Source: Hyphomicrobiales bacterium (GTDB taxonomy: Bacteria > Pseudomonadota > Alphaproteobacteria > Rhizobiales > Beijerinckiaceae). From it: DNA of 64,000 nt. Shown here one piece after another: positions 1 through 64,000 of the stretch. The notes beneath the pieces are model-generated. The model made no database searches. It was not told the origin of the DNA and saw only the letters and a program-made list of their open reading frames with translations. Position numbers and translations under genes: made by a program. How positions within the stretch are numbered: position 1 is the stretch's first letter; every line of letters starts with the position of its first letter. The stretch covers positions 1 through 64,000 of the forward strand of contig UBNE01000012.1 in the NCBI GenBank assembly GCA_900466745.1, read 5' to 3'.

Positions 1-531
1 TGCGCCAATCCGTCCACACCACCTAAGGCCCGTTTGCGACCGTCTCGCCGGCGCGCCTGCAACTTCTCCTCGCGGTAGTGCCGATTCCGACGAAGCCGCC
101 ACCCGTTTCCGAGATGATGGCGTTCCCTGATTCCGAGATGATGTCGCCCCGGAAGCGGGCCGTGCTGGACGCTGATTGTTGTCGTTTCGCACGCTCAACG
201 CCGGCTCATCGCATGCACCGTGCAGGCATGAGCCACCACCTTCCGCTTCGCATCGGGCGTAACCATGTTTTGCGGCGACATCCTTCAGGATCGCGTTGTC
301 GAGCAACTGCGCGGCCGGCAGCCTCTTGAGGTGGGTATTCTCGTCATCGAGGGTCTTCAGCCGGTGCGCGTCCGACACGTCCATCCCACCATACTTCGCC
401 TTGAATTTGTAGAAGGCCGCTGCGAAGATGCCATACTTGCGGCAGATATTCGCCGGCGCCGCCCAGCCTCCTACTGCTTCAATATCCTGATGATTTGCTC
501 TTCCGTAAACCGTAAGGGGCTCCTTGAGTGA
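1..531 (-). pseudogene. IS3-family transposase remnant (orfA plus orfB fragment)
   Basis: Read on the minus strand, 500-240 encodes a decayed OrfA: RFTEEQIIRILKQ, an in-frame TAG, then after a frame change ANICRKYGIFAAAFYKFKAK followed by YGGMDVSDAHRLKTLDDEN. This is the helix-turn-helix and leucine-zipper layout of IS3-family (IS407-like) OrfA. About positions 1-90 encode HYREEKLQARRRDGRKRAL, a piece from the middle of OrfB. Most of the DDE integrase domain between them is missing. The element runs off the left edge, so its far end is unseen. The stop, frameshift and internal deletion make it non-functional. Family assignment is from remembered motifs. Confidence 0.8.
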
Positions 532-571
532 CGGACGGTACTCAAATCTGGAGAGAGATCAGGGTCTCAGA

Positions 572-1027
572 TCAGGCCCGCTTGCGGCACCGGGAGCGGA
601 ACGCATACAGGCTCCAGACAATAACACTTCCCACAATTAGGAACATAAAGAAAACTATATCCGATTGAAAGAAAATCAATTTCTGCTGTTTTTCCCGCTC
701 ATCCAGATACATATACTTTCCATTGTCTTCTTTCGAAATATACCACTCCGACATATTATTACGATCAGATTCAGTCATTGCGGCGTCCGAATGCTCGTAT
801 GCTTCGCGCACCGTGTCTGACAAAACCCTATCCTCGCTATGCCATAAAAATGGCCCGACTCCATAATCAGGATCAACGGCATAATACATATTATCTACCA
901 AAACACGAGCAACAACATGACCTCCAATTCCGAATACTTCTGCATTGAAACCGCTATCTCGAATCAAACGAACAAGTCTATATGCCCGCTGATGGCAAAA
1001 TCCGCAGACCATCCGACTTGTTAGCAA
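572..1027 (-). CDS. Transglutaminase-like protein, C-terminal catalytic part (probably frameshifted from the upstream ORF)
   Basis: The ORF starts at an in-frame TTG, but its frame stays open upstream into the ORF at 1066-1368. It carries the papain-like transglutaminase triad: Cys11 in CGFCHQRAYRL, His37 in FGIGGHVVARV and Asp52 in YAVDPDYGV. Residues about 115-140 form one membrane segment (SDIVFFMFLIVGSVIVWSLY) ending in basic residues. Base composition is clearly AT-rich compared with the chromosome, which suggests recent acquisition, and IS remnants lie on both sides. I could not place it in a named subfamily. Such domains occur as cysteine proteases or transamidases, often in surface-polysaccharide loci. 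Substrate unknown. Confidence 0.6.
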   Translation of the reverse strand: MLTSRMVCGFCHQRAYRLVRLIRDSGFNAEVFGIGGHVVARVLVDNMYYAVDPDYGVGPFLWHSEDRVLSDTVREAYEHSDAAMTESDRNNMSEWYISKEDNGKYMYLDEREKQQKLIFFQSDIVFFMFLIVGSVIVWSLYAFRSRCRKRA

Positions 1028-1065
1028 TCCATCACCAAATACATAATCCTTCGATCGAAGTTTCG

Positions 1066-1368
1066 TTATACTTTTTCGATAATCGAAAGACGAAAATTAT
1101 TAGGATAGCAATTATATGTTGTTTTATGCACAAAATCATTTGCATTCTTAATAATTGAAAGCTTCGACTCTAGTCTATCGCCACTTATGGTAGCCTCTTT
1201 TATTTTATTAATATTGTAATTGTAAATTGATATATTTCCTGAAAATCTGACCTCGGGAGATCCAAAAAAATTAAATCTTGTTATCACATGATCTGACATT
1301 AAAATAATTATCACTAAGAGCAGAAACACGAGCAAGGTAATTTTTGTGCGTGACACTACGTTTTCCAT
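1066..1368 (-). CDS. N-terminal membrane-anchored part of the transglutaminase-like protein (frameshifted)
   Basis: This 100-residue product has a signal anchor at about residues 9-26 (ITLLVFLLLVIIILMSDHV) and then a polar region ending NANDFVHKTTYNCYPNNFRL. That ending resembles the stretch usually found just before the catalytic cysteine block of transglutaminase-like proteins. The frame stops at TAA right after a run of five A (minus strand, 1072-1076). Adding one A would read through in frame into the catalytic ORF at 572-1027. I infer a single gene of about 260 codons spanning 572-1368, broken by a one-base deletion or a sequencing error. Very AT-rich. Confidence 0.5.
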   Translation of the reverse strand: MENVVSRTKITLLVFLLLVIIILMSDHVITRFNFFGSPEVRFSGNISIYNYNINKIKEATISGDRLESKLSIIKNANDFVHKTTYNCYPNNFRLSIIEKV

Positions 1369-1443
1369 TCGCCTACCGAATAAGGCCGCACGAATGTGGA
1401 GCCCTCAATTTTGTTCTTTTCTAAGATCTGCGCTCAAGAAAGT

Positions 1444-2288
1444 CTAGGCACTGTCTGCATTCATGGCTTCCCGTTGTTGTTGAGTTCTGATTCAAGGTTT
1501 CCGAATGGAGAGAAACCTTGAGCAGACGAGCGCTGACGGATGAGCAATGGAGTCGGATCGAGGGGTATTTGCCGGGGCGGATTGGCACGCCGGGTGAAGC
1601 GGGGTTGATAATCGGCTGTTTGTTGATGCGGTTCTATGGATGGCCGGCAACGCGGCGCACTGGCGTGACCTGCCGAAGGTGTTCGGCAAATGGACTGCGG
1701 TTCACGCACGCTTTCGGCGCTGGTCGCATGCTGGCGTCTGGGAGCGGCTTTTCCATGCCTTGGCCGACACGCCGGACTTTGAGTATGTGCTGATCGACAG
1801 CGCGATCTCGAAGGTCCATGCCGATGCGACGGGCGCAAAGGAGGGCTGAAGCTGCCGCGATCGGTCGCTCGCGCGGCGGCCTGACGACCAAGCAGCACGC
1901 GGCGGTCGATGCCATCGGCCTGCCGCTGCGTATCCACCCGACGCCGAGCCAATAGGGGGTAGCCCGCAGGCCGAGGCTCTCCTGTCCGGCTTGCAGGGCG
2001 TCGGCCATGTCATCGCCAACGCGGCTTATGACGCCGATCCGTTGCGCGCTTTCATTGCTGACAGTCTGGGACGAACGCACAGATCAAGGCCAACCCCAGC
2101 CGTTCCGCCAAGCAGCCCATCGACTGGCGCCTCTACAAAGAGCGCCATCAGGTCGAGTGCTTCTCCAACAAGCTCAAACGCTTCCGACGCATCGCCCTCA
2201 GATGTGAGAAAACTATCACCGCCTTCATGGGATTTGTCCATCTCGCTTGCGCCATGCTCTGGTTACGGTGAATGCAGACAGTGCCTAG
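1444..2288 (+). mobile_element. IS5-family insertion sequence (IS427-like), complete ends
   Basis: The 20-bp sequence ctaggcactgtctgcattca (1444-1463) is repeated as an exact inverted copy at 2269-2288. Both ends include CTAG, the usual target of IS427-group IS5 elements, which duplicate TA. The element is about 845 bp and contains one transposase reading region on the plus strand. Perfect ends with a broken coding region suggest recent arrival followed by point decay, or reliance on a transposase elsewhere in the genome. Confidence 0.85.
1518..2270 (+). pseudogene. IS5-family transposase, multiply frameshifted
   Basis: The N-terminus (SRRALTDEQWSRIEGYLPG) is in one frame and the next segment (LWMAGNAAHWRDLPKVFGKW, then FEYVLIDSAISKVHADATGA) in another. 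That part holds the first DDE aspartate in IDS. Later pieces are GLTTKQHAAVDAIGLPLRIH followed by a stop, GVGHVIANAAYDADPLRAFI (second Asp region), and YKERHQVECFFNKLKRFRRI (catalytic Glu). At least three frame changes are needed to join them. IS427-group elements use one programmed frameshift between orfA and orfB near the HADATGAK region, but the other breaks cannot be explained that way, so the gene is called inactive. Confidence 0.8.
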
Positions 2289-2719
2289 GCTGCCCTGTAG
2301 CGACCCGCCCATGCGCCTGGATAGTGTCCGGTGAATGGCGATGCACGCCCACTATCCCCACGAGGGGGCATCAGATCGTATTGAGCAGCTTTTGACTTGA
2401 GCGCATACGGAGCCGCCCCGAGTGGACGACCGCCAGGTTCATCCTCACCTTTTGGGGGAAAGCTGAGAATCGATTGTGTCACCGTACACTTGCCCTCGCG
2501 GCTGGCGTCGGCAGCGTAGCTGGACTGGATTGAGCAAACTCCGGTGCGGCCAATATGACAATGACTCCCCGGGGCGCATACCGAACTGCAGCGGAAGTGG
2601 CCACACGGACCCACCATGCTGAACACTACCTCCAGCGTTGGCGATGACCGGGGATTCGCGCTCAGCCAAGGCTTTCCTCGAACCTGCCGGGTTCGGCTTA
2701 GCCGTTAGCGGCATCGATG
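2289..2719. other. Gene-free spacer between two IS5-family sequences
   Basis: No convincing gene is seen in these 431 bases. An inverted pair ggatagtg/cactatcc lies at about 2318-2357 and could be the end of a lost element. The motif ggattcgcgctca occurs at about 2651 and again at about 2727, where it joins the truncated transposase. That suggests a rearrangement point. A minus-strand ORF crosses the region but resembles nothing I recognise and overlaps the transposase fragment. Confidence 0.5.
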
Positions 2720-3071
2720 GCGCGGTGGATTCGCGCTCACGCCCGGACAGGCAGCCGACATCAGGATGCTGCCCGTCATGCTCGACGCCGCTCCACCGGC
2801 GAGTGAGCTTCTGGCCGACAAGGCCTATGACAGCGATCGGATCCGTGAGAATCTCATCGCAAGAGGCATGCGCCCGGTCATCCCCAACAAGGACCATCGC
2901 AGGTTCCTCCATCCCTTCGACCGCAAACGCTATCGCGCGCGCAATGCCATCGAGCGCATGTTCTGCCGCCTCAAAGACTTCAGGCGCATCGCAACCCGCT
3001 ACGACAAGCTTGCCAGAAATTATCTGGCCTCGCTCTGCCTTGCAGCGCTCGTCGCTCACGGGCTGCGTTGA
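2720..3071 (+). pseudogene. IS5-family transposase, 3' fragment
   Basis: The frame from about 2727 reads GFALTPGQAADIRMLPVMLD, LLADKAYDSDRIRENLIARG and VIPNKDHRRF, then the DDE glutamate block ARNAIERMFCRLKDFRRIAT and the C-terminal end of the family (ATRYDKLARNYLASLCLAAL). The first catalytic Asp and the whole N-terminal half are missing. The 5' break is at about 2720-2727, and no terminal inverted repeat was recognised on either side. This is a different IS5-family lineage from the element at 1444-2288. Confidence 0.85.
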
Positions 3072-3267
3072 GTCTCGACCCTAATGCCAGGGTGCCGGCA
3101 ATGGGCTTGCGGCCTAGCGAGTCGAATTTTTGCGCAACCCGTCAGACTCCGATTGCGACAGCTTTCATGCAATCAAAGGGAAGTCACACAATATCCCCAA
3201 CACCCCTTATTTAGATTAATTAAATAAACAATTACTATAATTTAGGAATAAAATTCAAGCTATTATA

Positions 3268-3966
3268 TTACTTCGTCGACGCCTCATACAGCACCTTCGT
3301 CTCGGCATTCATCGGATAGAGCCCCGGCAGCGAGGCGCCTTCGTCGACCTTGGTCATGATCCAGGCTTCCATGCGCTCCTGCTCGGGGGCCTCGGCAAGC
3401 ACCGCAGCGAGCAGCCCGGCCGGGATCAGCACCGCTCCATCCTGGTCGACGACGATGATATCGTTCGGGAACACCGCCACGCCGCCGCAGCCGATCGGCT
3501 CCTGCCAGGCGACGAAGGTCAGGCCCGCGACCGAGGGCGGGGCGGCGACGCCGCGGCACCAGACCGGAAGGTTGGTTTCGAGCACGCCGGCGACGTCGCG
3601 CACGACGCCGTCGGTGACCAGCGCCGCGACGCCCCGCTTCTGCATCCGGGCGCAGAGGATGTCGCCGAAGATGCCGGCATCGGTGACGCCCATCGCATCG
3701 ACCACCGCGACGCAGCCCTCGGGCATGGCCTCGATCGCGGCGCGGGTGGAGATCGGCGAGGCCCAGGAGGCCGGCGTCGCCAGATCCTCGCGGGCCGGTA
3801 CGAAGCGCAGCGTGAAGGCCGGGCCGACGAGGCGCGGCTGGCCGGGCCGCAGCGGCGCGGCGCCACGCAGCCAGACATTGCGCAGCCCCTTCTTCAGCAG
3901 GACCGTGGTCAGCGTCGCCGTCGAGACGGCCTTCAGGGTTTCGATCGCTTCGGCCGTCAACGTCAT
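3268..3966 (-). CDS. RraA-family protein (4-hydroxy-4-methyl-2-oxoglutarate aldolase-like)
   Basis: This 232-residue protein has the RraA/HMG-aldolase fold signature: GDILCARMQKRGVAALVTDG followed by VVRD (residues about 100-123), with the GD and DGxxRD motifs that bind metal and pyruvate in aldolases. The late block NDIIVVDQDGAVLIP is also typical. Members cleave 4-hydroxy-4-methyl-2-oxoglutarate or oxaloacetate, and the same fold is used by the RNase E inhibitor RraA. The catabolic context here favours an enzyme. It is the last gene of the minus-strand IclR-controlled cluster, 180 bp after the aroM-like gene, and may have its own promoter in that gap. Exact substrate unknown. Confidence 0.85.
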   Translation of the reverse strand: MTLTAEAIETLKAVSTATLTTVLLKKGLRNVWLRGAAPLRPGQPRLVGPAFTLRFVPAREDLATPASWASPISTRAAIEAMPEGCVAVVDAMGVTDAGIFGDILCARMQKRGVAALVTDGVVRDVAGVLETNLPVWCRGVAAPPSVAGLTFVAWQEPIGCGGVAVFPNDIIVVDQDGAVLIPAGLLAAVLAEAPEQERMEAWIMTKVDEGASLPGLYPMNAETKVLYEASTK

Positions 3967-4009
3967 CGGAAAATGCTCCTCGCTATCGCGGGAACGTTAC
4001 AGCAGCGGT

Positions 4010-4035
4010 CCCGAAAACGGCATGCGGTTTTCGGG
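4010..4035. repeat. Dispersed palindrome (cccgaaaac...gttttcggg)
   Basis: A 9-bp perfect stem with an 8-base loop lies between the RraA-family and AroM-family genes. It belongs to the same kind of intergenic palindrome as those at 16686, 21113, 29878 and 53017, which is common in Hyphomicrobiales genomes. Confidence 0.6.
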
Positions 4036-4146
4036 GCGATCCCATGCGAAAGCGGGAGGCCGGCCCGGCGAGGCAAAGCCCCTCCCCCGCCTCGCAGCCG
4101 GTCGGCAGCCCCCTCGGGATGAGGGCTCAGATGCCCGCAAAGCCTC

Positions 4147-4818
4147 TCAGACCAGTTCGGAGGCGAGCTTGGCGATCAGGCTGTTGGAGAGGATGACCGG
4201 CAGGCCCGCCGCTGCGGCCGCTCGCCGATGGCTCTCGACGAACCCCATGCAGTCCATCAGCAGAACCTCGGCACCACGGCGGCGGAGGTCCTCGGCCGCC
4301 GCGGTGACGGCACCTAGGTCGCCCTGGTAGGGCGAGGCCGCCGCGCAGATCGGGGCCGAGGCCAGCGGCGCCCATTTGCCGGCTTCGCTGTCGATCTGCT
4401 CGGCCAATGGCACAACGATGCCGAGCTGCGCGCCGCGGGTCAGCGCGGCCACCGTCGGCGGCAGGATGCGGTCGGGTTCGAGGAAGCGGGCTTGCTTCGT
4501 CGCGAGCGTCTCGAAATGCCCGGTGCAGAGCATCAGGATCGTGGTGCAGCCTTCGGCTTCCAGAGCGTTGAGCTTGCGCTGGGCCGCCGCCTCCGTGCGA
4601 GCCCGGTCGATGACCACGGAGGAGCCGTCCAGCAGCCTGGTGATGAGGACGGGCTTGCCCGGAACCGCCGCGAAATCCTCCTCGATCTCGCCGCGGCTCA
4701 GGCCGTCGAGGATGCCGGCATGGACGCGCGGCAGCTCGTCCGCCAGCACCACGTCGAGGATCGGGGTGATGTCGGCTCGCGGCGCCTGGCCGATCGTGAG
4801 GGTTCCGAGCTTGCCCAT
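4147..4818 (-). CDS. AroM-family protein, possible Asp/Glu/hydantoin racemase-like enzyme
   Basis: This 223-residue protein starts MGKLGTLTIGQAPRADI, the conserved N-terminus of the AroM family (first known as an ORF beside aroL in E. coli, function unknown). The ATG at 4818 was chosen because GGAAAGGAG lies just upstream and the longer frame is not conserved. Two cysteines stand in paired positions, Cys98 in LMLCTGHFE and Cys190 in LLMDCMGF. This matches the two-cysteine pattern of cofactor-independent Asp/Glu and hydantoin racemases. With a hydantoinase/oxoprolinase in the same cluster, a racemase-type role is an attractive inference but not shown. A 34-bp perfect palindrome sits in its upstream spacer. 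Confidence 0.8.
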   Translation of the reverse strand: MGKLGTLTIGQAPRADITPILDVVLADELPRVHAGILDGLSRGEIEEDFAAVPGKPVLITRLLDGSSVVIDRARTEAAAQRKLNALEAEGCTTILMLCTGHFETLATKQARFLEPDRILPPTVAALTRGAQLGIVVPLAEQIDSEAGKWAPLASAPICAAASPYQGDLGAVTAAAEDLRRRGAEVLLMDCMGFVESHRRAAAAAGLPVILSNSLIAKLASELV

Positions 4819-4841
4819 GACGATGCTCCTTTCCGGAAAGC

Positions 4842-4875
4842 GCGAAGCCCCGGGACGGCCGTCCCGGGGCTTCGC
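4842..4875. promoter_or_regulatory. 34-bp perfect palindrome between the OPT and aroM-like genes
   Basis: The sequence from 4842 to 4875 is its own exact reverse complement: 15-bp arms gcgaagccccgggac and gtcccggggcttcgc around a central ggcc. It begins 6 bp downstream of the OPT stop codon and ends 24 bp before the aroM-like start. In RNA it would form a very stable hairpin without a U tract. It could be an intra-operon attenuator, a 3'-end stabiliser for the transporter message, or a protein-binding palindrome. Confidence 0.7.
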
Positions 4876-4880
4876 CTGGT

Positions 4881-6554
4881 TCAGGGCTTGTGGAAGTTCT
4901 TGATGACCGAATCGAAGAAGGAGAAGATCGCGTCGCCCGCGATGACGCCCGCGGCGAAGACCTCCATGTCGCCCTCCCCGCTCGCGCCGCGCAGCTTCTC
5001 CCAGATAAGCCGGCAGACGATGCCGACCAGCACCGCCCAGCCCGCCATCGGGAAGGCGATCAGCAGGCCGGTGGCGAAGAGCACGCCGATCTGCCGCTTC
5101 GGCCCGCCGATGAATTGCAGGATCGCGCCGGGAATCGCCCACATGAAGAGCTGCCAGGCCACGCCCGGCGCGACGCCGGCCTTGATCGTCGCGGCATAGA
5201 CCTTGTCGACGGGCGCCACCAGATTGCGGTCGAAATAGGACTGGTAGGAGAACAGCACCACCGCGCCGGCGATGACGAAGGCGAACATCGCGGCGAAGAG
5301 CTGCTGGCGGCGGCCATCGCGCTCGAAGGCGGGATCGGCGCCGTTGCCGCGCAGCAGATAGCCGGCCTTGAGGTCGTAGCCCATATCGGCGAAGGCGGGG
5401 CCGGTCGCGGCCGAGAAGCCGACCAGCAGGGCGAGCGCCGGCATCGGGAAGCCGATCAGCATGCCGATGATCAGCGTGATCAGCGCCACGGCGAAGGCCG
5501 GGAACCAGCCGGAATGCATCGCGGCGAGGCCGACGATCAGCTCGTGCACATAGGCCGCGAAGGCGGCGTAGAGCACGAACAGGATCAGCATGCCGATCGA
5601 CATGTCGGTCATCAGCCCGCCGATCAGGGCGATGAACACCGCGATCACCAGATAGCCGATCGTGCCCAGCCCGAGCGCGCCGCGCACCTCGGCATCGGAG
5701 ACGCCGGCCTCGACCTCCGCCTGCCGCCTGGCCTCGCTGCGGTGGAACAGCAGCACGCCGACCTGCAGCAGCGCCACCAGCCCGGCGCCGATCATGAAGC
5801 CGTGCGGGATATAGGCGGCCATCAGATCGCCCTTGGGGATGATGGTCTCGAACATCGGGCCGCCGAAGAGCTGGCCGGAATAGCCGCGCAGCAGCAGGCC
5901 GACGCCGAACATCGTCAGCGCCCAGATATTGCCGATGAAGGCGACGCCGAAGGCCGACATCGGGATGCCGGTCACCGCCGTCGAGCCGGCGAAGCCGATC
6001 CAGGCGAGCGGTACCTTGACGAAGGAGACGACGATGCCGGTGACGAAGCCGACGCCCATCAGCACGGCCTTGCGGCCGCCCTCGTCGCCGGCCTTGATCG
6101 CCTCGGCGGCGGCGACGCCCGGCGGCCAGGCGCCCGTCGCCGGGAAGACGCGGGAATCGAACATCCGGTAGAGCAGATAGGCGTCGAGCAGCATCGCGAA
6201 GAAGGCGCCGACCAGCATCGGCAGCACGAGATCCGGCCGCCCGAGCAGCCAGGGAATGCCGACCGGCAGGAGCAGGCTGTTGGCCGCGCCGAAGGTGGCC
6301 GAGGAGATCGCGCTCTGGGCCAGGTTCTGCACATGGATCGAGCGGTAGCGCGCGAAAGCGGCGAGCGGCACGCGCGCCAGCGCCATGGCCGCGAGCGCGC
6401 CGATCAGCGAGGTGTTCGCCGTGATGCCGAGCGACACCAGAAGCTGCATGCCGATGATCGAGCCGAAGACGCAGAGAATCGCGATCAGCGCCAGCGTCGC
6501 CGGCTCGAACAGGCTGGGGTGCCGGTGAGGCACCCCTTCAGTCGGATTGGTCAT
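4881..6554 (-). CDS. OPT-family (oligopeptide-type) transporter
   Basis: This is a 557-residue polytopic inner-membrane protein with many hydrophobic segments (for example ALIAILCVFGSIIGMQLLVS at about 17-36 and the C-terminal WAVLVGIVCRLIWEKL). The pattern NSLLLPVGIPWLLGRPDLVL, DAYLLYRMFDSR and ATGAWPPGVAAAEAI resembles the conserved part of bacterial OPT-family proteins. OPT members carry small peptides or metal-chelates by proton coupling. The gene lies 55 bp after the fused hydantoinase/oxoprolinase gene on the same strand and probably supplies its substrate. Family is fairly sure; the transported compound is unknown. Confidence 0.85.
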   Translation of the reverse strand: MTNPTEGVPHRHPSLFEPATLALIAILCVFGSIIGMQLLVSLGITANTSLIGALAAMALARVPLAAFARYRSIHVQNLAQSAISSATFGAANSLLLPVGIPWLLGRPDLVLPMLVGAFFAMLLDAYLLYRMFDSRVFPATGAWPPGVAAAEAIKAGDEGGRKAVLMGVGFVTGIVVSFVKVPLAWIGFAGSTAVTGIPMSAFGVAFIGNIWALTMFGVGLLLRGYSGQLFGGPMFETIIPKGDLMAAYIPHGFMIGAGLVALLQVGVLLFHRSEARRQAEVEAGVSDAEVRGALGLGTIGYLVIAVFIALIGGLMTDMSIGMLILFVLYAAFAAYVHELIVGLAAMHSGWFPAFAVALITLIIGMLIGFPMPALALLVGFSAATGPAFADMGYDLKAGYLLRGNGADPAFERDGRRQQLFAAMFAFVIAGAVVLFSYQSYFDRNLVAPVDKVYAATIKAGVAPGVAWQLFMWAIPGAILQFIGGPKRQIGVLFATGLLIAFPMAGWAVLVGIVCRLIWEKLRGASGEGDMEVFAAGVIAGDAIFSFFDSVIKNFHKP

Positions 6555-6609
6555 GCCTTACGTCCCCTCTCATGCCCCTTGTCGGGCTATCGGTGTTTCG
6601 TCCCTTGCC

Positions 6610-9600
6610 TCAAGCAACCAGGATGCCGGCCTTGGCCTCGCCCACATCCTGCGTGGCATGCGCGCCCTGCACGCCGTAATCGCGCTTGGCCGCCTCGGGC
6701 GAGACCAGCCCGAGCGCGATGTCGCGCGCGATCGCCTCCCGCGAGCGCTCGGCGGCAGGGCCGTAGCCGGCGCCGCCGGCGAGCACGAGCTCGACGATCT
6801 CGTGCGGCTGCCTGACCTGGACCAGCTCGCCGGTGCCGACATCCTTCAGCACGTGGCCCTGCTCGTCGATGACCCGGCCGGAGGCGCCGCCGCCGGCCTT
6901 GCCGCCGAACAGCCCCGGGATCGGGTTGTTGACGCCCTCCGGATAGAGCGAGACCAGCGTCGGCAGGCCGTCATCGGAGAGCTTGCGCAGCCGCACGCGC
7001 TGGCCGAGGCCGCCGCGATGCTTTCCGGCGCCGCCGGAATCGGCGAGATAGGTTTTCTCGACCACCAACACCGGCACCCGCGATTCGAAGGTCTCGATCG
7101 AGGTGTTCGCGGCGGAGGTCGGGTAGAGCAGGCCCGACTTGCCGTCGCCCTGAGCCGAGCCGCCCTGGCCGCCGCCACAGAACAGCATGTCGGAATAGGT
7201 GTCGCCGGCCGCGTCCCGGCCATAGACGCTCGCCGCGACGGGCAGGCCGGTGAAGGCCTGGACCTGCCTTGGGGCAGCCTCCGACAAAGCGCGGAAGATG
7301 TTCGGCGCCAGATACCAGCCGGTGCGGGTGCGCAGGTTCACCGCTAGCGGCTTGTCGCAGTTCAGGATCGAGCCCTTCGGTGCCTCGACCGTGAAGGCGC
7401 GGTAGCAGCCGGCATTGCCGCGGACATTCGGCGTCAGCATGCATTTCAGCGGATAGGTCGCATGCGCCATCGTGTAGTTGAGCGTGCAGTTGAGCCCGCC
7501 CTGCGGGAGCTGCGGCGGGGCGCCGGCGAAGTCGAGATGGATCGTGTCGCCCTTCACCGTCAGCGCCAGCGGGTAATGCATCGGCGTGCCGAGCGGGTTG
7601 TTCGAGGCGGTGCCGTGATAGACCCCGTCCGGAATGGCGCGGATGGCGTCGCGCATCGCCTTCTCGGAACGGCTCTGCACGACATGGGCGAGCGCGCGCA
7701 AATCCTGCATGCCGTAATCAGTGAGGAAGGATTGCAGCCGCTCGGCGCCGATGGCGTTGGCCGCGACGAAGGAGTGCAGGTCGCCGAGCACCTGCTCGGA
7801 ATTGCGCACGTTTTCGCCGAGCAGGCGCACGAGGGTCTCGTTGATCTTGCCGGCCTCGTAGAGCTTCATCGGCGGGATCTGGAAGCCTTCCTCATAGATC
7901 TCGCGGGCGCGCAGCGAATCCTTGGTGCCGCCGATGTCGGAGACATGGCCGACCGTGCCCATCAGGCCGACGACGCGGTCGCCGAGGAAGACCGGCGTCA
8001 CCACTGCGATGTCGAAGAGATGGCCGGCGCAGAGCCAGGGATCGTTGGTGATCAGCACGTCGCCGGGCTTCAGCGTCTCGGCCGGATAGCGCTCCAGCAG
8101 CGCCTTGACCGCGCGCGGCAGCGTCAGGTTGAACACCGGCATGGCGCGGGGCGAATGCGCCAGCGTCTCGCCTTCGGGGTCGAGCAGCTCGCAGGCGAAG
8201 TCCTGCGCTTCCGAGATCACCAGCGAGAAGGCGGTGCGGCACACCGTCAGCCACATCTCCTCGACGACGTTGATCATCCGGCTCCACATGATCTCCAGCG
8301 AGATCGGATCGGCCTCGATCCGGCGCGCGGCCTCGGCCAGCGGCATGTCGGCGGTGATCGTGGTCTCGGCCGCGTTGGGCTGGGCGACATGGATGAGCAG
8401 GTTCAGCACATCATCGATGACGACGCTGTCGCCGGGCGGGACGATCGTGGTCGCCTCACGCTCCTCAATGATGGCCGGTCCCGCGACGGTGTCGCCGGAA
8501 CGCAGCGCGTAGCGGTCATAGACCTTCGCCTCGCTCCAACCGCCCTCGAACCAGGCCTTGCGGGTACCCTTGACCTTGGCAGAGGCATCGCCGCCGCCGG
8601 CCGCGCCGGAGAGCGACAAGGTCGGGACGGGACCGGCGCAGCGGACGCGGAAGTTGATCGCCTCCAGCCGGGCGCCCTCATAAACCGAGGTATAGCGGGC
8701 GGAATAAGCCTTGCTGAAGGCTTCGCGGATCGCGTCGAGGCTCGACGCGTCGATGGTGCCGGCGGGCAGCGGCACGGAGATGTCGTGCATCTGGCCGACG
8801 AGGCGCATATCGGCCGAGCGCTCGACCGTGACGTCGGCGGGCTTGACCCCGGCCTCGGTCAGGTGCTTGCGGCCTTCCTCCTCGAGCTGGCCGAGCAGCG
8901 CGTTGACGGCGGCGGCATCAAAACCTTCCGAGAACTCGACCGGCAGCGAGCGCACCATGTCGAAGGAGAGCGGCGCGGCGAGGAAGCCGAGCGCGGAGGC
9001 CGCGCCCGAGGCCGGCGGGATGATGACCTGCCTGACGCCGAGCACGCGGGCGACATCGACGGCGTGGGCCGGGCCGGCGCCGCCGAAGCCGACCATGGCG
9101 TAATGGCGCGGGTCCTTGCCCTTCTCGACGAGATGGACGCGGGCAGCGGCGCCCATGCTCTCGACCACGACCTTGTGGATGCCCCAGGCGGCTTCCTCGA
9201 CCGAGAGGCCGAGCGGCTCGGCCACGGTCGCGACGGCCTTGCGCGCCGCCTCCAGATCCAGCGCCATGCGCCCGCCGAGGAAGAACTTCGGATCGTAATA
9301 GCCGAGCACGAGATTGGCGTCGGTCACGGTCGGCCTGGTGCCGCCCATGCCGTAGCAGGCCGGACCCGGATCGGAGCCGGCCGAATGCGGGCCGACCTTG
9401 AGCAGGCCGACCTCGTCGATCGCGGCGATCGAGCCGCCGCCGGCGCCGATCTCGATCATGTCGATCACCGGCGCCTTGATCGGCAGGCCCGAGCCCTTGG
9501 CGAAGCGGTTGACGCGGCCGGCTTCCAGCATCGGCGCGATCTCGGCGCGGCCGTCCTCGATCATGCAGGCTTTTGCGGTGGTGCCGCCCATGTCGAAGGA

Positions 9601-10458
9601 GATCACGTCCTTATGGCCGGCAAGCTCGCCGAACAGGGCCGTGGCGAGGCCGCCGCCGGCCGGGCCGCTCTCCAGCAGGCGGATCGGGAAGGTGCGCGCC
9701 GTCTCGGGCGAAACCAGGCCGCCGGCCGAATGCATCAGCGTCAGCGAGCCGCGGAAGGAGCGGGCGGCGAGCTCGCGCTCCAATCGTTCCAGATAGCGGC
9801 GCATCAGCGGCTGGACATAGGCGTTGGCCGCCGTGGTGACGAAGCGCTGATATTCCCAGATCTCGGCCACGACCTCGCTCGACAGCGAGACGGTGAGCTC
9901 CGGGCAGGTCTCGCGGACGATGCGAGCCGCTTCCTGCTCATGGGCCGGGTTGCGGTAGCTGTTGAGGAAGCAGATCGCGACCGCCTCGCAGCCGGCGGCG
10001 GCGAGCTCGCGGGCGGCGTGGCGGACGGCCTCCGGATCGAGCGGGGTCACGATCTTGCCGTCACGGTCCATGCGCTCGGACACTTCCAGGCGCAGCTCGC
10101 GCGAGACCAGCGGATCGGGGAAGGTCAGGAACAGGTCGTAGATGTCGTAGCGCTGCTCCGTCCCCATTTCGAGGATGTCGCGAAAACCCTTGGTGGTGAT
10201 CAGGCCGAGCTTGGAGCCCTTGCGCTCGATCACCGCATTGGTGACCAGCGTCGTGCCATGGACGATGTCTCCGACATCGGCCAGCGTGATACCGGCCATC
10301 TCGGTCAGCTCGCCGAGGCCGATCAGCGCGGCCTCGGAGGGGTCGTGCGGGGTGGTCAGGCGCTTGTGCAGCCGGACCGAGCGCTCCTGCGAATCATAGA
10401 GGATGAAATCGGTGAAGGTGCCGCCGATGTCGAAGCCGATACGCCAACGATTGCTCAT
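6610..10458 (-). CDS. Fused hydantoinase A/B (5-oxoprolinase-type) ATP-dependent amidohydrolase
   Basis: This 1282-residue protein joins HyuA (about 1-690) and HyuB (about 710-1282) in one chain, the layout of ATP-dependent 5-oxoprolinase. Residues 10-17 are DIGGTFTD, the phosphate-binding loop of the ASKHA-fold HyuA part. VISFDMGGTTAKACMIEDG is the second phosphate motif and MIEIGAGGGSIA follows. HyuB shows ITNDPWLCAGHLFDIAVVTP and the C-terminal block GGAGKHRGGLGQ. Family enzymes hydrolyse cyclic amides (5-oxoproline, hydantoins) with ATP. The start ATG overlaps the iclR-like stop by four bases (10455-10458), so the two genes are translationally coupled. Substrate cannot be fixed from sequence. 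Confidence 0.9.
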   Translation of the reverse strand: MSNRWRIGFDIGGTFTDFILYDSQERSVRLHKRLTTPHDPSEAALIGLGELTEMAGITLADVGDIVHGTTLVTNAVIERKGSKLGLITTKGFRDILEMGTEQRYDIYDLFLTFPDPLVSRELRLEVSERMDRDGKIVTPLDPEAVRHAARELAAAGCEAVAICFLNSYRNPAHEQEAARIVRETCPELTVSLSSEVVAEIWEYQRFVTTAANAYVQPLMRRYLERLERELAARSFRGSLTLMHSAGGLVSPETARTFPIRLLESGPAGGGLATALFGELAGHKDVISFDMGGTTAKACMIEDGRAEIAPMLEAGRVNRFAKGSGLPIKAPVIDMIEIGAGGGSIAAIDEVGLLKVGPHSAGSDPGPACYGMGGTRPTVTDANLVLGYYDPKFFLGGRMALDLEAARKAVATVAEPLGLSVEEAAWGIHKVVVESMGAAARVHLVEKGKDPRHYAMVGFGGAGPAHAVDVARVLGVRQVIIPPASGAASALGFLAAPLSFDMVRSLPVEFSEGFDAAAVNALLGQLEEEGRKHLTEAGVKPADVTVERSADMRLVGQMHDISVPLPAGTIDASSLDAIREAFSKAYSARYTSVYEGARLEAINFRVRCAGPVPTLSLSGAAGGGDASAKVKGTRKAWFEGGWSEAKVYDRYALRSGDTVAGPAIIEEREATTIVPPGDSVVIDDVLNLLIHVAQPNAAETTITADMPLAEAARRIEADPISLEIMWSRMINVVEEMWLTVCRTAFSLVISEAQDFACELLDPEGETLAHSPRAMPVFNLTLPRAVKALLERYPAETLKPGDVLITNDPWLCAGHLFDIAVVTPVFLGDRVVGLMGTVGHVSDIGGTKDSLRAREIYEEGFQIPPMKLYEAGKINETLVRLLGENVRNSEQVLGDLHSFVAANAIGAERLQSFLTDYGMQDLRALAHVVQSRSEKAMRDAIRAIPDGVYHGTASNNPLGTPMHYPLALTVKGDTIHLDFAGAPPQLPQGGLNCTLNYTMAHATYPLKCMLTPNVRGNAGCYRAFTVEAPKGSILNCDKPLAVNLRTRTGWYLAPNIFRALSEAAPRQVQAFTGLPVAASVYGRDAAGDTYSDMLFCGGGQGGSAQGDGKSGLLYPTSAANTSIETFESRVPVLVVEKTYLADSGGAGKHRGGLGQRVRLRKLSDDGLPTLVSLYPEGVNNPIPGLFGGKAGGGASGRVIDEQGHVLKDVGTGELVQVRQPHEIVELVLAGGAGYGPAAERSREAIARDIALGLVSPEAAKRDYGVQGAHATQDVGEAKAGILVA

Positions 10459-11240
10459 GGAGCGGTCTCCGGGATTGAGGGATTCAGGGGAAAGAAGCGC
10501 TTGTCCTGGGTCAGGGCCGCGATCTCGGCGGCGCCCTCCCCGAGCGAGCGGATGATGGCGAGGCGCTCGGCCGGCTCGACCGTGGCGGCCGGGAAGGAGA
10601 TGCAGAGCGCGACCTCGTCGCCCGTGGCGGGGTCGCCCACCGCGATGGAGATGGCACGCACGCCGCGCACCGCCTCGTCATGCGATTCGGCGAAGCCGGC
10701 GCCGCGGACGCGGGCCAGCCGGGCGAGCAGCTCGTCCATGTCCCGCGGCGCGGTCTCGGAGGGCGCGGTGAAGCCGGCCGGATAGAGCGCGCGGACCTCG
10801 TCGTCGGTCAGCCGGGCGAGCAGGGCGCGGCCCGTGCTGGACGCGAAGGCGGGAATGCGGTCGCCGATCGCGGTCACGACCCTGAGCGCGTGGCGGCCCG
10901 GATGGGCGGTGACGCCGATGATCTCCTCGCCGCGCCGGACACTGATATAGCCCGTATGGCCGATCCGGTCCGAGATGCTTCCGACCACGGCGTCGGCCCG
11001 GTCGATCAGCGAGGCGGCAAAGCGGTAGAGCTGCCCGACCTGGTTGAGCAGCAGCGAGGGGCGGTAGCGCTTGCTGTCGCCGATGGTCTCGAGGAAGCCC
11101 TCGTCGCGCATCGACCTGAGCAGGCGCGAGGCATTGCTCTTCGGCATGCCCAGCAAGGCGACGAGATCCGTGACGGTGACGTCATGCCGCGTGCTGGAGA
11201 AGCAGCGAAGCACATCCGCGGCCGCCGACAGGATCGTCAT
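10455..11240 (-). CDS. IclR-family transcriptional regulator
   Basis: The 261-residue protein has an N-terminal winged helix-turn-helix (about 19-48: TVTDLVALLGMPKSNASRLL) and a C-terminal GAF-like IclR effector domain with VRGVRAISIAVGDPATGDEV. IclR proteins are usually local repressors or activators of catabolic genes that respond to the substrate or an intermediate. It is the first gene of the cluster and overlaps the hyuA/hyuB start by ATGA. A perfect palindrome carrying the classical IclR half-sites lies 26 bp upstream of its start, which suggests autoregulation of the whole unit. Confidence 0.92.
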   Translation of the reverse strand: MTILSAAADVLRCFSSTRHDVTVTDLVALLGMPKSNASRLLRSMRDEGFLETIGDSKRYRPSLLLNQVGQLYRFAASLIDRADAVVGSISDRIGHTGYISVRRGEEIIGVTAHPGRHALRVVTAIGDRIPAFASSTGRALLARLTDDEVRALYPAGFTAPSETAPRDMDELLARLARVRGAGFAESHDEAVRGVRAISIAVGDPATGDEVALCISFPAATVEPAERLAIIRSLGEGAAEIAALTQDKRFFPLNPSIPETAP

Positions 11241-11252
11241 TCTTCCGCCCCA

Positions 11253-11285
11253 GGAAGTTCCAAAAAATGGAACTTAAGTTCCATT
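11253..11285. promoter_or_regulatory. Predicted IclR operator (perfect 20-bp palindrome plus extra half-site)
   Basis: aatggaacttaagttccatt at 11266-11285 is a perfect palindrome. Its core TGGAACTTAAGTTCCA matches the IclR-family box form TGGAA-N-TTCCA. A further short inverted site ggaagttcc lies at 11253-11261 on the gene side. The block is centred about 35 bp upstream of the IclR-family start codon, where it would cover the promoter. Confidence 0.8.
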
Positions 11286-11615
11286 AACAGAAACATGACA
11301 CCGAATCCGAACCGCGTCAATCGGCCGCTGGGGCGCATTCGCCACCCTGTCGCGGTCATCCGGCACGGCATGAAGCGACGATCCGGGTTTCAAGCCGGAG
11401 CGCTCACGGTCGGGGCTGGGCATGGGTCCCTGATCCGCGCCGCGGAGCCCGTCCCTGCCGGAAGCGGGGCCGAACCGAGAGCGGCCTGTGCGGGGCGGCG
11501 GCGCAGGAGAGGAAGCGCGGAGGAAAGGCGCCGGCGGCGCCGGAGTTCCGGCTGGCGCGGCAGGGCTACGCGACCCGGCCCGCCAATGGTGCCGGCGGCA
11601 GCGGCGGGCCGCCGC
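11286..11615. other. Intergenic region without a recognisable gene
   Basis: These 330 bases separate the iclR operator from the 3' end of the luxR-type gene. The half near the operator is of ordinary composition and the rest is very GC-rich (runs such as gccggcggcgccgg). A minus-strand open frame here shows no conserved motif and arginine-rich composition, so it is treated as noise. The upstream promoter elements of the iclR cluster probably lie in its first 100 bases. Confidence 0.5.
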
Positions 11616-12236
11616 TCAGCGCGGCTCCTCGACATAGGTCGCGACGAAGCGAACCAGCTCGCTCTGGCGGGCCGTTCCGGTCTTGGCGAAGAGCCGCTGG
11701 AGATGAGTGCGGGCCGTGGTCGGAGCGATGCCGAGCCGCCTGGCGGCGATGACGGTGTCGAGCCCCTCGACGATCAGGGCCAGCATGCGCTCCTCCGTCG
11801 GCGTCAGGCCGCAGGCCCGCGCGACCTGGCCGCGCTTGCGGCCGATGGCGGCCTCGGGATCGTCCACCGTCAGGACGAAGAGGTCGATGCTCTCCAGATG
11901 AACCGCGTCGATGGCGACCTGCCGGCCGCCGGCGAGCGACAGGGGCAGCCGGACCTCGCCCGGAGCCCCGCCGGCAGGGCAGCGCTTCAGCCAGAGCTGG
12001 AGGCGGGCCATGAAATCCTTGTCCGCCGCCGTGAAACGGTCCGGCCCGCCCAGCCCCTCGCCCGACAGGCTCCGGGCACCGCGATTGCTGAACGCGACGT
12101 TGAGATGGGCATCGATGACGAAGACGGCTTTCGAGGAGGTGCAGCCCGTCTCGGAGGCGGGCAGGCCGCGGGCCGGGAGCGGCCGGCCGCAGGCATGGCT
12201 GGGAACCGAGAACTGGAGCGACATCGAGCTATCCAT
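11616..12236 (-). CDS. LuxR-type HTH regulator without receiver domain
   Basis: The protein has 206 residues. Its C-terminal 65 residues form a LuxR/FixJ-type helix-turn-helix: GLTPTEERMLALIVEGLDTV, IAARRLGIAPTTARTHLQRL, FAKTGTARQSELVRF. The middle (about 36-120, AVFVIDAHLNVAFSNRGARS) looks like a small PAS-like sensor. There is no aspartate-containing receiver domain. The start is uncertain, since Met5 is also possible. It is alone on its strand with 196 bp to anmK. The signal it senses is unknown. Confidence 0.8.
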   Translation of the reverse strand: MDSSMSLQFSVPSHACGRPLPARGLPASETGCTSSKAVFVIDAHLNVAFSNRGARSLSGEGLGGPDRFTAADKDFMARLQLWLKRCPAGGAPGEVRLPLSLAGGRQVAIDAVHLESIDLFVLTVDDPEAAIGRKRGQVARACGLTPTEERMLALIVEGLDTVIAARRLGIAPTTARTHLQRLFAKTGTARQSELVRFVATYVEEPR

Positions 12237-12432
12237 CCCTGTTGTCCGGGGCCGTCGCGGCAGTCGCGGCGCCGGCCGGAGGACCCGGCCGAAGCGGGCA
12301 GCGCGCGCGTCCGTATCCCTTCGTCGCGCCGGCGCGCGCGCAGGTTCAAAGAGATTGGCGTTTCATGGTCGAGAGCGGAGCCCAGGCAGCCTGTGCGCCC
12401 CGGGCCGAGCGATGGGGCGCGGGCCGGGCCCG

Positions 12433-13554
12433 TCAGGCTCGTCCGCGCGGCCTGTGCAGGCGCCCGCCCGTCAGCGGCCGCGGCACCCCCGTCGTCGCGG
12501 GCAGGCTGAGCGGCAGGCCGCGCACCGAGCGGATGGCGAAATAGGCGAAGATCTGCGCCTCCAGCGCATCGCCGTCCCAGCCGACGGCCTCGACCGGCTC
12601 GACCGGCACGCCGAGGCGCCGGGCGAGACGTTCCATGAAGTGTCGGTTGAGCCGGCCGCCGCCGCCGACCAGCCAGCGTCGCGGCGGCTGCGGGACATGG
12701 CGCAGCGCGGCGACGATGCTCTCGACGGTGAAGGCGGCGAGCGTCGCGGCGCCGTCGGCATCCGGCAGCGCCTCGACGACCTGGGCGCGGCGGTGGAAAT
12801 CGTTGCGGTCGAGCGATTTCGGCGCCGGCCGGTCGAAATACGGATTGGCCATGAAGCCGGCGACGAGATCGTCATGGACCCGGCCGCTCGCCGCCAGCGC
12901 GCCATCGGCATCGTAGGGGCGGCCGAGGCGACGCAGCACGAAATCGTCGAGGATGGCGCTGGCCGGGCCGGTGTCGAAGGCGATCACGGTCTCGCCGTCG
13001 ACATAGGTGACGTTGCCGACGCCGCCGAGATTCAGCACCATCACCGGCTGGCCGAGCCCCTGCACCAGCGCGCGGTGATAGAGCGGCGCGAAGGGAGCGC
13101 CCTCGCCGCCGGCCGCGACATCGGCGTCGCGGAAGCGGTCGACCGCCGGGATGCCGAGCGCATCGGCCACGGCCTGACCGTCGATGAGCTGGCGGGTGAA
13201 GCGGCGTTCGGGGCGGTGGTAGATCGTCTGGCCGTGCAGGCCGACGAGATCGATGCCGGCGAGATCGAGCCCCTGGTCCGCGACATAGCTGCGGATCGCG
13301 GCGAGGTGGTCCGCCGTCACCGCGGCCTCCAGCTCCGCGAGGGGTTCGGACGAGGCCCGCTGGGCATCGGCGACGACCGCCTGCAGGGTGCGGCGCGTGC
13401 CGTCGCGATAGGGATAGGAGGCGCCGGGGCCGAAGCTCAGCCGGTCGCGCCCGTCGCTCGTCACCAGCGAGACGTCGATGGCATCCATCGAGGTGCCGCT
13501 GATCACGCCGATGGCGGTGAGCATCGCCGATGGGTCGGAAAGGCGATCCGTCAA
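12433..13554 (-). CDS. anmK: Anhydro-N-acetylmuramic acid kinase
   Basis: AnmK phosphorylates and opens 1,6-anhydro-MurNAc to MurNAc-6-phosphate in cell-wall recycling. The N-terminal ATP-binding motif is AIGVISGTSMDAIDVSL. Further family blocks are GLHGQTIYHRP, DVAAGGEGAPFAPLYHRAL, LNLGGVGNVTYV, AFDTGPASAILDDFV and the C-terminal [16 protein letters not shown]. Length, about 370 residues, fits the family. Three starts are possible: GTG at 13575, TTG at 13554 with GGGAGAG six bases upstream (chosen), and ATG at 13524 directly before the conserved domain. A REP-like palindrome begins just upstream. Confidence 0.92.
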   Translation of the reverse strand: MTDRLSDPSAMLTAIGVISGTSMDAIDVSLVTSDGRDRLSFGPGASYPYRDGTRRTLQAVVADAQRASSEPLAELEAAVTADHLAAIRSYVADQGLDLAGIDLVGLHGQTIYHRPERRFTRQLIDGQAVADALGIPAVDRFRDADVAAGGEGAPFAPLYHRALVQGLGQPVMVLNLGGVGNVTYVDGETVIAFDTGPASAILDDFVLRRLGRPYDADGALAASGRVHDDLVAGFMANPYFDRPAPKSLDRNDFHRRAQVVEALPDADGAATLAAFTVESIVAALRHVPQPPRRWLVGGGGRLNRHFMERLARRLGVPVEPVEAVGWDGDALEAQIFAYFAIRSVRGLPLSLPATTGVPRPLTGGRLHRPRGRA

Positions 13555-13578
13555 CGACTGCTCTCCCTGAAACACGCC

Positions 13579-13616
13579 GTCATCCCGGACGCAGCGAAGC
13601 GGAGATCCGGGATGAC
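13579..13616. repeat. REP-like palindrome (gtcatcccgga...tccgggatgac)
   Basis: Perfect 11-bp arms at 13579-13589 and 13606-13616 enclose gcagcgaagcggaga. This is the shortest copy of a repeat family seen between genes at eight further places in the window. It sits between anmK and the DUF1330 pair and overlaps the 3' side of neither. Confidence 0.7.
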
Positions 13617-13634
13617 CCGGAGCATGAGGCTGGG

Positions 13635-13943
13635 CTATTCGCCCGGCTGCGGGCCGTCATAGCCGCCGATGATGACGAGGTCGGACTGGCCGGCGCTGCT
13701 GAGGTGCTTCACCGCCTCCTGGTATTCCGGCGAGGCGTAGCAGGCGCGGGCCGTCTCCTCGTCCTTGAACTCGATGACCACGTTGTGCTTGCGCCCCTCG
13801 CCGCGGGCGAGCTTGTACTCGCCGCCGCGCACCAGGAACTTCGCCCCGTATTTGGCGAAGGCGACGGCGTTGAGCGAGCGGTACTTGGCGTAGGCCTCGG
13901 CGTTCTCGACGTCGACGCGCGCGATCCAGTAGCCCTTCGCCAT
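13635..13943 (-). CDS. DUF1330 family protein (copy 2 of a tandem pair)
   Basis: This 102-residue soluble protein begins MAKGYWIARVDVENAEAYAK and contains GAKFLVRGGEYKLARGEGRK followed by HNVVIEFKDEETARACYASP. That is the dimeric alpha-beta-barrel DUF1330 pattern, including the conserved FLVRGG and EF/SPEYQ elements. Function of the family is not established; it resembles small monooxygenase or isomerase folds. It lies three bases after the stop of a paralogue and is surely co-transcribed with it. A shared motif with copy 1 shows descent by tandem duplication. Confidence 0.85.
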   Translation of the reverse strand: MAKGYWIARVDVENAEAYAKYRSLNAVAFAKYGAKFLVRGGEYKLARGEGRKHNVVIEFKDEETARACYASPEYQEAVKHLSSAGQSDLVIIGGYDGPQPGE

Positions 13944-13946
13944 GGC

Positions 13947-14234
13947 TCAGGCCCCCTCGACGGCGACGAGGTCGATCTCGCCGGCGCCCTCGCGCAGCTT
14001 GCGGGCCTCGGCATATTCCGGCGAGAACAGATAGGCGCGCGCCGAGGCGAAGTCCGCGAATTCGATGACGATGTTGCGGGCGCGGCCCTCGCCCTCGCCC
14101 ACCGTCATCTGGCCGCCGCGCACGATCGGCGTGCCGCCATAGATCTTCATCACCTCCGAGGATCTGGCGGCATAGGCCGCCCATTTGGTCGCGTCGGTGA
14201 CCTTGGCGCGGCCGATGACATATCCCTTGGGCAT
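13947..14234 (-). CDS. DUF1330 family protein (copy 1 of a tandem pair)
   Basis: This 95-residue protein begins MPKGYVIGRAKVTDATKWAA and continues GGTPIVRGGQMTVGEGEGRA, RNIVIEFADFASARAYLFSP. It aligns over its full length with the downstream copy, sharing the KGY...GR and RGG...GEGR and N-VIEF blocks, but clearly diverged. The ATG at 14234 was chosen because it begins the conserved domain. It follows pyrF by about 40 bp. Function unknown; one possibility is that the two copies form a heterodimer. Confidence 0.85.
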   Translation of the reverse strand: MPKGYVIGRAKVTDATKWAAYAARSSEVMKIYGGTPIVRGGQMTVGEGEGRARNIVIEFADFASARAYLFSPEYAEARKLREGAGEIDLVAVEGA

Positions 14235-14274
14235 GGTTGCAATCCGTTGGCTGAATCGGGTTCCGGGCCGGAGC

Positions 14275-14979
14275 TTACGAAGCCGCGACGATCTCGTCCA
14301 TGACCGCGCCCGCCGCCGCACGCGGGTCGGCCGCGCGGATGATGGGACGCCCGACGACGAGATGGTCGGCGCCGATGCGGATCGCCTCCGCCGGGGTGAG
14401 CGTGCGCTTCTGGTCGCCGGCGGCGCTGCCGGAGGGGCGGATGCCGGGCGTGACGATGACCATGTCCGGCCCGATGACCTCGCGCACGATCCCGGTCTCG
14501 GCGGCCGAGCAGACGATGCCGTCGATGCCGGCGCTGCGGGCCTGCTCGGCGCGCAGGCGCACGAGATCGCGCACGGCGAGCCCGTAGCCGGCATCGCGCA
14601 GGTCGCCGTCGTCATAGGAGGTCAGGGCCGTGACGGCGAGGAGCTTGAGCGCGCTGTCGCCGCGCCCCTCGACCGCGCCGCGCATGGTCTGCGGATAGGC
14701 GTGGACGGTGAGGAAGGTGACGCCGAGCTTGGTCAGCGATTCGACGCCTTCCCTCACGGTGTTGCCGATGTCGTGCAGCTTGAGGTCGAGGAAGACCTTC
14801 TTGCCCTCGGCCACGAGCTGGCGCGCGAGGTCGAGCCCGCCGGCGAAGGCGAGGCGATAGCCGATCTTGTAGAAGGTCACGCCGTCGCCCAGCGTCGAGA
14901 CGAGGCGATAAGCGTCCCACACCGTCGGCACATCGAGGGCGACGATCAGGCGGTCGCGGACATCGTTGATCTTCTGCAT
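14275..14979 (-). CDS. pyrF: Orotidine 5'-phosphate decarboxylase
   Basis: PyrF makes UMP from OMP, the last step of de novo pyrimidine synthesis. The 234-residue length fits the bacterial enzyme. The catalytic motif is [10 protein letters not shown] with Asp65, Lys67 and Asp70. The phosphate-binding end shows VTPGIRPSG and [11 protein letters not shown]. The ATG at 14979 is chosen because the family begins RLIVALD a few residues later. It heads a likely operon with two DUF1330 genes and possibly anmK. Confidence 0.96.
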
Positions 14980-15156
14980 CGGCCGGCTCCCTGGGTTCCG
15001 GGGCAAGGCGCATGATTCGAAGCGGGATGCAAGCGCATGGCCCGCCGCGACGCGCAACGGAACGATCTTCCACGCATCCGCGCCATTCCGAGAAGGATAT
15101 TCCCCTTTCCCGCCTGTCCTTCTAGGCCTTCGGGCTCTTCCTTCGAGGAGCCGAGG

Positions 15157-15927
15157 ATGTCCTGGACCGCGCTGACCGGCCTGCTGCTGCTGACGGGGGT
15201 CGCGGCCTATGCCCAGACGCTGACCGGCTTCGCCTTCGGGCTCATCACCATGGGCGGCGTCGGGCTGACGGGGCTCCTGTCCCTGCCCGAGGCGGCCATG
15301 CTGGTCAGCCTGCTGACGCTGGTCAATGCCGCGCAGATGCTGACGAAGGGCTGGCGCGACGTCGACTGGCGCAGCTTCGGGCTGGTGATGCTGGCGGGCC
15401 TGCCCTGCCTCTGCCTCGGCTTCTTCCTGCTGGACTGGCTCGCCGAAAGCCGCGCCGACTGGCTCAGGCTGGCGCTGGGCGCCACCATCATCGTCTCGAG
15501 CGTCCAGTTGGCGCGGAAGCCGCCGCCGCGCCAGCGGCCCTCCGGGCCGCTCAGCTTCCTGGTCTTCGGCGGCATTGCGGGCGTGATGGGCGGGATGTTC
15601 TCCACCTCCGGCCCGCCGGTGGTCTACCATCTCTACCGCCAGCCGCTGCCGCATGTCGTGGTGCGCGAGACGCTGGTGACGATCTTCGCCGTCAATGCCG
15701 CGTTCCGGACCGGGCTCGTCGCCGCCTCCGGCCCGTTTCCGCCGGCCGCGACGCTCTCAGGGCTGCTGGCCGTGCCGATGGTGATGGCGGCGACTCATCT
15801 CGCCCGCCGCTATCCGCCGCCGCTGACGCAGCGCGCCATGCGGCAGATCGTGTTCCTGCTGCTGTTCCTGTCGGGCGTGTCGCTCGGCGGGCCGGCGCTC
15901 GTGCGCCTCGTCGCGCAGGCGCTGTGA
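15157..15927 (+). CDS. TauE/SafE-family sulfite exporter-like membrane protein
   Basis: This 256-residue inner-membrane protein has about eight hydrophobic segments in two halves. Each half starts with a conserved glycine-rich helix: [20 protein letters not shown] near the N-terminus and [20 protein letters not shown] in the middle. This is the TauE/SafE (DUF81) pattern. Family members move sulfite, sulfoacetate or related organic anions. The ATG at 15157 follows GAGGAGCCGAGG. It is divergent from pyrF and stands alone. Substrate unknown. Confidence 0.88.
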
Positions 15928-15986
15928 CGCCCGGCTTCAAGACTTTGAGAGCCGTTGGGAGGAAAGCCCGGTTTCCCGGGCGCCCC

Positions 15987-16649
15987 TCAGAACTGCGGCA
16001 TCTGCGGCTGCTGCGCCGCCAGCACCTGCCGGAAGACCTGGCCCCAGACATCCGGCGGCTGCGCCCCCGAGACGGCGAGCTTGCCATCGACGATGAAGAA
16101 GGGCACGCCGGTGACGCCGACCTCGCGGGCATGGTTCTCCAGCCCGATCACCGTCTCGCGCAACTCGTCGTTGGCGAGCTCGTCGCGTGCCGCCTGCTCG
16201 TCGAAGCCCTGCTCGACGGCGAGCCCGACCAGCGTCTCGAGATCGCCGACATCGCGCCCGTCCTGCCAATAGGCCTTGAACAGCGCCGCCGTCATGTCGC
16301 TGCCGCGCTGCACGGTCGAGGCGGCGGCGACCAGCATATGGGCGAGGCGCGTGTTGACGCTCTTCGTCACCTTCGCCCAGTTGAAGGTGACGCCGCTCTC
16401 CAGCGCCGCCTCGGAGAGCTTGAGCTCGATCTCCTTGCGCCGCCCGGGGCCGAACTTGCCGTCGAGATACCGCGTGCGGTCCATGCCCTCCTCGGGCATT
16501 TCCGGGTTCAGCTCATAGGGCAGCCAGGTGATGGCGACGCGCTCGGCCATGCCGTAGCGCTCCAGCGCCGTCTCCAGCCGGGTCTTGCCGATGAAGCACC
16601 AGGGGCAGGCGATGTCGGAAACGATCGCGAGCGGCAGCTTGTCCTGCAT
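15987..16649 (-). CDS. DsbA-family FrnE-like thiol oxidoreductase
   Basis: The 220-residue cytoplasmic protein has the thioredoxin-fold motif CPWC at Cys15-Cys18 (IVSDIACPWCFIGKTRLE) and the cis-proline region GVTGVPFFIVDGKLAVSGAQ. This matches FrnE/polyketide-synthesis-type DsbA-like proteins, which have no signal peptide. The ATG at 16649 starts directly before the first beta strand. E. coli has no direct counterpart; roles in disulfide handling under oxidative stress are known in some bacteria. Confidence 0.88.
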   Translation of the reverse strand: MQDKLPLAIVSDIACPWCFIGKTRLETALERYGMAERVAITWLPYELNPEMPEEGMDRTRYLDGKFGPGRRKEIELKLSEAALESGVTFNWAKVTKSVNTRLAHMLVAAASTVQRGSDMTAALFKAYWQDGRDVGDLETLVGLAVEQGFDEQAARDELANDELRETVIGLENHAREVGVTGVPFFIVDGKLAVSGAQPPDVWGQVFRQVLAAQQPQMPQF

Positions 16650-16685
16650 GTCGATGTCCTTATGCTCGTTTCGGCATCGGCTTTT

Positions 16686-16710
16686 CCGAAAACCGGACTC
16701 CGCTTTTCGG
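16686..16710. repeat. Dispersed palindrome (ccgaaaa...ttttcgg)
   Basis: A short stem of the dispersed rhizobial type lies between the frnE-like gene and the end of epmB. It may act as a transcription end or mRNA stabiliser for epmB. Confidence 0.5.
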
Positions 16711-16719
16711 GCCGAGGCC

Positions 16720-17787
16720 TCAGGCCGGCGGATAGGGATGCAGCCCGCCATGCCGGTCTTCGGCGACCGCCTCCACGCCCGGCCTGTCGCAGCCGGAGAG
16801 GAAGGAGGGGCCGACCGGGATCTTGCCGGCACCGCCGGGGATGTCGAGGATATAGGCCGGCTGGCACAGCCCCGAAAGGTTGCCGCGCAGGCTTTTGACC
16901 AGCGCCTGCCCCTCCTCCAGCGTCAAACGGAAATGGGAGGTGCCGGGCGCGAGATCGGGATGGTGCAGGTAATAGGGCTTGATCCGGTTCTCGACGAAGG
17001 CGCGCATCAGGGCGCCGAGCGTGTCGACATCGGCATTGACGCCCCTGAGCAGCACGGACTGGCTGAGCAGGACATGCCCGGCATCGGCCAGCGCCGCGAT
17101 CGCGGCGCGGGCCTCCGGCGTGAACTCGCGCGGATGGTTGGCGTGGATGGCGATGTAGCTCGCCTTGCCGGGAATGCGCAGCGCCTTCGCGTAATCCGGC
17201 GTGATCCGGCCCGGATCGACCACCGGCACGCGGGTGTGCCAGCGCGTCACCTTGATATGCGGGATCGCGGCGAGGCGCTTCGCCACTTCGCGCACGCGGC
17301 GCGCCGAGAGGATGAAGGGATCGCCGCCCGTCATGATCACCTCCCAGATCTCCGGCCGGGAGGCGAGATAGGCGAGCGCGACGTCGAGCTTCTTAGCCGT
17401 CAGCGCGTCGCCGCCGGGACCGACCATCTCGCGGCGGAAGCAGAAGCGGCAATAGACCGGGCAGGCATGGACGAGCTTGAGCAGGGCCCGGTCGGGATAG
17501 CGATGGACCACGCCCTCGACCGGGGAATGGGCCTCGTCGCCGATCGGATCGGCCAGCTCCTGCGGCAGCGTCTCAAGCTCGGCCGCATCGGGGACGAACT
17601 GGCGCGCGATCGGGTCCGCCGGATCGGCGGGATCGATCAGCCCGGCGACGGCCGGCGTCACCGAGACGGCGTAGCGCTCGGCCACCTGCTGCAGCGCCTC
17701 GCGGCGCGCGGGCGGGGCGAGGCCCGCCCCGACGAGCGCGTCGATGCTGCGCAAGGGCTGGCCGCCGGGAGGCAGATGCGCGGTCAT
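16720..17787 (-). CDS. epmB: EF-P-lysine beta-aminomutase (lysine 2,3-aminomutase-like, EpmB)
   Basis: This 355-residue radical-SAM protein has the CxxxCxxC cluster at Cys109, Cys113 and Cys116 (HACPVYCRFCFRRE), the iron-sulfur site that binds S-adenosylmethionine. The PLP lysine lies in DIPGGAGKIPVGPSF, as in lysine 2,3-aminomutase. EpmB converts (S)-alpha-lysine to (R)-beta-lysine for attachment to EF-P. The neighbours decide between EpmB and a catabolic KamA: it overlaps epmA by ATGA (17784-17787), and efp is divergent just beyond. It lacks the long extra domains of clostridial KamA. Confidence 0.92.
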   Translation of the reverse strand: MTAHLPPGGQPLRSIDALVGAGLAPPARREALQQVAERYAVSVTPAVAGLIDPADPADPIARQFVPDAAELETLPQELADPIGDEAHSPVEGVVHRYPDRALLKLVHACPVYCRFCFRREMVGPGGDALTAKKLDVALAYLASRPEIWEVIMTGGDPFILSARRVREVAKRLAAIPHIKVTRWHTRVPVVDPGRITPDYAKALRIPGKASYIAIHANHPREFTPEARAAIAALADAGHVLLSQSVLLRGVNADVDTLGALMRAFVENRIKPYYLHHPDLAPGTSHFRLTLEEGQALVKSLRGNLSGLCQPAYILDIPGGAGKIPVGPSFLSGCDRPGVEAVAEDRHGGLHPYPPA

Positions 17788-18848
17788 GCGCCTCCCCTGC
17801 CCGGTTCCGCGACCGGCGTCCAGAGCACATCCTCGATCCGGCGGGCGCCGACGCAGAGCATCGCAAGACGGTCGAAGCCGAGCGCGATGCCCGAGGCCGC
17901 CGGCATCAGCGCCAGCGCCTCCAGGAAATCGGCGTCGATCGGATAGCGCTCGCCATAGATGCGCTCCTTCTCGTCCATATCGGCCTCGAAACGGCGGCGC
18001 TGCTCGGCCGGGTCGGTGAGCTCGCCGAAGGCGTTGGCGAGCTCGACGCCGCAGGCATAGAGCTCGAAGCGCTCGGCCACGCGCGGGTCGCCGGGCTTGG
18101 GCCGGGCGAGCGCGGCCTCGCTGATCGGGTATTCGCAGAGGATCGTGGCGCGGCCGCGGCCGAGATGCGGTTCGATGCGCGCGGAGAGCACGCGGCTGAA
18201 GATGTCGGACCAGCTATCGTCCTCGGCCAGGCGAATCCCGGCCCCGACCGCCTGTCCTGCGAGCGCCGCCCGGTCGGTCTCGCCGTCCGGCGAGACCGTC
18301 GAGAGCAGATCGATGCCGGCATGGCGGGCGAAGGCCTCGTGCAGCGTCAGGCGCTCGGGTTCGGCGAAGGGGTCGGCTTCGCTGCCGCGCCAGCGCAGGG
18401 TGGCGGCGCCGGCGGCGCCGGCGGCCTCGGCCATCAGCGCGGCGCAATCCCGCATCAGCACCTCGTAATCCGCGCCGGCGCGATACCACTCCAGCATGGT
18501 GAACTCGGGATGATGCAACGCCGTGCGCTCGCGGTTGCGGAAGACGCGGGCGAAATCGAAGATGCGTTCCTCGCCCGCCGCCAGCAGCTTCTTGGCGGCG
18601 AATTCAGGCGAGGTGTGCAGGTAATAGGGGTGCGCCGCCGCGGCATTGTCGATCAGTGTGGTCGCGAAGCCGTGCAGATGCGTCTCGTTGCCGGGCGACA
18701 TTTGCAGGACCGCCGCCTCGACCTCGGTGAAGCCGCGCGCCTCGAACCAGCGCCTCAGCGCCGCCTTGATCCGCCCGCGCGCCAGCAGGGCCGGACGGCG
18801 GTCGGCATGGATGTCGGGCCGCCAGAACGGCGTCGGGGAAGAACTCAT
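17784..18848 (-). CDS. epmA: EF-P lysine ligase (GenX/PoxA, EpmA)
   Basis: The protein has 354 residues and the class II lysyl-tRNA synthetase catalytic core without an N-terminal anticodon-binding domain, as in EpmA. Motif 2 lies in FDFARVFRNRERTALHHPEF, motif 3 in ASGIALGFDRLAMLCVGAR. EpmA attaches (R)-beta-lysine to the conserved lysine of EF-P using ATP. ATG at 18848 is the start. It is transcribed with epmB and faces away from efp, with a shared 117-bp promoter region, so the whole modification module is in one place. Confidence 0.95.
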   Translation of the reverse strand: MSSSPTPFWRPDIHADRRPALLARGRIKAALRRWFEARGFTEVEAAVLQMSPGNETHLHGFATTLIDNAAAAHPYYLHTSPEFAAKKLLAAGEERIFDFARVFRNRERTALHHPEFTMLEWYRAGADYEVLMRDCAALMAEAAGAAGAATLRWRGSEADPFAEPERLTLHEAFARHAGIDLLSTVSPDGETDRAALAGQAVGAGIRLAEDDSWSDIFSRVLSARIEPHLGRGRATILCEYPISEAALARPKPGDPRVAERFELYACGVELANAFGELTDPAEQRRRFEADMDEKERIYGERYPIDADFLEALALMPAASGIALGFDRLAMLCVGARRIEDVLWTPVAEPGRGGA

Positions 18849-18965
18849 CGAATCTCGTGCCGGATGCGTCGCAAAGCTTTCGTTTCGCGCGCGAATGCGG
18901 TAGTTGCGCGGCGACAGGAATTTGCATAGCGCGCGGGCGCGCAGCGCACCAGTAAGGACATTCAC

Positions 18966-19535
18966 GTGGTCAAGGTCATCGCCTCTTCCGTCCGCAAGGG
19001 CAACGTCCTCGAAGTCGACGGGCACCTGTGCACGGTCCTCTCGGCCGAAAGCTTCTTCCCCGGCAAGGGCACGCCGACGACGCAGATCGACATGCGCCGC
19101 ATCGCCGACGGGGTGAAGGTCACCCAGCGCTACAAGACCACCGAGCAGGTCGAGCGCGCCTATGTCGAGGACCGCGACTTCACCTATCTCTACCAGGATG
19201 GCGAGCAGTTCGTCTTCATGAACCCGGAGACCTTCGACCAGATCAACGTCTCCAGCGACGTCGTCGGCGATGCCGCGCCCTATCTCCAGGAGAACATGGC
19301 GGTGACGCTGTCGATGTTCGAGGACCGGGCGGTCGCAATCGAGATGCCGCAGCGGGCGGTGCTCGAGGTGGTCGAGACGGAGCCGGTGACCAAGGGCCAG
19401 ACGGCCTCCTCCTCCTACAAGCCGGCGATCCTCTCCAACGGCGTGCGCACCGCGGTGCCGCCGCATATCGGCGTCGGCACCCGCATCGTCGTGATGACGG
19501 CCGACGGCTCCTATGTCGAGCGCGCGAAAGATTGA
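18966..19535 (+). CDS. efp: Elongation factor P
   Basis: EF-P binds the ribosome between P and E sites and relieves stalling at polyproline stretches. The 189-residue length and three-domain layout fit. The start is GTG at 18966. Lysine 34 lies in the loop [11 protein letters not shown], the site that EpmA modifies in E. coli; this agrees with the adjacent epmA/epmB genes rather than the arginine-rhamnose system, which needs Arg32 and EarP. The C-terminal OB domain ends [20 protein letters not shown]. Confidence 0.97.
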
Positions 19536-19545
19536 TCCAGAGGCC

Positions 19546-19579
19546 GCCGTCAACGCCGCTACGGCGGTCGATTGACGGC
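19546..19579 (+). terminator. Probable terminator hairpin after efp
   Basis: gccgtcaa (19546-19553) pairs with ttgacggc (19572-19579), with a further inner cgccg/cggcg pairing. The hairpin begins 10 bp after the efp stop and is followed by gctttctg, a weak T stretch. Confidence 0.5.
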
Positions 19580-19821
19580 GCTTTCTGCGCTTCCGGTGCT
19601 CACATACGAAGAGGGCGAGCCGGACGCGCTTTACGTGTGGCGGAAATCCTGTGCCGCCGGGGGCTTGTAATCCCGCCGCGCCCTCCCCATCTCAGCTCTG
19701 CGACGATGTCGAGGGCGTTCCACAGCCCTCCGTTGCCGCTGAAGACGGCCATGAGCCGAACGTGTGACGCCGGATGTACGCGCACCGTTCTGCTGCATGG
19801 CCGTTGGCGTTTCTGGAAGGA
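19580..19821. other. Gene-free spacer between efp and the rhodanese gene
   Basis: About 240 bases with no conserved reading frame that I recognise. A minus-strand frame of 61 codons is present but has no ribosome binding site and low-complexity arginine content. The composition is less GC-rich than the neighbouring genes. Confidence 0.4.
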
Positions 19822-20358
19822 TCAGCCCATGGCGGAGGGGCGGTTCCACGGCAGCCGCGCAAGCAGCAGCGCCAGCCCGCACCAGCCCGTGGCGCCGGCG
19901 AAGGCGAGCATCGCTCCCAGCAGCCCGGCCGCGGCGAAGGCCGGGGTCAGGCCGGCGAAGCCCGCGGCGACGAGCAGGGCCACCGCGCCGCCGACGATCA
20001 TCTGAACCTGGCGGAAGATCGAGAGCCGCGCACGGCTCTCGCCGATGACGGGCAGGCCGGCGGCGCGCCAGGCGGCGATGCCGCCCGCGAGATTGGCCGC
20101 AAGACCGGCGCCGTCGGAGCCGATCTCCTCCGCGATCGCACAGGCCCGCTCGCCCCGGGCTCCGCTCTGGCACTGGAAGATCAATGTCCGGCCTGCCGGC
20201 AGGCCGGCGAGCGCCTGCGGCAGCGCGCCCAGAGGCAGCGATATCGCCTGCGGGATATGGCCGGCGGCGAACTCCGCCGGCTCGCGGACATCGATCAGGA
20301 GCGCCTCCCCCGTGGCCAGCCGGCGCTGCGCGTCCTGCGGGGTGATCGAACGGGTCAT
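19822..20358 (-). CDS. Rhodanese-DUF2892 membrane protein (YgaP-like)
   Basis: This 178-residue protein joins a rhodanese domain (about 5-105) to a C-terminal membrane hairpin (about 118-175). The active-site loop is FQCQSGARGERA, with Cys63 as the sulfur-carrying residue. LIDVREPAEFAAGHIPQAIS is the usual first signature. Such proteins bind and move persulfide sulfur at the inner membrane. The gene starts inside the stop of the ArsR-type regulator (ATGA overlap, 20355-20358), so both are one operon, as in sulfide/persulfide-response loci of alphaproteobacteria. Confidence 0.9.
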   Translation of the reverse strand: MTRSITPQDAQRRLATGEALLIDVREPAEFAAGHIPQAISLPLGALPQALAGLPAGRTLIFQCQSGARGERACAIAEEIGSDGAGLAANLAGGIAAWRAAGLPVIGESRARLSIFRQVQMIVGGAVALLVAAGFAGLTPAFAAAGLLGAMLAFAGATGWCGLALLLARLPWNRPSAMG

Positions 20359-20681
20359 GAGGGCTGCCTTCCGCAGAAATGGACATAGAGCACCGTCATC
20401 AGCTCCATCACGGCCGGATGGGCGATGAAATAATGCAGGGTGCGGTGGTCGCGCCGGAAGTCGACGATCCCTTCCGCCTTCAGCTTGGCGAGATGCTGCG
20501 ACATCGAGGTCGGGGCGATCCCCGTCTGGGCGATCAGCTCGCCGACGCTCAGCTCGCCTTTCGACAAGGCGCAGAGCACGAGCAGCCGATGCGGGTTGGC
20601 GAGCCCCTTGAGGAAATCCGCCACCATCCCGGCCTTCTCCGCCATGGCCTCGGCCAGCGGTTGCTCCTGCTCATAATTCAT
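20355..20681 (-). CDS. ArsR-family persulfide-type repressor (BigR/SqrR-like)
   Basis: The protein has 108 residues. The winged helix is at about 50-75: LSVGELIAQTGIAPTSMSQH, LAKLKAEGIVDFRRDHRT. Two cysteines stand where BigR/SqrR form a di- or tetrasulfide sensor, Cys37 (LVLCALSKGEL) and Cys103 (VHFCGRQ), and the metal sites of true ArsR are not evident. Regulation: an AT-rich near-palindrome touches the start codon. No ribosome binding site is visible and TATAAT lies 11 bases upstream, so a leaderless mRNA is likely. Confidence 0.88.
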   Translation of the reverse strand: MNYEQEQPLAEAMAEKAGMVADFLKGLANPHRLLVLCALSKGELSVGELIAQTGIAPTSMSQHLAKLKAEGIVDFRRDHRTLHYFIAHPAVMELMTVLYVHFCGRQPS

Positions 20682-20684
20682 GTT

Positions 20685-20700
20685 TTTATGATATTATAAA
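20685..20700. promoter_or_regulatory. Predicted operator/promoter of the ArsR-rhodanese operon
   Basis: TTTATGATATTATAAA is a near-perfect inverted repeat in an otherwise GC-rich genome, four bases upstream of the repressor start. An outer pair ATTCAT/ATGAAT (20676-20681 and 20703-20708) extends it. On the minus strand it contains TATAAT. Binding would block both the operon and the divergent AhpD-like gene. Confidence 0.65.
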
Positions 20701-20731
20701 TTTATGAATCGTCAAGCCAGCGAGGCCGATC

Positions 20732-21078
20732 ATGAGCAAGGACTATCCCGCCCTCACCCGGGACATCTCGGCCTATATGCGGGAGCTGCGCGGCTTGCAG
20801 CCCGAGGCGATGAAGGGCTTCGGCGCCCTGGCGCAGCCGCCGGCGCCGAGGCGGCGCTCGACCGGAAGAGCAAGGAATTCATCGCGCTGGCCATCGGCAT
20901 CACCCAGCGCTGCGACGGCTGCATCGGCTTCCACGCCAAGGCGCTGGCCGAACTCGGCGCCTCGCGCCAGGAGATCGCCGAGGTCGCGGCGATGTCGGTC
21001 TATATGGGCGGCGGCCCGGCCCTGATGTATGCCGCGGACGCGCTGCGGGCCTTCGACCAGTTCTCCGCGGCCGCCTGA
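20732..21078 (+). pseudogene. AhpD-like carboxymuconolactone decarboxylase-family gene, frameshifted
   Basis: The true start is ATG 20732 (MSKDYPALTRDISAYMRELR, GLQPEAMKGFGALAQ). The rest of the family lies in another frame: GAEAALDRKSKEFIALAIGI, TQRCDGCIGFHAKALAELGA, then SVYMGGGPALMYAADALRAF. The two join near 20833-20845, where one missing base in gcgcagccgccgg explains the break (LAQAAGAEAALD would be restored). CDGC with the following His is the AhpD/alkylhydroperoxidase redox motif. Either the gene is dead or the sequence has a one-base error. It is divergent from the persulfide-type repressor and shares its operator. Confidence 0.82.
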
Positions 21079-21112
21079 GCCGGGCCCGGCGACCCGCTGG
21101 AGCATCGGATCT

Positions 21113-21139
21113 CCCGAGAACCGCGCTTCCGTTCTCGGG
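21113..21139. repeat. Dispersed palindrome (cccgagaac...gttctcggg)
   Basis: A perfect 9-bp stem with a 9-base loop lies between the convergent ends of the AhpD-like gene and the metallo-hydrolase gene. It probably serves as a bidirectional transcription end as well as being a member of the dispersed palindromes. Confidence 0.6.
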
Positions 21140-21147
21140 CCGGTGCT

Positions 21148-21804
21148 TTACTCCTGCAGGAACGGGTTGTTCCGCCGCTCCTCGCCCAGCGTGCTGGCCG
21201 GTCCATGGCCGGGCAGGAACTGCACGTCGTCGCCGAGCGGCAGGAGCTTCTCGCGGATGCCGGAGATCAGCGTCGCATGGCTGCCATAGGGCAGATCGGT
21301 GCGTCCGACCGAGCCGGCGAAGACCGTGTCGCCCGCCAGCAGGAAGCGCAGATCCTTCTGGAAGAAGGTGACGCTTCCCGGCGAATGGCCGGGCACATGC
21401 CGCACCGAGAAGACCAGATCGCCGAGCGAGACCTCGTCGCCGTCCTTCAGCCAGCGCGTCGGCGTGACCGCGCGCAGGCCGTGGATGTCGAAACGCAGCC
21501 CCTGCTCCGGCAGGCCGTCGAGCAGGGACTTGTCGCCCTCATGCGGGCCAATGACCGGGATCGACAGCGCCTCGGCCAGCTCGGCAGCGCCGCCGGCATG
21601 GTCGAGATGGCCGTGGGTCAGCCAGATCGCGACCGGCGTGACGCCGAGCTCCTTGATGGCCGCGAGCAACTTCGGCACGTCGCCGCCCGGATCGACGATC
21701 GCCGCCTGCTTCGTCTTGCTCTCCCAGATGATCGCGCAATTCTGCTCGAACGGCGTCACCGGCACGACGGCGATCTGGAACGGCGGCTGCGGCTGGTCGG
21801 TCAT
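21148..21804 (-). CDS. Metallo-beta-lactamase-fold hydrolase, glyoxalase II-like
   Basis: The 218-residue enzyme has the two-metal motif THGHLDHAGG (His64, His66, Asp68, His69), then HVPGHSPGSVTFF, LAGDTVFAGSVGRTDL and FLPGHGPAST. This is the short GloB-like form that lacks the C-terminal glutathione domain of classical glyoxalase II. It may hydrolyse thioesters or, given the nearby sulfur genes, act on persulfides, but nothing decides this. ATG at 21804 begins the conserved fold. Confidence 0.9.
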   Translation of the reverse strand: MTDQPQPPFQIAVVPVTPFEQNCAIIWESKTKQAAIVDPGGDVPKLLAAIKELGVTPVAIWLTHGHLDHAGGAAELAEALSIPVIGPHEGDKSLLDGLPEQGLRFDIHGLRAVTPTRWLKDGDEVSLGDLVFSVRHVPGHSPGSVTFFQKDLRFLLAGDTVFAGSVGRTDLPYGSHATLISGIREKLLPLGDDVQFLPGHGPASTLGEERRNNPFLQE

Positions 21805-21849
21805 GCGAGGGCCTTTCGTATCGGAGCGACGCGCGGATTGGAAAAACCC

Positions 21850-21993
21850 GTCATTCCGGGGCTTCGCGCAGCGAAGAGCCCGGACCCCATGAACACGACA
21901 GCGGGGAAAGGGCAAGACGATGGCCACAGCCTCCTTCCTACCGGCAGTGTTCATGGGTTCCGGGCTCGGCCCAGCGGGCCGCCCCGGAATGAC
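21850..21993. repeat. REP-like composite inverted repeat
   Basis: Outer arms gtcattccgggg (21850-21861) and ccccggaatgac (21982-21993) enclose a second inverted pair around catgaacac and gtgttcatg. This is the same repeat family as at 13579 and 55911, in its long form, in the spacer upstream of the metallo-hydrolase gene. Confidence 0.7.
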
Positions 21994-22020
21994 GGCGTCA
22001 GCAAACCACCAGCATATAGC

Positions 22021-22343
22021 CTACCGCCCGCCGCAGCGATTGGCGATGAGGGCGCGGTAATTCACCAGCTCCGAATCCATTTCCCCGACATTGCGGGCGC
22101 GCTCGGCGCCGCTCTGGCAGGTCGCGAAGACCGAGCGGGATTTCTGCAGATAGGCCACATGGTCGCGATAGGCGCGGCACTGCGTCGCCTGATCGGCATT
22201 GGCCACCTGCGCCAGCCGCGTCTGCTGCACGCGGAAGCCGGCCTCGTTCTGGAACAGGTCGCGCGGGCAGGTCGCGGGGCGCGGCTGCTGCGCCAGGGCC
22301 GGCCCCGCCAGCAGCGCCGCCAATGCGAAGGAAAGCGCCAGCC

Positions 22344-22347
<4 letters not shown>
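22021..22347 (-). CDS. Small secreted protein of unknown function
   Basis: The 108-residue product starts with a clear Sec signal peptide ([20 protein letters not shown]), cut after ALAQ or similar. The mature part has four cysteines (ATCPRDL, TQCRAY, ATCQSG, NRCGGR), which could form two disulfides in the periplasm. I do not recognise the family. Its ATG overlaps the stop of the fumarase gene (22344-22347), so it is translated from the same message. Confidence 0.75.
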
Positions 22348-23960
<1,613 letters not shown>

Positions 23961-24102
23961 GACCAGCGGCTCCGGAGCGGATCGCGCCGCGCGCGGCTCA
24001 GGGCTGGCGCGGCGCCTTTCTGGCGGGGGTCATAGCCGCTCGGGCATCCGCGTCCAAGCAGTCTTTAATCAGTCGAAACGCAGCCTGCGCCACAGATCCG
24101 CT

Positions 24103-24199
24103 GTCACCCCGGACGGAGCGAAGCGGAGATCCGGAATCGAAACCTGAGCCTTTGCCAAAAGGGTTCTGGCATGGACCCCCGGGTCAAGCCCGGAATGAC
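24103..24199. repeat. REP-like composite inverted repeat
   Basis: gtcaccccgga with gcgaagcggagatccgg at the left and ccgggtcaagcccggaatgac at the right are imperfect inverted arms. The block lies between fumarase and ptsN and belongs to the same dispersed family. Confidence 0.6.
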
Positions 24200-24230
24200 G
24201 ACGGGATTGCGGTCATAAGGCCGGAGGCTC

Positions 24231-24704
24231 TCAGGCCGCCTGCGCCGCCGATTCCGCCAGCACGGCATAGATCGCTGCCGGATCGCGGATCTTGCGGATC
24301 TGTTCCAGGACGGGCTGGTTGCGCAGCACGCGCGCGACCCGCGCCAGCGCCTTGAGATGGTCGGCGCCGGCGCCTTCCGGCGCGATCAGCACGAAGATGA
24401 TGTCGACGGGCTGGCCGTCCAGCGCGTCGAAATCGATCGGCTTGTCGGCCCGCGCGAACAGGCCGACGAGCCGGTCGGTGCCGGGCATGCGGCCATGCGG
24501 GATGGCGATGCCGTCGCCGATGCCGGTCGAGCCGAGGCGCTCGCGCTGCAGCAGCGCCTCGAAGATCTCGCGCTCGGGAAGACCCGTGAGAGTGGCGGCA
24601 TGCTGGGCAAGCTCCTGCAGAGCCTGCTTCTTGCCGTTGGCCCGCAGCGGCGAGATCACCGCGGCTGGGCTCAGGAGATCGGTCAGCGTCATTCGCCCGT
24701 CCAT
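24231..24704 (-). CDS. ptsN: Nitrogen PTS enzyme IIA (PtsN)
   Basis: PtsN is the terminal phosphate acceptor of the PTS-Ntr regulatory chain and controls potassium and nitrogen-related processes. The 157-residue protein has the EIIA fold signature GSTGIGDGIAIPHGRMPG with the phosphorylated histidine at residue 70. A later start at Met5 (MTLTDLLSP) is also possible. It follows hpf and rpoN on the same strand, the conserved rpoN-hpf-ptsN order of proteobacteria. Confidence 0.94.
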   Translation of the reverse strand: MDGRMTLTDLLSPAAVISPLRANGKKQALQELAQHAATLTGLPEREIFEALLQRERLGSTGIGDGIAIPHGRMPGTDRLVGLFARADKPIDFDALDGQPVDIIFVLIAPEGAGADHLKALARVARVLRNQPVLEQIRKIRDPAAIYAVLAESAAQAA

Positions 24705-24775
24705 GCATGTCCCGTGCCGCCGAAAAGCGGCAAACGGGTCAAGTTTCGACGGCCGGTGCGGTCATTCCGCCGGCC

Positions 24776-25360
24776 TTATGACAACGATGCCGGCGGGTCG
24801 ATCCAGCCGATATTACCGTCGCGGCGGCGATATACGATGTTCATGCGCCCATTGCCAGCATGACGAAAGACGACGACCGGAGCGCCGGTGAGATCGAGTT
24901 CGGCGACGGCGTCGCCGACGGTCAGGCTGTGCAGGGATTTGGTCGATTCGGCGACGATGACCGGGTTGTCGGCGCCCGAATCACCGTCGACCTCCTCGAT
25001 CTCGTCGCCCGGGGCGGCGATCACATAGCTGGGGATTTCGATCCCGGAGTCGCGGCCATTGGCGCCGGTGCGGTCCTTCAGCCGGCGCTTGTAGCGACGC
25101 AGCCGCTTCTCGATGCGCTCGGCCATCTTGTCCAGGCTGGCATAGGCATCATGGGCGGTGGCGGTGGCTTCCAGCGTGATCCCGGAGGAGAGATGGATGA
25201 CGGTGTCGGTGCGAAAGGCAGAACCGTCCTTGTCGACGGTGACATGCCCCTGATAGCCGCCCTCGTAATATTTGCTGACGGCCGCAGCGACCCGCTCCTC
25301 GGCCTGGCCGCGCAGGGCCTCGCCGACATCGAGATTCTTGCCGGAGATTCGCAAGCTCAT
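24776..25360 (-). CDS. hpf: Long-form ribosome hibernation promoting factor
   Basis: Long HPF causes 100S ribosome dimers in stationary phase. The N-terminal domain begins MSLRISGKNLDVGEALRGQA and shows GHVTVDKDGSAFRTDTVIHL. The C-terminal dimerisation domain ends SLTVGDAVAELDLTGAPVVV and NIVYRRRDGNIGWIDP. The ATG at 25360 was chosen over the upstream one at 25384 because the domain starts there. Between the domains lies a basic, then acidic linker (RRYKRRLKDR; GDEIEEVDGD). Confidence 0.94.
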   Translation of the reverse strand: MSLRISGKNLDVGEALRGQAEERVAAAVSKYYEGGYQGHVTVDKDGSAFRTDTVIHLSSGITLEATATAHDAYASLDKMAERIEKRLRRYKRRLKDRTGANGRDSGIEIPSYVIAAPGDEIEEVDGDSGADNPVIVAESTKSLHSLTVGDAVAELDLTGAPVVVFRHAGNGRMNIVYRRRDGNIGWIDPPASLS

Positions 25361-25565
25361 GGACTGCTTCCCCTTGTTAGCCATGGCCAGTGTTCGGCCA
25401 TCCAGAGGAGCTAAGGACTGCGAGTCCGGGATGTCAATGAGCCACGCCCCTCATGACATCCATGCGGCGGCGCTTTGGAACAAAATCGCGCGGAGCCGGA
25501 TCGGCGCGCTGAATCGCCCCGGACGGACCGCTTCCTGGAGCGTGCCGCTATTCCCTGGAAACGCG

Positions 25566-25640
25566 GGTCACCCCGAAGGCAGCCCTCGGCTCCGATCTTC
25601 GATCGGCCCAAGGATAAACTCCGCGGAGATCCGGGATGAG
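25566..25640. repeat. REP-like imperfect inverted repeat
   Basis: ggtcaccccga at the left and tccgggatgagc at the right, with a central ccgatcttcgatcgg hairpin, lie between hpf and rpoN. It is a diverged member of the dispersed family inside an operon-like gene row. Confidence 0.5.
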
Positions 25641-25669
25641 CGTCTGTTTCCGAGCCGAGCCAGCGGCTT

Positions 25670-27199
25670 CTAGCGCCCGCCCAGCGCCATCGCGACCTTT
25701 TCGCGCCGCCGCTCCATGGAGGACGGGATCCTGAGCGATTCCCGGTATTTCGCCACGGTGCGCCGGGCGATGTCGATGCCGCCCGCCTTGAGCCGGGTGA
25801 CGATGGCATCGTCCGAGAGCACCTCGCGCGGGCTCTCCTCGTCGATCATCTGCTTGATCCGGAAACGCACCGCCTCCGCCGAATGGGCCTCGCCATAGCC
25901 GGTCGCCGCGATCGCCGCCGAGAAGAAGTACTTCATCTCGAAGACGCCGCGCGAGCAGGTCAGGTACTTGTTCGAGGTGACGCGCGAAACCGTCGATTCA
26001 TGCATGCCGATGGCATCGGCGACGGTCTTGAGGTTGAGCGGGCGCAGATGCTCGACGCCATGGGCGAAGAAGCCGTCCTGCTGGCGCACGATCTCGCTGG
26101 CGACCTTCAGGATGGTGCGGGCGCGCTGCTCCAGCGAGCGGGTCAGCCAGTTCGCCGTCTGCAGGCATTCGGCGATGAAGGCGCGCTCCTGGTCGCTGCG
26201 GGCCGATTTCGAGACGCGGGCGTGATAGGTCTGGTTGACCAGCAGGCGCGGCAGCGTGTCGGGGTTGAGGTCGATCAGCCAGGAGCCGTCCGGCGCGGCG
26301 CGGATGAAGACGTCGGGCACCACGGTCTCGGCCGCCGAGCCGCCGAAGGCCCGGCCGGGCTTGGGATCGAGCCGGCGGATCTCGGCGACCATGTCGGCGA
26401 TGTCCTCGTCGTCGACGCCGCAGACCCGCTTCAGCGCGGCGAAGTCGCGCCTGGCGACGAGAGGCAGGTTGGCGACCAGCGCCTGCATGGCCGGGTCGAA
26501 GCGGTCGCGCTCGCGCAACTGGATCGCCAGGCACTCGGCGACGTCGCGGGCCGCCACGCCGGAGGGGTCGAAGCCCTGGATGACGGCCAGCACCGCCTCG
26601 ACCCGGGCGACCGCGACGCCGAGCCGCGCGGCCAAATCCGCGACCGGCTCGCCGAGATAGCCGCTGTCGTCGACCGCGTCGATGAGATGGCGCCCGATGA
26701 TCCGGTCGCCGGGGTCGCTGACGGCGAGGTCGAGCTGGGCGCTCAGATGGTCGTGCAGCGACAGTTCGGCGGTGAGGCTGCTCTCGAAGCCCTCGGCCCC
26801 CTCCTCGAAGGAGCCGCCCGAGGAACCGTAGCTGCCGCCGATCACCGGCAGCATTTCGGTCCCGGCGGCGTCGCTGCGCGCCGCGCTCGGCTGCTCCGCC
26901 GGAAAGACGTTGTCGAGGCTGGTGCCGAGGCGCCCTTCCATGCCTTCCAGCGTGTTCAGGCTCTCGGCGCGCGCGAAGCTCTCAGCATCGGCCGCGAGCG
27001 GTCCGTCGGCGCCGTTCGCCTCCGCCGGCGGGTCGGCGCCGTCGTCGCGCTCGAGCAGCGGATTGCGCTCCAGCTCGCCCTCGACGAAGTTCTGGAGCTC
27101 GAGATGAGACAACTGGAGGAGCTTGATCGCCTGCAGGAGCTGCGGCGTCATCACCAGGGACTGTCCCTGGCGCAATTCCATGCGCGGCATCATCGCCAT
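25670..27199 (-). CDS. rpoN: RNA polymerase sigma-54 factor
   Basis: Sigma-54 directs RNA polymerase to -24/-12 promoters with AAA+ activators, mainly for nitrogen and other metabolic genes. The 509-residue protein has the glutamine-rich region I (MELRQGQSLVMTPQLLQAIK), the acidic region II, and in region III the helix-turn-helix TVADAIGMHESTVSRVTSNK and the RpoN box (ARRTVAKYRESLRIPSS). ATG at 27199 fits the family start; longer frames are spurious. It stands between lptB and hpf, as in most proteobacteria. Confidence 0.96.
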   Translation of the reverse strand: MAMMPRMELRQGQSLVMTPQLLQAIKLLQLSHLELQNFVEGELERNPLLERDDGADPPAEANGADGPLAADAESFARAESLNTLEGMEGRLGTSLDNVFPAEQPSAARSDAAGTEMLPVIGGSYGSSGGSFEEGAEGFESSLTAELSLHDHLSAQLDLAVSDPGDRIIGRHLIDAVDDSGYLGEPVADLAARLGVAVARVEAVLAVIQGFDPSGVAARDVAECLAIQLRERDRFDPAMQALVANLPLVARRDFAALKRVCGVDDEDIADMVAEIRRLDPKPGRAFGGSAAETVVPDVFIRAAPDGSWLIDLNPDTLPRLLVNQTYHARVSKSARSDQERAFIAECLQTANWLTRSLEQRARTILKVASEIVRQQDGFFAHGVEHLRPLNLKTVADAIGMHESTVSRVTSNKYLTCSRGVFEMKYFFSAAIAATGYGEAHSAEAVRFRIKQMIDEESPREVLSDDAIVTRLKAGGIDIARRTVAKYRESLRIPSSMERRREKVAMALGGR

Positions 27200-27333
27200 G
27201 CGCGAAAGGCCCTTCTGCGACGGCGCGCCAGCGGCACGCTTCTTGCTTTCGGAAAGGACCCTAGCGTCTGGACGGCGCCGCGTCAAAGCCCCTGCCGCGG
27301 ATCCGGGCAAGCCGGTCGACGGGCTGCTCCGTC

Positions 27334-27416
27334 GTCGCTGCGAGGAGCGAAGCGACGAAGCGATCCTTGGGGGCGGCCGTCCCCGGATTGCTTCGCTCCG
27401 CTCGCAATGACGGCAG
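27334..27416. repeat. REP-like inverted repeat (gcgaggagcgaagcgacgaagc...gcttcgctccgctcgca)
   Basis: Imperfect arms around ccttgggggcggccgtccccgg lie between lptB and rpoN. The form ending in ctcgcaatgacgg is the type widespread in Hyphomicrobiales, distinct from the gtcatcccgga copies. It probably ends or slows lptB transcripts. Confidence 0.6.
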
Positions 27417-27428
27417 GACGGCGACGCC

Positions 27429-28307
27429 TCAGAGGCGGAAATCCTCGCCGAGATAGACCCGACGCACATCGGGATTGGCGATGATCTCGGCCGGAGAGCC
27501 CTCGGTGAGCACGCGGCCGGAATGGATGATGTAGGCGCGGTCGACGAGGCCCAGCGTCTCGCGGACATTGTGGTCGGTGATCAGCACGCCGATGCCGCGA
27601 TCGGTGAGCTGGCGGACCAGCGCCTGGATGTCACCGACAGCGATCGGATCGATGCCGGCGAAAGGCTCGTCGAGCAGGATGAAGGAGGGCTTGCCGGCGA
27701 GCGCGCGGGCGATCTCGCAGCGGCGGCGCTCGCCGCCCGAAAGCGCGATCGAAGGCGCCTTGCGCAGCCGCGCGATGCTGAACTCCTCCAGGAGCTGGTC
27801 GAGCTGGCGCTCGCGGGCCCGGCGGTTGGGTTCGACCACCTCGAGCACGGCGCGGATGTTGTCCTCCACCGAGAGGCCGCGGAAGATCGAGGCCTCCTGC
27901 GGCAGATAGCCGATGCCGAGCCGGGCGCGCTGATACATCGGCAGCGGCGTGATGTCGTTGCCCTCCAGCGAGATGACGCCGAGATCGGCCCCGACCAGCC
28001 CGGTGATCATGTAGAAGATCGTGGTCTTGCCCGCACCGTTGGGGCCGAGCAGGCCGACCGCCTCGCCCTGGCGCAGATAGAGGCTGGCGTCGCTGACGAC
28101 GGTGCGCCCGCCATAGCTCTTGCGCAGCCCCGAGACCGCCAGGATGCCCGGGCCGCCGATCGCGGCGGCGATCTGCCCGGCGTCGCCCGGACGGGCCGCG
28201 TCCGGGCGACGCCCGAACAGGCCGCGCAGGCGCGACAGCACGCCCCGGCCGCTTGCGGCCTTCACCGGCGCCGTGGGGGTGCGGAGGGGAGCTTCGGAGG
28301 CGGTCAC
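27429..28307 (-). CDS. lptB: LPS export ABC transporter ATP-binding protein
   Basis: LptB powers removal of lipopolysaccharide from the inner membrane with LptFG. The ABC motifs are the Walker A GPNGAGKTTIFYMI, the signature LSGGERRRCEIARAL and the Walker B FILLDEPFAGIDPIAVGDIQ, then the switch LITDHNVRETL. About 50 extra N-terminal residues (rich in Arg, Ala, Pro) precede the domain, more than in E. coli. GTG at 28307 is taken as start; TTG at 28331, one base after the lptA stop, is the alternative. Last gene of lptC-lptA-lptB. Confidence 0.94.
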   Translation of the reverse strand: MTASEAPLRTPTAPVKAASGRGVLSRLRGLFGRRPDAARPGDAGQIAAAIGGPGILAVSGLRKSYGGRTVVSDASLYLRQGEAVGLLGPNGAGKTTIFYMITGLVGADLGVISLEGNDITPLPMYQRARLGIGYLPQEASIFRGLSVEDNIRAVLEVVEPNRRARERQLDQLLEEFSIARLRKAPSIALSGGERRRCEIARALAGKPSFILLDEPFAGIDPIAVGDIQALVRQLTDRGIGVLITDHNVRETLGLVDRAYIIHSGRVLTEGSPAEIIANPDVRRVYLGEDFRL

Positions 28308-28332
28308 TGCGGCCCGGATCGCTTGAGGCAAC

Positions 28333-29040
28333 TCAGTTCGTCGGCTTGGCGGCGGGCTTGGCGCCGGGCTTGCCGGCTTCGGCCTTGTTCGCATCGGTCG
28401 AGTTCGGCACGAAGAAGCCCTGCACGCGGCCGCCCTTGCTGGTCTCGACATTGGCCACGCCGGTCACCGTGTTGTAGGTCAGCTTCTCGCCGCGGGTGAT
28501 GTTGGGCCCGTCGTTGAGCGCGACATTGCCGGTCATGATCACGAGATTGTTGGCGCGGTCGAATTCGGCGTTGTCGGAGGTCGCGGCCTGGGTCTTGGAG
28601 ACGACCGTGACCGGCCCCTTGCAGAGGATGCGCTTGATCGAGCTGTCGTTGGCCGGGTCCTTGCCGCCCGCCGCGGGGGCCGGCGCCGCCGGCGCGGCCG
28701 CCTTGCCGGAAGCGGCGGCGCCCTGCCCGCCGCGCCCTTCATAGAGCACGGTCATCACGGTGCAGCGCACGGTCGTCTCGCCCTGGACGGCGACGACATT
28801 GCCGGTGAAGACCGCCTTGTTCTCCTTGTCGAGCACGTCGAGCTTGTCGGCGTCGATCTTGATCGGCTCCTTGCTGTCGCCGCCCAGGCCGCCGAGCGGC
28901 GAGGAGGCGTTGCCGCCCTTCTGCCTGGGCTGGGCGAAGCCGTCCTGGGATGCCGCCAGAAGCGCAAGACCGGCGGCCGCCAGCAGCGTGGCAACCCGGC
29001 GCGCGCGCATGAAACGGAACGTCTGAGCCGGCGCTCTCAT
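28333..29040 (-). CDS. lptA: Periplasmic LPS transport protein LptA
   Basis: LptA forms the periplasmic bridge that carries LPS to the outer membrane. The signal region is VATLLAAAGLALLAASQDGF. The OstA fold appears as IKIDADKLDVLDKENKAVFT, GNVVAVQGETTVRCTVM and NLVIMTGNVALNDGPNI. An Ala/Pro/Gly-rich insertion at about 106-132 interrupts the fold, and a lysine-rich low-complexity tail ends the protein. ATG at 29040 follows AAGAGG and the lptC stop by one base, and was preferred to the overlapping start at 29058. Confidence 0.92.
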   Translation of the reverse strand: MRAPAQTFRFMRARRVATLLAAAGLALLAASQDGFAQPRQKGGNASSPLGGLGGDSKEPIKIDADKLDVLDKENKAVFTGNVVAVQGETTVRCTVMTVLYEGRGGQGAAASGKAAAPAAPAPAAGGKDPANDSSIKRILCKGPVTVVSKTQAATSDNAEFDRANNLVIMTGNVALNDGPNITRGEKLTYNTVTGVANVETSKGGRVQGFFVPNSTDANKAEAGKPGAKPAAKPTN

Positions 29041-29041
29041 G

Positions 29042-29824
29042 TCACTGCCTCTTTTCATTGCCTTGCGGCGCTGCGGGCCCGGCGGAAGCCGCCGGCTTCG
29101 CCTTCAACAGTTCCGGCATCGGCGTGCTGCCCTCGCGCTCGGGCCCGGCGATGGTCCCGGCCGGCGCGTTCTTGATCAGCACCCGTACACGTCCTTCGAA
29201 GGCGATCACCTCGCCGTTGTTCTTCACGTCGAGCGTGTTCGCGTCAACCGTCGTCTGGTCCATATGGACGGTCACGGGCTCCTTGGAGGCGACCGTCCCG
29301 GCCTTGAAGTCGACATCGGCGGTCCGCATGCTCATGTCGTGGCCGCTTTCTGTGCGGATCTTGACGTCGTCGACGAGCCTGAGCTTCTCCTTCTGCGTAT
29401 CGAAGAGCCCGGTCCGCGCATTGACCGTCACCCAGCCCTCGCGCTCCATCTGGATCCGGGCGACGAGGGTCTGGAGCTCGACCTGCGTCGGGTTGCGGAT
29501 TTCCTGATAGGCGTTCTCGGCCGTCACCTGATAGGGCCGGTTGTCCTTGCGGTAGCCGGAGAGCTTCGGCGTCTCCATCTTGACCTTGCCGCCGGAGATG
29601 CCGACCGAGCCGATCGAGACGTTCTGGAGCTTGCCGCGCAGCGGATTGAGGAACGGCACGACGATCAGGCCGAGCACCGAAGCCAGGGCGACGACCGGGA
29701 TGGCGCGGCGCAGGATGCGGACGAGCCGGGTGTGCCGCTGCGCCGCCACGAAGGCGGCCTTCCGGCGCAGGGCATGTGCCGATAGCCCTGCGGTCGGGTT
29801 GTTGAAGGTCATTGCCACAGTCAT
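29042..29824 (-). CDS. lptC: LPS export protein LptC
   Basis: LptC receives LPS from LptB2FG and passes it to LptA. The 260-residue protein has a basic cytoplasmic N-terminus, one membrane anchor at about 41-58 (AIPVVALASVLGLIVVPF) and a periplasmic OstA-like domain with TAENAYQEIRNPTQVELQTL, NARTGLFDTQKEKLRLVDDV and VDANTLDVKNNGEVIAFEGR. It is first in the lptC-lptA-lptB row. The promoter should be in the 246 bases upstream, which also hold a dispersed repeat. Confidence 0.92.
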   Translation of the reverse strand: MTVAMTFNNPTAGLSAHALRRKAAFVAAQRHTRLVRILRRAIPVVALASVLGLIVVPFLNPLRGKLQNVSIGSVGISGGKVKMETPKLSGYRKDNRPYQVTAENAYQEIRNPTQVELQTLVARIQMEREGWVTVNARTGLFDTQKEKLRLVDDVKIRTESGHDMSMRTADVDFKAGTVASKEPVTVHMDQTTVDANTLDVKNNGEVIAFEGRVRVLIKNAPAGTIAGPEREGSTPMPELLKAKPAASAGPAAPQGNEKRQ

Positions 29825-29869
29825 GCCCCGCGCAATGGCAGTCGCTCACGGCTTTTTCGTGTCGCTAAG

Positions 29870-29965
29870 GCATCGGACCGAAAGTGGAATCCACTTTTCG
29901 GAAGCATCCGATGCGATACCGACACGGCGGACCATCGTTATCGCGCCCGACAGGACGCGCGATGA
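29870..29965. repeat. Long dispersed repeat, copy A
   Basis: This starts with a palindrome ccgaaagtggaatccacttttcgg (29878-29901 region) and continues through ggaccatcgttatcgcgc to ccgacaggacgcgcgatga. The same order of blocks occurs at 53009-53102 with about three quarters of bases identical. It lies between the divergent-looking upstream region of lptC and the 3' end of rnd. Confidence 0.75.
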
Positions 29966-30070
29966 ACCAAGACGAACCGCATCGCGCCCCCGCGCCGCTC
30001 GCCCCTCGGAAGGGAAGCGGGACATTCCCCGCTTTGGCGTGCCGACAGACGCCGCAAACCTTAGAAAATG

Positions 30071-30685
30071 TCAAGTATGGGCGAAGATGTCCGTCTCTTC
30101 CCAGCCGGCGAGGTCGAGCTCGGCGCGGGCAGGCAGGAAGTCGAAGCAGGCCCTGGCGAGCTGGCCCCGGCCCTCGCGCGCCAGCATCGCCTCGAGCTTC
30201 TGGTGCAAGGCATGCAGGTGCAGCACGTCGGAGGCGGCATAGGAGAGCTGCGCCTCGCTCAGCGTGTCGGCGCCCCAGTCGGAGGATTGCTGCTGCTTCG
30301 ACAGTTCGACCCCGAGCAGCTCCCGCACCAGGTCCTTCAGCCCGTGGCGGTCGGTATAGGTGCGGGCCAGCTTCGAGGCGATCTTGGTGCAGTAGACCGG
30401 GGTGGTGACGACGCCGAAGGCATGGCGCAGCACGGCGACGTCGAAGCGGGCGAAATGGAAGAGCTTCAGCACCGCCGGATCCTCCAGCAGCCGGACCAGG
30501 TTCTTCGGCCGCCCGGCGTCCTTCGGGATCTGCACGACATCGGCCGTCCCGTCCCCGCGCGAGAGCTGGACGACGCAGAGCCGGTCGCGATGCGGGTTGA
30601 GGCCGAGCGTCTCGGTGTCGATCGCGACGCTCGCCCCGGCATCGTAGCCGTCCGGAAGATCGCCGCGATGGAAACGGATGGTCAT
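30071..30685 (-). CDS. rnd: Ribonuclease D-like 3'-5' exonuclease (short form)
   Basis: The 204-residue enzyme has the DEDDy exonuclease motifs: VAIDTETLGLNPH, LKLFHFARFDVAVLRHAFGV and QLSYAASDVLHLHALHQKLE. It trims 3' ends of tRNA and other RNAs. It lacks the C-terminal HRDC domains of E. coli RNase D, as the short alphaproteobacterial homologues do. ATG at 30685 begins just before the domain; the frame extends further upstream without conservation. Confidence 0.9.
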   Translation of the reverse strand: MTIRFHRGDLPDGYDAGASVAIDTETLGLNPHRDRLCVVQLSRGDGTADVVQIPKDAGRPKNLVRLLEDPAVLKLFHFARFDVAVLRHAFGVVTTPVYCTKIASKLARTYTDRHGLKDLVRELLGVELSKQQQSSDWGADTLSEAQLSYAASDVLHLHALHQKLEAMLAREGRGQLARACFDFLPARAELDLAGWEETDIFAHT

Positions 30686-30920
30686 GCTCGAAAACCTCAC
30701 TGCTCCGGCCGCTTCGGCCGGCACGTCGACACAGGGGCCGTTTCGGCCCCCCGCCGGGGAAAACCGCCGCGACAAGCCTTCGCAGCTAGCGGCCCGCCTC
30801 GCCGCGTTCAAGCCTTTTCTGAGACCGGACAAGGATTTGGGATCGCGTTAACCTTTTATTCACCATAAGCTTCAATCCGCGGCGGCGGCATGCGAGAAGA
30901 AGGGCAACGGAGCCTGACTC

Positions 30921-31358
30921 ATGTCCCCGATCCGCCTGTTCACCGATCTCGACGGCCGCATCGGCCTCAGGGCCTTCTGGCTCGGCAGCGCCACGGTCGC
31001 GCTCGCCCTGTTCGCGGTCCAGCGGCTCGCCCCGCATCTGACCGACCCGGCCTCGGCGGTGCAGGCGGTCGCCTTCGCCAAGGCCTTCGCCCTGTTTCCC
31101 TGGTCGGCGCTCGCCGCGAAGCGCGCGCGGGACCGCGGCGGCTCCTCGCTGTTCGGCATCCTGCTGGTCTGCGCCATCGTCCTGCCGGAGCAGTTGCTGC
31201 CGCATGTGCCGTTTGGCTGGCGGCCCTCGATGGAGGCGATCGGGACGATCGCCTGGGTCGTCGCCCTCATCGATCTCGGCCTGATGCCCTCGGCGCAGCG
31301 CGACCCGCGCGAATCCGGGCTTGCGACGGCCGTGGCGGGTGCTAAAGCGGCGGAATGA
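30921..31358 (+). CDS. DUF805-like membrane protein
   Basis: The 145-residue protein begins LFTDLDGRIGLRAFWLGSAT, resembling the DUF805 start (GRxxRxxFW) and shows four hydrophobic segments. The conserved AAKRARDRGGSSLFGIL matches the mid-domain AxRLxDxG signature. Function unknown. Its stop overlaps the dapE start by ATGA (31355-31358), so the two are coupled. No reason to link the functions is visible. Confidence 0.8.
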   Translation: MSPIRLFTDLDGRIGLRAFWLGSATVALALFAVQRLAPHLTDPASAVQAVAFAKAFALFPWSALAAKRARDRGGSSLFGILLVCAIVLPEQLLPHVPFGWRPSMEAIGTIAWVVALIDLGLMPSAQRDPRESGLATAVAGAKAAE

Positions 31359-32566
31359 CCGCCACACCGACCCGCTCCGCCCCTCCCCTCGATTTCGACC
31401 CCGCCGACCCGGTCGCGCTGACGCAGGCGCTGGTGCGCTGCCCCTCGGTGACGCCGGCCGAGGCCGGCGTGCTCGCGCTGCTGGAGCAGGTGCTGGCGGC
31501 GGAAGGCTATGCGGTGCACCGCCCGGTCTTCAGCGAGCCCGGCATGCCGGATGTCGAGAACCTCTATGCCAGGATCGGCAGCGAAGGCCCTGTCTTCGTC
31601 GTCGCCGGCCATGTCGACGTCGTGCCGGTCGGCGACGAGGCGGCCTGGACGCGCGCGCCCTTCGCGGCCACGATCGAGAACGGCGTCCTCTACGGGCGCG
31701 GCGCCTGCGACATGAAGGGCGGGCTCGCGGCGATGGTCTCGGCCGCGATCCGCTATCGGCGCGAAAATCCGGAGGCGCCGGGCTCGATCGCCTTCCTGGT
31801 CGCCGGCGACGAGGAGGGGCCGGCCGTCAACGGCACGGTGAAGCTGCTGAAATGGGCGCATGAGCGCGGCGAGCGCTTCGACCATTGCCTGCTCGGCGAG
31901 CCGACCAATCCGGCGGCGATGAGCGACATGATCAAGATCGGCCGGCGCGGCTCGCTGACCGGCGAGCTGACCGTCAACGGCACACAGGGCCATGTCGGCT
32001 ATCCGCATCTCGCCGACAATCCGATCCGCGGCATGGTGCGCCTGCTGGCCGCGCTCGACGCGACCCCGCTCGACGCCGGCACCACGCATTTCGACCCGAG
32101 CAATCTCGAAGTGACGACGCTCGATGTCGGCAACCCGGCGACCAACGTCATCCCGGCGCAGGCCAGGGCCGTCTTCAACATCCGCTTCAACGATCGCTGG
32201 ACGCCGGAAACCCTCGCCGCCGAGATAGAGCGCCGGCTGCGCGAGGCCGCCGGCAACACGGTACGCTACGAGATCCGCTTCCGGCCAACCAATTCGGTCG
32301 CCTTCCTGACCGAGCCCGGCCCCTTCGTGGCGATGGTCGCGGACGCGGTCGAGGCCGAGACCGGCAAGCGACCGGCGCTGTCGACGACCGGCGGCACCTC
32401 GGATGCCCGCTTCATCAAGAGCTATTGCCCCGTCGTCGAATACGGCGTCGTCGGCAAGACCATGCATCAGGTCGACGAATGCGTCGCCGTGTCCGACCTC
32501 CTCGCGCTGGAACGGATCACGCATCGCCTGCTCGCCCGCTATTTTGCAGCGCAGCATAGGGCTTGA
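31355..32566 (+). CDS. dapE: Succinyl-diaminopimelate desuccinylase
   Basis: DapE makes L,L-diaminopimelate and succinate in lysine and peptidoglycan precursor synthesis. The M20-type zinc motifs are VVAGHVDVVPVGDEAAW, GRGACDMKGGLAAMV and LVAGDEEGPAVNGTVK. The dimerisation domain starts at about 185 (RRGSLTGELTVNGTQGHVGY), and the late STTGGTSDARFIKSYCPVVE holds another ligand region. The 403 residues include a short N-terminal extension. dapB of the same pathway is at 46079. Confidence 0.96.
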   Translation: MTATPTRSAPPLDFDPADPVALTQALVRCPSVTPAEAGVLALLEQVLAAEGYAVHRPVFSEPGMPDVENLYARIGSEGPVFVVAGHVDVVPVGDEAAWTRAPFAATIENGVLYGRGACDMKGGLAAMVSAAIRYRRENPEAPGSIAFLVAGDEEGPAVNGTVKLLKWAHERGERFDHCLLGEPTNPAAMSDMIKIGRRGSLTGELTVNGTQGHVGYPHLADNPIRGMVRLLAALDATPLDAGTTHFDPSNLEVTTLDVGNPATNVIPAQARAVFNIRFNDRWTPETLAAEIERRLREAAGNTVRYEIRFRPTNSVAFLTEPGPFVAMVADAVEAETGKRPALSTTGGTSDARFIKSYCPVVEYGVVGKTMHQVDECVAVSDLLALERITHRLLARYFAAQHRA

Positions 32567-32620
32567 CCTGCCCGCGAAGCGGACCATTATCTGACCTAGA
32601 CGAAAGTCTAAGGTTTTGTG

Positions 32621-33214
32621 ATGGAGTTCGCGATGAGGCTCGATGCCGACGATGTCGCGCGGTCGCTGCGCGGTTCCTGGCGCCTGATGAGCAAGGGGGC
32701 CGAGGCGCTGCCCGAGCTCGACCTCAGCCGCGACGGATTCTGGCGCTCCTTCCTGGCCTTCGCGCTAATGCTGCCGGCGACGATCGCAATCCTCGCCGCG
32801 ATGCGGCTGGCGGCCGGGCTCGGCAATGCCGGCGGCCTGCTCGGCGCGCCCATGCTGGCGCTTTCGGTCGCGGCGGCGCTGTCGCTCGCCATCCTGGTGG
32901 TGCCGGCCTTCCTGATCGTGATCCGGCCGGAGCTGGCGCAGGCGCCGCGCTTCACCAGCTTCGTCATCGCCTGGAACTGGTCCGGCATCGTCTCCGCCAG
33001 CCTCATGGCCGTGCCTGCGGCGGTCTATGCGCTCGGCTGGGCGCCCCCCACGCTGGCGCTGGTGCAATCGGCCTTCTTCGCCGCGATCGTGCTGCGCCTG
33101 CGCTATTGCGTGGCGCGCGCCGCCTTCGGCGCCGGCAACGGCATCGCCTGGCCGCTGGTCATCGCCAGCGTGGTGCTCGATTACGGCGTGCTGCGGCTGT
33201 TCGGGCTGCTCTGA
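32621..33214 (+). CDS. Multi-pass membrane protein of unknown function
   Basis: The protein has about 197 residues and four to five hydrophobic segments (for example AFALMLPATIAILAAMRLAA and LALSVAAALSLAILVVPAFL). I do not recognise a named family; its hydrophobic layout resembles small DUF membrane proteins beside dapE and truA in other Hyphomicrobiales. Starts at GTG 32618, ATG 32621 and ATG 32633 are all possible. It lies 54 bp after dapE on the same strand and may share its transcript. Confidence 0.75.
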   Translation: MEFAMRLDADDVARSLRGSWRLMSKGAEALPELDLSRDGFWRSFLAFALMLPATIAILAAMRLAAGLGNAGGLLGAPMLALSVAAALSLAILVVPAFLIVIRPELAQAPRFTSFVIAWNWSGIVSASLMAVPAAVYALGWAPPTLALVQSAFFAAIVLRLRYCVARAAFGAGNGIAWPLVIASVVLDYGVLRLFGLL

Positions 33215-33221
33215 GGCAGGC

Positions 33222-33965
33222 CTATTCGTAGTCTACCCCGGCGAGATAGAGGCCGCAGGAGGGCGCGAGCGCCGCGCATTGCGAGCGATCCCGCGCCGCC
33301 AGCACCGCGCCGATCTTCGCCTCCGGCCAGCGCCCGGCACCGACCATCTTCAGCGAGCCGACGATCGAGCGGACCTGATGATGCAGGAAGGAGCGGGCAT
33401 GGGTGTAGACCACGATCTCCGCTCCCTCGCGCCGGACGTCGAGCCGGTCGAGCGTGCGGATCGGGCTGTTGGCCTGGCATTCGGCGGCGCGGAAGGTGGT
33501 GAAGTCGTGCTTGCCGAGCAGGGCCTTGGCGGCGCGGTCCATCGCCTCGTGGTCGAGCCTCACCGGCACATGCCAGACGCGGTTGCGGTCCAGCGCCGGC
33601 GGCGCGCGCCGGTCGAGAATGCGGTAGATGTAGTAGCGGCGCCTCGCCGAGAGGCGGGCGTCGAAATCCTCCGGCACGATCTCGGCCTGGAGCACGCTGA
33701 CCGGCACCAGCGCCTTGAGCCGGGCGTTGCTGGCGTCACGCACCACATCGCTGCGCCATTCCCTGTCGAGATCGACATGGGCGACCTGGTGGAGGGCGTG
33801 AACGCCGGCATCGGTGCGCCCGGCGCAATGCAGCCGCACGGGATGGCCGCAGAAGGCCTCGACCGCCTCCTCGACGCTCTGCTGCACCGACGGATCGCTC
33901 GCCTGGCGCTGCCAGCCCGAGAAGCGCGTGCCGTCATATTCGATGACGAGCTTGTAGCGCGGCAT
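33222..33965 (-). CDS. truA: tRNA pseudouridine(38-40) synthase
   Basis: TruA modifies U38-U40 in the anticodon arm. The 247-residue protein has the catalytic aspartate at residue 52 in [19 protein letters not shown], the start [18 protein letters not shown], and the C-terminal [18 protein letters not shown]. It is the third gene of the def-fmt-truA row on the minus strand, the usual alphaproteobacterial order. Confidence 0.96.
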
Positions 33966-33989
33966 CAGGCGCTCATCCCATTCTCCGGG

Positions 33990-34091
33990 CCGTCATCCCG
34001 GACAAGCGGCGAAGCGGCGCCGATCCGGGATCCATGCCTGAACCGTTCCGGCATGGATCCCGGGTCTCCGCTTCGCTCCGCCCGGGACGAC
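33990..34091. repeat. REP-like composite inverted repeat
   Basis: gtcatcccgga at the left and cccgggacgac at the right flank an inner pair gatccatgcc/ggcatggatc. This is the long form of the family, placed between fmt and truA. Confidence 0.7.
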
Positions 34092-34110
34092 CGCGTGAGA
34101 AACCACCTCA

Positions 34111-35040
34111 TCAGAGCCTGTCGCCCGCCCCGAGCCGGGCGCCGCGCAGGAATTCCGCCCCGCTCATCGGCGCCTTGCCGGCGCGCTGCACCTGGAGCAG
34201 CTTCACCGCCCCGACCGCGCAGGCGACCGTGCCCTCGTCGTCGAGCAGGGTGCCCGGCTCGGCCGCGCCGCCGGCGCGCGCCGTGCGCAGGATCTTGAGC
34301 CGTTCCGGCCCCTTGCCGAGGTCGATCTCGGCGAAGGCGCCGGGAAAGGGCGAGAGGCCGCGCACGAGATCGTGCACCTGCTGCGCCGGGCGCGCCCAGC
34401 TCAGCTTCGCCTCGGCATTGGCGATCTTGGCGGCGTAGGTGACGCCCTCCTCCGCCTGCGGCGTGAAATGCAGGGCGCCGCGGCCGAGCGCCGCGAGCGC
34501 GCGCACCATCAGATCGGCGCCGAGGATGCTGAGCCCGTCGTGCAACTCTCCCGCCGTCATGTCCGGCCCGATCGCCAGCGTCTCGACCATGCCGACCGGG
34601 CCGGTATCGAGCCCGGCCTCCATCTTCATCACGCAGACGCCGCTCTCGGCATCGCCGGCCATGATCGCGCGCTGGATCGGCGCGGCGCCGCGCCAGCGCG
34701 GCAGCAGCGAGGCATGCAGGTTGAGGCAGCCCAGCTCCGGCAGGTCGAGGATCGCCTGCGGCAGGATCATGCCATAGGCGACGACGACCGCGACATCGGC
34801 CTGATGGGAGGCGAAGATCCCGGCCTGCTCGTCGCTCTTCAGGCTGGCGGGGGTCAGGACCGGGATGCCGAAGCGCTCCGCCGCCTTGTGCACCGGCGAG
34901 GGCCGCAGCTCCAGCCCGCGGCCCGCCTGCGCGGGGGCGCGCGTATAGCAGGAGACGACCTCGTGGCCCTGGCCGACGATCTCGGTCAGCACCGGCACCG
35001 CGAAATCGGGCGTGCCCATGAAGATGACGCGCAAGCTCAT
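34111..35040 (-). CDS. fmt: Methionyl-tRNA formyltransferase
   Basis: Fmt formylates initiator Met-tRNA with 10-formyl-tetrahydrofolate. The protein has 309 residues. It starts [18 protein letters not shown] and holds the catalytic [20 protein letters not shown], followed by the GLDTGP motif and a C-terminal OB domain. ATG at 35040 was chosen since the frame upstream reads repeat sequence. It lies between def and truA with REP-like repeats in both spacers. Confidence 0.96.
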
Positions 35041-35065
35041 ATGCTGACCATAACTCCGTGGCGGC

Positions 35066-35168
35066 CGTGAGCCCGGGCTACCGCAGGGCGACCCGGGATC
35101 CATGCCTGAACCTCTCGCGCCGGCGCTCCGGCATGGTTCCCGGACCTGCGCCCGGCTCCGCCCGGAAG
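35066..35168. repeat. REP-like composite repeat, diverged
   Basis: gggatccatgcc and ggcatggttccc form the inner inverted pair and gcccgggc/gcccgg the outer one. The block lies between def and fmt. The arms are more diverged than in the copy between fmt and truA. Confidence 0.55.
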
Positions 35169-35191
35169 GGCGGCCGGCGGACCCGAAAACC

Positions 35192-35728
35192 TCAGGCTGC
35201 CGAGCGCTTGGCGGCCTTGGCGAATTTCTTGGTGACGCGCTCGCGCTTCAGCCGCGAGAGATGGTCGATGAAGAGCACGCCGTTGAGATGGTCGATCTCG
35301 TGCTGGAGACAGGTGGCGAGCAGGCCGTCGGCCGCGATCTCCTGCGTCTTGCCGTCGAGATCGGTATAGCGGACCTTGACCTGCGCCGGCCGCTCGACCT
35401 CCTCGTAATAGTCCGGGATCGAGAGGCAGCCTTCCTCGTAGACGCTGAAATCCGCGGAGGACCAGGTCACTTCGGGATTGATGAAGACCTGCGGCCTCTT
35501 CGGCTCCGGCTCCTCCTCGTCCTTCGCCTCGCGCTTCGACAGGTCCATGGTCACGACGCGCAGCGGCACGCCGACCTGGATCGCGGCGAGCCCGATGCCG
35601 GGCGCGTCGTACATGGTCTCGAACATGTCGTCGACCAGCGTCCGGATCTCGGGCGTGACGGCCTCGACCGGCTTCGAGACGAGCCGGAGCTGGCTGTCGG
35701 GCAGGATGACGAGCGGGCGAATGGCCAT
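35192..35728 (-). CDS. def: Peptide deformylase
   Basis: Def removes the formyl group from nascent proteins. All three motifs are intact: [10 protein letters not shown] (residues 45-54), EGCLS with metal ligand Cys101, and HEIDHLNG with His143 and His147. The 178-residue length is typical. A charged insertion [15 protein letters not shown] lies between strands, as in many alphaproteobacteria. It leads the def-fmt-truA group. Confidence 0.96.
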
Positions 35729-35841
35729 GGGATTCCGCAGGAAAAGAGCTGTTGAGCCCGGGACATAAGCATTTGTGGGCAAGCGGTCAAACTGTTCCGC
35801 TTTCGTTCGCCATCCGCGCGCGAATCGGTTAGCCTTTCCGC

Positions 35842-37026
35842 ATGAACGCCATCGCCTTCACCCTGCTCGAACGGCCCGTGACCTGGGCGGAAGCGGCGCT
35901 CGGCTTCGCGGGCTTGAGCCTCGCACTGCTGCTGATCGCGGTGGTGGCGAGCTGGCGCGGCAGCCGCAGCCGCGCGATCGAGGCCGCGATGGCGGCCGAG
36001 CGCGCCCGCGAGATGGACGACAAGGTGGCGGAGATGAACCGCCAGCAGGCCGAGCTCGCGGGGCGGATGCAGTCGATGGCCGAGATCCTCTCGACACGGC
36101 AGGGCGATCTCGCCCGCCTCGTCGCCGAGCGGATGGACGGCTTGCGCCAGCAGGTCGGCGCCGGGCTCGAGCGCAACGTCCAGCAGACCAGCGAGAGCCT
36201 CGGCAAGCTGCAGGAGCGGCTGGCCGTGATCGACACCGCCCAGAAGAACCTGACCGACCTCACCTCGGAAGTGGTGACGCTCCGCGACGTGCTCGCCAAC
36301 AAGCAGGCGCGCGGCGCCTATGGCCAGGGCCGGATGGAGGCGATCGTCCGCGACGGGCTGCCCGCCGCCTTCTTCGCCTTCCAGCCGCAATTGTCGAACG
36401 GGCGCCGGCCGGATTGCCTCGTGACGCTTCCCGGCGACGGGCGCGGCCTCGTCATCGACGCCAAATTCCCCCTGGAGAGCTTCACGCTGCTGCGCGAGGC
36501 CCGCGGCGAGGAGGCCAGGAAGGCAGCCGGCCAGCGCGTGCGCAACGATGTCGGCGTGCATGTGAAGGATATCGCCGAGCGCTATTTCCTGCCCGGCGAG
36601 ACGCAGGACATCGCCCTGCTCTTCGTGCCGTCGGAATCGATCTATGCCGATCTGCACGAGCATTTCGACGATGTCGTGCAGCGGGCGCACCGGGCCCGCG
36701 TGATGATCGTCTCGCCCTCGCTGCTGGCGCTGGCGATCCAGCTCATGCAGTCGCTGGTGCGCGATGCCAGGATGCGCGAGGAGGCCCGCGTCATCCAGAC
36801 CGAGGTCGGCAAGCTGCTCGACGACGTGAGGCGGCTGGGCGAGCGCGTCGACAAGCTCGACACGCATTTCCGCCAGGCGCAGGAGGATGTCGGCCAGATC
36901 AAGACCTCGGCCGGCAAGGTGACGAGCCGCGCCGAGAAGATCGGCGCGCTCGAATTCGACGACGAGACAAGCGAGCCGAAGCTGCCCTTCGCCAAGGGGT
37001 TGGAGCTGAAGCGCGCGGCGGAATAA
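35842..37026 (+). CDS. rmuC: DNA recombination protein RmuC homologue
   Basis: The 394-residue protein has one N-terminal membrane anchor (about 20-37), a long coiled coil (about 45-140) and a nuclease-like domain with [54 protein letters not shown] and [15 protein letters not shown]. This is the RmuC layout. In E. coli it limits inversion at short repeats. It is divergent from def. The Glu-x-Lys-type motif DAKFPLE supports a PD-(D/E)XK-like fold. Confidence 0.93.
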
Positions 37027-37059
37027 GGCCTGCGGGGTCGGACAACTGCGTCGACCGTC

Positions 37060-37599
37060 CTATCTGTGAGGCGGCAAGGTCCGCTCCGCCTCGGCGATCA
37101 GGCTCTCCTGCCCCTGTGTCGGACCGCCATGGAGCGCGGCGACGCGGCGCAGCATGGCGAAGAGCTCGCCGAACTCGGCCGCCGTCAGATGAGGCCGCAT
37201 CAGATCGCGCAGGTCGAGCATCGCCATGGTCCGCGACGGCGCGCGCGAGACGGCATGCTGCGCCAGTGCCAGGCGCTCCTCCAGATCGGCCCCGTATTCG
37301 AGGATCGCCTTCATTTCGGAGCGGATCATGTCGCGCTGCTCGCTGGTCGGCTCGCCGCGTTCGGACGCCACCAGGCACATCAGCGCGACGGCGCCGTCGC
37401 GGGTTTCCGGCAAGGTGCGCAGCGCCACGCGGCGCGACTCGGTCTCCGCTTCCGCGCGCCGCTGCTGCAGCTTTTCGCGGTGTTTCTGCTGACCATGCGA
37501 TGCAAGCGAATCGCGCAGATATTCCATGCCGCCGCCCCAGAGCATCCAGTAGATCACGCCGGTGAAGACGGCTCCGACGATGGCGGCAATGACGGGCAT
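37060..37599 (-). CDS. Membrane-anchored protein with a helical C-terminal domain
   Basis: The protein has 179 residues. One anchor is at about 3-22 (VIAAIVGAVFTGVIYWMLWG), followed by a basic, glutamine-rich coiled region (KHREKLQQRRAEAETESRRV) and an all-helical domain ending HGGPTQGQESLIAEAERTLP. The helical part recalls the TerB/DjlA-like domain, but key acidic residues were not verified. The function is unknown. The gene converges with rmuC. Confidence 0.7.
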   Translation of the reverse strand: MPVIAAIVGAVFTGVIYWMLWGGGMEYLRDSLASHGQQKHREKLQQRRAEAETESRRVALRTLPETRDGAVALMCLVASERGEPTSEQRDMIRSEMKAILEYGADLEERLALAQHAVSRAPSRTMAMLDLRDLMRPHLTAAEFGELFAMLRRVAALHGGPTQGQESLIAEAERTLPPHR

Positions 37600-37692
37600 G
37601 ACAGGCTCTCCGCAATATCAGCGCTCAAATCGTTCCGGTGGCGGACGGGGGCCGGACATAATCGTCCGCGCCCGAAACCGGAGGAATCCGTT

Positions 37693-37788
37693 ATGCCCGC
37701 TCGAGCGGGATCGGCTCAAGCGGGAGCGCAGGATCGGACGGCCATGCGACGCCTTTTTTGCTCAGCCGCGATTGAGCGCGGCGGATAG
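37693..37788 (+). CDS. Possible 31-residue small ORF overlapping the osmC end
   Basis: ATG at 37693 follows a good GGAGGAATCCGTT site and opens a 31-codon frame rich in Ala, Gly and Arg (MPARAGSAQAGAQDRTAMRR, then LFCSAAIERGG). It runs antisense over the end of the OsmC-family gene. No homologue is known to me; the ribosome binding site is its only support. Confidence 0.2.
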   Translation: MPARAGSAQAGAQDRTAMRRLFCSAAIERGG

Positions 37789-38271
37789 CTCCGGCTTGAC
37801 GTTCAGCGTCTGGAAGACGACGCAGTAGCGCTCGGTGAGCTTCAGCAGCGTGTCGAGCTTCTCCTGCGGCGCGTCGGTCTCGACGTCGAAGAAGAGGCGG
37901 ATCGCCTTGAAGCCGACCGCCGCGTCCTTGGCCACGCCGAGCGTGCCGCGGAAGTCGAGATCGCCCTCGGCCCGGACGACGCCCTTCTTCAGTTCGATCT
38001 CGAGCGCGGTCGCGACCGCCTTCAGCGTCACGCCGGCGCAGGCGACCAGCGCCTCCAGCAGCATGTCGCCGGAGCAGAGCTCGGCGCCCGAACCGCCCGT
38101 CGCCGGATGCAGGCCGGCGAGCGCGATGGCACGGCCGGTCTCGACCTTGCAGGCGATATGCTGGTCGTCGAGCTCGCCCCGGGCCTTGAGCGTGACGACC
38201 GCCGCCTCGGGGTTGCTGCGGTATCCGTCCTTGAGCGGAGCCTGCAGGGCGCGCAGCGCGGTGACGTCCAT
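37762..38271 (-). CDS. OsmC-family protein
   Basis: The 169-residue protein has the OsmC/Ohr fold with its conserved cysteines at CSGDMLLEALVACAGVTLKA and RYCVVFQTLNVKPEL. A typical Ohr has two redox cysteines that reduce organic hydroperoxides; the arrangement here fits YhfA/OsmC subgroups better. ATG at 38271 starts the conserved part; an upstream start at 38292 exists. It lies downstream of the ABC transporter cluster on the same strand, 111 bp away. Confidence 0.85.
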   Translation of the reverse strand: MDVTALRALQAPLKDGYRSNPEAAVVTLKARGELDDQHIACKVETGRAIALAGLHPATGGSGAELCSGDMLLEALVACAGVTLKAVATALEIELKKGVVRAEGDLDFRGTLGVAKDAAVGFKAIRLFFDVETDAPQEKLDTLLKLTERYCVVFQTLNVKPELSAALNRG

Positions 38272-38382
38272 GGAACCAATCCTCCCGTTCACATCATGTT
38301 GGGGGCGCCGGGGCGGCGCGTCTGGCGGCTGATAGGCCGATGCGCGTCGCGAAGCCAGCGCGGCCGGCGCGCCCCGCGGCCG

Positions 38383-39165
38383 CTACCACCACATGCCGGC
38401 CGTCTCGGCCGCCTTCTCCTGATGCGGGGCCTCGTGGCGCAACGAACGGTCGAGCGCGCGCAGGGCCTCGCGCTTGGCCGCCTCGAAGGCCGGCGAGAGC
38501 CGGTCGCGCGGGCGGGCGAGCGGATTGCCCAGCTCGTCGAAGACGCGGCCGGGCTTCGGCTGCATCACCACGATGCGGTCGGCCAGCGTCACCGCCTCCT
38601 CGACGTCATGCGTGACCATGACGACGGTGGGGCGGCTCTCCTGCCAGAGCGCCAGCAGGTGGCCGTGCAGGCTCGCGCGCGTCGTGGCGTCGAGCGCCGA
38701 GAAGGGCTCGTCCATCAGCAGCAGCTTCGGCCGGGTGACGAGGGCGCGGGCGATGGCGACGCGCTGCTGCTGGCCGCCGGACAATTCGCGCGGCCAGCGC
38801 TTCTCATGGCCGGCGAGGCCGACGCGGACGAGCGCATTGGTCACCAGCCCCTCGCGCTCGAAGGCCGAGAGATGCGACAGGCCGAAGCCGACATTCTCGG
38901 CCACGCAGAGCCAGGGGAAGAGCCGCGGCTCCTGGAAGATGACGCCGACATCGGCGCGCGGCTCGGCCACGACCTCGCCGTCGAGGCGGATCGCGCCCTC
39001 GCTCGGCCGGTCGAGCCCGGCGACGAGCCGGAGCAAGGTGGTCTTGCCGCAGCCGGAGCCGCCGAGCAGGGCGACGATCTCGCCGCGCCCGACCGTGAGG
39101 TCGATCGCCGAGAGGGCGTGGGTGCCGTCGGCATAGGTCTTGGACAGCCGGTCGAAACTCAGCAC
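38383..39165 (-). CDS. ABC transporter ATPase, nitrate/sulfonate/taurine type
   Basis: This 260-residue ATPase has Walker A GGSGCGKTTLLRLVAG, signature ELSGGQQQRVAIARAL, Walker B LLLMDEPFSALDATTRASLH and VMVTHDVEEAVTLADRI. That is the SsuB/TauB/NrtD subgroup. It is the last gene of a substrate-binding protein-permease-ATPase row (40985 to 38383). No oxygenase such as ssuD is next to it, so the substrate cannot be decided. Confidence 0.9.
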   Translation of the reverse strand: MLSFDRLSKTYADGTHALSAIDLTVGRGEIVALLGGSGCGKTTLLRLVAGLDRPSEGAIRLDGEVVAEPRADVGVIFQEPRLFPWLCVAENVGFGLSHLSAFEREGLVTNALVRVGLAGHEKRWPRELSGGQQQRVAIARALVTRPKLLLMDEPFSALDATTRASLHGHLLALWQESRPTVVMVTHDVEEAVTLADRIVVMQPKPGRVFDELGNPLARPRDRLSPAFEAAKREALRALDRSLRHEAPHQEKAAETAGMWW

Positions 39166-39176
39166 GGTTGAGGCTC

Positions 39177-40010
39177 TCAGAGCTTGTCGCGCGCCGTATC
39201 CTGCCAGGCGAGGAAGGGCCGCGTGATGGCGACGAGCAGGCCGTCGGCCAGCTTGCCGAGCACGGCGAAGCTGATGATGGCCGCGATGATGGTGTCGGGG
39301 CGGCCGAGCTGCTGGCCGTCCACGAGCAGATAGCCGAGCCCCTCGCTCGCCCCCATGATCTCGGCCGCGACCACGAACATGAAGCCGAGGCCGAGGCCCG
39401 AGCGCAGCGCCGTGATCCAGTCGGGCAGGATCGCCGGCAGCAGGACGCGCCTGACCATGGCCAGCCGCGACAGGCGGAACACCCGGCCGACCTCGACGAC
39501 CTTGCGGTCGATGCCCTGGATCGCGGCGGCGACGCCGAGATAGACCGGGAAGAACACGCCGACCGCGATCAGCGCGACCTTCGAGGCCTCGAAGATGCCG
39601 AGCCAGAGGATGAAGAGCGGCACCCAGGCGATGGAGGGGATCGCGCGCAGCGCCTGCAAGGTGGGGTCGAGCAGACGCTGCGCCACCGGCAGGGCCCCGG
39701 TCAGGGCGCCGAGCACCGTCCCCGCCAGGGCGCCGAGGCCGAAGCCGGCGCCGACCCGCGACAGGGTCGCCGCCGCATGGGTCAGCAATTCGCCGGATGC
39801 CGCCAGCTCCCAGAGCGTGCGGCCGACGACGCTGGGCGGCGGCATCAGCCGGCCATTGGCGAGGCCGGCTGCGACCAGCGCCTCCCAGAGCAAGGCGAGG
39901 AGCAGCGGCAGCACAAAGCCGAGCCAGGCCAGGCCGGAGCGGGCCGGCGCCGCCCTGCCGCGCGGCGCGGATTCGACCGTATCTAGCGCTCCTGCCTCGA
40001 CGGCGCTCAT
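39177..40010 (-). CDS. ABC transporter permease, nitrate/sulfonate/taurine type
   Basis: The 277-residue protein has six hydrophobic segments and the permease EAA-like loop VGRVFRLSRLAMVRRVLLPA followed by ILPDWITALRSGLGLGFMFV. That matches SsuC/TauC. It lies 11 bp before the ATPase gene and 15 bp after the binding protein gene, so the three are one operon. Confidence 0.9.
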   Translation of the reverse strand: MSAVEAGALDTVESAPRGRAAPARSGLAWLGFVLPLLLALLWEALVAAGLANGRLMPPPSVVGRTLWELAASGELLTHAAATLSRVGAGFGLGALAGTVLGALTGALPVAQRLLDPTLQALRAIPSIAWVPLFILWLGIFEASKVALIAVGVFFPVYLGVAAAIQGIDRKVVEVGRVFRLSRLAMVRRVLLPAILPDWITALRSGLGLGFMFVVAAEIMGASEGLGYLLVDGQQLGRPDTIIAAIISFAVLGKLADGLLVAITRPFLAWQDTARDKL

Positions 40011-40025
40011 CGGCCCGGGCGCGCC

Positions 40026-40985
40026 TCAGTTGGTCGCGACGAAGCTGCGGTCGACCAGCGAATCCACCGCCGCCTTCACATCGGTCGCGGCAGGCAGGAC
40101 GCCGGCATCCTTGAGCGCGACGCCGGCCGCGGTGATGCTCTCGATCTGCGCCGGGCCGATGGCGGAATGGGTCAGCTCGGTGCGGCTGAGCTGGCGCTCG
40201 ATCACCGGCTCGGGCAGCTTGGTGTAGGTGACCAGCACCTTCTTCAGCCCGGCGGGATTGGCGAGGGCGTAGCGGCGCGCCTCCTCATAGGCGGCGAGCA
40301 CCTTGCGCACGAGGTCCGGGTTCTCCTTGGCGAAGGCCTCGCGGACATTGAGGATTCCCCAGGTGTTGTCCTCGGCCTTGCGGTAGAACAGCCTGGCGCC
40401 GCTCTCGACCTCCGCCGCCGCCATCAGCGGGTCGAGCCCGGCCCAGGCCTCGACATCGCCGCGCTCCAGCGCGAGCCGGCCATCGGCGTGCTGGAGCAGG
40501 ACGAGCTTGACGTCCTTCTCGGTCAGCCTGGCGTCGGCCAGCGCGCGCACGAGGAAGATATGCGGGTCGGTGCCGCGGGTGACCGCGATGCGCTTGCCCT
40601 TGAGGTCCGAGACCTTGGTGATCTCGCTCTTCGCGCCGGTGACGAGCGCCGTCCATTCGGGGCGCGAATAGACATAGACCGACTTGATCGGATTGCCGTT
40701 GATCTTGCCGATCAGCGCCGCGGCGCCGGCGGTGGAGCCGAAATCGATCGAACCGGCATTGAGGAATTCGAGCGCCTTGTTGGAGCCGGCCGAGAAGACC
40801 CAGCGCACCTTGATGCCCTCGGCCTCCAGCGCCTTCTCCAGCGTTCCGCGCTCCTTCAGCACCAGGCTGACGGGATTGTAGGTCGCGTAGTCGAGGCGGA
40901 TTTCCTTGGGCTGCGCCAGGGCCGGGGCGGCGAGCGCGGCGGCGGCCAGGGCGGCGAGCGCGAGGCGGCGGGTGATGCTGGTCAT
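40026..40985 (-). CDS. ABC transporter periplasmic binding protein, sulfonate/aliphatic type
   Basis: The protein has 319 residues. It starts with a Sec signal peptide (LALAALAAAALAAPALAQ) and has the SsuA-like fold: IRLDYATYNPVSLVLKERG, VRWVFSAGSNKALEFLNAGS, DFGSTAGAAALIGKINGNPI, then DLKGKRIAVTRGTDPHIFLV. It delivers a small anion, probably a sulfonate, to the permease. ATG at 40985 was chosen as it begins the signal peptide. The upstream 260 bases to glnD are partly very AT-rich and should hold the divergent promoters. Confidence 0.9.
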   Translation of the reverse strand: MTSITRRLALAALAAAALAAPALAQPKEIRLDYATYNPVSLVLKERGTLEKALEAEGIKVRWVFSAGSNKALEFLNAGSIDFGSTAGAAALIGKINGNPIKSVYVYSRPEWTALVTGAKSEITKVSDLKGKRIAVTRGTDPHIFLVRALADARLTEKDVKLVLLQHADGRLALERGDVEAWAGLDPLMAAAEVESGARLFYRKAEDNTWGILNVREAFAKENPDLVRKVLAAYEEARRYALANPAGLKKVLVTYTKLPEPVIERQLSRTELTHSAIGPAQIESITAAGVALKDAGVLPAATDVKAAVDSLVDRSFVATN

Positions 40986-41247
40986 CGGGTGATCCCTCTT
41001 GCGACGATGCGAGGGATGCGGGCGCAGACGCCCCTTCCCCACGCTTTAGCTGCACTTGTTTCGCGCCCGCAAGCTGACGGCTCAAATCGGCGCGTATCCG
41101 CTTCTTAGGTCTGATCGTTCTGTATGTCAAACAATACAATCCACTATGTCATTATCCGTAATTCACATATTATTCCGTTTAATTTGACCTTTCCGTCGCC
41201 GCTCCCCACCATGATAGAAACAGGCGCCCCCACGAGATCCTGCCGCC
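40986..41247. promoter_or_regulatory. Divergent promoter region of the ssu-type operon and glnD
   Basis: 41115-41190 is strikingly AT-rich for this genome (for example aattcacatattattccg). No clear -24/-12 sigma-54 site was seen. A housekeeping promoter for glnD is likely here, but I cannot place its boxes with confidence. Short inverted bits occur without a strong palindrome. Confidence 0.4.
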
Positions 41248-44058
41248 GTGCCAGCCCCCGCCGAGAAGCCCGCCCTGCCGCTGCCCGAGATGCTGCAGGA
41301 TGCCGAAGCCGGCACGGCCCGGCTGCTCGAATCCGGGCACCGGCGCGACAAGGCCGAGAAGCGCCGGCTCCTCGTCGCCGCGCTGCGGCAGCTCCTCGAC
41401 GACGGCCGGGACTCGGCCCGGGCGATCCTCGTCGCGCAGCGCAGCGGCCTCGCCTGCGCGCAGCGGCTCTCGGCGGTGATGGACGCGGTCATGGTCGCCC
41501 TGCACAAGGCGGCGACGGGCTATTTCTATCCGGCCGACAACCCCTCGCAATCCGAGCATATCGCGGTCGCCGCGGTGGGCGGCTATGGCCGGGGCACGCT
41601 GGCGCCGGGCTCGGATGTCGACCTGCTCTTCCTGTTCCCGCACAAGCAGACCGCCTGGGGCGAGAGCGTGGTCGAGTCGATGCTCTACCCGCTCTGGGAC
41701 CTGAAGCTGAAGACCGGCCACTCCGTCCGCTCGGTCGACGACTGCATCCGCGAGGCGCGGGCCGACATGACGATCCGCACGGCGCTGCTGGAGGCGCGCT
41801 TCCTGGCCGGCGACCGGGCGCTGTTCGACGAGATGGTCCGGCGCTTCGACGCCGAGGTCGTCGAGGGCACGGCGGCGGCCTTCACCGAGGCGAAGCTGTC
41901 GGAGCGCGAGACGCGCGTCCAGCGCGCCGGCGCCTCGCGCTATCTGGTCGAGCCCAACGTCAAGGACGGCAAGGGCGGCTTGCGCGACCTCAACACCCTG
42001 TTCTGGATCGCGAAATACGCCTATCGCGTGCAGGATGCGCGCGATCTGGTCGCCGCCGGGCTGTTCGACCGGCAGGAGCTCCAGATGTTCCGGCGCTCGG
42101 AGGACTTCCTCTGGCGGGTGCGCTGCTGGCTGCACTTCATCACCGGCCGCGCCGAGGAGCGGCTGTCCTTCGACCTGCAGCGCCAGGTCGCGGCCGCGGT
42201 CGGCTATGCCGGCCGCAAGGGCCAGGAGCCGGTCGAGCGCTTCATGAAGGCCTATTTCCTCGTCGCCAAGGATGTCGGCGACCTCACCGCCATCGTCTGC
42301 GCGGCGCTGGAGGCGCGCCAGCAGAAGCCGCGCGCCAGCCTGTCGCATCTGCTCGGCTCCCTCGCCAAGCGCAAGCGCGTGCGGGCGCTCGGCCATACCG
42401 ACTTCACGCTGAAGGGCCAGCGCCTCGCCGTCGTCGACGACAGCGCCTTCGAGCGCGACCCGGTCAACCTGCTGCGGCTCTACCAGATCGCCAGCCGCGA
42501 GGACCTCGCCATCCATCCCGATACGAGCCGGCTGGTGACCCAGTCTCTCCGGCTGGTGACGCCCGGCCTGCGCACCGACCCCGAGGCCAACCGCATCTTC
42601 CTCGAGATCCTGACCGCGCGGCGCTCGCCCGAGGTGGTGCTGCGGCGGATGAACGAATCCGGGCTGCTCGGCCGCTTCATCCCGGATTTCGGCCGGGTCG
42701 TGGCGATGATGCAGTTCAACATGTACCACCACTACACGGTGGACGAGCATCTGATCCGCGCCATCGGCGTGCTGGCCGAGATCGACGCGGGCGGGCTGGA
42801 GGCCGAGCATCCGCTCTCCAACGAGATCATGCCCAGCATCGCCAACCGGCGGGCGCTCTATGTCGCGCTGTTCCTGCACGACATCGCCAAGGGCCGGCCG
42901 GAGGATCATTCGATCGCGGGGGCGCGCATCGCGCGCAAGCTCGGGCCGCGCTTCGGGCTGACGCCGGGCCAGACGGAGACGGTCGCCTGGCTGGTCGAGC
43001 ACCATCTCGACATGTCGACCATCGCCCAGAGCCGCGACCTCGGCGACCCGAAGACGATCGAGAGCTTCGCCGCCACCGTGCAGACGCTGGAGCGACTGAA
43101 GCTGCTGCTGATCCTCACCGTCGCCGACATCAAGGCGGTCGGCCCCGGCGTCTGGAACGGGTGGAAGGGCCAGCTCCTGCGCACGCTCTACTACGAGACC
43201 GAGATCGTTCTCACCGGCGGCCATTCGGCCGTCGAGCGCAAGGCGCGCGTCGCCCAGAAGCAGGAGGAGCTGCGCCAGCGCCTGGCGGACTGGCCGGAGG
43301 AGGAGCGCGACGCCTACATCGCGCGCCACTATCCGGCCTACTGGATCAAGGTCGACATCGCCGACCAGGAGCGGCACGCCCGCTTCCTGCGCGCGGCCGA
43401 GAAGGCCGGGCGCCTGACCGCGACCATGGTCGAGACCGACCAGTTCCGCGGCGTCACCAAGCTGACCGTGCTGGCGCCCGACCATCCGCGGCTGCTCGCC
43501 ATCGTCACCGGCGCCTGCGCCGCGGCCGGCGGCAACATCGCCGATGCGCAGATCTTCACCACCAGCGACGGGCAGGTGCTCGACACGATCTCGGTCTCGC
43601 GCGCCTTCGACCGCGACGACGACGAGCTGCGCCGGGCCGAGCGCATCGCCGCCGCGATCGAGCGGGCGCTGAAGGGCGAGATCAGGATCGCCGACCTCGT
43701 GGCGCAGCGGCGCGCGCCGCCGCCGCGCGGCCAGACCTTCCAGCTCGCCCCGGAGATCGTCATCGACAACGTGCTCTCCAGCCGCCACACGGTGCTGGAG
43801 GTCTCGGGGCTCGACCGGCCGGGCCTGCTCTACGACCTCACCACCGCGATCGGGAAGCTCAACCTCAACATCGCCTCCGCCCATATCGCGACCTTCGGCG
43901 AGAAGGCGGTCGACGTTTTCTACGTCACCGACCTGACCCATGCGAAGATCACCTCGACGGCGCGCCAGCTCACGATTCGCAAGGCGCTGCTCGAGGTCTT
44001 CGAGTTCGAGGGGGCCAAGGCGGCTTCGGCCCGGACGAAACTCCCGGCGCGAGCTTGA
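41248..44058 (+). CDS. glnD: PII uridylyltransferase/uridylyl-removing enzyme
   Basis: GlnD senses glutamine and adds or removes UMP on PII proteins, the start of the nitrogen-control cascade that also uses rpoN and ptsN in this window. The 936-residue protein has the nucleotidyltransferase motif GGYGRGTLAPGSDVDLLFLF (111-130), an HD domain with LYVALFLHDIAKGRPEDHS (about 535), and two C-terminal ACT domains (from about 729 and about 847) that bind glutamine. Start GTG 41248. The stop lies inside a sigma-32-like promoter for grpE. Confidence 0.95.
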   Translation: MPAPAEKPALPLPEMLQDAEAGTARLLESGHRRDKAEKRRLLVAALRQLLDDGRDSARAILVAQRSGLACAQRLSAVMDAVMVALHKAATGYFYPADNPSQSEHIAVAAVGGYGRGTLAPGSDVDLLFLFPHKQTAWGESVVESMLYPLWDLKLKTGHSVRSVDDCIREARADMTIRTALLEARFLAGDRALFDEMVRRFDAEVVEGTAAAFTEAKLSERETRVQRAGASRYLVEPNVKDGKGGLRDLNTLFWIAKYAYRVQDARDLVAAGLFDRQELQMFRRSEDFLWRVRCWLHFITGRAEERLSFDLQRQVAAAVGYAGRKGQEPVERFMKAYFLVAKDVGDLTAIVCAALEARQQKPRASLSHLLGSLAKRKRVRALGHTDFTLKGQRLAVVDDSAFERDPVNLLRLYQIASREDLAIHPDTSRLVTQSLRLVTPGLRTDPEANRIFLEILTARRSPEVVLRRMNESGLLGRFIPDFGRVVAMMQFNMYHHYTVDEHLIRAIGVLAEIDAGGLEAEHPLSNEIMPSIANRRALYVALFLHDIAKGRPEDHSIAGARIARKLGPRFGLTPGQTETVAWLVEHHLDMSTIAQSRDLGDPKTIESFAATVQTLERLKLLLILTVADIKAVGPGVWNGWKGQLLRTLYYETEIVLTGGHSAVERKARVAQKQEELRQRLADWPEEERDAYIARHYPAYWIKVDIADQERHARFLRAAEKAGRLTATMVETDQFRGVTKLTVLAPDHPRLLAIVTGACAAAGGNIADAQIFTTSDGQVLDTISVSRAFDRDDDELRRAERIAAAIERALKGEIRIADLVAQRRAPPPRGQTFQLAPEIVIDNVLSSRHTVLEVSGLDRPGLLYDLTTAIGKLNLNIASAHIATFGEKAVDVFYVTDLTHAKITSTARQLTIRKALLEVFEFEGAKAASARTKLPARA

Positions 44059-44082
44059 TTTAGGCCAACATAAGACCGATAT
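44054..44082 (+). promoter_or_regulatory. Predicted sigma-32 (RpoH) heat-shock promoter of grpE
   Basis: CTTGAT (44054-44059) and CCGATAT (44076-44082) are separated by 16 bases, in the form of alphaproteobacterial RpoH promoters (CTTGA-N16-CCnATnT). The -35 part overlaps the TGA stop of glnD (44056-44058). The start codon of grpE is about 90 bp downstream, leaving a 5' leader. Confidence 0.6.
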
Positions 44083-44172
44083 CGGCAGCGACTGCGGCCG
44101 CGCACCGTGAGACGATCGCATGGCGTCGGGCAACGGGCGCGGCGAGCCGGATGAAGGGAATTGGAAGACGCG

Positions 44173-44793
44173 ATGACGCAGAACCCTGCGACGGAAGACC
44201 CGAACCTCGAAGCCGCGGCCAACGCCGCCGGACAGCCTCAGGCCGCCGAAGGCGGCAGCGAGGCCGGGACCGCGGCGCTCCAGGCCGAGCGCGACGATCT
44301 CAAGGACAAGCTGCTGCGCACGCTCGCCGAGATGGAGAATCTGCGCCGGCGCACCGAGCGCGAGCTCGCCGATGCCAAGGCCTATGCGGTGACGAGCTTC
44401 GCCCGCGACCTGCTCGGCTCCTCCGACAATCTGCGCCGCGCCCTGGAGAGCGTGCCGGAAGCGGCCCGCGGCGGCGCCGACGCGACGCTCAAGGCGCTCT
44501 ATGACGGCGTCGAGCTGACCGAGCGCGAATTGCTCAAGACTCTGGAGCGCCACGGCATCCGCAAGGTCGACCCGCAGGGCGAGAAATTCGACCCGAACCT
44601 GCACCAGGCGATGTTCGAGGCGCCCGACGCGGCGATCCCGAAGGGCCTCGTCTCGAAGGTCGTCCAGGTCGGCTACAAGATCGGCGAGCGCGTGCTGCGC
44701 CCGGCCCTGGTCGGCGTCTCGGCCGGCGCGCCCAAGGCCGCGGAGCCGCCGCCGGCCGGCGAGAACGGCGGCGACAAGCCCGCGAGCCACTGA
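44173..44793 (+). CDS. grpE: GrpE nucleotide exchange factor
   Basis: GrpE releases ADP from DnaK. The protein has about 206 residues: an acidic, low-complexity N-terminus, a coiled coil ([20 protein letters not shown], then [15 protein letters not shown]), and the head with [20 protein letters not shown] and [23 protein letters not shown] at 44173 was preferred to TTG 44161. hrcA, its usual neighbour, is absent here, and regulation by RpoH is suggested by the upstream promoter. Confidence 0.95.
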
Positions 44794-44810
44794 GAGAAAG
44801 CCGCCGATCC

Positions 44811-45431
44811 ATGTTCGAGGGCGCCGGCGTCGCCATTTTCGCGCTGACCGGAGCCCTCGTCGCCGCCCGCAAGGGCATGGATCCGTTCGGCTTCATCCTG
44901 CTCGCCACCGTCACCGGCGTCGGCGGCGGGACGCTGCGCGAATTGCTGCTCGGGCACGGCGCCTTCTGGGTGCGCGATCCCGCCGATGTCGTCATCTGCA
45001 CGGCGGTCGCGCTCGCTGGCTGGACGCTGGCCTATTTCCGCCCGGGCATGCTCGAGGGCTGGAGCGGGCGGCGCCTGCTGCTCTGGGCCGATGCGGTCGG
45101 CGTCTCGCTCTTCGCCGTGATCGGCACGCTGCGGGGCCTCGATGCCGGTGCGCCGGTGATGTCGGCGGTAGCGCTCGGCGCGATGACCGCGACCTTCGGC
45201 GGCATCCTGCGCGACATCCTCGCCGGCGACCGGCCGATGGTGCTGTGGAGCCGTGAATTCTACGTCACGGCCGCGACGGCCGGCGCGGTCGCCACCGCCC
45301 TGCTGGTCGGGCTCGGCCTGAGCGGCCTTGCCGTCATGCTCGGCGGCGCCGTCACCTGCCTCGGGCTCAGGGCCGGCTCGCTGCTGTTCGGCTGGTCGTT
45401 CCCGAGGCTGCCGGGCGGCACGGCCGGATAG
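44811..45431 (+). CDS. TRIC-type cation channel/UPF0126 membrane protein (YadS-like)
   Basis: The 206-residue protein has seven hydrophobic segments in two similar halves. Each half has a glycine-rich block: ATVTGVGGGTLRELLLGHGA and GAMTATFGGILRDILAGDRP. These match the UPF0126/TRIC repeats, which form trimeric potassium-permeable channels in known structures. It follows grpE by 17 bp and may be co-transcribed. The ion in this organism is not known. Confidence 0.9.
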   Translation: MFEGAGVAIFALTGALVAARKGMDPFGFILLATVTGVGGGTLRELLLGHGAFWVRDPADVVICTAVALAGWTLAYFRPGMLEGWSGRRLLLWADAVGVSLFAVIGTLRGLDAGAPVMSAVALGAMTATFGGILRDILAGDRPMVLWSREFYVTAATAGAVATALLVGLGLSGLAVMLGGAVTCLGLRAGSLLFGWSFPRLPGGTAG

Positions 45432-45444
45432 GCCGGTGCGCCTC

Positions 45445-46065
45445 TCAATCCGGCTTCGTCACCCGGCGCAGCGTCAGGTTGATGCGCCCGCCCTCGGGCA
45501 GAAGCGTCGAGGAGCCGGAGAGGATGCGGTCGATGCCGTGATAGGCCAGCCGCGCCGCGCCCCCGAACAGCAGCACGTCGCCTGAGGCGAGCTTCAGCGA
45601 GGTCGTCCTGCCGCCGCGCGCCGTCCCGCCGATGCGGAAGAGCGCGGCGTCGCCGAGCGAGACCGAGAGCACCGGCGCGTCGAACTCCTGCTCGTCGCGG
45701 TCCTGATGCAGGCCCATCCTGGCACCGGCGGCGTAGTGGTTGACGAGGCAGGCCTCCGGCGGATGCGGATAGCCGGAGAGCTCCTCCCACAGCGCCAGCA
45801 GCGGCGCCGGCAGCAGCGGCCAGGGCTCGCGGGTCTCGGGATGGAGCGGCTGGTAGCGGTAGCCGGCCTCGTCGGAGACCCAGCCGAGCGGGCCGCAATT
45901 CGTCATCCGCACCGAGAAGGGCTTTCCGGTCTTCGGCATCCGCGGCTGGAAGAAGGGCGCCTGCCGCACCACGGCGCGCAGCTCCGCCAGCAGGGCGCCC
46001 TGCTCGCCGGCCGAGAGCCGGCCCGGCCAGTGATAGACGCCCGGGACGACGGCGAGGCGCGTCAT
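45445..46065 (-). CDS. alkB: Alpha-ketoglutarate-dependent DNA repair dioxygenase AlkB
   Basis: AlkB removes methyl groups from 1-methyladenine and 3-methylcytosine. The 206-residue enzyme has the iron ligands in MGLHQDRDEQEFDAPVLSVS and the second His in ARLAYHGIDRILSGSS. The 2-oxoglutarate-binding arginines lie in GGRINLTLRRVTKP. The fold start VYHWPGRLSAGEQGALLAEL is also recognisable. It lies 13 bp after dapB... on the opposite side of the same strand, so readthrough from dapB is not possible without passing this gene first; dapB is upstream, so alkB may be co-transcribed with it. Confidence 0.92.
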   Translation of the reverse strand: MTRLAVVPGVYHWPGRLSAGEQGALLAELRAVVRQAPFFQPRMPKTGKPFSVRMTNCGPLGWVSDEAGYRYQPLHPETREPWPLLPAPLLALWEELSGYPHPPEACLVNHYAAGARMGLHQDRDEQEFDAPVLSVSLGDAALFRIGGTARGGRTTSLKLASGDVLLFGGAARLAYHGIDRILSGSSTLLPEGGRINLTLRRVTKPD

Positions 46066-46078
46066 CGGCCCGCTCCGC

Positions 46079-46894
46079 CTAGAGCGCGTCGAGGCCGAGC
46101 ACGTCGGCCATGGAGTAGAGGCCGGGCGCCCTGCCCCGGCCCCAGAGCGCCGCCCTCACCGCGCCTTGCGCGAAGAGGCTGCGGTCCTCCGCGACATGGG
46201 CGAGCTCGAGCCGCTCGCCGGCGCCGGCGAAGATGACCTTGTGGTCGCCGACCACGGTGCCGCCGCGCAGCGCCGCAAAGCCGATCGTGCCCGGCGCCCG
46301 CGCGCCGGTGATGCCGTCGCGCCCGGCGACGCGCTGCTCGGCGAGCTCGACGGCGCGGCCCTCGGCGGCGGCCTCCCCGAGCAGCACGGCGGTGCCGGAG
46401 GGGGCATCGACCTTCATGCGGTGATGCATCTCGACGATCTCGATGTCCCAGTCGGTGCCGAGGGTCGCGGCGACCTTGCGGACCAGCGCGGCGAGCAGGT
46501 TGACGCCGAGGCTCATATTGCCGGAGCGGATGATCGGGATGCGCCGCGCCGTCCCGGCCAGCGCCTGGAGATGGGAGGGCTCGAGCCCCGTGGTGCCGAC
46601 GACATGGAGGATGCCGGCCTGCGCCGCCAGCTCCGCGAAGGCGACGGTCGCCCCGGGCGCGGTGAAGTCGAGCACCGCATCGGCCCCGGCGAAGGCCGCC
46701 GCGGGGTCTCCCGTCACGGTGACGCCGAGCGGCGGCAGGCCGGCGAGCGGGCCGGCATCGGCGCCGAGGGCGGGCGAGCCCGGACGCTCCACCGCCGCCG
46801 CGAGCCGGCAGCCCTGCGCCTGGTCGATCGCTTTGATCAGCATGCGGCCCATGCGCCCAGCGGCACCGACGACGACGAGACGCATGTCACTCAT
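46079..46894 (-). CDS. dapB: 4-hydroxy-tetrahydrodipicolinate reductase
   Basis: DapB makes tetrahydrodipicolinate in the lysine and diaminopimelate pathway, the same pathway as dapE at 31355. The 271-residue enzyme has the NAD(P) motif [17 protein letters not shown], the signature [20 protein letters not shown] with catalytic His and Lys, and [23 protein letters not shown] at 46894 begins the Rossmann fold. alkB follows on the same strand after 13 bp. Confidence 0.96.
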
Positions 46895-47006
46895 GGGCAG
46901 GCTCCGAAATGCGTGCGGCCGGAAGCGGCCGGGTAGGCAAACCCCGCTATAAGCCGGTTCGCCGGGCCGCGACACCCGAAACCGCGCCTCGGCGCTCCAC
47001 ATGGAA

Positions 47007-47028
47007 ACGGCCGGGTCGCCCCGGCCGT
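47007..47028 (-). terminator. Probable terminator hairpin after the Tim44-domain gene
   Basis: On the minus strand acggccggg and cccggccgt form a perfect 9-bp stem with a 4-base loop, followed by TTTCC. The hairpin begins 30 bp after the stop codon of the Tim44-domain gene. Confidence 0.5.
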
Positions 47029-47057
47029 CCACGGATCGAACATTGCGGTGGAGGCGG

Positions 47058-48026
47058 TCAGGCCGCCTGCTGGATGCCCGAGAGCAGCCAGGCGCCGCCG
47101 CGCTCGCGCTGGAAGGTCCAGAACTCCCTGACCTCCTGCACGGCATTGGCGTCGCCCTCGACGACGCGGCCGCTCTGGCGGTCATAGAGCGCGTTGACCA
47201 GGCTGAAGCGCATCGAGACGGTGGCGTAGTCCGTCGCGCCCTCGCGCCAGGCCTGCGACAGGTCGCCCTGCAGCAGCTTGACGTCGGAGACGCGGTCGGC
47301 GACGCCGCGGCGGGCGTTCTCGGTCAGATCCTCGTCGAAATAGCCGAACATCTCCGGCGTGACGCGCCGGCGCAGCCCGGCCTCGTCCTCGTTGGAATAG
47401 GCCGTGTTGATCTCGCCGAGCAGGCGCTCGAAGGCATTGAAATCGGCTGCTTCGAGCTGGATCGGCGTGGCGGCGGGCTGCGCCGCGCCACCGCCGAAAC
47501 CGGGCCGCGGCGCATCCGGCCGCGCGCCATAGGCCTCGCGCGCATAGGGCGCGCCGGCGCCGGCGAGCTGCGGCTCGGAGCGGCGGCGGAAGAAGCGGAT
47601 GGCCAGCATCACGGCGCCGACGATCAGGGCGATCTGCAGCAGGAAGCCGAGCAGGCCGCCGAGCGAGGCGAGACCGCCGAAGAAGCCCGAGCCGCTGAGC
47701 AGGCCGAACAGCCCGGCGCCGAGCAGGCCGGCGCCGATGCCCATCATCATGTTGCGGGCGAAGGACGGGCGGGCGGCCTGGGCGGCAGCGCCCGCACCCA
47801 TGCCCGGATTGGCATAGGAGGGCGAAGAGGGCGCGCTGCGCTGGAAAGGCTGGGCGCCGCCCGGAATGGTCTGGGTGGGCGGCGGCGCGCTGCGCGTGAA
47901 GGTGCCGCGGCTGCCGAAGCTGCGGCCGCCGCCGGGGCGCGCTTCGGCGGCCAGCGGCACCAGCATCAGGGCTCCAACGACCAGGGCGACGGCACGTCCG
48001 TGACGGGCGAGCGAGATCAGAGACAT
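47058..48026 (-). CDS. Tim44-like domain membrane protein
   Basis: The protein has 322 residues. A signal-like segment at about 13-30 is followed by a Gly/Pro-rich low-complexity region, a glycine-rich hydrophobic stretch ([20 protein letters not shown], about 88-150) and a C-terminal Tim44/Mba1-fold domain (about 210-322: [20 protein letters not shown], then [20 protein letters not shown]). This is the layout of alphaproteobacterial Tim44-like proteins, related to the mitochondrial import factor. Role in bacteria is uncertain. ATG at 48026 follows GGGAGGAAA. Confidence 0.85.
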
Positions 48027-48239
48027 TTTTCCTCCCGGAGCCTCCATAGGCTCAGCGAGCGTCAATATGGGAAAGGCGCCCGCCGGCCGCAAGGCGGCTG
48101 CGCGCCGGCCGGGCGGCATGACCAGGCGTTTCAAGGCCGAAGCGTTTCGATCCGGCATGGGTTTCAGTCGCAGCCGCCGGCAAGCTGTGCTAGACTGGCG
48201 GCCCGCCCTCCCACCGGGACCGGGCGGAGGGAGAGCGCC

Positions 48240-48539
48240 ATGTTCGCGGACGAACCGAGGCCTCGCCGACACCGCCTGCTGCGCTGGCTATTGGCGTTCG
48301 CGGTGCTCCTGCTCATCACCGAAAGCGCCGGGGCGGGCGAGCCCGCCATCCCGCTCGACGGGCCGCGCCTGGCCCAGGCGCCCGAACCGCTCTGCTTCTG
48401 CTGGAACGACGGCCGCAAGGTCGCGGAAGGCGCCGCCTCCTGCATCCGCACGACGCAGGGCCGCAGGATCGCGACCTGCGGGCGGGTGACCAACCTGATG
48501 TCCTGGCAGGTCACGGAAACGCCCTGCCCCGAAAGCTGA
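48240..48539 (+). CDS. Small secreted or membrane-anchored cysteine-containing protein
   Basis: The 99-residue product has a signal sequence (LLRWLLAFAVLLLITESAGA) and a short mature domain with five cysteines (PLCFCWNDGRKVAEGAASCI, ATCGRV, TPCPES), which suggests periplasmic disulfides. ATG at 48240 follows GGAGGGAGAG. I recall similar small proteins in Hyphomicrobiales but no function. It is divergent from the Tim44-domain gene. Confidence 0.8.
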   Translation: MFADEPRPRRHRLLRWLLAFAVLLLITESAGAGEPAIPLDGPRLAQAPEPLCFCWNDGRKVAEGAASCIRTTQGRRIATCGRVTNLMSWQVTETPCPES

Positions 48540-48572
48540 AAGCGCCGGAACCGTCCGGCCGCAGACATGGAA

Positions 48573-48600
48573 ACGCCGCCGGGAGAGGTCCCGGCGGCGT
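48573..48600. terminator. Bidirectional hairpin between two convergent small genes
   Basis: acgccgccggga (48573-48584) and tcccggcggcgt (48589-48600) are perfect 12-bp arms with a gagg loop. The hairpin lies 33 bp after the stop of the secreted protein gene and 50 bp after the stop of the convergent microprotein gene, so it could end both transcripts. T tracts are weak. Confidence 0.65.
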
Positions 48601-48649
48601 CGTCCTGTTATGGCTCTTGCGGTCCTGAAGACTCCGAGACTGACCCTTG

Positions 48650-48733
48650 TCAGAACGCTCCCAAAACGATCGCCATCATGAAAACGAAGGCCGCTCCCAT
48701 GATCAATCGGTCGAGACGTAGCGTGACGGACAT
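48650..48733 (-). CDS. 27-residue single-pass membrane microprotein
   Basis: The frame ATG to TGA encodes MSVTLRLDRLIMGAAFVFMM followed by AIVLGAF. A short basic head (RLDR) precedes a hydrophobic helix of about 17 residues, as in small inner-membrane proteins. A strong ribosome binding site AGGAGGGTGTG lies just before the ATG, and the gene has its own 400-bp upstream region and a downstream hairpin. It is too short for usual gene finders. I believe similar tiny proteins occur in related genomes, but this is from memory. A CtrA-type site lies about 105 bp upstream. Confidence 0.65.
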   Translation of the reverse strand: MSVTLRLDRLIMGAAFVFMMAIVLGAF

Positions 48734-49132
48734 CACACCCTCCTGTGTCATTGACCTGTCGCAGAAACTACCAGAACCGACGGCGGCCGCAAGGGGGCAG
48801 CATCGTGGCGCCACCGGGGCGAAGGCTAGATCATGCTTAAATCGACGTTAAAGCCTTGAATAGATTTGGGGATGTTTCTGGTCTCCGCAGTCGCTTCCCG
48901 GCGGCGCCGACGGCTTCTTCCGGAGCTGCGCCGGGCTCATCTCGCCTTGCCGCGCAACTGTGCTGGCGCTCGACCGTCGCGGCGGCCCGGCCCGGCGCGC
49001 GCCCTGCCGGTTAACGCCGGAAGCGTCGGATTAAGCCGGCGTTCACCACCTCGCCAAAGTTAATCGGGCTGTGGCGGCCGGGGCGCAGTCGGTTGAGAAA
49101 CCGTTCACCAAACGCTTCGCATTTGATGGGTC
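48734..49132. other. Intergenic region with a CtrA-like site
   Basis: These 399 bases separate the divergent microprotein and extensin-like genes. No further ORF is convincing. At 48837-48851 lies ttaaatcgacgttaa, a perfect TTAA-N7-TTAA. Another TTAAC occurs near 49012. The region should hold the promoters of both genes. Confidence 0.5.
48837..48851. promoter_or_regulatory. Candidate CtrA box (TTAA-N7-TTAA)
   Basis: TTAA at 48837-48840 and TTAA at 48848-48851 are separated by atcgacg, the spacing of the CtrA cell-cycle regulator recognition sequence in alphaproteobacteria. In this GC-rich genome such a site is uncommon by chance. It is about 105 bp from the microprotein start and about 280 bp from the extensin-like gene. 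Confidence 0.45.
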
Positions 49133-50314
49133 ATGCGACGCGTGAAACTCGCCATCATCGCACTCGGCCTCGCCGGCGCCGCCGGGCTGGCCGGCTGCGG
49201 CAAATTCCAGAAGGCCCAGCGCGCGCCCTGGCGCGACCAGGCGGAAGCGGCCTGCCTGTCCTCCGGCCAGGTGCAGCTCTCGAGCTATGTCAGCCTGCGC
49301 GGCAAGGCGATCGACGGGCCGGGGACCTGCGGCATGCAGCAGCCGCTCAAGGTCACCGCCCTGCAGAACGGCAGCGTCAACCTGAAGAGCCCGGCCCTGC
49401 TCGCCTGCCCCGTGGTGGCGACGACGGACCGGTGGTTCGCCGAGGTGGTGCAGCCGGCCGCGATGAACATCCTGGGCGCGCAGGTGATCGAGATCCGGGC
49501 CGGCTCCTATTCCTGCCGCGCCATGAACAACGGCTCCTATACGACGCGCACCTCCGAGCATGCCTTCGGCAACGCCGTCGACGTGTTCTCCTTCCGGCTG
49601 AACGACAACCGCGTCGTCACGGTCAAGGATGGCTGGCGCGGCTCGCCGGAGGAGCAGAACTTCCTGCGCGAGATCTTCGTCGGCGCCTGCACCTATTTCG
49701 GCACGGTGCTCGGCCCGGGCGCCGACCCGATGCATTACGACCACATCCATATCGACCTCGCCCGCCACGCCAAGGGCCGGCACATCTGCAAGCCGATCAT
49801 CAAATACACGCCGAACTACAACCTGCCGCCGCCGGACCCGTCGCGGACCTATTCCTCGGCGCAGAGCGCGCCCGCCCCGGCGACGACGCGCGGCGCCGCG
49901 CCCGCCGCCACCGCCTATGCCGGCGGGCCGATGCTGCGCCAGCCGAGCGGGGGGCTGCGCCCGCCGGGCGCGGTGCAGGGCGGCTACCCGGTCGCCAATA
50001 GCGGACGCCAGGACAACAGCCTGGATTCGCAGATGCGCTTTCTCCAGCAATACGACGCGCGCCAGGGCCAGGAGCGCTCGGGCCAGGAGCGCCAGAGCCA
50101 GGAGCGCCCGCGCTTCCGGCCGCAGCCGCTGCCGAGCGAGGCGGCCGGGCCGCTCGCCCTGCCCGGCGCGGTCGAGCCCTCGGAGGAGGAGGCCGTGCTC
50201 GGCGACGGCGGCGGCTCCGGCGTCGTCGACCAGCAGGACTCCGAGGAGGCGCAGCCGATCACCCCGGGCCACGATCCCTTCGCCTACAGCTCCGGGCGCA
50301 CGGCGCGGCGCTGA
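49133..50314 (+). CDS. Extensin-like C-terminal domain lipoprotein (putative LAS-type metallopeptidase fold)
   Basis: The 393-residue protein has a lipobox LAGC with lipidated Cys22, the extensin-like C domain (about 33-215), and a low-complexity tail (220-393) rich in Pro, Gln and Arg with QER repeats. The domain contains EHAFGNAVDVFSF (His143, Asp150) and MHYDHIHIDLARHAKG (His204, His206), the same H-x6-D and HxH zinc ligands used by peptidase M15/LAS cell-wall hydrolases. A periplasmic peptidoglycan peptidase is therefore likely. The gene is convergent with mepA, another LAS enzyme. Confidence 0.85.
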   Translation: MRRVKLAIIALGLAGAAGLAGCGKFQKAQRAPWRDQAEAACLSSGQVQLSSYVSLRGKAIDGPGTCGMQQPLKVTALQNGSVNLKSPALLACPVVATTDRWFAEVVQPAAMNILGAQVIEIRAGSYSCRAMNNGSYTTRTSEHAFGNAVDVFSFRLNDNRVVTVKDGWRGSPEEQNFLREIFVGACTYFGTVLGPGADPMHYDHIHIDLARHAKGRHICKPIIKYTPNYNLPPPDPSRTYSSAQSAPAPATTRGAAPAATAYAGGPMLRQPSGGLRPPGAVQGGYPVANSGRQDNSLDSQMRFLQQYDARQGQERSGQERQSQERPRFRPQPLPSEAAGPLALPGAVEPSEEEAVLGDGGGSGVVDQQDSEEAQPITPGHDPFAYSSGRTARR

Positions 50315-50366
50315 AGGCCGGCCGCCCCCATGAGCGATTTCATGCCGAGGGCGAGGGCTGGCAGCC

Positions 50367-51305
50367 CTAAGGCGCCGCCAGCACCTGCCGGCATTCGGGC
50401 GGCAGGGCGTCGAGCGAGAGCGGCGGCTTGGGCTTCGGCTTCGGTCCCGGCCGGGGCTTCGGCGGGTGGAAGATCGCCTTGTACTGGCGCTCGACCCAGC
50501 CGGCGAGCTCGGCCCCGCAGCCATCGCCGAAATTCGGCGGCTCCTGGGGCACGCAGCTCGCCATGCCGGCCGGGCAGGCCAGCCGGATGTGGAAATGGTA
50601 GTTGTGCCCCCAGATCGGCCGGACCTTGTCGAGCCAGCTCCGGTCGCCGGGCTCGCGGCAGAGCGCGACCTTCAGCGCCGGGTTGACGAAGATGCGCTCC
50701 ACCTTCGGATCGGCGGCGACGGCGCGCAGCAGCCGGACATGAGCCGGCGTCCAGGCGCGCGGATCGACGTCGCGCCAGTCGGCGCGGGCCATGTTGACCG
50801 CCGGCATGTTCTCGCGCTGGTCGCGGTCGAGCCTGCCCTTCGGCATCGGCGTCAGCCAGATATCGGCGTCGAGGCCGATCTGGTGCGAGGCATGGCCGGT
50901 CAGCATCGGCCCGCCGCGCGGCTGCGACATGTCGCCGACCAGCAGCCCGGCCCAGCCGGTGATGCGCGGCACGTCGCGGGCGAGCTTCTCGAGATAGTCG
51001 ATCAGGACCGGGTGGCCCCAGTTGCGGTTGCGGTTGAGCCGCATCACCTGCCAGCTCGGCCCGTCGGGCGGCAGCGCCGCGCCGCCGGCGAGGCAGCCGC
51101 GGGCATAGGAGCCGATCGCGCGCGGCGGCAGATGCGCCGGGGTCGTCTTCCGGCCGAAGAGGGAGCGGGCGGCATCAGGCCATTGGGCGAGATTGGCGGC
51201 GCGGGTCCTCGCCTCCTGCTCGGCCGTGGACTGCGCCAGGCCGGCCGCCGGCAGCGCGCCGGCCATGACGAGGAGAAGCGGAATGATTCGGCGCAGATGA
51301 CCCAT
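50367..51305 (-). CDS. mepA: Penicillin-insensitive murein endopeptidase
   Basis: MepA cuts D-alanyl-meso-diaminopimelate cross-bridges in peptidoglycan. The 312-residue protein has a signal peptide (IIPLLLVMAGALPAAGLAQ), the zinc motif MLTGHASHQIGLDADIWLTP (about 134-153), and the late PIWGHNYHFHIRLACPAGM. A proline/lysine-rich linker (PPKPRPGPKPKPKPPLSL) precedes the C-terminus. ATG at 51305 begins the signal peptide. Confidence 0.94.
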   Translation of the reverse strand: MGHLRRIIPLLLVMAGALPAAGLAQSTAEQEARTRAANLAQWPDAARSLFGRKTTPAHLPPRAIGSYARGCLAGGAALPPDGPSWQVMRLNRNRNWGHPVLIDYLEKLARDVPRITGWAGLLVGDMSQPRGGPMLTGHASHQIGLDADIWLTPMPKGRLDRDQRENMPAVNMARADWRDVDPRAWTPAHVRLLRAVAADPKVERIFVNPALKVALCREPGDRSWLDKVRPIWGHNYHFHIRLACPAGMASCVPQEPPNFGDGCGAELAGWVERQYKAIFHPPKPRPGPKPKPKPPLSLDALPPECRQVLAAP

Positions 51306-51337
51306 GCGGGCAGCTTCGGCGGCGAGGCGAGCGCCGG

Positions 51338-51646
51338 TCAAGCGGAAGGCGCGCCCGGCCCCGCCCGGCCGGACGCCGCCGCCTGGATCTTCGCGCAGAC
51401 CGACCGGAACAGCGCCGCCGACCGGCTCTGGCCGTGAAGCCACCACAGATTCAGCCCGAGCAGGCAGGCGAAGGCCAGCGCGACCGCCGTCAGGTCCCGG
51501 ATCGCGACGCCATAGGCGCCGAACAGGACGACGGGCCCGAGATAGGGCAGCCAGCCCAGCAGCGCCGGCAGGAAGCCCGCCTTCGCGGCGGCGCCCTGCG
51601 CGACATAGCTGCGCTCCTCCTCGGTGAGTTCGATCGTGCCGGGCAT
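51338..51646 (-). CDS. Small membrane protein of unknown function
   Basis: The 102-residue product has two hydrophobic segments, LGPVVLFGAYGVAIRDLTAV and ALAFACLLGLNLWWLHGQ. The N-terminal head is charged (LTEEERSYVAQG). I do not recognise a family. It lies between mepA (33 bp further on) and the ornithine cyclodeaminase-family gene on the same strand. Confidence 0.65.
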   Translation of the reverse strand: MPGTIELTEEERSYVAQGAAAKAGFLPALLGWLPYLGPVVLFGAYGVAIRDLTAVALAFACLLGLNLWWLHGQSRSAALFRSVCAKIQAAASGRAGPGAPSA

Positions 51647-51670
51647 CGTTCGCTCGCGCCGCTGAGGCGA

Positions 51671-52624
51671 TCAGGCGCCCTCGCCCCGCTCCCAGACGGC
51701 GACCGCCGCGGCGAGATCCTCGAGCGCGACGCCGACGGACTTGAACAGCGTGATGCCGCCGCCCGCCACCCCGCCCTCGATGCGCCCATGGCAGAGATCG
51801 GCCAGCGTGCCGGCGACCTTGTCGGCGCTGTAGCTGCCCTCGGCGATGGCGACGGCGACGTCGCCGCCCTCGTCGATCGCCTTGCTGGAATCGACGACGA
51901 CGCGGGCGCGATGCAGCGCGTCGGCATCGGCCTCGCGCATCTGCATGGTGAAGCCGCCGATCAGATCGAGATGCGCCTCGCGCTTGAGCCAGTGGCCGTG
52001 GATCAGCGGCTCGGTGGCGTTGGTGGCGCAGGAGATGATGTCGGCGGTGCGGGCCTCGCCTTCGAGGTCGGTGGTGGCGCGGGCGGCGATGCCCTCCCTC
52101 GCCAGCTCCGCCACCGTGGCCTCGGCCGCCTCGGGCCGACGCGCCCAGATCGCGATGTCGGTCAGGGGCCGGACCGAGCGATGCGCCTTGACGATGAAGG
52201 GAGCGAGCGCCCCGGCGCCCACCATCAGCATGTGGCTGGCCTCGGGGTTGGACATGTAGCGCGAGGCCAGGGCGGAAGCCGCGGCGGTGCGCCAGGTGGT
52301 CAGGCGGTTGCCGTCCATGACCGCGAGCGGCCGGCCGGTTGCGCCGTCCATCAGCAGATAGGCGCCCATCACTCCCGGCAGGTTGCGCTTGCCGTTGCCG
52401 AAGAAGACCGAGACGATCTTGGTGCCGATATAGGGCTTCTCCGCCGCCGGGCCGCTCCAGGCCGGCATGGTCAGCAGGACGGCGTCGGCCTCGCCCGGGC
52501 GCTCGATGGCGTACTGGCCCCGCTTGGGCGCGATCACCTCGCCGCGGAAGGCCTCGTCGAGGATGTCGATCAGGCCGGGATAGCTCAGGGCGGCGTCGAT
52601 CTCGGCCGCATCGAAAAGGCGCAT
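51671..52624 (-). CDS. Ornithine cyclodeaminase/mu-crystallin family protein
   Basis: The protein has 317 residues. The NAD-binding core is HMLMVGAGALAPFIVKAHRS; the substrate region has LVMDGNRLTTWRTAAASALA-like spacing (AVMDGNRLTTWRTAAASALA) and YIGTKIVSVFFGNGKRNLPG. Members are ornithine cyclodeaminase, alanine dehydrogenase or ketimine reductases. The gene begins one base inside the lapA stop (TGATG). In related genomes trpF follows lapA here, so this gene marks a local rearrangement or replacement. Confidence 0.88.
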   Translation of the reverse strand: MRLFDAAEIDAALSYPGLIDILDEAFRGEVIAPKRGQYAIERPGEADAVLLTMPAWSGPAAEKPYIGTKIVSVFFGNGKRNLPGVMGAYLLMDGATGRPLAVMDGNRLTTWRTAAASALASRYMSNPEASHMLMVGAGALAPFIVKAHRSVRPLTDIAIWARRPEAAEATVAELAREGIAARATTDLEGEARTADIISCATNATEPLIHGHWLKREAHLDLIGGFTMQMREADADALHRARVVVDSSKAIDEGGDVAVAIAEGSYSADKVAGTLADLCHGRIEGGVAGGGITLFKSVGVALEDLAAAVAVWERGEGA

Positions 52625-52962
52625 CAGTTCCGTCCGTCGGTCAGCGCCGGCAGGGCGGAGTCCGGCACGGCCGAGCGCAGGGCCTGCGTCTCCGAGCGCA
52701 GGGTCTCGACCTCGCGGCGGCTGCGGCGCGCCGCCTTGCGGTGCTTGCCCTGGGCGAGCCAGGAGGCCAGCCCGCCGATCAGCACGCCGAGGAAGATCGC
52801 GGCCAGCACGACCAGGAAGAGCGGGGCCTCATAGGACAGCGTCGGTAGATCCCGGCTGAAGGGGTCGAGCGAGATCCGCACCGGCGCCCGGTTGGCGATC
52901 GAGAACAGCACGATCAGCAGCGCGATCGGCACCAGCACCAGCGCCTTGAAGAAGGCCTTCAT
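52624..52962 (-). CDS. lapA: LapA-domain (DUF1049) membrane protein
   Basis: The 112-residue protein has two membrane segments (ALVLVPIALLIVLFSIANRA and LFLVVLAAIFLGVLIGGLAS) and the conserved loop NRAPVRISLDPF. A basic coiled tail follows (HRKAARRSRREVETLRSET). In E. coli LapA works with LapB in LPS assembly; lapB is not next to it here. Genes of this type sit beside ihfB in many alphaproteobacteria, as they do here. ATG at 52962 begins the first helix. Confidence 0.85.
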   Translation of the reverse strand: MKAFFKALVLVPIALLIVLFSIANRAPVRISLDPFSRDLPTLSYEAPLFLVVLAAIFLGVLIGGLASWLAQGKHRKAARRSRREVETLRSETQALRSAVPDSALPALTDGRN

Positions 52963-53008
52963 CGCAATCTCCGTGGCGGCATTCGCAAAACCGCCGGCTC
53001 TCGAGCGT

Positions 53009-53102
53009 CGGGCCGGAAAAATGGAATCCACTTTTCGGAAGAATCCGACGCTCCAACAATGAGATGGATCATCGTCATCGCCTCCGACAGGACGCGCGAC
53101 GA
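53009..53102. repeat. Long dispersed repeat, copy B
   Basis: Copy of the repeat at 29870-29965: aatggaatccacttttcgga, then ggatcatcgtcatcgcct and ccgacaggacgcgcga in the same order. The first block can fold as a palindrome. It lies between ihfB and lapA, a place where the genes would otherwise be tightly spaced. Confidence 0.75.
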
Positions 53103-53110
53103 CCCGGCGC

Positions 53111-53395
53111 TCACGCCTTGCCGTTGAGGCGCAGGCGCAGCTCCTTGCCCGTCTTGAAGACGGGCACGAACTTCTCCTCGACCTCGACCGCGTCGCCGGT
53201 ACGCGGGTTGCGGCCGATGCGGGCCGAGCGCGCCTTGCGGGAAAAGGCGCCGAAGCCGCGCAGCTCGACCCGATCTCCCCGCGCCAGCGCCTTCACGATC
53301 TCGTCCAGGATCGCCGAGACGATGTTCTCGATGTCGCGCTGATAGAGATGGGTGTTCTGCTCGGCGATCCGCTGAACAAGTTCTGATTTAATCAT
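53111..53395 (-). CDS. ihfB: Integration host factor beta subunit
   Basis: The 94-residue DNA-bending protein has the family start [20 protein letters not shown] and the arm block [23 protein letters not shown] is a heterodimer with IhfA that bends DNA at promoters and in recombination, including sigma-54 promoters. The frame upstream of 53395 is not conserved. It follows sppA by 28 bp on the same strand. Confidence 0.95.
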
Positions 53396-53423
53396 CGCTG
53401 GAGTATAACCATTTGTATCAACA

Positions 53424-54395
53424 TCACTTTTCAGCGGCAGGCTGCCAGAGCGCCAGAGGCTCGTCAAGCCGCAAGCCGACGGGCTGATCCGCCGCCCGGG
53501 CGATCGACGCCGCCAGCCCGTCGAGGCCGGCGAGACGCGCGCCCACCTCGGCGAGGCTCCACAGCCCGAAGCGCGAGGCGCTGCTGCGCGGCCTCCAGTC
53601 GCGAACCTTGAGGTCCTTGGCGACTTTCTTCTCCTTTTCCAGCCAGGCGATGCCCTCGCGCTCGCCGCCGAGTTCGTCGATCAGCTTCAGGGCCAGGGCC
53701 TGGCGCCCGGAGAAGACGCGCCCGTCGGAGGCGGCGCCGAGCTGGGCGTCGTCGAGGCGGCGCCGGTCGCGCACCATCTGCTTGAACCAGCGGTAATTGT
53801 CGTCGACGACGCTCTGCAGCGCGGCGCGCGCCTCGGGCGAGGTCGGCTCGAAGCCGTTCGGCGCCGCCTTCAGCGGGCTCGACTTGACCTCCTCGACCTT
53901 GACCCCGACCGTGCCCAGCAACTGGCTGACATTGGGATACTGGAAGAGCACGCCGATCGAGCCGACGAGCGAGGTCTCGCGCGCGACGATATGGTCGGTG
54001 CCCATCGCCGCGATATAGCCGCCGGAGGCCGCCAGCCCGCCGACCACCGTGACCACCGGCTTCTTGGCCGCGAGCTCGCGCAGCGCGATATGCAGCGCCT
54101 CGGCGCCGGAGGCGGTGCCGCCGGGGCTGTTGATGTCGAGCACGACGCCGGACACCGCCTTGCTGTCGCCGACCGACTTGATCAGGTCCAGGGTGCGTCG
54201 GTCCCCCGAGATGAAGCCCGAGATCGAGACGCGGGCGATATGCGGGCTGGAGAGGGAGATCGGCCCATCGCCGCGCCAGGCGAGGCCGCCGATGACGGCC
54301 GCCGCGATCACCCCCAGGACGGCCAGCACGCGCCAGAGCGTCAGCTTGCGCCGCAGATTGCGGCGGTCGGCGAGCAGATCGGCATCGGACGCCAT
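53424..54395 (-). CDS. sppA: Signal peptide peptidase SppA (short form)
   Basis: The 323-residue inner-membrane serine protease digests leftover signal peptides. An anchor is at about 22-40. The catalytic serine is Ser124 in [16 protein letters not shown], and Lys176 ([12 protein letters not shown]) is 52 residues later, the same spacing as the Ser-Lys dyad of Bacillus Spp[16 protein letters not shown] and [20 protein letters not shown] are also typical. It leads the sppA-ihfB-lapA group. Confidence 0.93.
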
Positions 54396-54417
54396 CGGGG
54401 AACTCCAGTCGGCGAGG

Positions 54418-54513
54418 GACGGATCGATCAGGCTGGGCCAACCTGATCGATCCGTCTCTAACGTATTGATAGGGAACGCGTGACCTGATCAGATTGCACC
54501 GCAATCCGATCAG
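54418..54513. repeat. Two adjacent inverted repeats between sppA and the Hsp70 gene
   Basis: gacggatcgatcagg (54418-54432) and cctgatcgatccgtc (54442-54456) form a perfect 15-bp stem with a 9-base loop. Then ctgatcagattgc (54485-54497) pairs with gcaatccgatcag (54501-54513), nearly perfect. Both contain the same gatcag half. They may be protein-binding sites for the sppA promoter or remnants of insertion of the Hsp70 gene. Confidence 0.65.
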
Positions 54514-54577
54514 CGCGTGCTCTGGGGCCCGTGGTGTAACCCCGTCGCGCCGGCCGGGCAAGGCGCCCGGCGCCGCT

Positions 54578-55867
54578 TCAGGCCGCGACCGAGGCGCGCG
54601 CCCGGTCGCGCGCGACCAAGGCGAGCCCGCTCGCGACCGAGCGGAAGGCGTCGCCGATATGAACCTTCCCCGCGCCGAAGCGCCGGTCGAACAGGGCTCG
54701 CACCGCCGGCACATGCGAGGTTCCGCCGGTCATGAAGACGGCCTCGATCCGGCCGGCGTCGACGCCGGCATCCGCCAGCGCCCGGTCGAGCGCGATCTCG
54801 ATCGCGCCGACATCCTCGGCGATCCAGCGCTCGAAATCGAGGCGGCGGATCGGGCTTTCGATGGCGACGCCCATCTGGACGAAGCGCAGCACCGTCTCGT
54901 CCCGTTCCGACAGCGCGATCTTGGCGGCCGAGACGGCGCGGTAGAGCTCGTAGCCGAGATCGTATTCGATCACGGTCAGCAGATCCTCGAGCTTGCCGGG
55001 CTCGACGGCCTCGCGGATCAGGGCGTTGAGCTCGGCCATGGTCTCGCGGCTCTTCATCAGCGAGAGCTTGTGCCATTGCGCGAAGGCGGCGTGGTAATGC
55101 GCCGGCACCGGCAGCAGCTTGCCGAAGGAGCGGTATTCCGTGCCCTTGCCCAGCGCCGGCGAGACGGCGTGCTCGATGATCCGGTAGTCGAAGGTGTCGC
55201 CGGCGACGCCGACGCCGGCATGGGAGAGCGGGATCGCCTCCAGCCCGCCGCGCTCGCCGGGCTCGAAGCGCATCACCGAGAAGTCGCTGGTGCCGCCGCC
55301 GAAATCGGCGACCAGCATGGTCTGCGGCGTCTTCAGCTCGCGGGCGTACCAGTAGGCGGCGCCGAGCGGCTCATAGGCGAAATCGACCTGGTCCATGCCC
55401 GCCTTGCCATAGGAACCCTTCAGGCGCCCCAGCGCCAGCTCCTCGTCCGGCCGCTCGCCGGCGAAGACGACGGGCCGGCCCGAGACCAGCGGCAGCGTCG
55501 CGGCATCGGCCAGCCCCTTGGTCAGGTCGCCGAGGAAGACGCCGATCAGATCCTCCAGCCGGAAGAGCTTGCCGAAGAGCCGCGTCTCCTGGAAGGCGCG
55601 GCTGGAGAGATGCGTCTTGAGCGATTGCAGGAAGCGGTGCTCGCTGGTCATGCCGAGCGCCATGTCGAGCGCGTCGGGGCCGCTGACATGGGTGATGCGG
55701 CTCTGCGGCGGCCGGCCTTCGCGCCAGAACATCAGCGCCGAGCGATAGGCGTCGACCGCGCCCTGCCGTGTCGCGAAGGAGCGCGTCACGACCTTGCCGT
55801 CGGCTCCCGCCAGCGCGACGACGCTGTTGGTGGTGCCGAAGTCGATGCCGATGGCGGCGGGGGTCAT
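54578..55867 (-). CDS. Hsp70-family chaperone, YegD-like
   Basis: This 429-residue protein has only the actin-like ATPase part of Hsp70: GIDFGTTNSVVALAGADG, LVADFGGGTSDFSVMRFEPG and EAVFMTGGTSHVPAVRALFD. There is no C-terminal substrate-binding domain. This is the form of E. coli YegD, whose client is unknown. It stands between rpsA and sppA, genes which are neighbours in many relatives. It is flanked by repeats on both sides, which suggests later insertion. ATG at 55867. Confidence 0.9.
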   Translation of the reverse strand: MTPAAIGIDFGTTNSVVALAGADGKVVTRSFATRQGAVDAYRSALMFWREGRPPQSRITHVSGPDALDMALGMTSEHRFLQSLKTHLSSRAFQETRLFGKLFRLEDLIGVFLGDLTKGLADAATLPLVSGRPVVFAGERPDEELALGRLKGSYGKAGMDQVDFAYEPLGAAYWYARELKTPQTMLVADFGGGTSDFSVMRFEPGERGGLEAIPLSHAGVGVAGDTFDYRIIEHAVSPALGKGTEYRSFGKLLPVPAHYHAAFAQWHKLSLMKSRETMAELNALIREAVEPGKLEDLLTVIEYDLGYELYRAVSAAKIALSERDETVLRFVQMGVAIESPIRRLDFERWIAEDVGAIEIALDRALADAGVDAGRIEAVFMTGGTSHVPAVRALFDRRFGAGKVHIGDAFRSVASGLALVARDRARASVAA

Positions 55868-55910
55868 GATGCTTCTCCTCACTAGGCGATGCGCGGCCAA
55901 CAATCGCGCC

Positions 55911-56022
55911 GTCATCCCGGACAAGCCGCGAAGCGGCGCCGATCCGGGATCCATGCCGGATCGTTTCCGGCAAAGGTTCAGGCATGGATCCCGGGTCTAC
56001 GCTGCGCTTCGCCCGGGATGAC
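55911..56022. repeat. REP-like composite inverted repeat
   Basis: gtcatcccgga (55911-55921) pairs with the cccgggatgac end at 56012-56022. Inner arms gatccatgcc and ggcatggatc enclose a third small stem. This is the best preserved long copy in the window, and it resembles the one at 33990 almost base for base over the arms. Confidence 0.75.
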
Positions 56023-56058
56023 CACCGCCAACCCATGAATGATGACAACCGAAACAAA

Positions 56059-56086
56059 AGCCCGCGCGGATTTCTCCGCGCGGGCT
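56059..56086 (-). terminator. Rho-independent terminator of rpsA
   Basis: On the minus strand agcccgcgcgga and tccgcgcgggct form a perfect 12-bp stem with a gaaa loop, followed by TTTTGTTTC. It lies 36 bp after the rpsA stop codon, as expected for a strong intrinsic terminator. Confidence 0.9.
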
Positions 56087-56121
56087 GATCTCGAAGGCCG
56101 GCTGCCGCAGCAGCCGAAACC

Positions 56122-57825
56122 TCACTTCTTGTCGCCGGCCTTCTTGAGGGCGGCACCGAGGATGTCGCCGAGCGAGGCGCCGGAGTCCTGCGAACCGAAC
56201 TGGGCGATCGCCTCCTTCTCCTCGGCCATCTCCAGGGCCTTGATCGAGACCTGGATCTTGCGGGCCTTCTTGTCGAAGAGGACGACGCGGGCATCGACCT
56301 TCTCGCCGGCCGCGAAGCGCTCGGGGCGCTGCTCGGCGCGGTCACGCGCCAGCTCGGCGCGCTTGATGAAGGTCATCATGTCGGTGCCGACGATCTTGAC
56401 GTCGAGACCGGAGTCCTTGACCTCGACCACCTCGCAGGTGACGACCTGGCCCTTCTTGAACTCGCCGGCATCCACGAAGGGATCGCCGCCAAGCTGCTTC
56501 AGGCCGAGCGAGATGCGCTCCTTCTCCACGTCGACATCGAGAACGACGGCCTGCAGCACGTCGCCCTTCTTGTACTCCTCGATGACCTGCTCGCCCGGAC
56601 GGTTCCAGTCGAGATCCGAGAGGTGGATCATGCCGTCGATGTCGCCTTCGAGGCCCAGGAACAGGCCGAACTCGGTCTTGTTCTTGACCTCGCCCTCGAC
56701 CACCGAGCCCTGCGGATGCTGCTCGGCGAAGACTTCCCACGGGTTGCGGAGCGTCTGCTTGAGGCCGAGCGAGATGCGGCGCTTGACCGGATCGACCTCG
56801 AGGATCGCGACGTCGACTTCCTGCGAGGTCGAGACGATCTTGCCGGGGTGGACGTTCTTCTTGGTCCAGGACATCTCGGAGACGTGGATCAGGCCTTCGA
56901 TGCCCGGCTCCACCTCGACGAACGCGCCGTAGTCCGTGATGTTGGTCACGCGGCCCTTGAGGCGGGTGCCGACCGGATAGCGCTCGGCGATGCCGTCCCA
57001 CGGATCGGCCAGCAACTGCTTGATGCCGAGCGAGATGCGGTGCGTGTCCTGGTTGATCTTGATGATCTTGACCTTGACCGTCTGGCCGATGGTCACGACC
57101 TCGGACGGGTGGTTCACGCGGCGCCACGCCATGTCGGTGACGTGCAGCAGGCCGTCGATGCCGCCGAGGTCGACGAACGCACCGTATTCGGTGATGTTCT
57201 TGACGACGCCGTCGATGACCTGGCCCTCTTCGAGCGAGGCGACCAGCTCGGAGCGCGCCTCGGCGCGGGTCTCTTCGAGGACGGTGCGGCGCGACACGAC
57301 GATGTTGCCGCGGCGGCGATCCATCTTGAGGATCTCGAAGGGCTGCGGCTGGCCCATCAGCGGGCCGACGTCGCGGATCGGACGGATGTCGACTTGGCTG
57401 CGCGGCAGGAAGGCGACGGCGCCGTCGAGATCGACGGTGTAGCCGCCCTTGACGGTGTTGAAGATCATGCCGGTGACCTTCTCGCGGGCCTCGAAGGCCT
57501 TCTCGAGCTTGACCCAGCTCTCTTCGCGACGGGCCTTGTCACGGCTGATGACGGCTTCGCCGAGCGCGTTCTCGATCCGGTCCAGATAGACCTCGACCTC
57601 GTCGCCGACGTTCAGCTCCTGCTCGCGGCCGGGGCCGGTGAATTCCTTGAGCGCGACGCGACCTTCGGTCTTCAGACCGACGTCGATGATCGCCATGTCC
57701 TTCTCAATGGCGACGACCTTGCCCTTGATGACGGAACCTTCGAGGGCTTCGTTCTTGGTGAAGGACTCTTCGAGCAGGGCGGCGAAATCCTCGCGGCCCG
57801 CGTTGTAGCTCTCAACTGCTGACAT
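56122..57825 (-). CDS. rpsA: 30S ribosomal protein S1
   Basis: S1 holds mRNA on the 30S subunit. The 567-residue protein has six S1 OB repeats, the later ones as in VVKNITEYGAFVDLGGIDGL, GRVTNITDYGAFVEVEPGIE and GEVKNKTEFGLFLGLEGDID. The start ATG 57825 follows AGGAGATTAC. cmk, which usually precedes rpsA, is absent; the next gene upstream is the divergent lemA. A strong terminator follows the stop. Confidence 0.97.
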   Translation of the reverse strand: MSAVESYNAGREDFAALLEESFTKNEALEGSVIKGKVVAIEKDMAIIDVGLKTEGRVALKEFTGPGREQELNVGDEVEVYLDRIENALGEAVISRDKARREESWVKLEKAFEAREKVTGMIFNTVKGGYTVDLDGAVAFLPRSQVDIRPIRDVGPLMGQPQPFEILKMDRRRGNIVVSRRTVLEETRAEARSELVASLEEGQVIDGVVKNITEYGAFVDLGGIDGLLHVTDMAWRRVNHPSEVVTIGQTVKVKIIKINQDTHRISLGIKQLLADPWDGIAERYPVGTRLKGRVTNITDYGAFVEVEPGIEGLIHVSEMSWTKKNVHPGKIVSTSQEVDVAILEVDPVKRRISLGLKQTLRNPWEVFAEQHPQGSVVEGEVKNKTEFGLFLGLEGDIDGMIHLSDLDWNRPGEQVIEEYKKGDVLQAVVLDVDVEKERISLGLKQLGGDPFVDAGEFKKGQVVTCEVVEVKDSGLDVKIVGTDMMTFIKRAELARDRAEQRPERFAAGEKVDARVVLFDKKARKIQVSIKALEMAEEKEAIAQFGSQDSGASLGDILGAALKKAGDKK

Positions 57826-58266
57826 GTAATCTCCTGGGAGCCGGCCGCGTATCCCGCGGATGTCCGGCATGGTGCCTTCGGTTCGTGTTGCAGGCCGGAT
57901 CGCTGCCGTCGGCGCCTCCGCTCGGGAGGCTTCCGGCTCGTCGAAGAGCCGCAGGCACCAGAGCCGCCGGAGAGATCCGCATCCGCAGGCTGCGTTTCCA
58001 GCACGAAACGGGAGCCAGCCTCGGAGGCCGCCCCCGGCGCATGATGGATCACGGCCATTCGGACAGGCGGGATTTAGTGCAAGCGCGGCATCAGGGCAAG
58101 GGCCATCGGCCGGATCGGCCGGGAAACCGCGTTTTTTCCGCGCCGTCTCCGTCCGGCACGAAGCGTCGGCCGCGTCAAGATCGCGATGAAGGGCGCGGCT
58201 TCCGTGCCCGCCCGGTTTCATGCCACTCTGTCGCCCGGCATCGCGCGGGCTTGGGGAGAGCGCTTC
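57826..58266. other. Long intergenic region upstream of rpsA and lemA
   Basis: These 441 bases lie between divergent starts. Small GC hairpins are visible, such as gcctccgctcgggaggc at 57914-57930 and cggctcgtcgaagagccg at 57934-57951. They would be in the rpsA 5' leader on the minus strand and could serve S1 autoregulation. No small ORF has support. Confidence 0.5.
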
Positions 58267-58824
58267 ATGGGCTGGATCATTCTGGGGCTGGTCGTCGTCC
58301 TCGCGATCTATCTGGTGATGACCTATAACGGGCTGGTCGCGATGCGGCAGCGCGTCAACCAGGCCTTCGCCGATATCGACGTCCAGCTCAAGCAGCGGCA
58401 CGACCTGATCCCGAACCTCGTCGAGACGGTGAAGGGCTACGCCACCCATGAGAAATCGACGCTCGACGCCGTGATCGCCGCCCGCAACGCCGCGCAAGGA
58501 GCGGGCAGCGTCCACGACAAGGCGGCGGCCGAGCAGCAGTTGTCCGGCGCGGTCGGGCGGCTGCTGGCGCTGGGCGAGGCCTATCCGGACCTCAAGGCGA
58601 GCGCCAATTTCCAGCAATTGCAGGTCGACCTCGGCAACGTCGAGGACAAGCTCGCGGCGGCCCGGCGCTTCTTCAACAATGCGGTGAGCGAGTTCAACGC
58701 CGCGATCCAGGCCTTCCCGGCCGTTCTCTTCGCCCCGCAGATGGGCTTCAGCCAGCGCGAATTCTTCGATGTCGGCCCCGAGACCCGCAGCCAGATCGAG
58801 ACCGCACCGAGCGTGAAGTTCTGA
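58267..58824 (+). CDS. LemA-family membrane protein
   Basis: This 185-residue protein has a single N-terminal anchor (GWIILGLVVVLAIYLVMTYN) and a helical domain with the LemA signature VNQAFADIDVQLKQRHDLIP, NLVETVKGYATHEK, then ARRFFNNAVSEFNAAIQAFP. Function is unclear; it is regularly paired with an M48 protease, as here (38 bp upstream of it). ATG at 58267. Confidence 0.9.
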   Translation: MGWIILGLVVVLAIYLVMTYNGLVAMRQRVNQAFADIDVQLKQRHDLIPNLVETVKGYATHEKSTLDAVIAARNAAQGAGSVHDKAAAEQQLSGAVGRLLALGEAYPDLKASANFQQLQVDLGNVEDKLAAARRFFNNAVSEFNAAIQAFPAVLFAPQMGFSQREFFDVGPETRSQIETAPSVKF

Positions 58825-58861
58825 CGGCAGGACCGGCGCTTACGGCAAGGGAGCGGCTGCG

Positions 58862-59947
58862 ATGGCGCAGGCCTTCGGGCTCTATACCCATCAGCGCAAC
58901 AACCGGATCAGGTCCAACCTCCTGATCGCCGGGCTCTTCCTGCTGGTCTATCTCACCACCTGGGGGCTGCTGCTGGTCGCCTATGGCTATGGCGGCGTGC
59001 CGCGCGGGCAGTCCGTTTTAGGCGAGGCCAACCGCGTCTTCCGCTCGTGGTTCCCGTTCATCACCCTGGCGACGGTCCTGTGGGTCTTCCTCGGCTTCCG
59101 CATGAATGTCGCGATGATCGGGGCGGTGACGGGAGCCAAGGGCATCAGCCAGGCGGACAACCCCAAGCTTTACCGGATGCTGGAAAACCTGTGCATCTCG
59201 CGCGGCCTGCCGATGCCGAAGCTCGCGATCATGCAGAGCGACGCGCTCAACGCCTTCGCCAGCGGCGTCAACGACAGGCAGTTCACCGTGACCGTCACCA
59301 GCGGCCTGCTGGCCCAGCTCGACGACCAGGAGGTCGAGGCGGTCCTGGCGCATGAGCTGACCCATATCCGCAACGGCGACGTCCGGCTGATGGTGATCGC
59401 CGTGGTGATCGCGGGCGTGATCTCCTTTGCCGGCGAGCTCGTCTTCCGCGGCCTCGGGCGCAGCAACATCCGCGTCTCCTCCGACGATTCGAAGAAGGGC
59501 AACGGTTTCGCCGTCCTCCTCGGCATCGCCGTGATCGCGGTCTCCTGGTTCCTGGCGGTGCTGGTCCGGCTGTCGCTGTCGCGCTCGCGCGAATACCTCG
59601 CCGATGCCGGGGCGGTGGAACTGACCAAGAATCCCGATGCGATGATCTCGGCCCTGCTCAAGATCTCGGGCCGGGCCGATATCGACGGCGTGCCTTCCGG
59701 CGTGATGGATATGTGCTTCGAGAACGACCCGGACGATTTCGCCGATCTGTTCTCGACCCATCCCTCCGTCACCAAGCGCGTGCAGGCGCTGATCGAGACC
59801 GCCGGCGGGCGCATGCCGGCGATGCCGCCCCACCCGCCGAAGCTCGCCGAGCGCCAGGACCTGCCGACCATGGTCGAGGAGAACGCCGCCCGCGGTCCGT
59901 GGTCGCGTCCGCAGCCGGAGCCGGAGCCGGAGCGGGGGACGCGCTGA
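58862..59947 (+). CDS. M48-family membrane metallopeptidase (HtpX-like)
   Basis: The 361-residue inner-membrane protease has two N-terminal membrane segments (about 19-41 and 63-90), the zinc motif EVEAVLAHELTHIRNGDVRL (His164, Glu165, His168), two further membrane segments and the third ligand region SRSREYLADAGAVELTKNP. HtpX-like proteases degrade damaged membrane proteins. Companion of lemA. The C-terminus is rich in Pro and Glu. Confidence 0.92.
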   Translation: MAQAFGLYTHQRNNRIRSNLLIAGLFLLVYLTTWGLLLVAYGYGGVPRGQSVLGEANRVFRSWFPFITLATVLWVFLGFRMNVAMIGAVTGAKGISQADNPKLYRMLENLCISRGLPMPKLAIMQSDALNAFASGVNDRQFTVTVTSGLLAQLDDQEVEAVLAHELTHIRNGDVRLMVIAVVIAGVISFAGELVFRGLGRSNIRVSSDDSKKGNGFAVLLGIAVIAVSWFLAVLVRLSLSRSREYLADAGAVELTKNPDAMISALLKISGRADIDGVPSGVMDMCFENDPDDFADLFSTHPSVTKRVQALIETAGGRMPAMPPHPPKLAERQDLPTMVEENAARGPWSRPQPEPEPERGTR

Positions 59948-59980
59948 CCGGCCAGGAGCCGGCGCGCGCGTCTCAGGGTC

Positions 59981-60589
59981 TCAGCGCCCGTCGCGGGCCC
60001 AGCCGAGCGCCTCCTCCAGGCGGTCGTCTCCCCAGAACGGCTCGCCGTCCCCGGTGACGAAGAAGGGCGCGCCGAAGATGCCGATCGACCGGGCATATTC
60101 GATCTCGGCGCGCAGGCGGCCCTTGACCTCCTCGCTGCGCGACAGCGGGATCGCGGCGCCGGGCTCGCCGCCGGCCTGCTTCAGCGCGGCGCCGAGCACG
60201 ACCTCGTCGGCGATGTTGCGCCCCTCGCAGAACTGGGCCCGGAAGACCGCCCGGGAGAAGGCCGGCGTCCAGCCCTCCTCCCGCCCGGCCAGGGCGAGGC
60301 GCGCCGCCGCCAGCGAATTCTGCGGGAAGTTCTCGGGCTTGAGCATCTCGATGCCGAGCCGCCGGCCGCGCCGGGCGGTATCGCGCCACATATAGCGGCC
60401 CTTGTTCGGATAGATCGCGAAAGGCGAGCTGTTCCAGCCCTGCGCGGCGAAGATCGGACCGAGCAGAAAGGGCCGCCAGCGCAGGGCGACATCGGCCTCC
60501 TCGGCCAGTTTCTCGATCCTCAGGGCGCTCAGGCAGGAATAGGGCGACGCGAACTCATACCAGAAGTCCAGAACGGGACGATTCGGCAT
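59981..60589 (-). CDS. 2-hydroxychromene-2-carboxylate isomerase-like (GST kappa/DsbA fold) protein
   Basis: The protein has 202 residues and a thioredoxin fold with the serine-type start [20 protein letters not shown]. Middle and end blocks are [40 protein letters not shown] and [20 protein letters not shown]. This matches HCCA isomerases, which work with glutathione in aromatic breakdown, though no aromatic genes are near. The gene converges with the M48 protease. Confidence 0.88.
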
Positions 60590-60830
60590 TCAGCCTCCGA
60601 ACAGGTCGTCATCTCGTGTCGCGCCCCGCGAGCTTGTGCCCTGCGAGACCCGACGGCAAGCGCGCAGGACGCACGCTCGCGTTGCAGGGGCGAAGCCGGT
60701 TCCGGCGATCCATCAGCGGATGACACGGAATCGATCAGAAGGTTCCGATTGCGTCGCTCCCATGGCTGGGATAGTGCGCCATTGCGTCCGAAACGCGGCC
60801 CATGGGGGCTGCCAGAAGGAAATCGAACAG

Positions 60831-62063
<1,233 letters not shown>

Positions 62064-62077
62064 CGCTCATCGAGGGT

Positions 62078-62359
62078 GTCATCCCGTGCGCGCTGCGGCA
62101 TGTGAATGCCGCAGCGCATATACCGGACCGCGTGACGACAGAGGCTCCTACCACCCGGCGCGGTCCGACCACGCCGGGTTGCCTTTCGATGAGCGCGACC
62201 TTCCAGGCCCGGCGCGATGTCTGGATGACCTTCTCGCACGCAATCGCTTCCAGGGGATCGTCGAAGGTTTCGACATGGACCGGACGGTCGATATTTCATC
62301 CTGCCGACGGTCCCGTGTCCGCGCAGCGGCACCGCGCGCCGCAGCGCGCACGGGATGAC
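62078..62359. repeat. Nested inverted repeats after argG, outer arms 22 bp and perfect
   Basis: The 22 bases 62078-62099 (gtcatcccgtgcgcgctgcg + gc) and 62338-62359 are exact inverted copies 238 bp apart. Inside the left arm, gcgctgcggcat (62090-62101) and atgccgcagcgc (62106-62117) form a perfect 12-bp hairpin that probably ends argG transcription. The outer arms start like the REP family (gtcatccc). The 220 bases between hold no gene that I recognise. Confidence 0.7.
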
Positions 62360-62422
62360 ACGCGGCATGAACCGGCGCCCTCCTCGCGCGTTCAGCTCTC
62401 ACCTTTCACGTGAGTGCCCCGC

Positions 62423-62767
62423 ATGAAGCTCCCCGTTTCGACTGCTATCGCCGCCCTGCTCGCCGCCACGCCCGCCTTCGCGCAGGAAATCGCGCCGACC
62501 AAACCGGCGACGCCCGAGATCGCGACCTGCAAGAAGGCGGCGCTCGACGCGCTCTCGGCGAAGGAGCCCGAGATCAAGGACATCTATATCGACGAGGACG
62601 GCGCCACCGTCGCCGTGTCGGAGGCGAAGATCGAGGCGATTCCAGTGACGCGCATCGTCATGGCCGAGGCCTATCTGCGCACCGACCGCTCCGACAAGCC
62701 GCGCCGCTTCCTCTGCCTGCTCGGCGAGAAGAACAAGGTGCTGCTGACCTTCTTCACCGCGCGCTGA
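62423..62767 (+). CDS. Small secreted protein of unknown function
   Basis: The 114-residue product has a signal peptide (STAIAALLAATPAFAQ) and a small mature domain with two cysteines (EIATCKKAALDALSAKEPEI; RRFLCLLGEKNKVLLTFF) that may form a disulfide. The domain has alternating strands (DIYIDEDGATVAVSEAKIEA) but no family I know. ATG at 62423; a GTG at 62414 is possible. Confidence 0.75.
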   Translation: MKLPVSTAIAALLAATPAFAQEIAPTKPATPEIATCKKAALDALSAKEPEIKDIYIDEDGATVAVSEAKIEAIPVTRIVMAEAYLRTDRSDKPRRFLCLLGEKNKVLLTFFTAR

Positions 62768-62790
62768 ACCGGAGCGCCGGCCACTTTGAA

Positions 62791-63036
62791 TCAGGGTTCG
62801 TCGATGACCTCGGTCGAGGGACGGTCCTTGCCGTCGGCCAGCTCCTCGTGCCACTGGCCGTCGCCGTCCTGATAGACGATGCCGTCGGTGTTGCCGGCGA
62901 GCGTCTGGCGCGCCGCCGCCTCGGTGGCCGCCTTCAGCGCGGCCTCGTGCGAGCGGAAGGTTTCCGACAGAACGTCGCCGACCTTGTAGGCCCAGCCCCC
63001 GTCATGCTCGACGACTTCGTACCTGACTATCGCCAT
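62791..63036 (-). CDS. DUF2188-like small protein
   Basis: The 81-residue protein starts YEVVEHDGGWAYKVGDVLSE and continues FRSHEAALKAATEAAARQTL, resembling the DUF2188 pattern (strand, GGWAxK, then SHxxAxxxA helix). The tail GIVYQDGDGQWHEELADG is also typical. Function unknown. ATG at 63036 begins the domain; the open frame upstream belongs to the antisense of other coding sequence. Confidence 0.8.
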   Translation of the reverse strand: MAIVRYEVVEHDGGWAYKVGDVLSETFRSHEAALKAATEAAARQTLAGNTDGIVYQDGDGQWHEELADGKDRPSTEVIDEP

Positions 63037-63077
63037 GGCCACCTCCGTTCGAAAACCGGGAAACTTGGGCGGTGGCT

Positions 63078-63602
63078 TCAGGTTCCGGTCCGCTGCGACA
63101 GGAAGCGACGCAGTTCCTCGATCTGCGCCGGCTCGAAGCTGCGCTTCGGCAGGATCTGGTAGGTGGCCGGATGCGGCCAGAGCAGGAGCAGGGCGTCGTT
63201 CTCGAGCCAGCGCCGATAGGACGGCCAGCGATGCATGGAATGGCCGGATACGGTCTCGACGCTGAGGCCCTCCTCGTCCCAGCGATAATGCAAGGGGGCC
63301 TGGAAGGCCGGCACCGCGCGGAGATTGCGCCGGGCCGCGCGCCGGCCGAGCAGCAGCACGATCACCACCGGCAGGCCGAAGACCAGGAGCAGCGATCCGA
63401 CGCCGGCCAGCGCGATCGCTCCCGCCAGCCCGCCCGGAACCGCGCCGGAGAGAAGCAGGGCGAAATAGGCCGTGGCGACGCAGCAGAGCAGGGCCTGCTT
63501 CCACCATCTGGAGCGCTGGCGAAAGCCGTCGCGCAGCATCAGCCGCTGGGCGGCGACGAGGTCGTCTTCCCCGACGGCGACGACCGCCTCGCGCCGCATC
63601 AT
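63078..63602 (-). CDS. YcxB-like membrane protein
   Basis: This 174-residue protein has two membrane segments (QALLCCVATAYFALLLSGAV and LAGVGSLLLVFGLPVVIVLL) followed by a C-terminal domain with HYRWDEEGLSVETVSGHSMH, RWPSYRRWLENDALLLLWPH and a hydrophobic/basic end. This matches the YcxB-like family of unknown function. It lies 11 bp after fabI on the same strand and may share its transcript. Confidence 0.8.
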   Translation of the reverse strand: MMRREAVVAVGEDDLVAAQRLMLRDGFRQRSRWWKQALLCCVATAYFALLLSGAVPGGLAGAIALAGVGSLLLVFGLPVVIVLLLGRRAARRNLRAVPAFQAPLHYRWDEEGLSVETVSGHSMHRWPSYRRWLENDALLLLWPHPATYQILPKRSFEPAQIEELRRFLSQRTGT

Positions 63603-63613
63603 CCGGGCGGCCC

Positions 63614-64000
<387 letters not shown>

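Follow-up and report, generated by a model that had tools for sequence, protein, structure and literature searches.

A candidate IclR-controlled HyuAB-OPT-AroM operon for use of a small cyclic amide in a Beijerinckiaceae bacterium

Gene content and operator of the locus

The window analysed here is a stretch of 64,000 nucleotides (positions 1 to 64,000 of contig UBNE01000012.1, assembly GCA_900466745.1) from Hyphomicrobiales bacterium (Beijerinckiaceae), a soil bacterium. Its minus strand holds genes for an IclR-family regulator, a fused HyuA-HyuB protein (HyuAB), an OPT-family importer, AroM and an RraA-like protein (Table 1). In profile searches, all five proteins exceeded the curated Pfam cut-off. 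The IclR and HyuAB genes overlap by 4 bases (ATGA), and gaps of 55, 62 and 180 bases separate HyuAB from OPT, OPT from AroM and AroM from the RraA-like gene, respectively. An earlier note on this DNA had described the same-strand arrangement of the five genes, the ATGA overlap, the IclR palindrome and the gap of 55 bp, and coordinates and sequence confirmed all of these.

Table 1. Features of the locus (positions in the window).
Feature	Position	Strand	Details
IclR-type operator	11257..11283		GTTCCAAAAAATGGAAC at 11257-11273 overlapping TGGAACTTAAGTTCCA at 11268-11283
IclR-family regulator, first gene	10455..11240	-	261 aa; PF01614, PF09339
Fused HyuA-HyuB, ATP-dependent cyclic-amide hydrolase family	6610..10458	-	1282 aa; four Pfam domains
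OPT-family importer	4881..6554	-	557 aa; PF03169
AroM, racemase-like	4147..4818	-	223 aa; Cys98 and Cys190
RraA-like gene, neighbour, judged outside the conserved operon	3268..3966	-	232 aa; NF006093

None of the NCBIfam models matched by the IclR protein gave a score above its cut-off. The first palindrome of the operator has the pattern GTTCCA-N5-TGGAAC, which occurs in exact form at a single place in the 4.49-Mb genome, that of the window's operator. With one mismatch allowed, 4 matches per strand were obtained versus 11 for a reversed-pattern control; hence, such matches are uninformative. A loose form of the palindrome was found near iclR at 43 of the 57 places compared, a count that includes the window and some genomes fetched in duplicate. 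It was absent from the other 14, one of which is the nearest relative, L068; inspection of L068 and L078 showed palindromes with mismatches at both. Among 120 loci, 39 of the 45 strict matches lie ≤300 bases from a called iclR start. A promoter and terminator scan of positions 2900-11700 gave sites no more numerous than in shuffled sequences.

Conservation of the gene set and the DUF1177 alternative

The operon conserved in relatives comprises four genes, IclR-HyuAB-OPT-AroM, and does not include the RraA-like gene that the earlier note had placed in the set as next in line on the same strand. This gene lies 180 bases off and, apart from the window, accompanies the others at just two (L068 and L069) of the 20 same-genus loci retrieved; relatives of 75–84% identity sit elsewhere in other genomes. 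Its product scored over the cut-off of NF006093 and carries, from residue 102, a typical D-X20-R-D motif. The models for HMG/CHA aldolase (LigK/PcmE) gave scores under their cut-offs (82 versus 304.5 for TIGR02798 and 86.8 versus 179 for NF006731). On synteny, the RraA-like protein was rejected as a pathway member, and its suggested role in the last step of the pathway is not supported.

Relatives of the OPT gene were compared at about 80 loci, the best 80 of 368, with gene presence determined by tblastn, as ORF calling had missed some genes (such as AroM in L068 and L074). HyuAB was found at 36 of these loci, DUF1177, a Pfam family of unknown function, at 40, and both at 2. HyuAB and DUF1177 are therefore near-exclusive alternatives beside OPT among these best 80 loci. 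The Fisher test that was run ignores relatedness, and the tree was relied on instead. Six of the 80 carry neither hydrolase; two of the six are on short pieces (L126 and L138), and another, L131, has genes for an MFS carrier and for an FAD enzyme in their place. AroM is absent from 18 of the 36 HyuAB loci and is thus not essential to the HyuAB version. AroM also occurs without this OPT, next to DUF917, HyuA-like and ABC-carrier genes.

DUF1177 is modelled as an aminopeptidase fold, and dipeptidases are frequent beside it. In many other bacteria, it seems to replace the hydrolysis step of HyuAB with the same importer and AroM, and S51 or M29 peptidases often stand alongside. M24 peptidases of the Xaa-Pro type, whose presence would point to cyclic Xaa-Pro compounds, lie close to OPT at only 2 of the 80 loci (L142 and L172), with a weak distant match at L159. 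The best model for a nitroreductase near L163, which has a relative at L159, is NADPH nitroreductase, under the cut-off.

According to PMC11055893 (Nat Commun 2024), AroM and OPT are among the genes enriched in cyclodipeptide-oxidase (CDO) clusters, and CDO clusters without CDPS include AroM, OPT, DUF917, hydantoin racemase and peptidase genes. The same source already proposes AroM as an isomerase. AroM and OPT are common to those clusters and the window, whereas the seven proteins scanned in or beside the window's operon (2766-3071 and the genes of 3268-12236) include no dipeptidase, CDO-like or nitroreductase-like protein. The absence of a described pathway with this set held in the open literature searched, save that AroM and OPT were already placed in CDO clusters. 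The passages of PMC11055893 consulted make no mention of the IclR-HyuAB-OPT-AroM operon, the DUF1177 exchange, the E. coli locus or the LuxR fusions.

HyuAB, OPT and the candidate substrates

HyuAB has three ATP motifs (DIGGTFTD at 10, DMGGT at 289 and GSDPGP at 361) and an intact Asp-His-Asp-His metal site (D753/H813/D816/H838), which assign it to the ATP-dependent hydantoinase/oxoprolinase superfamily by the features given in sections 2.1 and 2.7 of PMC8453981. The caprolactamase CapAB shares the ATP motifs and the metal tetrad (PMC8453981), and the best NCBIfam model of HyuAB is caprolactamase alpha. However, the CapA and CapB equivalog models gave 560.7 and 233.6 bits against a cut-off of 1000, the subunits are fused in HyuAB, no Cys-Cys pair corresponding to the vicinal disulfide Cys410-Cys411 of CapB is present anywhere in the protein, and the position of CapB Tyr136 is a gap in the alignment. 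On these scores and residues, HyuAB was rejected as a caprolactamase, and caprolactamase-like degradation of a lactam or xenobiotic is quite improbable. In general, any lactam could be a substrate of HyuAB.

The earlier note had proposed a pyroglutamyl- or hydantoin-like compound. In a route for use of 5-oxoproline or pyroglutamyl peptides, HyuAB would be a eukaryote-like fused 5-oxoprolinase. This is in keeping with the ability of OPT carriers to move peptides. The A-B fusion order is that of eukaryotic 5-oxoprolinases (PMC8453981), and the fused architecture is the sole agreement of HyuAB with 5-oxoprolinase. On the other side, the genome encodes a homologue of PxpA, the one Pxp protein searched for, as well as another fused HyuAB, which shares 32% identity with that of the window, and related loci carry dipeptidases; a pyroglutamyl substrate is thereby weakened. 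Moreover, no pyroglutamyl peptidase was found among about 35 neighbour proteins scanned from related loci, and this use appears unlikely.

The OPT protein matched PF03169 with 84.5 bits (cut-off 25.8), and a sequence search at E up to 1 did not find a relative of solved structure. Metal chelates are also among the cargoes of OPT families, and OPT/YSL carriers import them in other organisms. Uptake of a metallophore or opine, whose ligand HyuAB and AroM would process, is nevertheless very remote, as the about 35 neighbour proteins scanned, a small part of all neighbours, included none for opines or metallophores.

The racemase of Pseudomonas sp. NS671 is HyuE. Like the window, the hyuABC system of this strain, of which HyuAB and HyuC are described (PMC8453981), combines a racemase with ATP-dependent HyuA and HyuB. 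The window differs in having a fused HyuAB, AroM for HyuE and an OPT carrier, and no HyuC was found adjoining. A hydantoin route of the NS671 type, in which AroM would be the racemase, HyuAB the ATP-dependent hydantoinase and the carbamoylase would be encoded elsewhere, would agree with these enzyme classes. In addition, thiohydantoin-desulfurase models match DUF917 proteins of relatives, with scores under the cut-offs (291.4 versus 440). The route is rendered rather unlikely by the absence of a HyuC-type product from the set of proteins scanned at the operon of the window and by the M20 proteins of related loci: two of four had no match to a hydantoinase/carbamoylase model at 1e-8, one matched such a model far under its cut-off (35.4 versus 204), and one was headed by the dipeptidase PepV among the matches listed (25 families).

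The operon-like set proposed in the earlier note, in which a single IclR operator precedes genes for a cyclic-amide hydrolase driven by ATP, an importer of the OPT family and an AroM resembling racemases, is supported by the gene set, its conserved order, the operator, the HyuAB motifs and the predicted fold and two cysteines of AroM. Conserved synteny, whose absence would have refuted the note's proposal, holds for four of the five genes. With intermediate confidence, the set is regarded as an operon under IclR control that serves the use of a small cyclic amide derived from peptides. This compound would be imported, stereo-inverted and opened with ATP, and is most likely a cyclic dipeptide. 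The OPT protein would import the compound, at best guess a 2,5-diketopiperazine (cyclic dipeptide) or a similar compound, for example a hydantoin or cyclic imide. AroM may then invert an acidic alpha-carbon by a two-cysteine mechanism, making both stereo-forms usable. HyuAB would activate the ring amide with ATP and hydrolyse it at the metal site, and the product, a linear dipeptide or amino acid, would enter general metabolism. IclR would respond to a pathway compound, acting at the one operator. Points against this reading are the lack of dipeptidase and CDO-like genes among the seven proteins scanned, the HyuAB loci that have no AroM, the OPT loci with neither hydrolase, the scarcity of M24 peptidases near OPT, the AroM genes that occur apart from this OPT, and the wider range of compounds open to HyuAB and OPT families.

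AroM, the E. coli aroM gene and AroM-LuxR fusions

AroM matched PF07302 with 232.5 bits (cut-off 23.8) and NF007788 with 245.4 bits (cut-off 198). The only match in a sequence search for a solved relative was at chance level (E 0.68). Its predicted fold is that of Asp/Glu racemases with two invariant cysteines, and it is therefore expected to work like members of the Asp/Glu/hydantoin racemase superfamily. As of 2024, AroM proteins were without experimental characterisation according to PMC11055893, which refers to the sequencing of E. coli aroM in 1986. The operon described here ties AroM and DUF1177 to testable chemistry with named partners.

E. coli aroM (aroL-yaiA-aroM) belongs to the same family, PF07302, and its product is 33% identical to the window's AroM. 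Unlike the window's gene, it is an orphan without IclR, OPT or DUF1177, and Ser occupies the position of the first cysteine, which was lost in all eight orphan enterobacterial AroMs examined. Its site is the exact position of an IclR-OPT-DUF1177-AroM set in Pantoea, and related gene sets, which are found in widely differing bacteria, hint at the former context of E. coli aroM. Matches to OPT or DUF1177 remnants in the K-12 aroM region were no better than E 0.71. The rule that every enterobacterial AroM with Cys98 accompanies OPT failed once, at L249, where IclR and AroM occur without OPT or DUF1177 and Cys98 is kept.

In a comparison of 75 OPT-linked AroM sequences, which leaves out minus-strand entries among the short loci L001-L067, the four without both cysteines are fusions of AroM to LuxR. 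Both cysteines are missing from all 120 AroM-LuxR fusions listed (the best 120 of 459 database matches), and 11 of 17 other conserved positions are almost unchanged in these 120. Loss of the cysteines with retention of the other positions fits a sensor derived from an enzyme. If they do act as sensors, knowing what a fusion binds should tell which substrate AroM uses.

A wider scheme is put forward tentatively, with somewhat less than even confidence. Across phyla, OPT and AroM may take up and epimerise cyclic peptides or similar cyclic amides, with HyuAB and the aminopeptidase-fold DUF1177 as interchangeable amide-openers. E. coli aroM would be a relic left behind aroL after loss of IclR-OPT-DUF1177, its first catalytic cysteine being lost later, and the AroM-LuxR fusions, with both cysteines replaced, would be a sensor controlling the same kinds of genes. 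Within the order, a search at E 1e-30 found AroM-LuxR in two of 297 genomes, neither of them new to the analysis, against the 459 matches in the protein database.

Conservation of the gene set and its operator

All five genes are on the minus strand of the window, as originally described. The operator upstream of iclR consists of two overlapping palindromes, and a pattern search found its exact form at a single place in the 4.49-Mb genome. Among 61 same-genus genomes, including that of the window, 30 have OPT, 30 have a strong AroM match and 29 have both; weak AroM matches also occur in two of the genomes, and a 39-residue fragment in another. Apart from the window, 20 of 29 strong AroM loci were fetched, and 19 of these carry IclR-HyuAB-OPT-AroM in a single direction. 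The remaining locus is truncated by a contig end, and in two of the 19 AroM was placed by genome search, being absent from the ORF calls. In 17 of the 19, iclR and hyuAB again overlap by four bases.

A loose form of the palindrome is present close to iclR in 43 of 57 places inspected, with some genomes counted twice; Phyllobacterium, Inquilinus, Pandoraea, Achromobacter and Serratia are represented. As a control, 120 loci totalling 2.33 Mb contain 87 copies of the loose form, a figure that takes in the real sites. In the same 120 loci, 39 of 45 strict-form hits are at most 300 bases from a called iclR start. The gene set is real, conserved and operon-like, and lies behind one operator.

Across the window and the 20 fetched loci, the RraA-like gene is found 3' of the operon only in the window, L068 and L069. 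Relatives sharing 75–84% identity lie elsewhere in other same-genus genomes, and G660, G661, G666, G673 and G676 have one at another place together with the operon. Hence, the RraA cleavage step suggested previously is unsupported. Import, a racemase-like step and ATP-driven ring opening, also suggested, are correct in outline for a putative substrate.

The names of close AroM homologues suggest that the host belongs to Bosea, and the nearest matches to OPT come from this genus too. The hairpin between OPT and AroM (see table) could lower AroM expression. L068, L069 and L070 each have a gene of 203–207 aa, all in a single cluster, placed similarly to the LuxR-type HTH gene of the window; it is probably the same gene.

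Locations of AroM-LuxR fusions in relatives and of additional features in the window and its genome
Feature	Location	Remark
AroM-LuxR fusion regulator	L124:4900-5973	both catalytic cysteines replaced
AroM-LuxR fusion regulator	L125:4946-5956	both catalytic cysteines replaced
AroM-LuxR fusion regulator	L125:20132-21091	both catalytic cysteines replaced
AroM-LuxR fusion regulator	L095:10274-11356	both catalytic cysteines replaced
AroM-LuxR fusion regulator	L096:9609-10649	both catalytic cysteines replaced
OPT-AroM gap	window, 4819-4880	long near-perfect hairpin (GCGAAGCCCCGGGACGGCCGTCCCGGGGCTTCGC), without a T run
LuxR-type HTH gene	window, 11616-12236	upstream of iclR, same strand
IS5-like transposase fragment	window, 2766-3071	adjoins RraA-like gene, close to contig start
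Second fused HyuAB	L222:6992-10585 (G000:C19)	1198 aa, 32% identical
PxpA homologue	G000:C26:17667-18380	

Hydrolase genes accompanying the OPT importer

AroM is patchily distributed: 17 of the 297 genomes searched in the order have a match, as do 14 of 398 in the phylum. Within the order, the neighbours of some AroM genes are DUF917, a HyuA-like protein and an ABC carrier, and not OPT. A wider sample was drawn by an OPT-alignment search, from which the best 80 of at least 368 relatives, biased to close relatives and Bosea, were taken. In these 80 loci, tblastn revealed HyuA/B in 36, DUF1177 in 40, both in 2 and neither in 6 (two of the six on short pieces). AroM is present in 55 of the 80, namely in 18 of the 36 loci with HyuA/B and 38 of the 40 with DUF1177.

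The IclR-OPT-DUF1177-AroM arrangement occurs in many gamma- and betaproteobacteria. Of the 80 loci, 16 of this type additionally include an S51 dipeptidase, the single one scanned scoring above the PepE cut-off, and some loci of this type have a second racemase. L168 and similar Bacilli loci have the order PucR-racemase-EamA-OPT-DUF917-DUF1177-AroM-M29, and other Bacilli carry separate HyuA and HyuB genes with IclR and OPT. L131 and L136 hold relatives of OPT but no HyuAB or DUF1177; the next genes in L131 encode an MFS carrier and an FAD-binding enzyme, and L136 has relatives of both.

On a maximum-likelihood OPT tree of 78 rows, the HyuAB and DUF1177 states must have changed into one another three times or more; three such changes may represent one gain and two losses, and the root is placed only by midpoint. 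A single type of importer has therefore been combined with two unrelated, interchangeable hydrolase sets, an argument for their having the same substrate or similar ones. The pyroglutamyl substrate suggested earlier is probably wrong. In open-access literature on AroM, DUF1177, OPT/hydantoinase, 5-oxoprolinase and cyclic dipeptides, one directly relevant paper was found, PMC11055893, and the absence of others is weak given that subscription papers were mostly outside the search; papers on caprolactamase (PMC6061476 and PMC8453981) were found alongside.

AroM-LuxR fusion regulators

In L124 (Rhizobiales bacterium 65-9) and L125 (Microvirga), a fusion of an AroM domain to a LuxR-type HTH replaces iclR ahead of HyuAB-OPT-AroM. 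Both cysteines are missing from all of the best 120 of 459 database hits to one fusion, which share at least 53% identity with the query and are therefore not independent. In these 120, position 98 is Ser (112) or Thr (8) and position 190 is Ser (119) or Ala (1). Of 17 other AroM-conserved positions, 11 (10, 13, 14, 35, 37, 38, 99, 100, 133, 137 and 141) are unchanged in at least 117 of the 120, and positions 11 and 16 in 108 and 113, respectively; positions 8, 163, 189 and 192, two of which adjoin the second cysteine, are mostly altered. The more distant fusions in L095, L096 and L124 likewise lack both cysteines. From this pattern we infer that the fusions would sense the AroM ligand, as a sensor presumably made from the enzyme.

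Six plasmid records include a fusion. In all three inspected, HyuA-like genes adjoin it, and one or more of the three also have DUF917, an ABC carrier for peptides, M20 peptidases, AroM or OPT nearby. On the short piece L138, AroM and OPT come after the end of a fusion.

The E. coli aroM site

The E. coli K-12 locus (L188) was compared with L099, L164 (Pantoea latae), L175 (P. septica), L156, L184, L185 and L249. The K-12 order is proC-yaiI-aroL-yaiA-aroM-ppnP-rdgC-mak; L099, P. latae and P. septica share it, with IclR-OPT-DUF1177 lying between yaiA and aroM, and Serratia loci match the K-12/Pantoea order over the stretch compared. Gene order thus places E. coli aroM at the site of an IclR-OPT-DUF1177-AroM operon.

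Fifteen enterobacterial loci were considered: nine of one family from the phylum search, K-12, and five from the OPT search, in which OPT is present by choice. Cys98 is retained in all six with OPT and DUF1177, and Ser98 is found in all eight, including K-12, that lack IclR, OPT and DUF1177. L249, which looks like an intermediate state, has IclR, AroM and a loose-form palindrome, lacks OPT and DUF1177, and retains Cys98. This pattern, in loci related to each other, is the order expected under stepwise decay; alternatively, the module may have been gained by the other enterobacteria. The second cysteine is present in all 15 AroMs, and K-12 AroM is 40–45% identical to the OPT-linked enterobacterial AroMs and 33% identical to that of the window.
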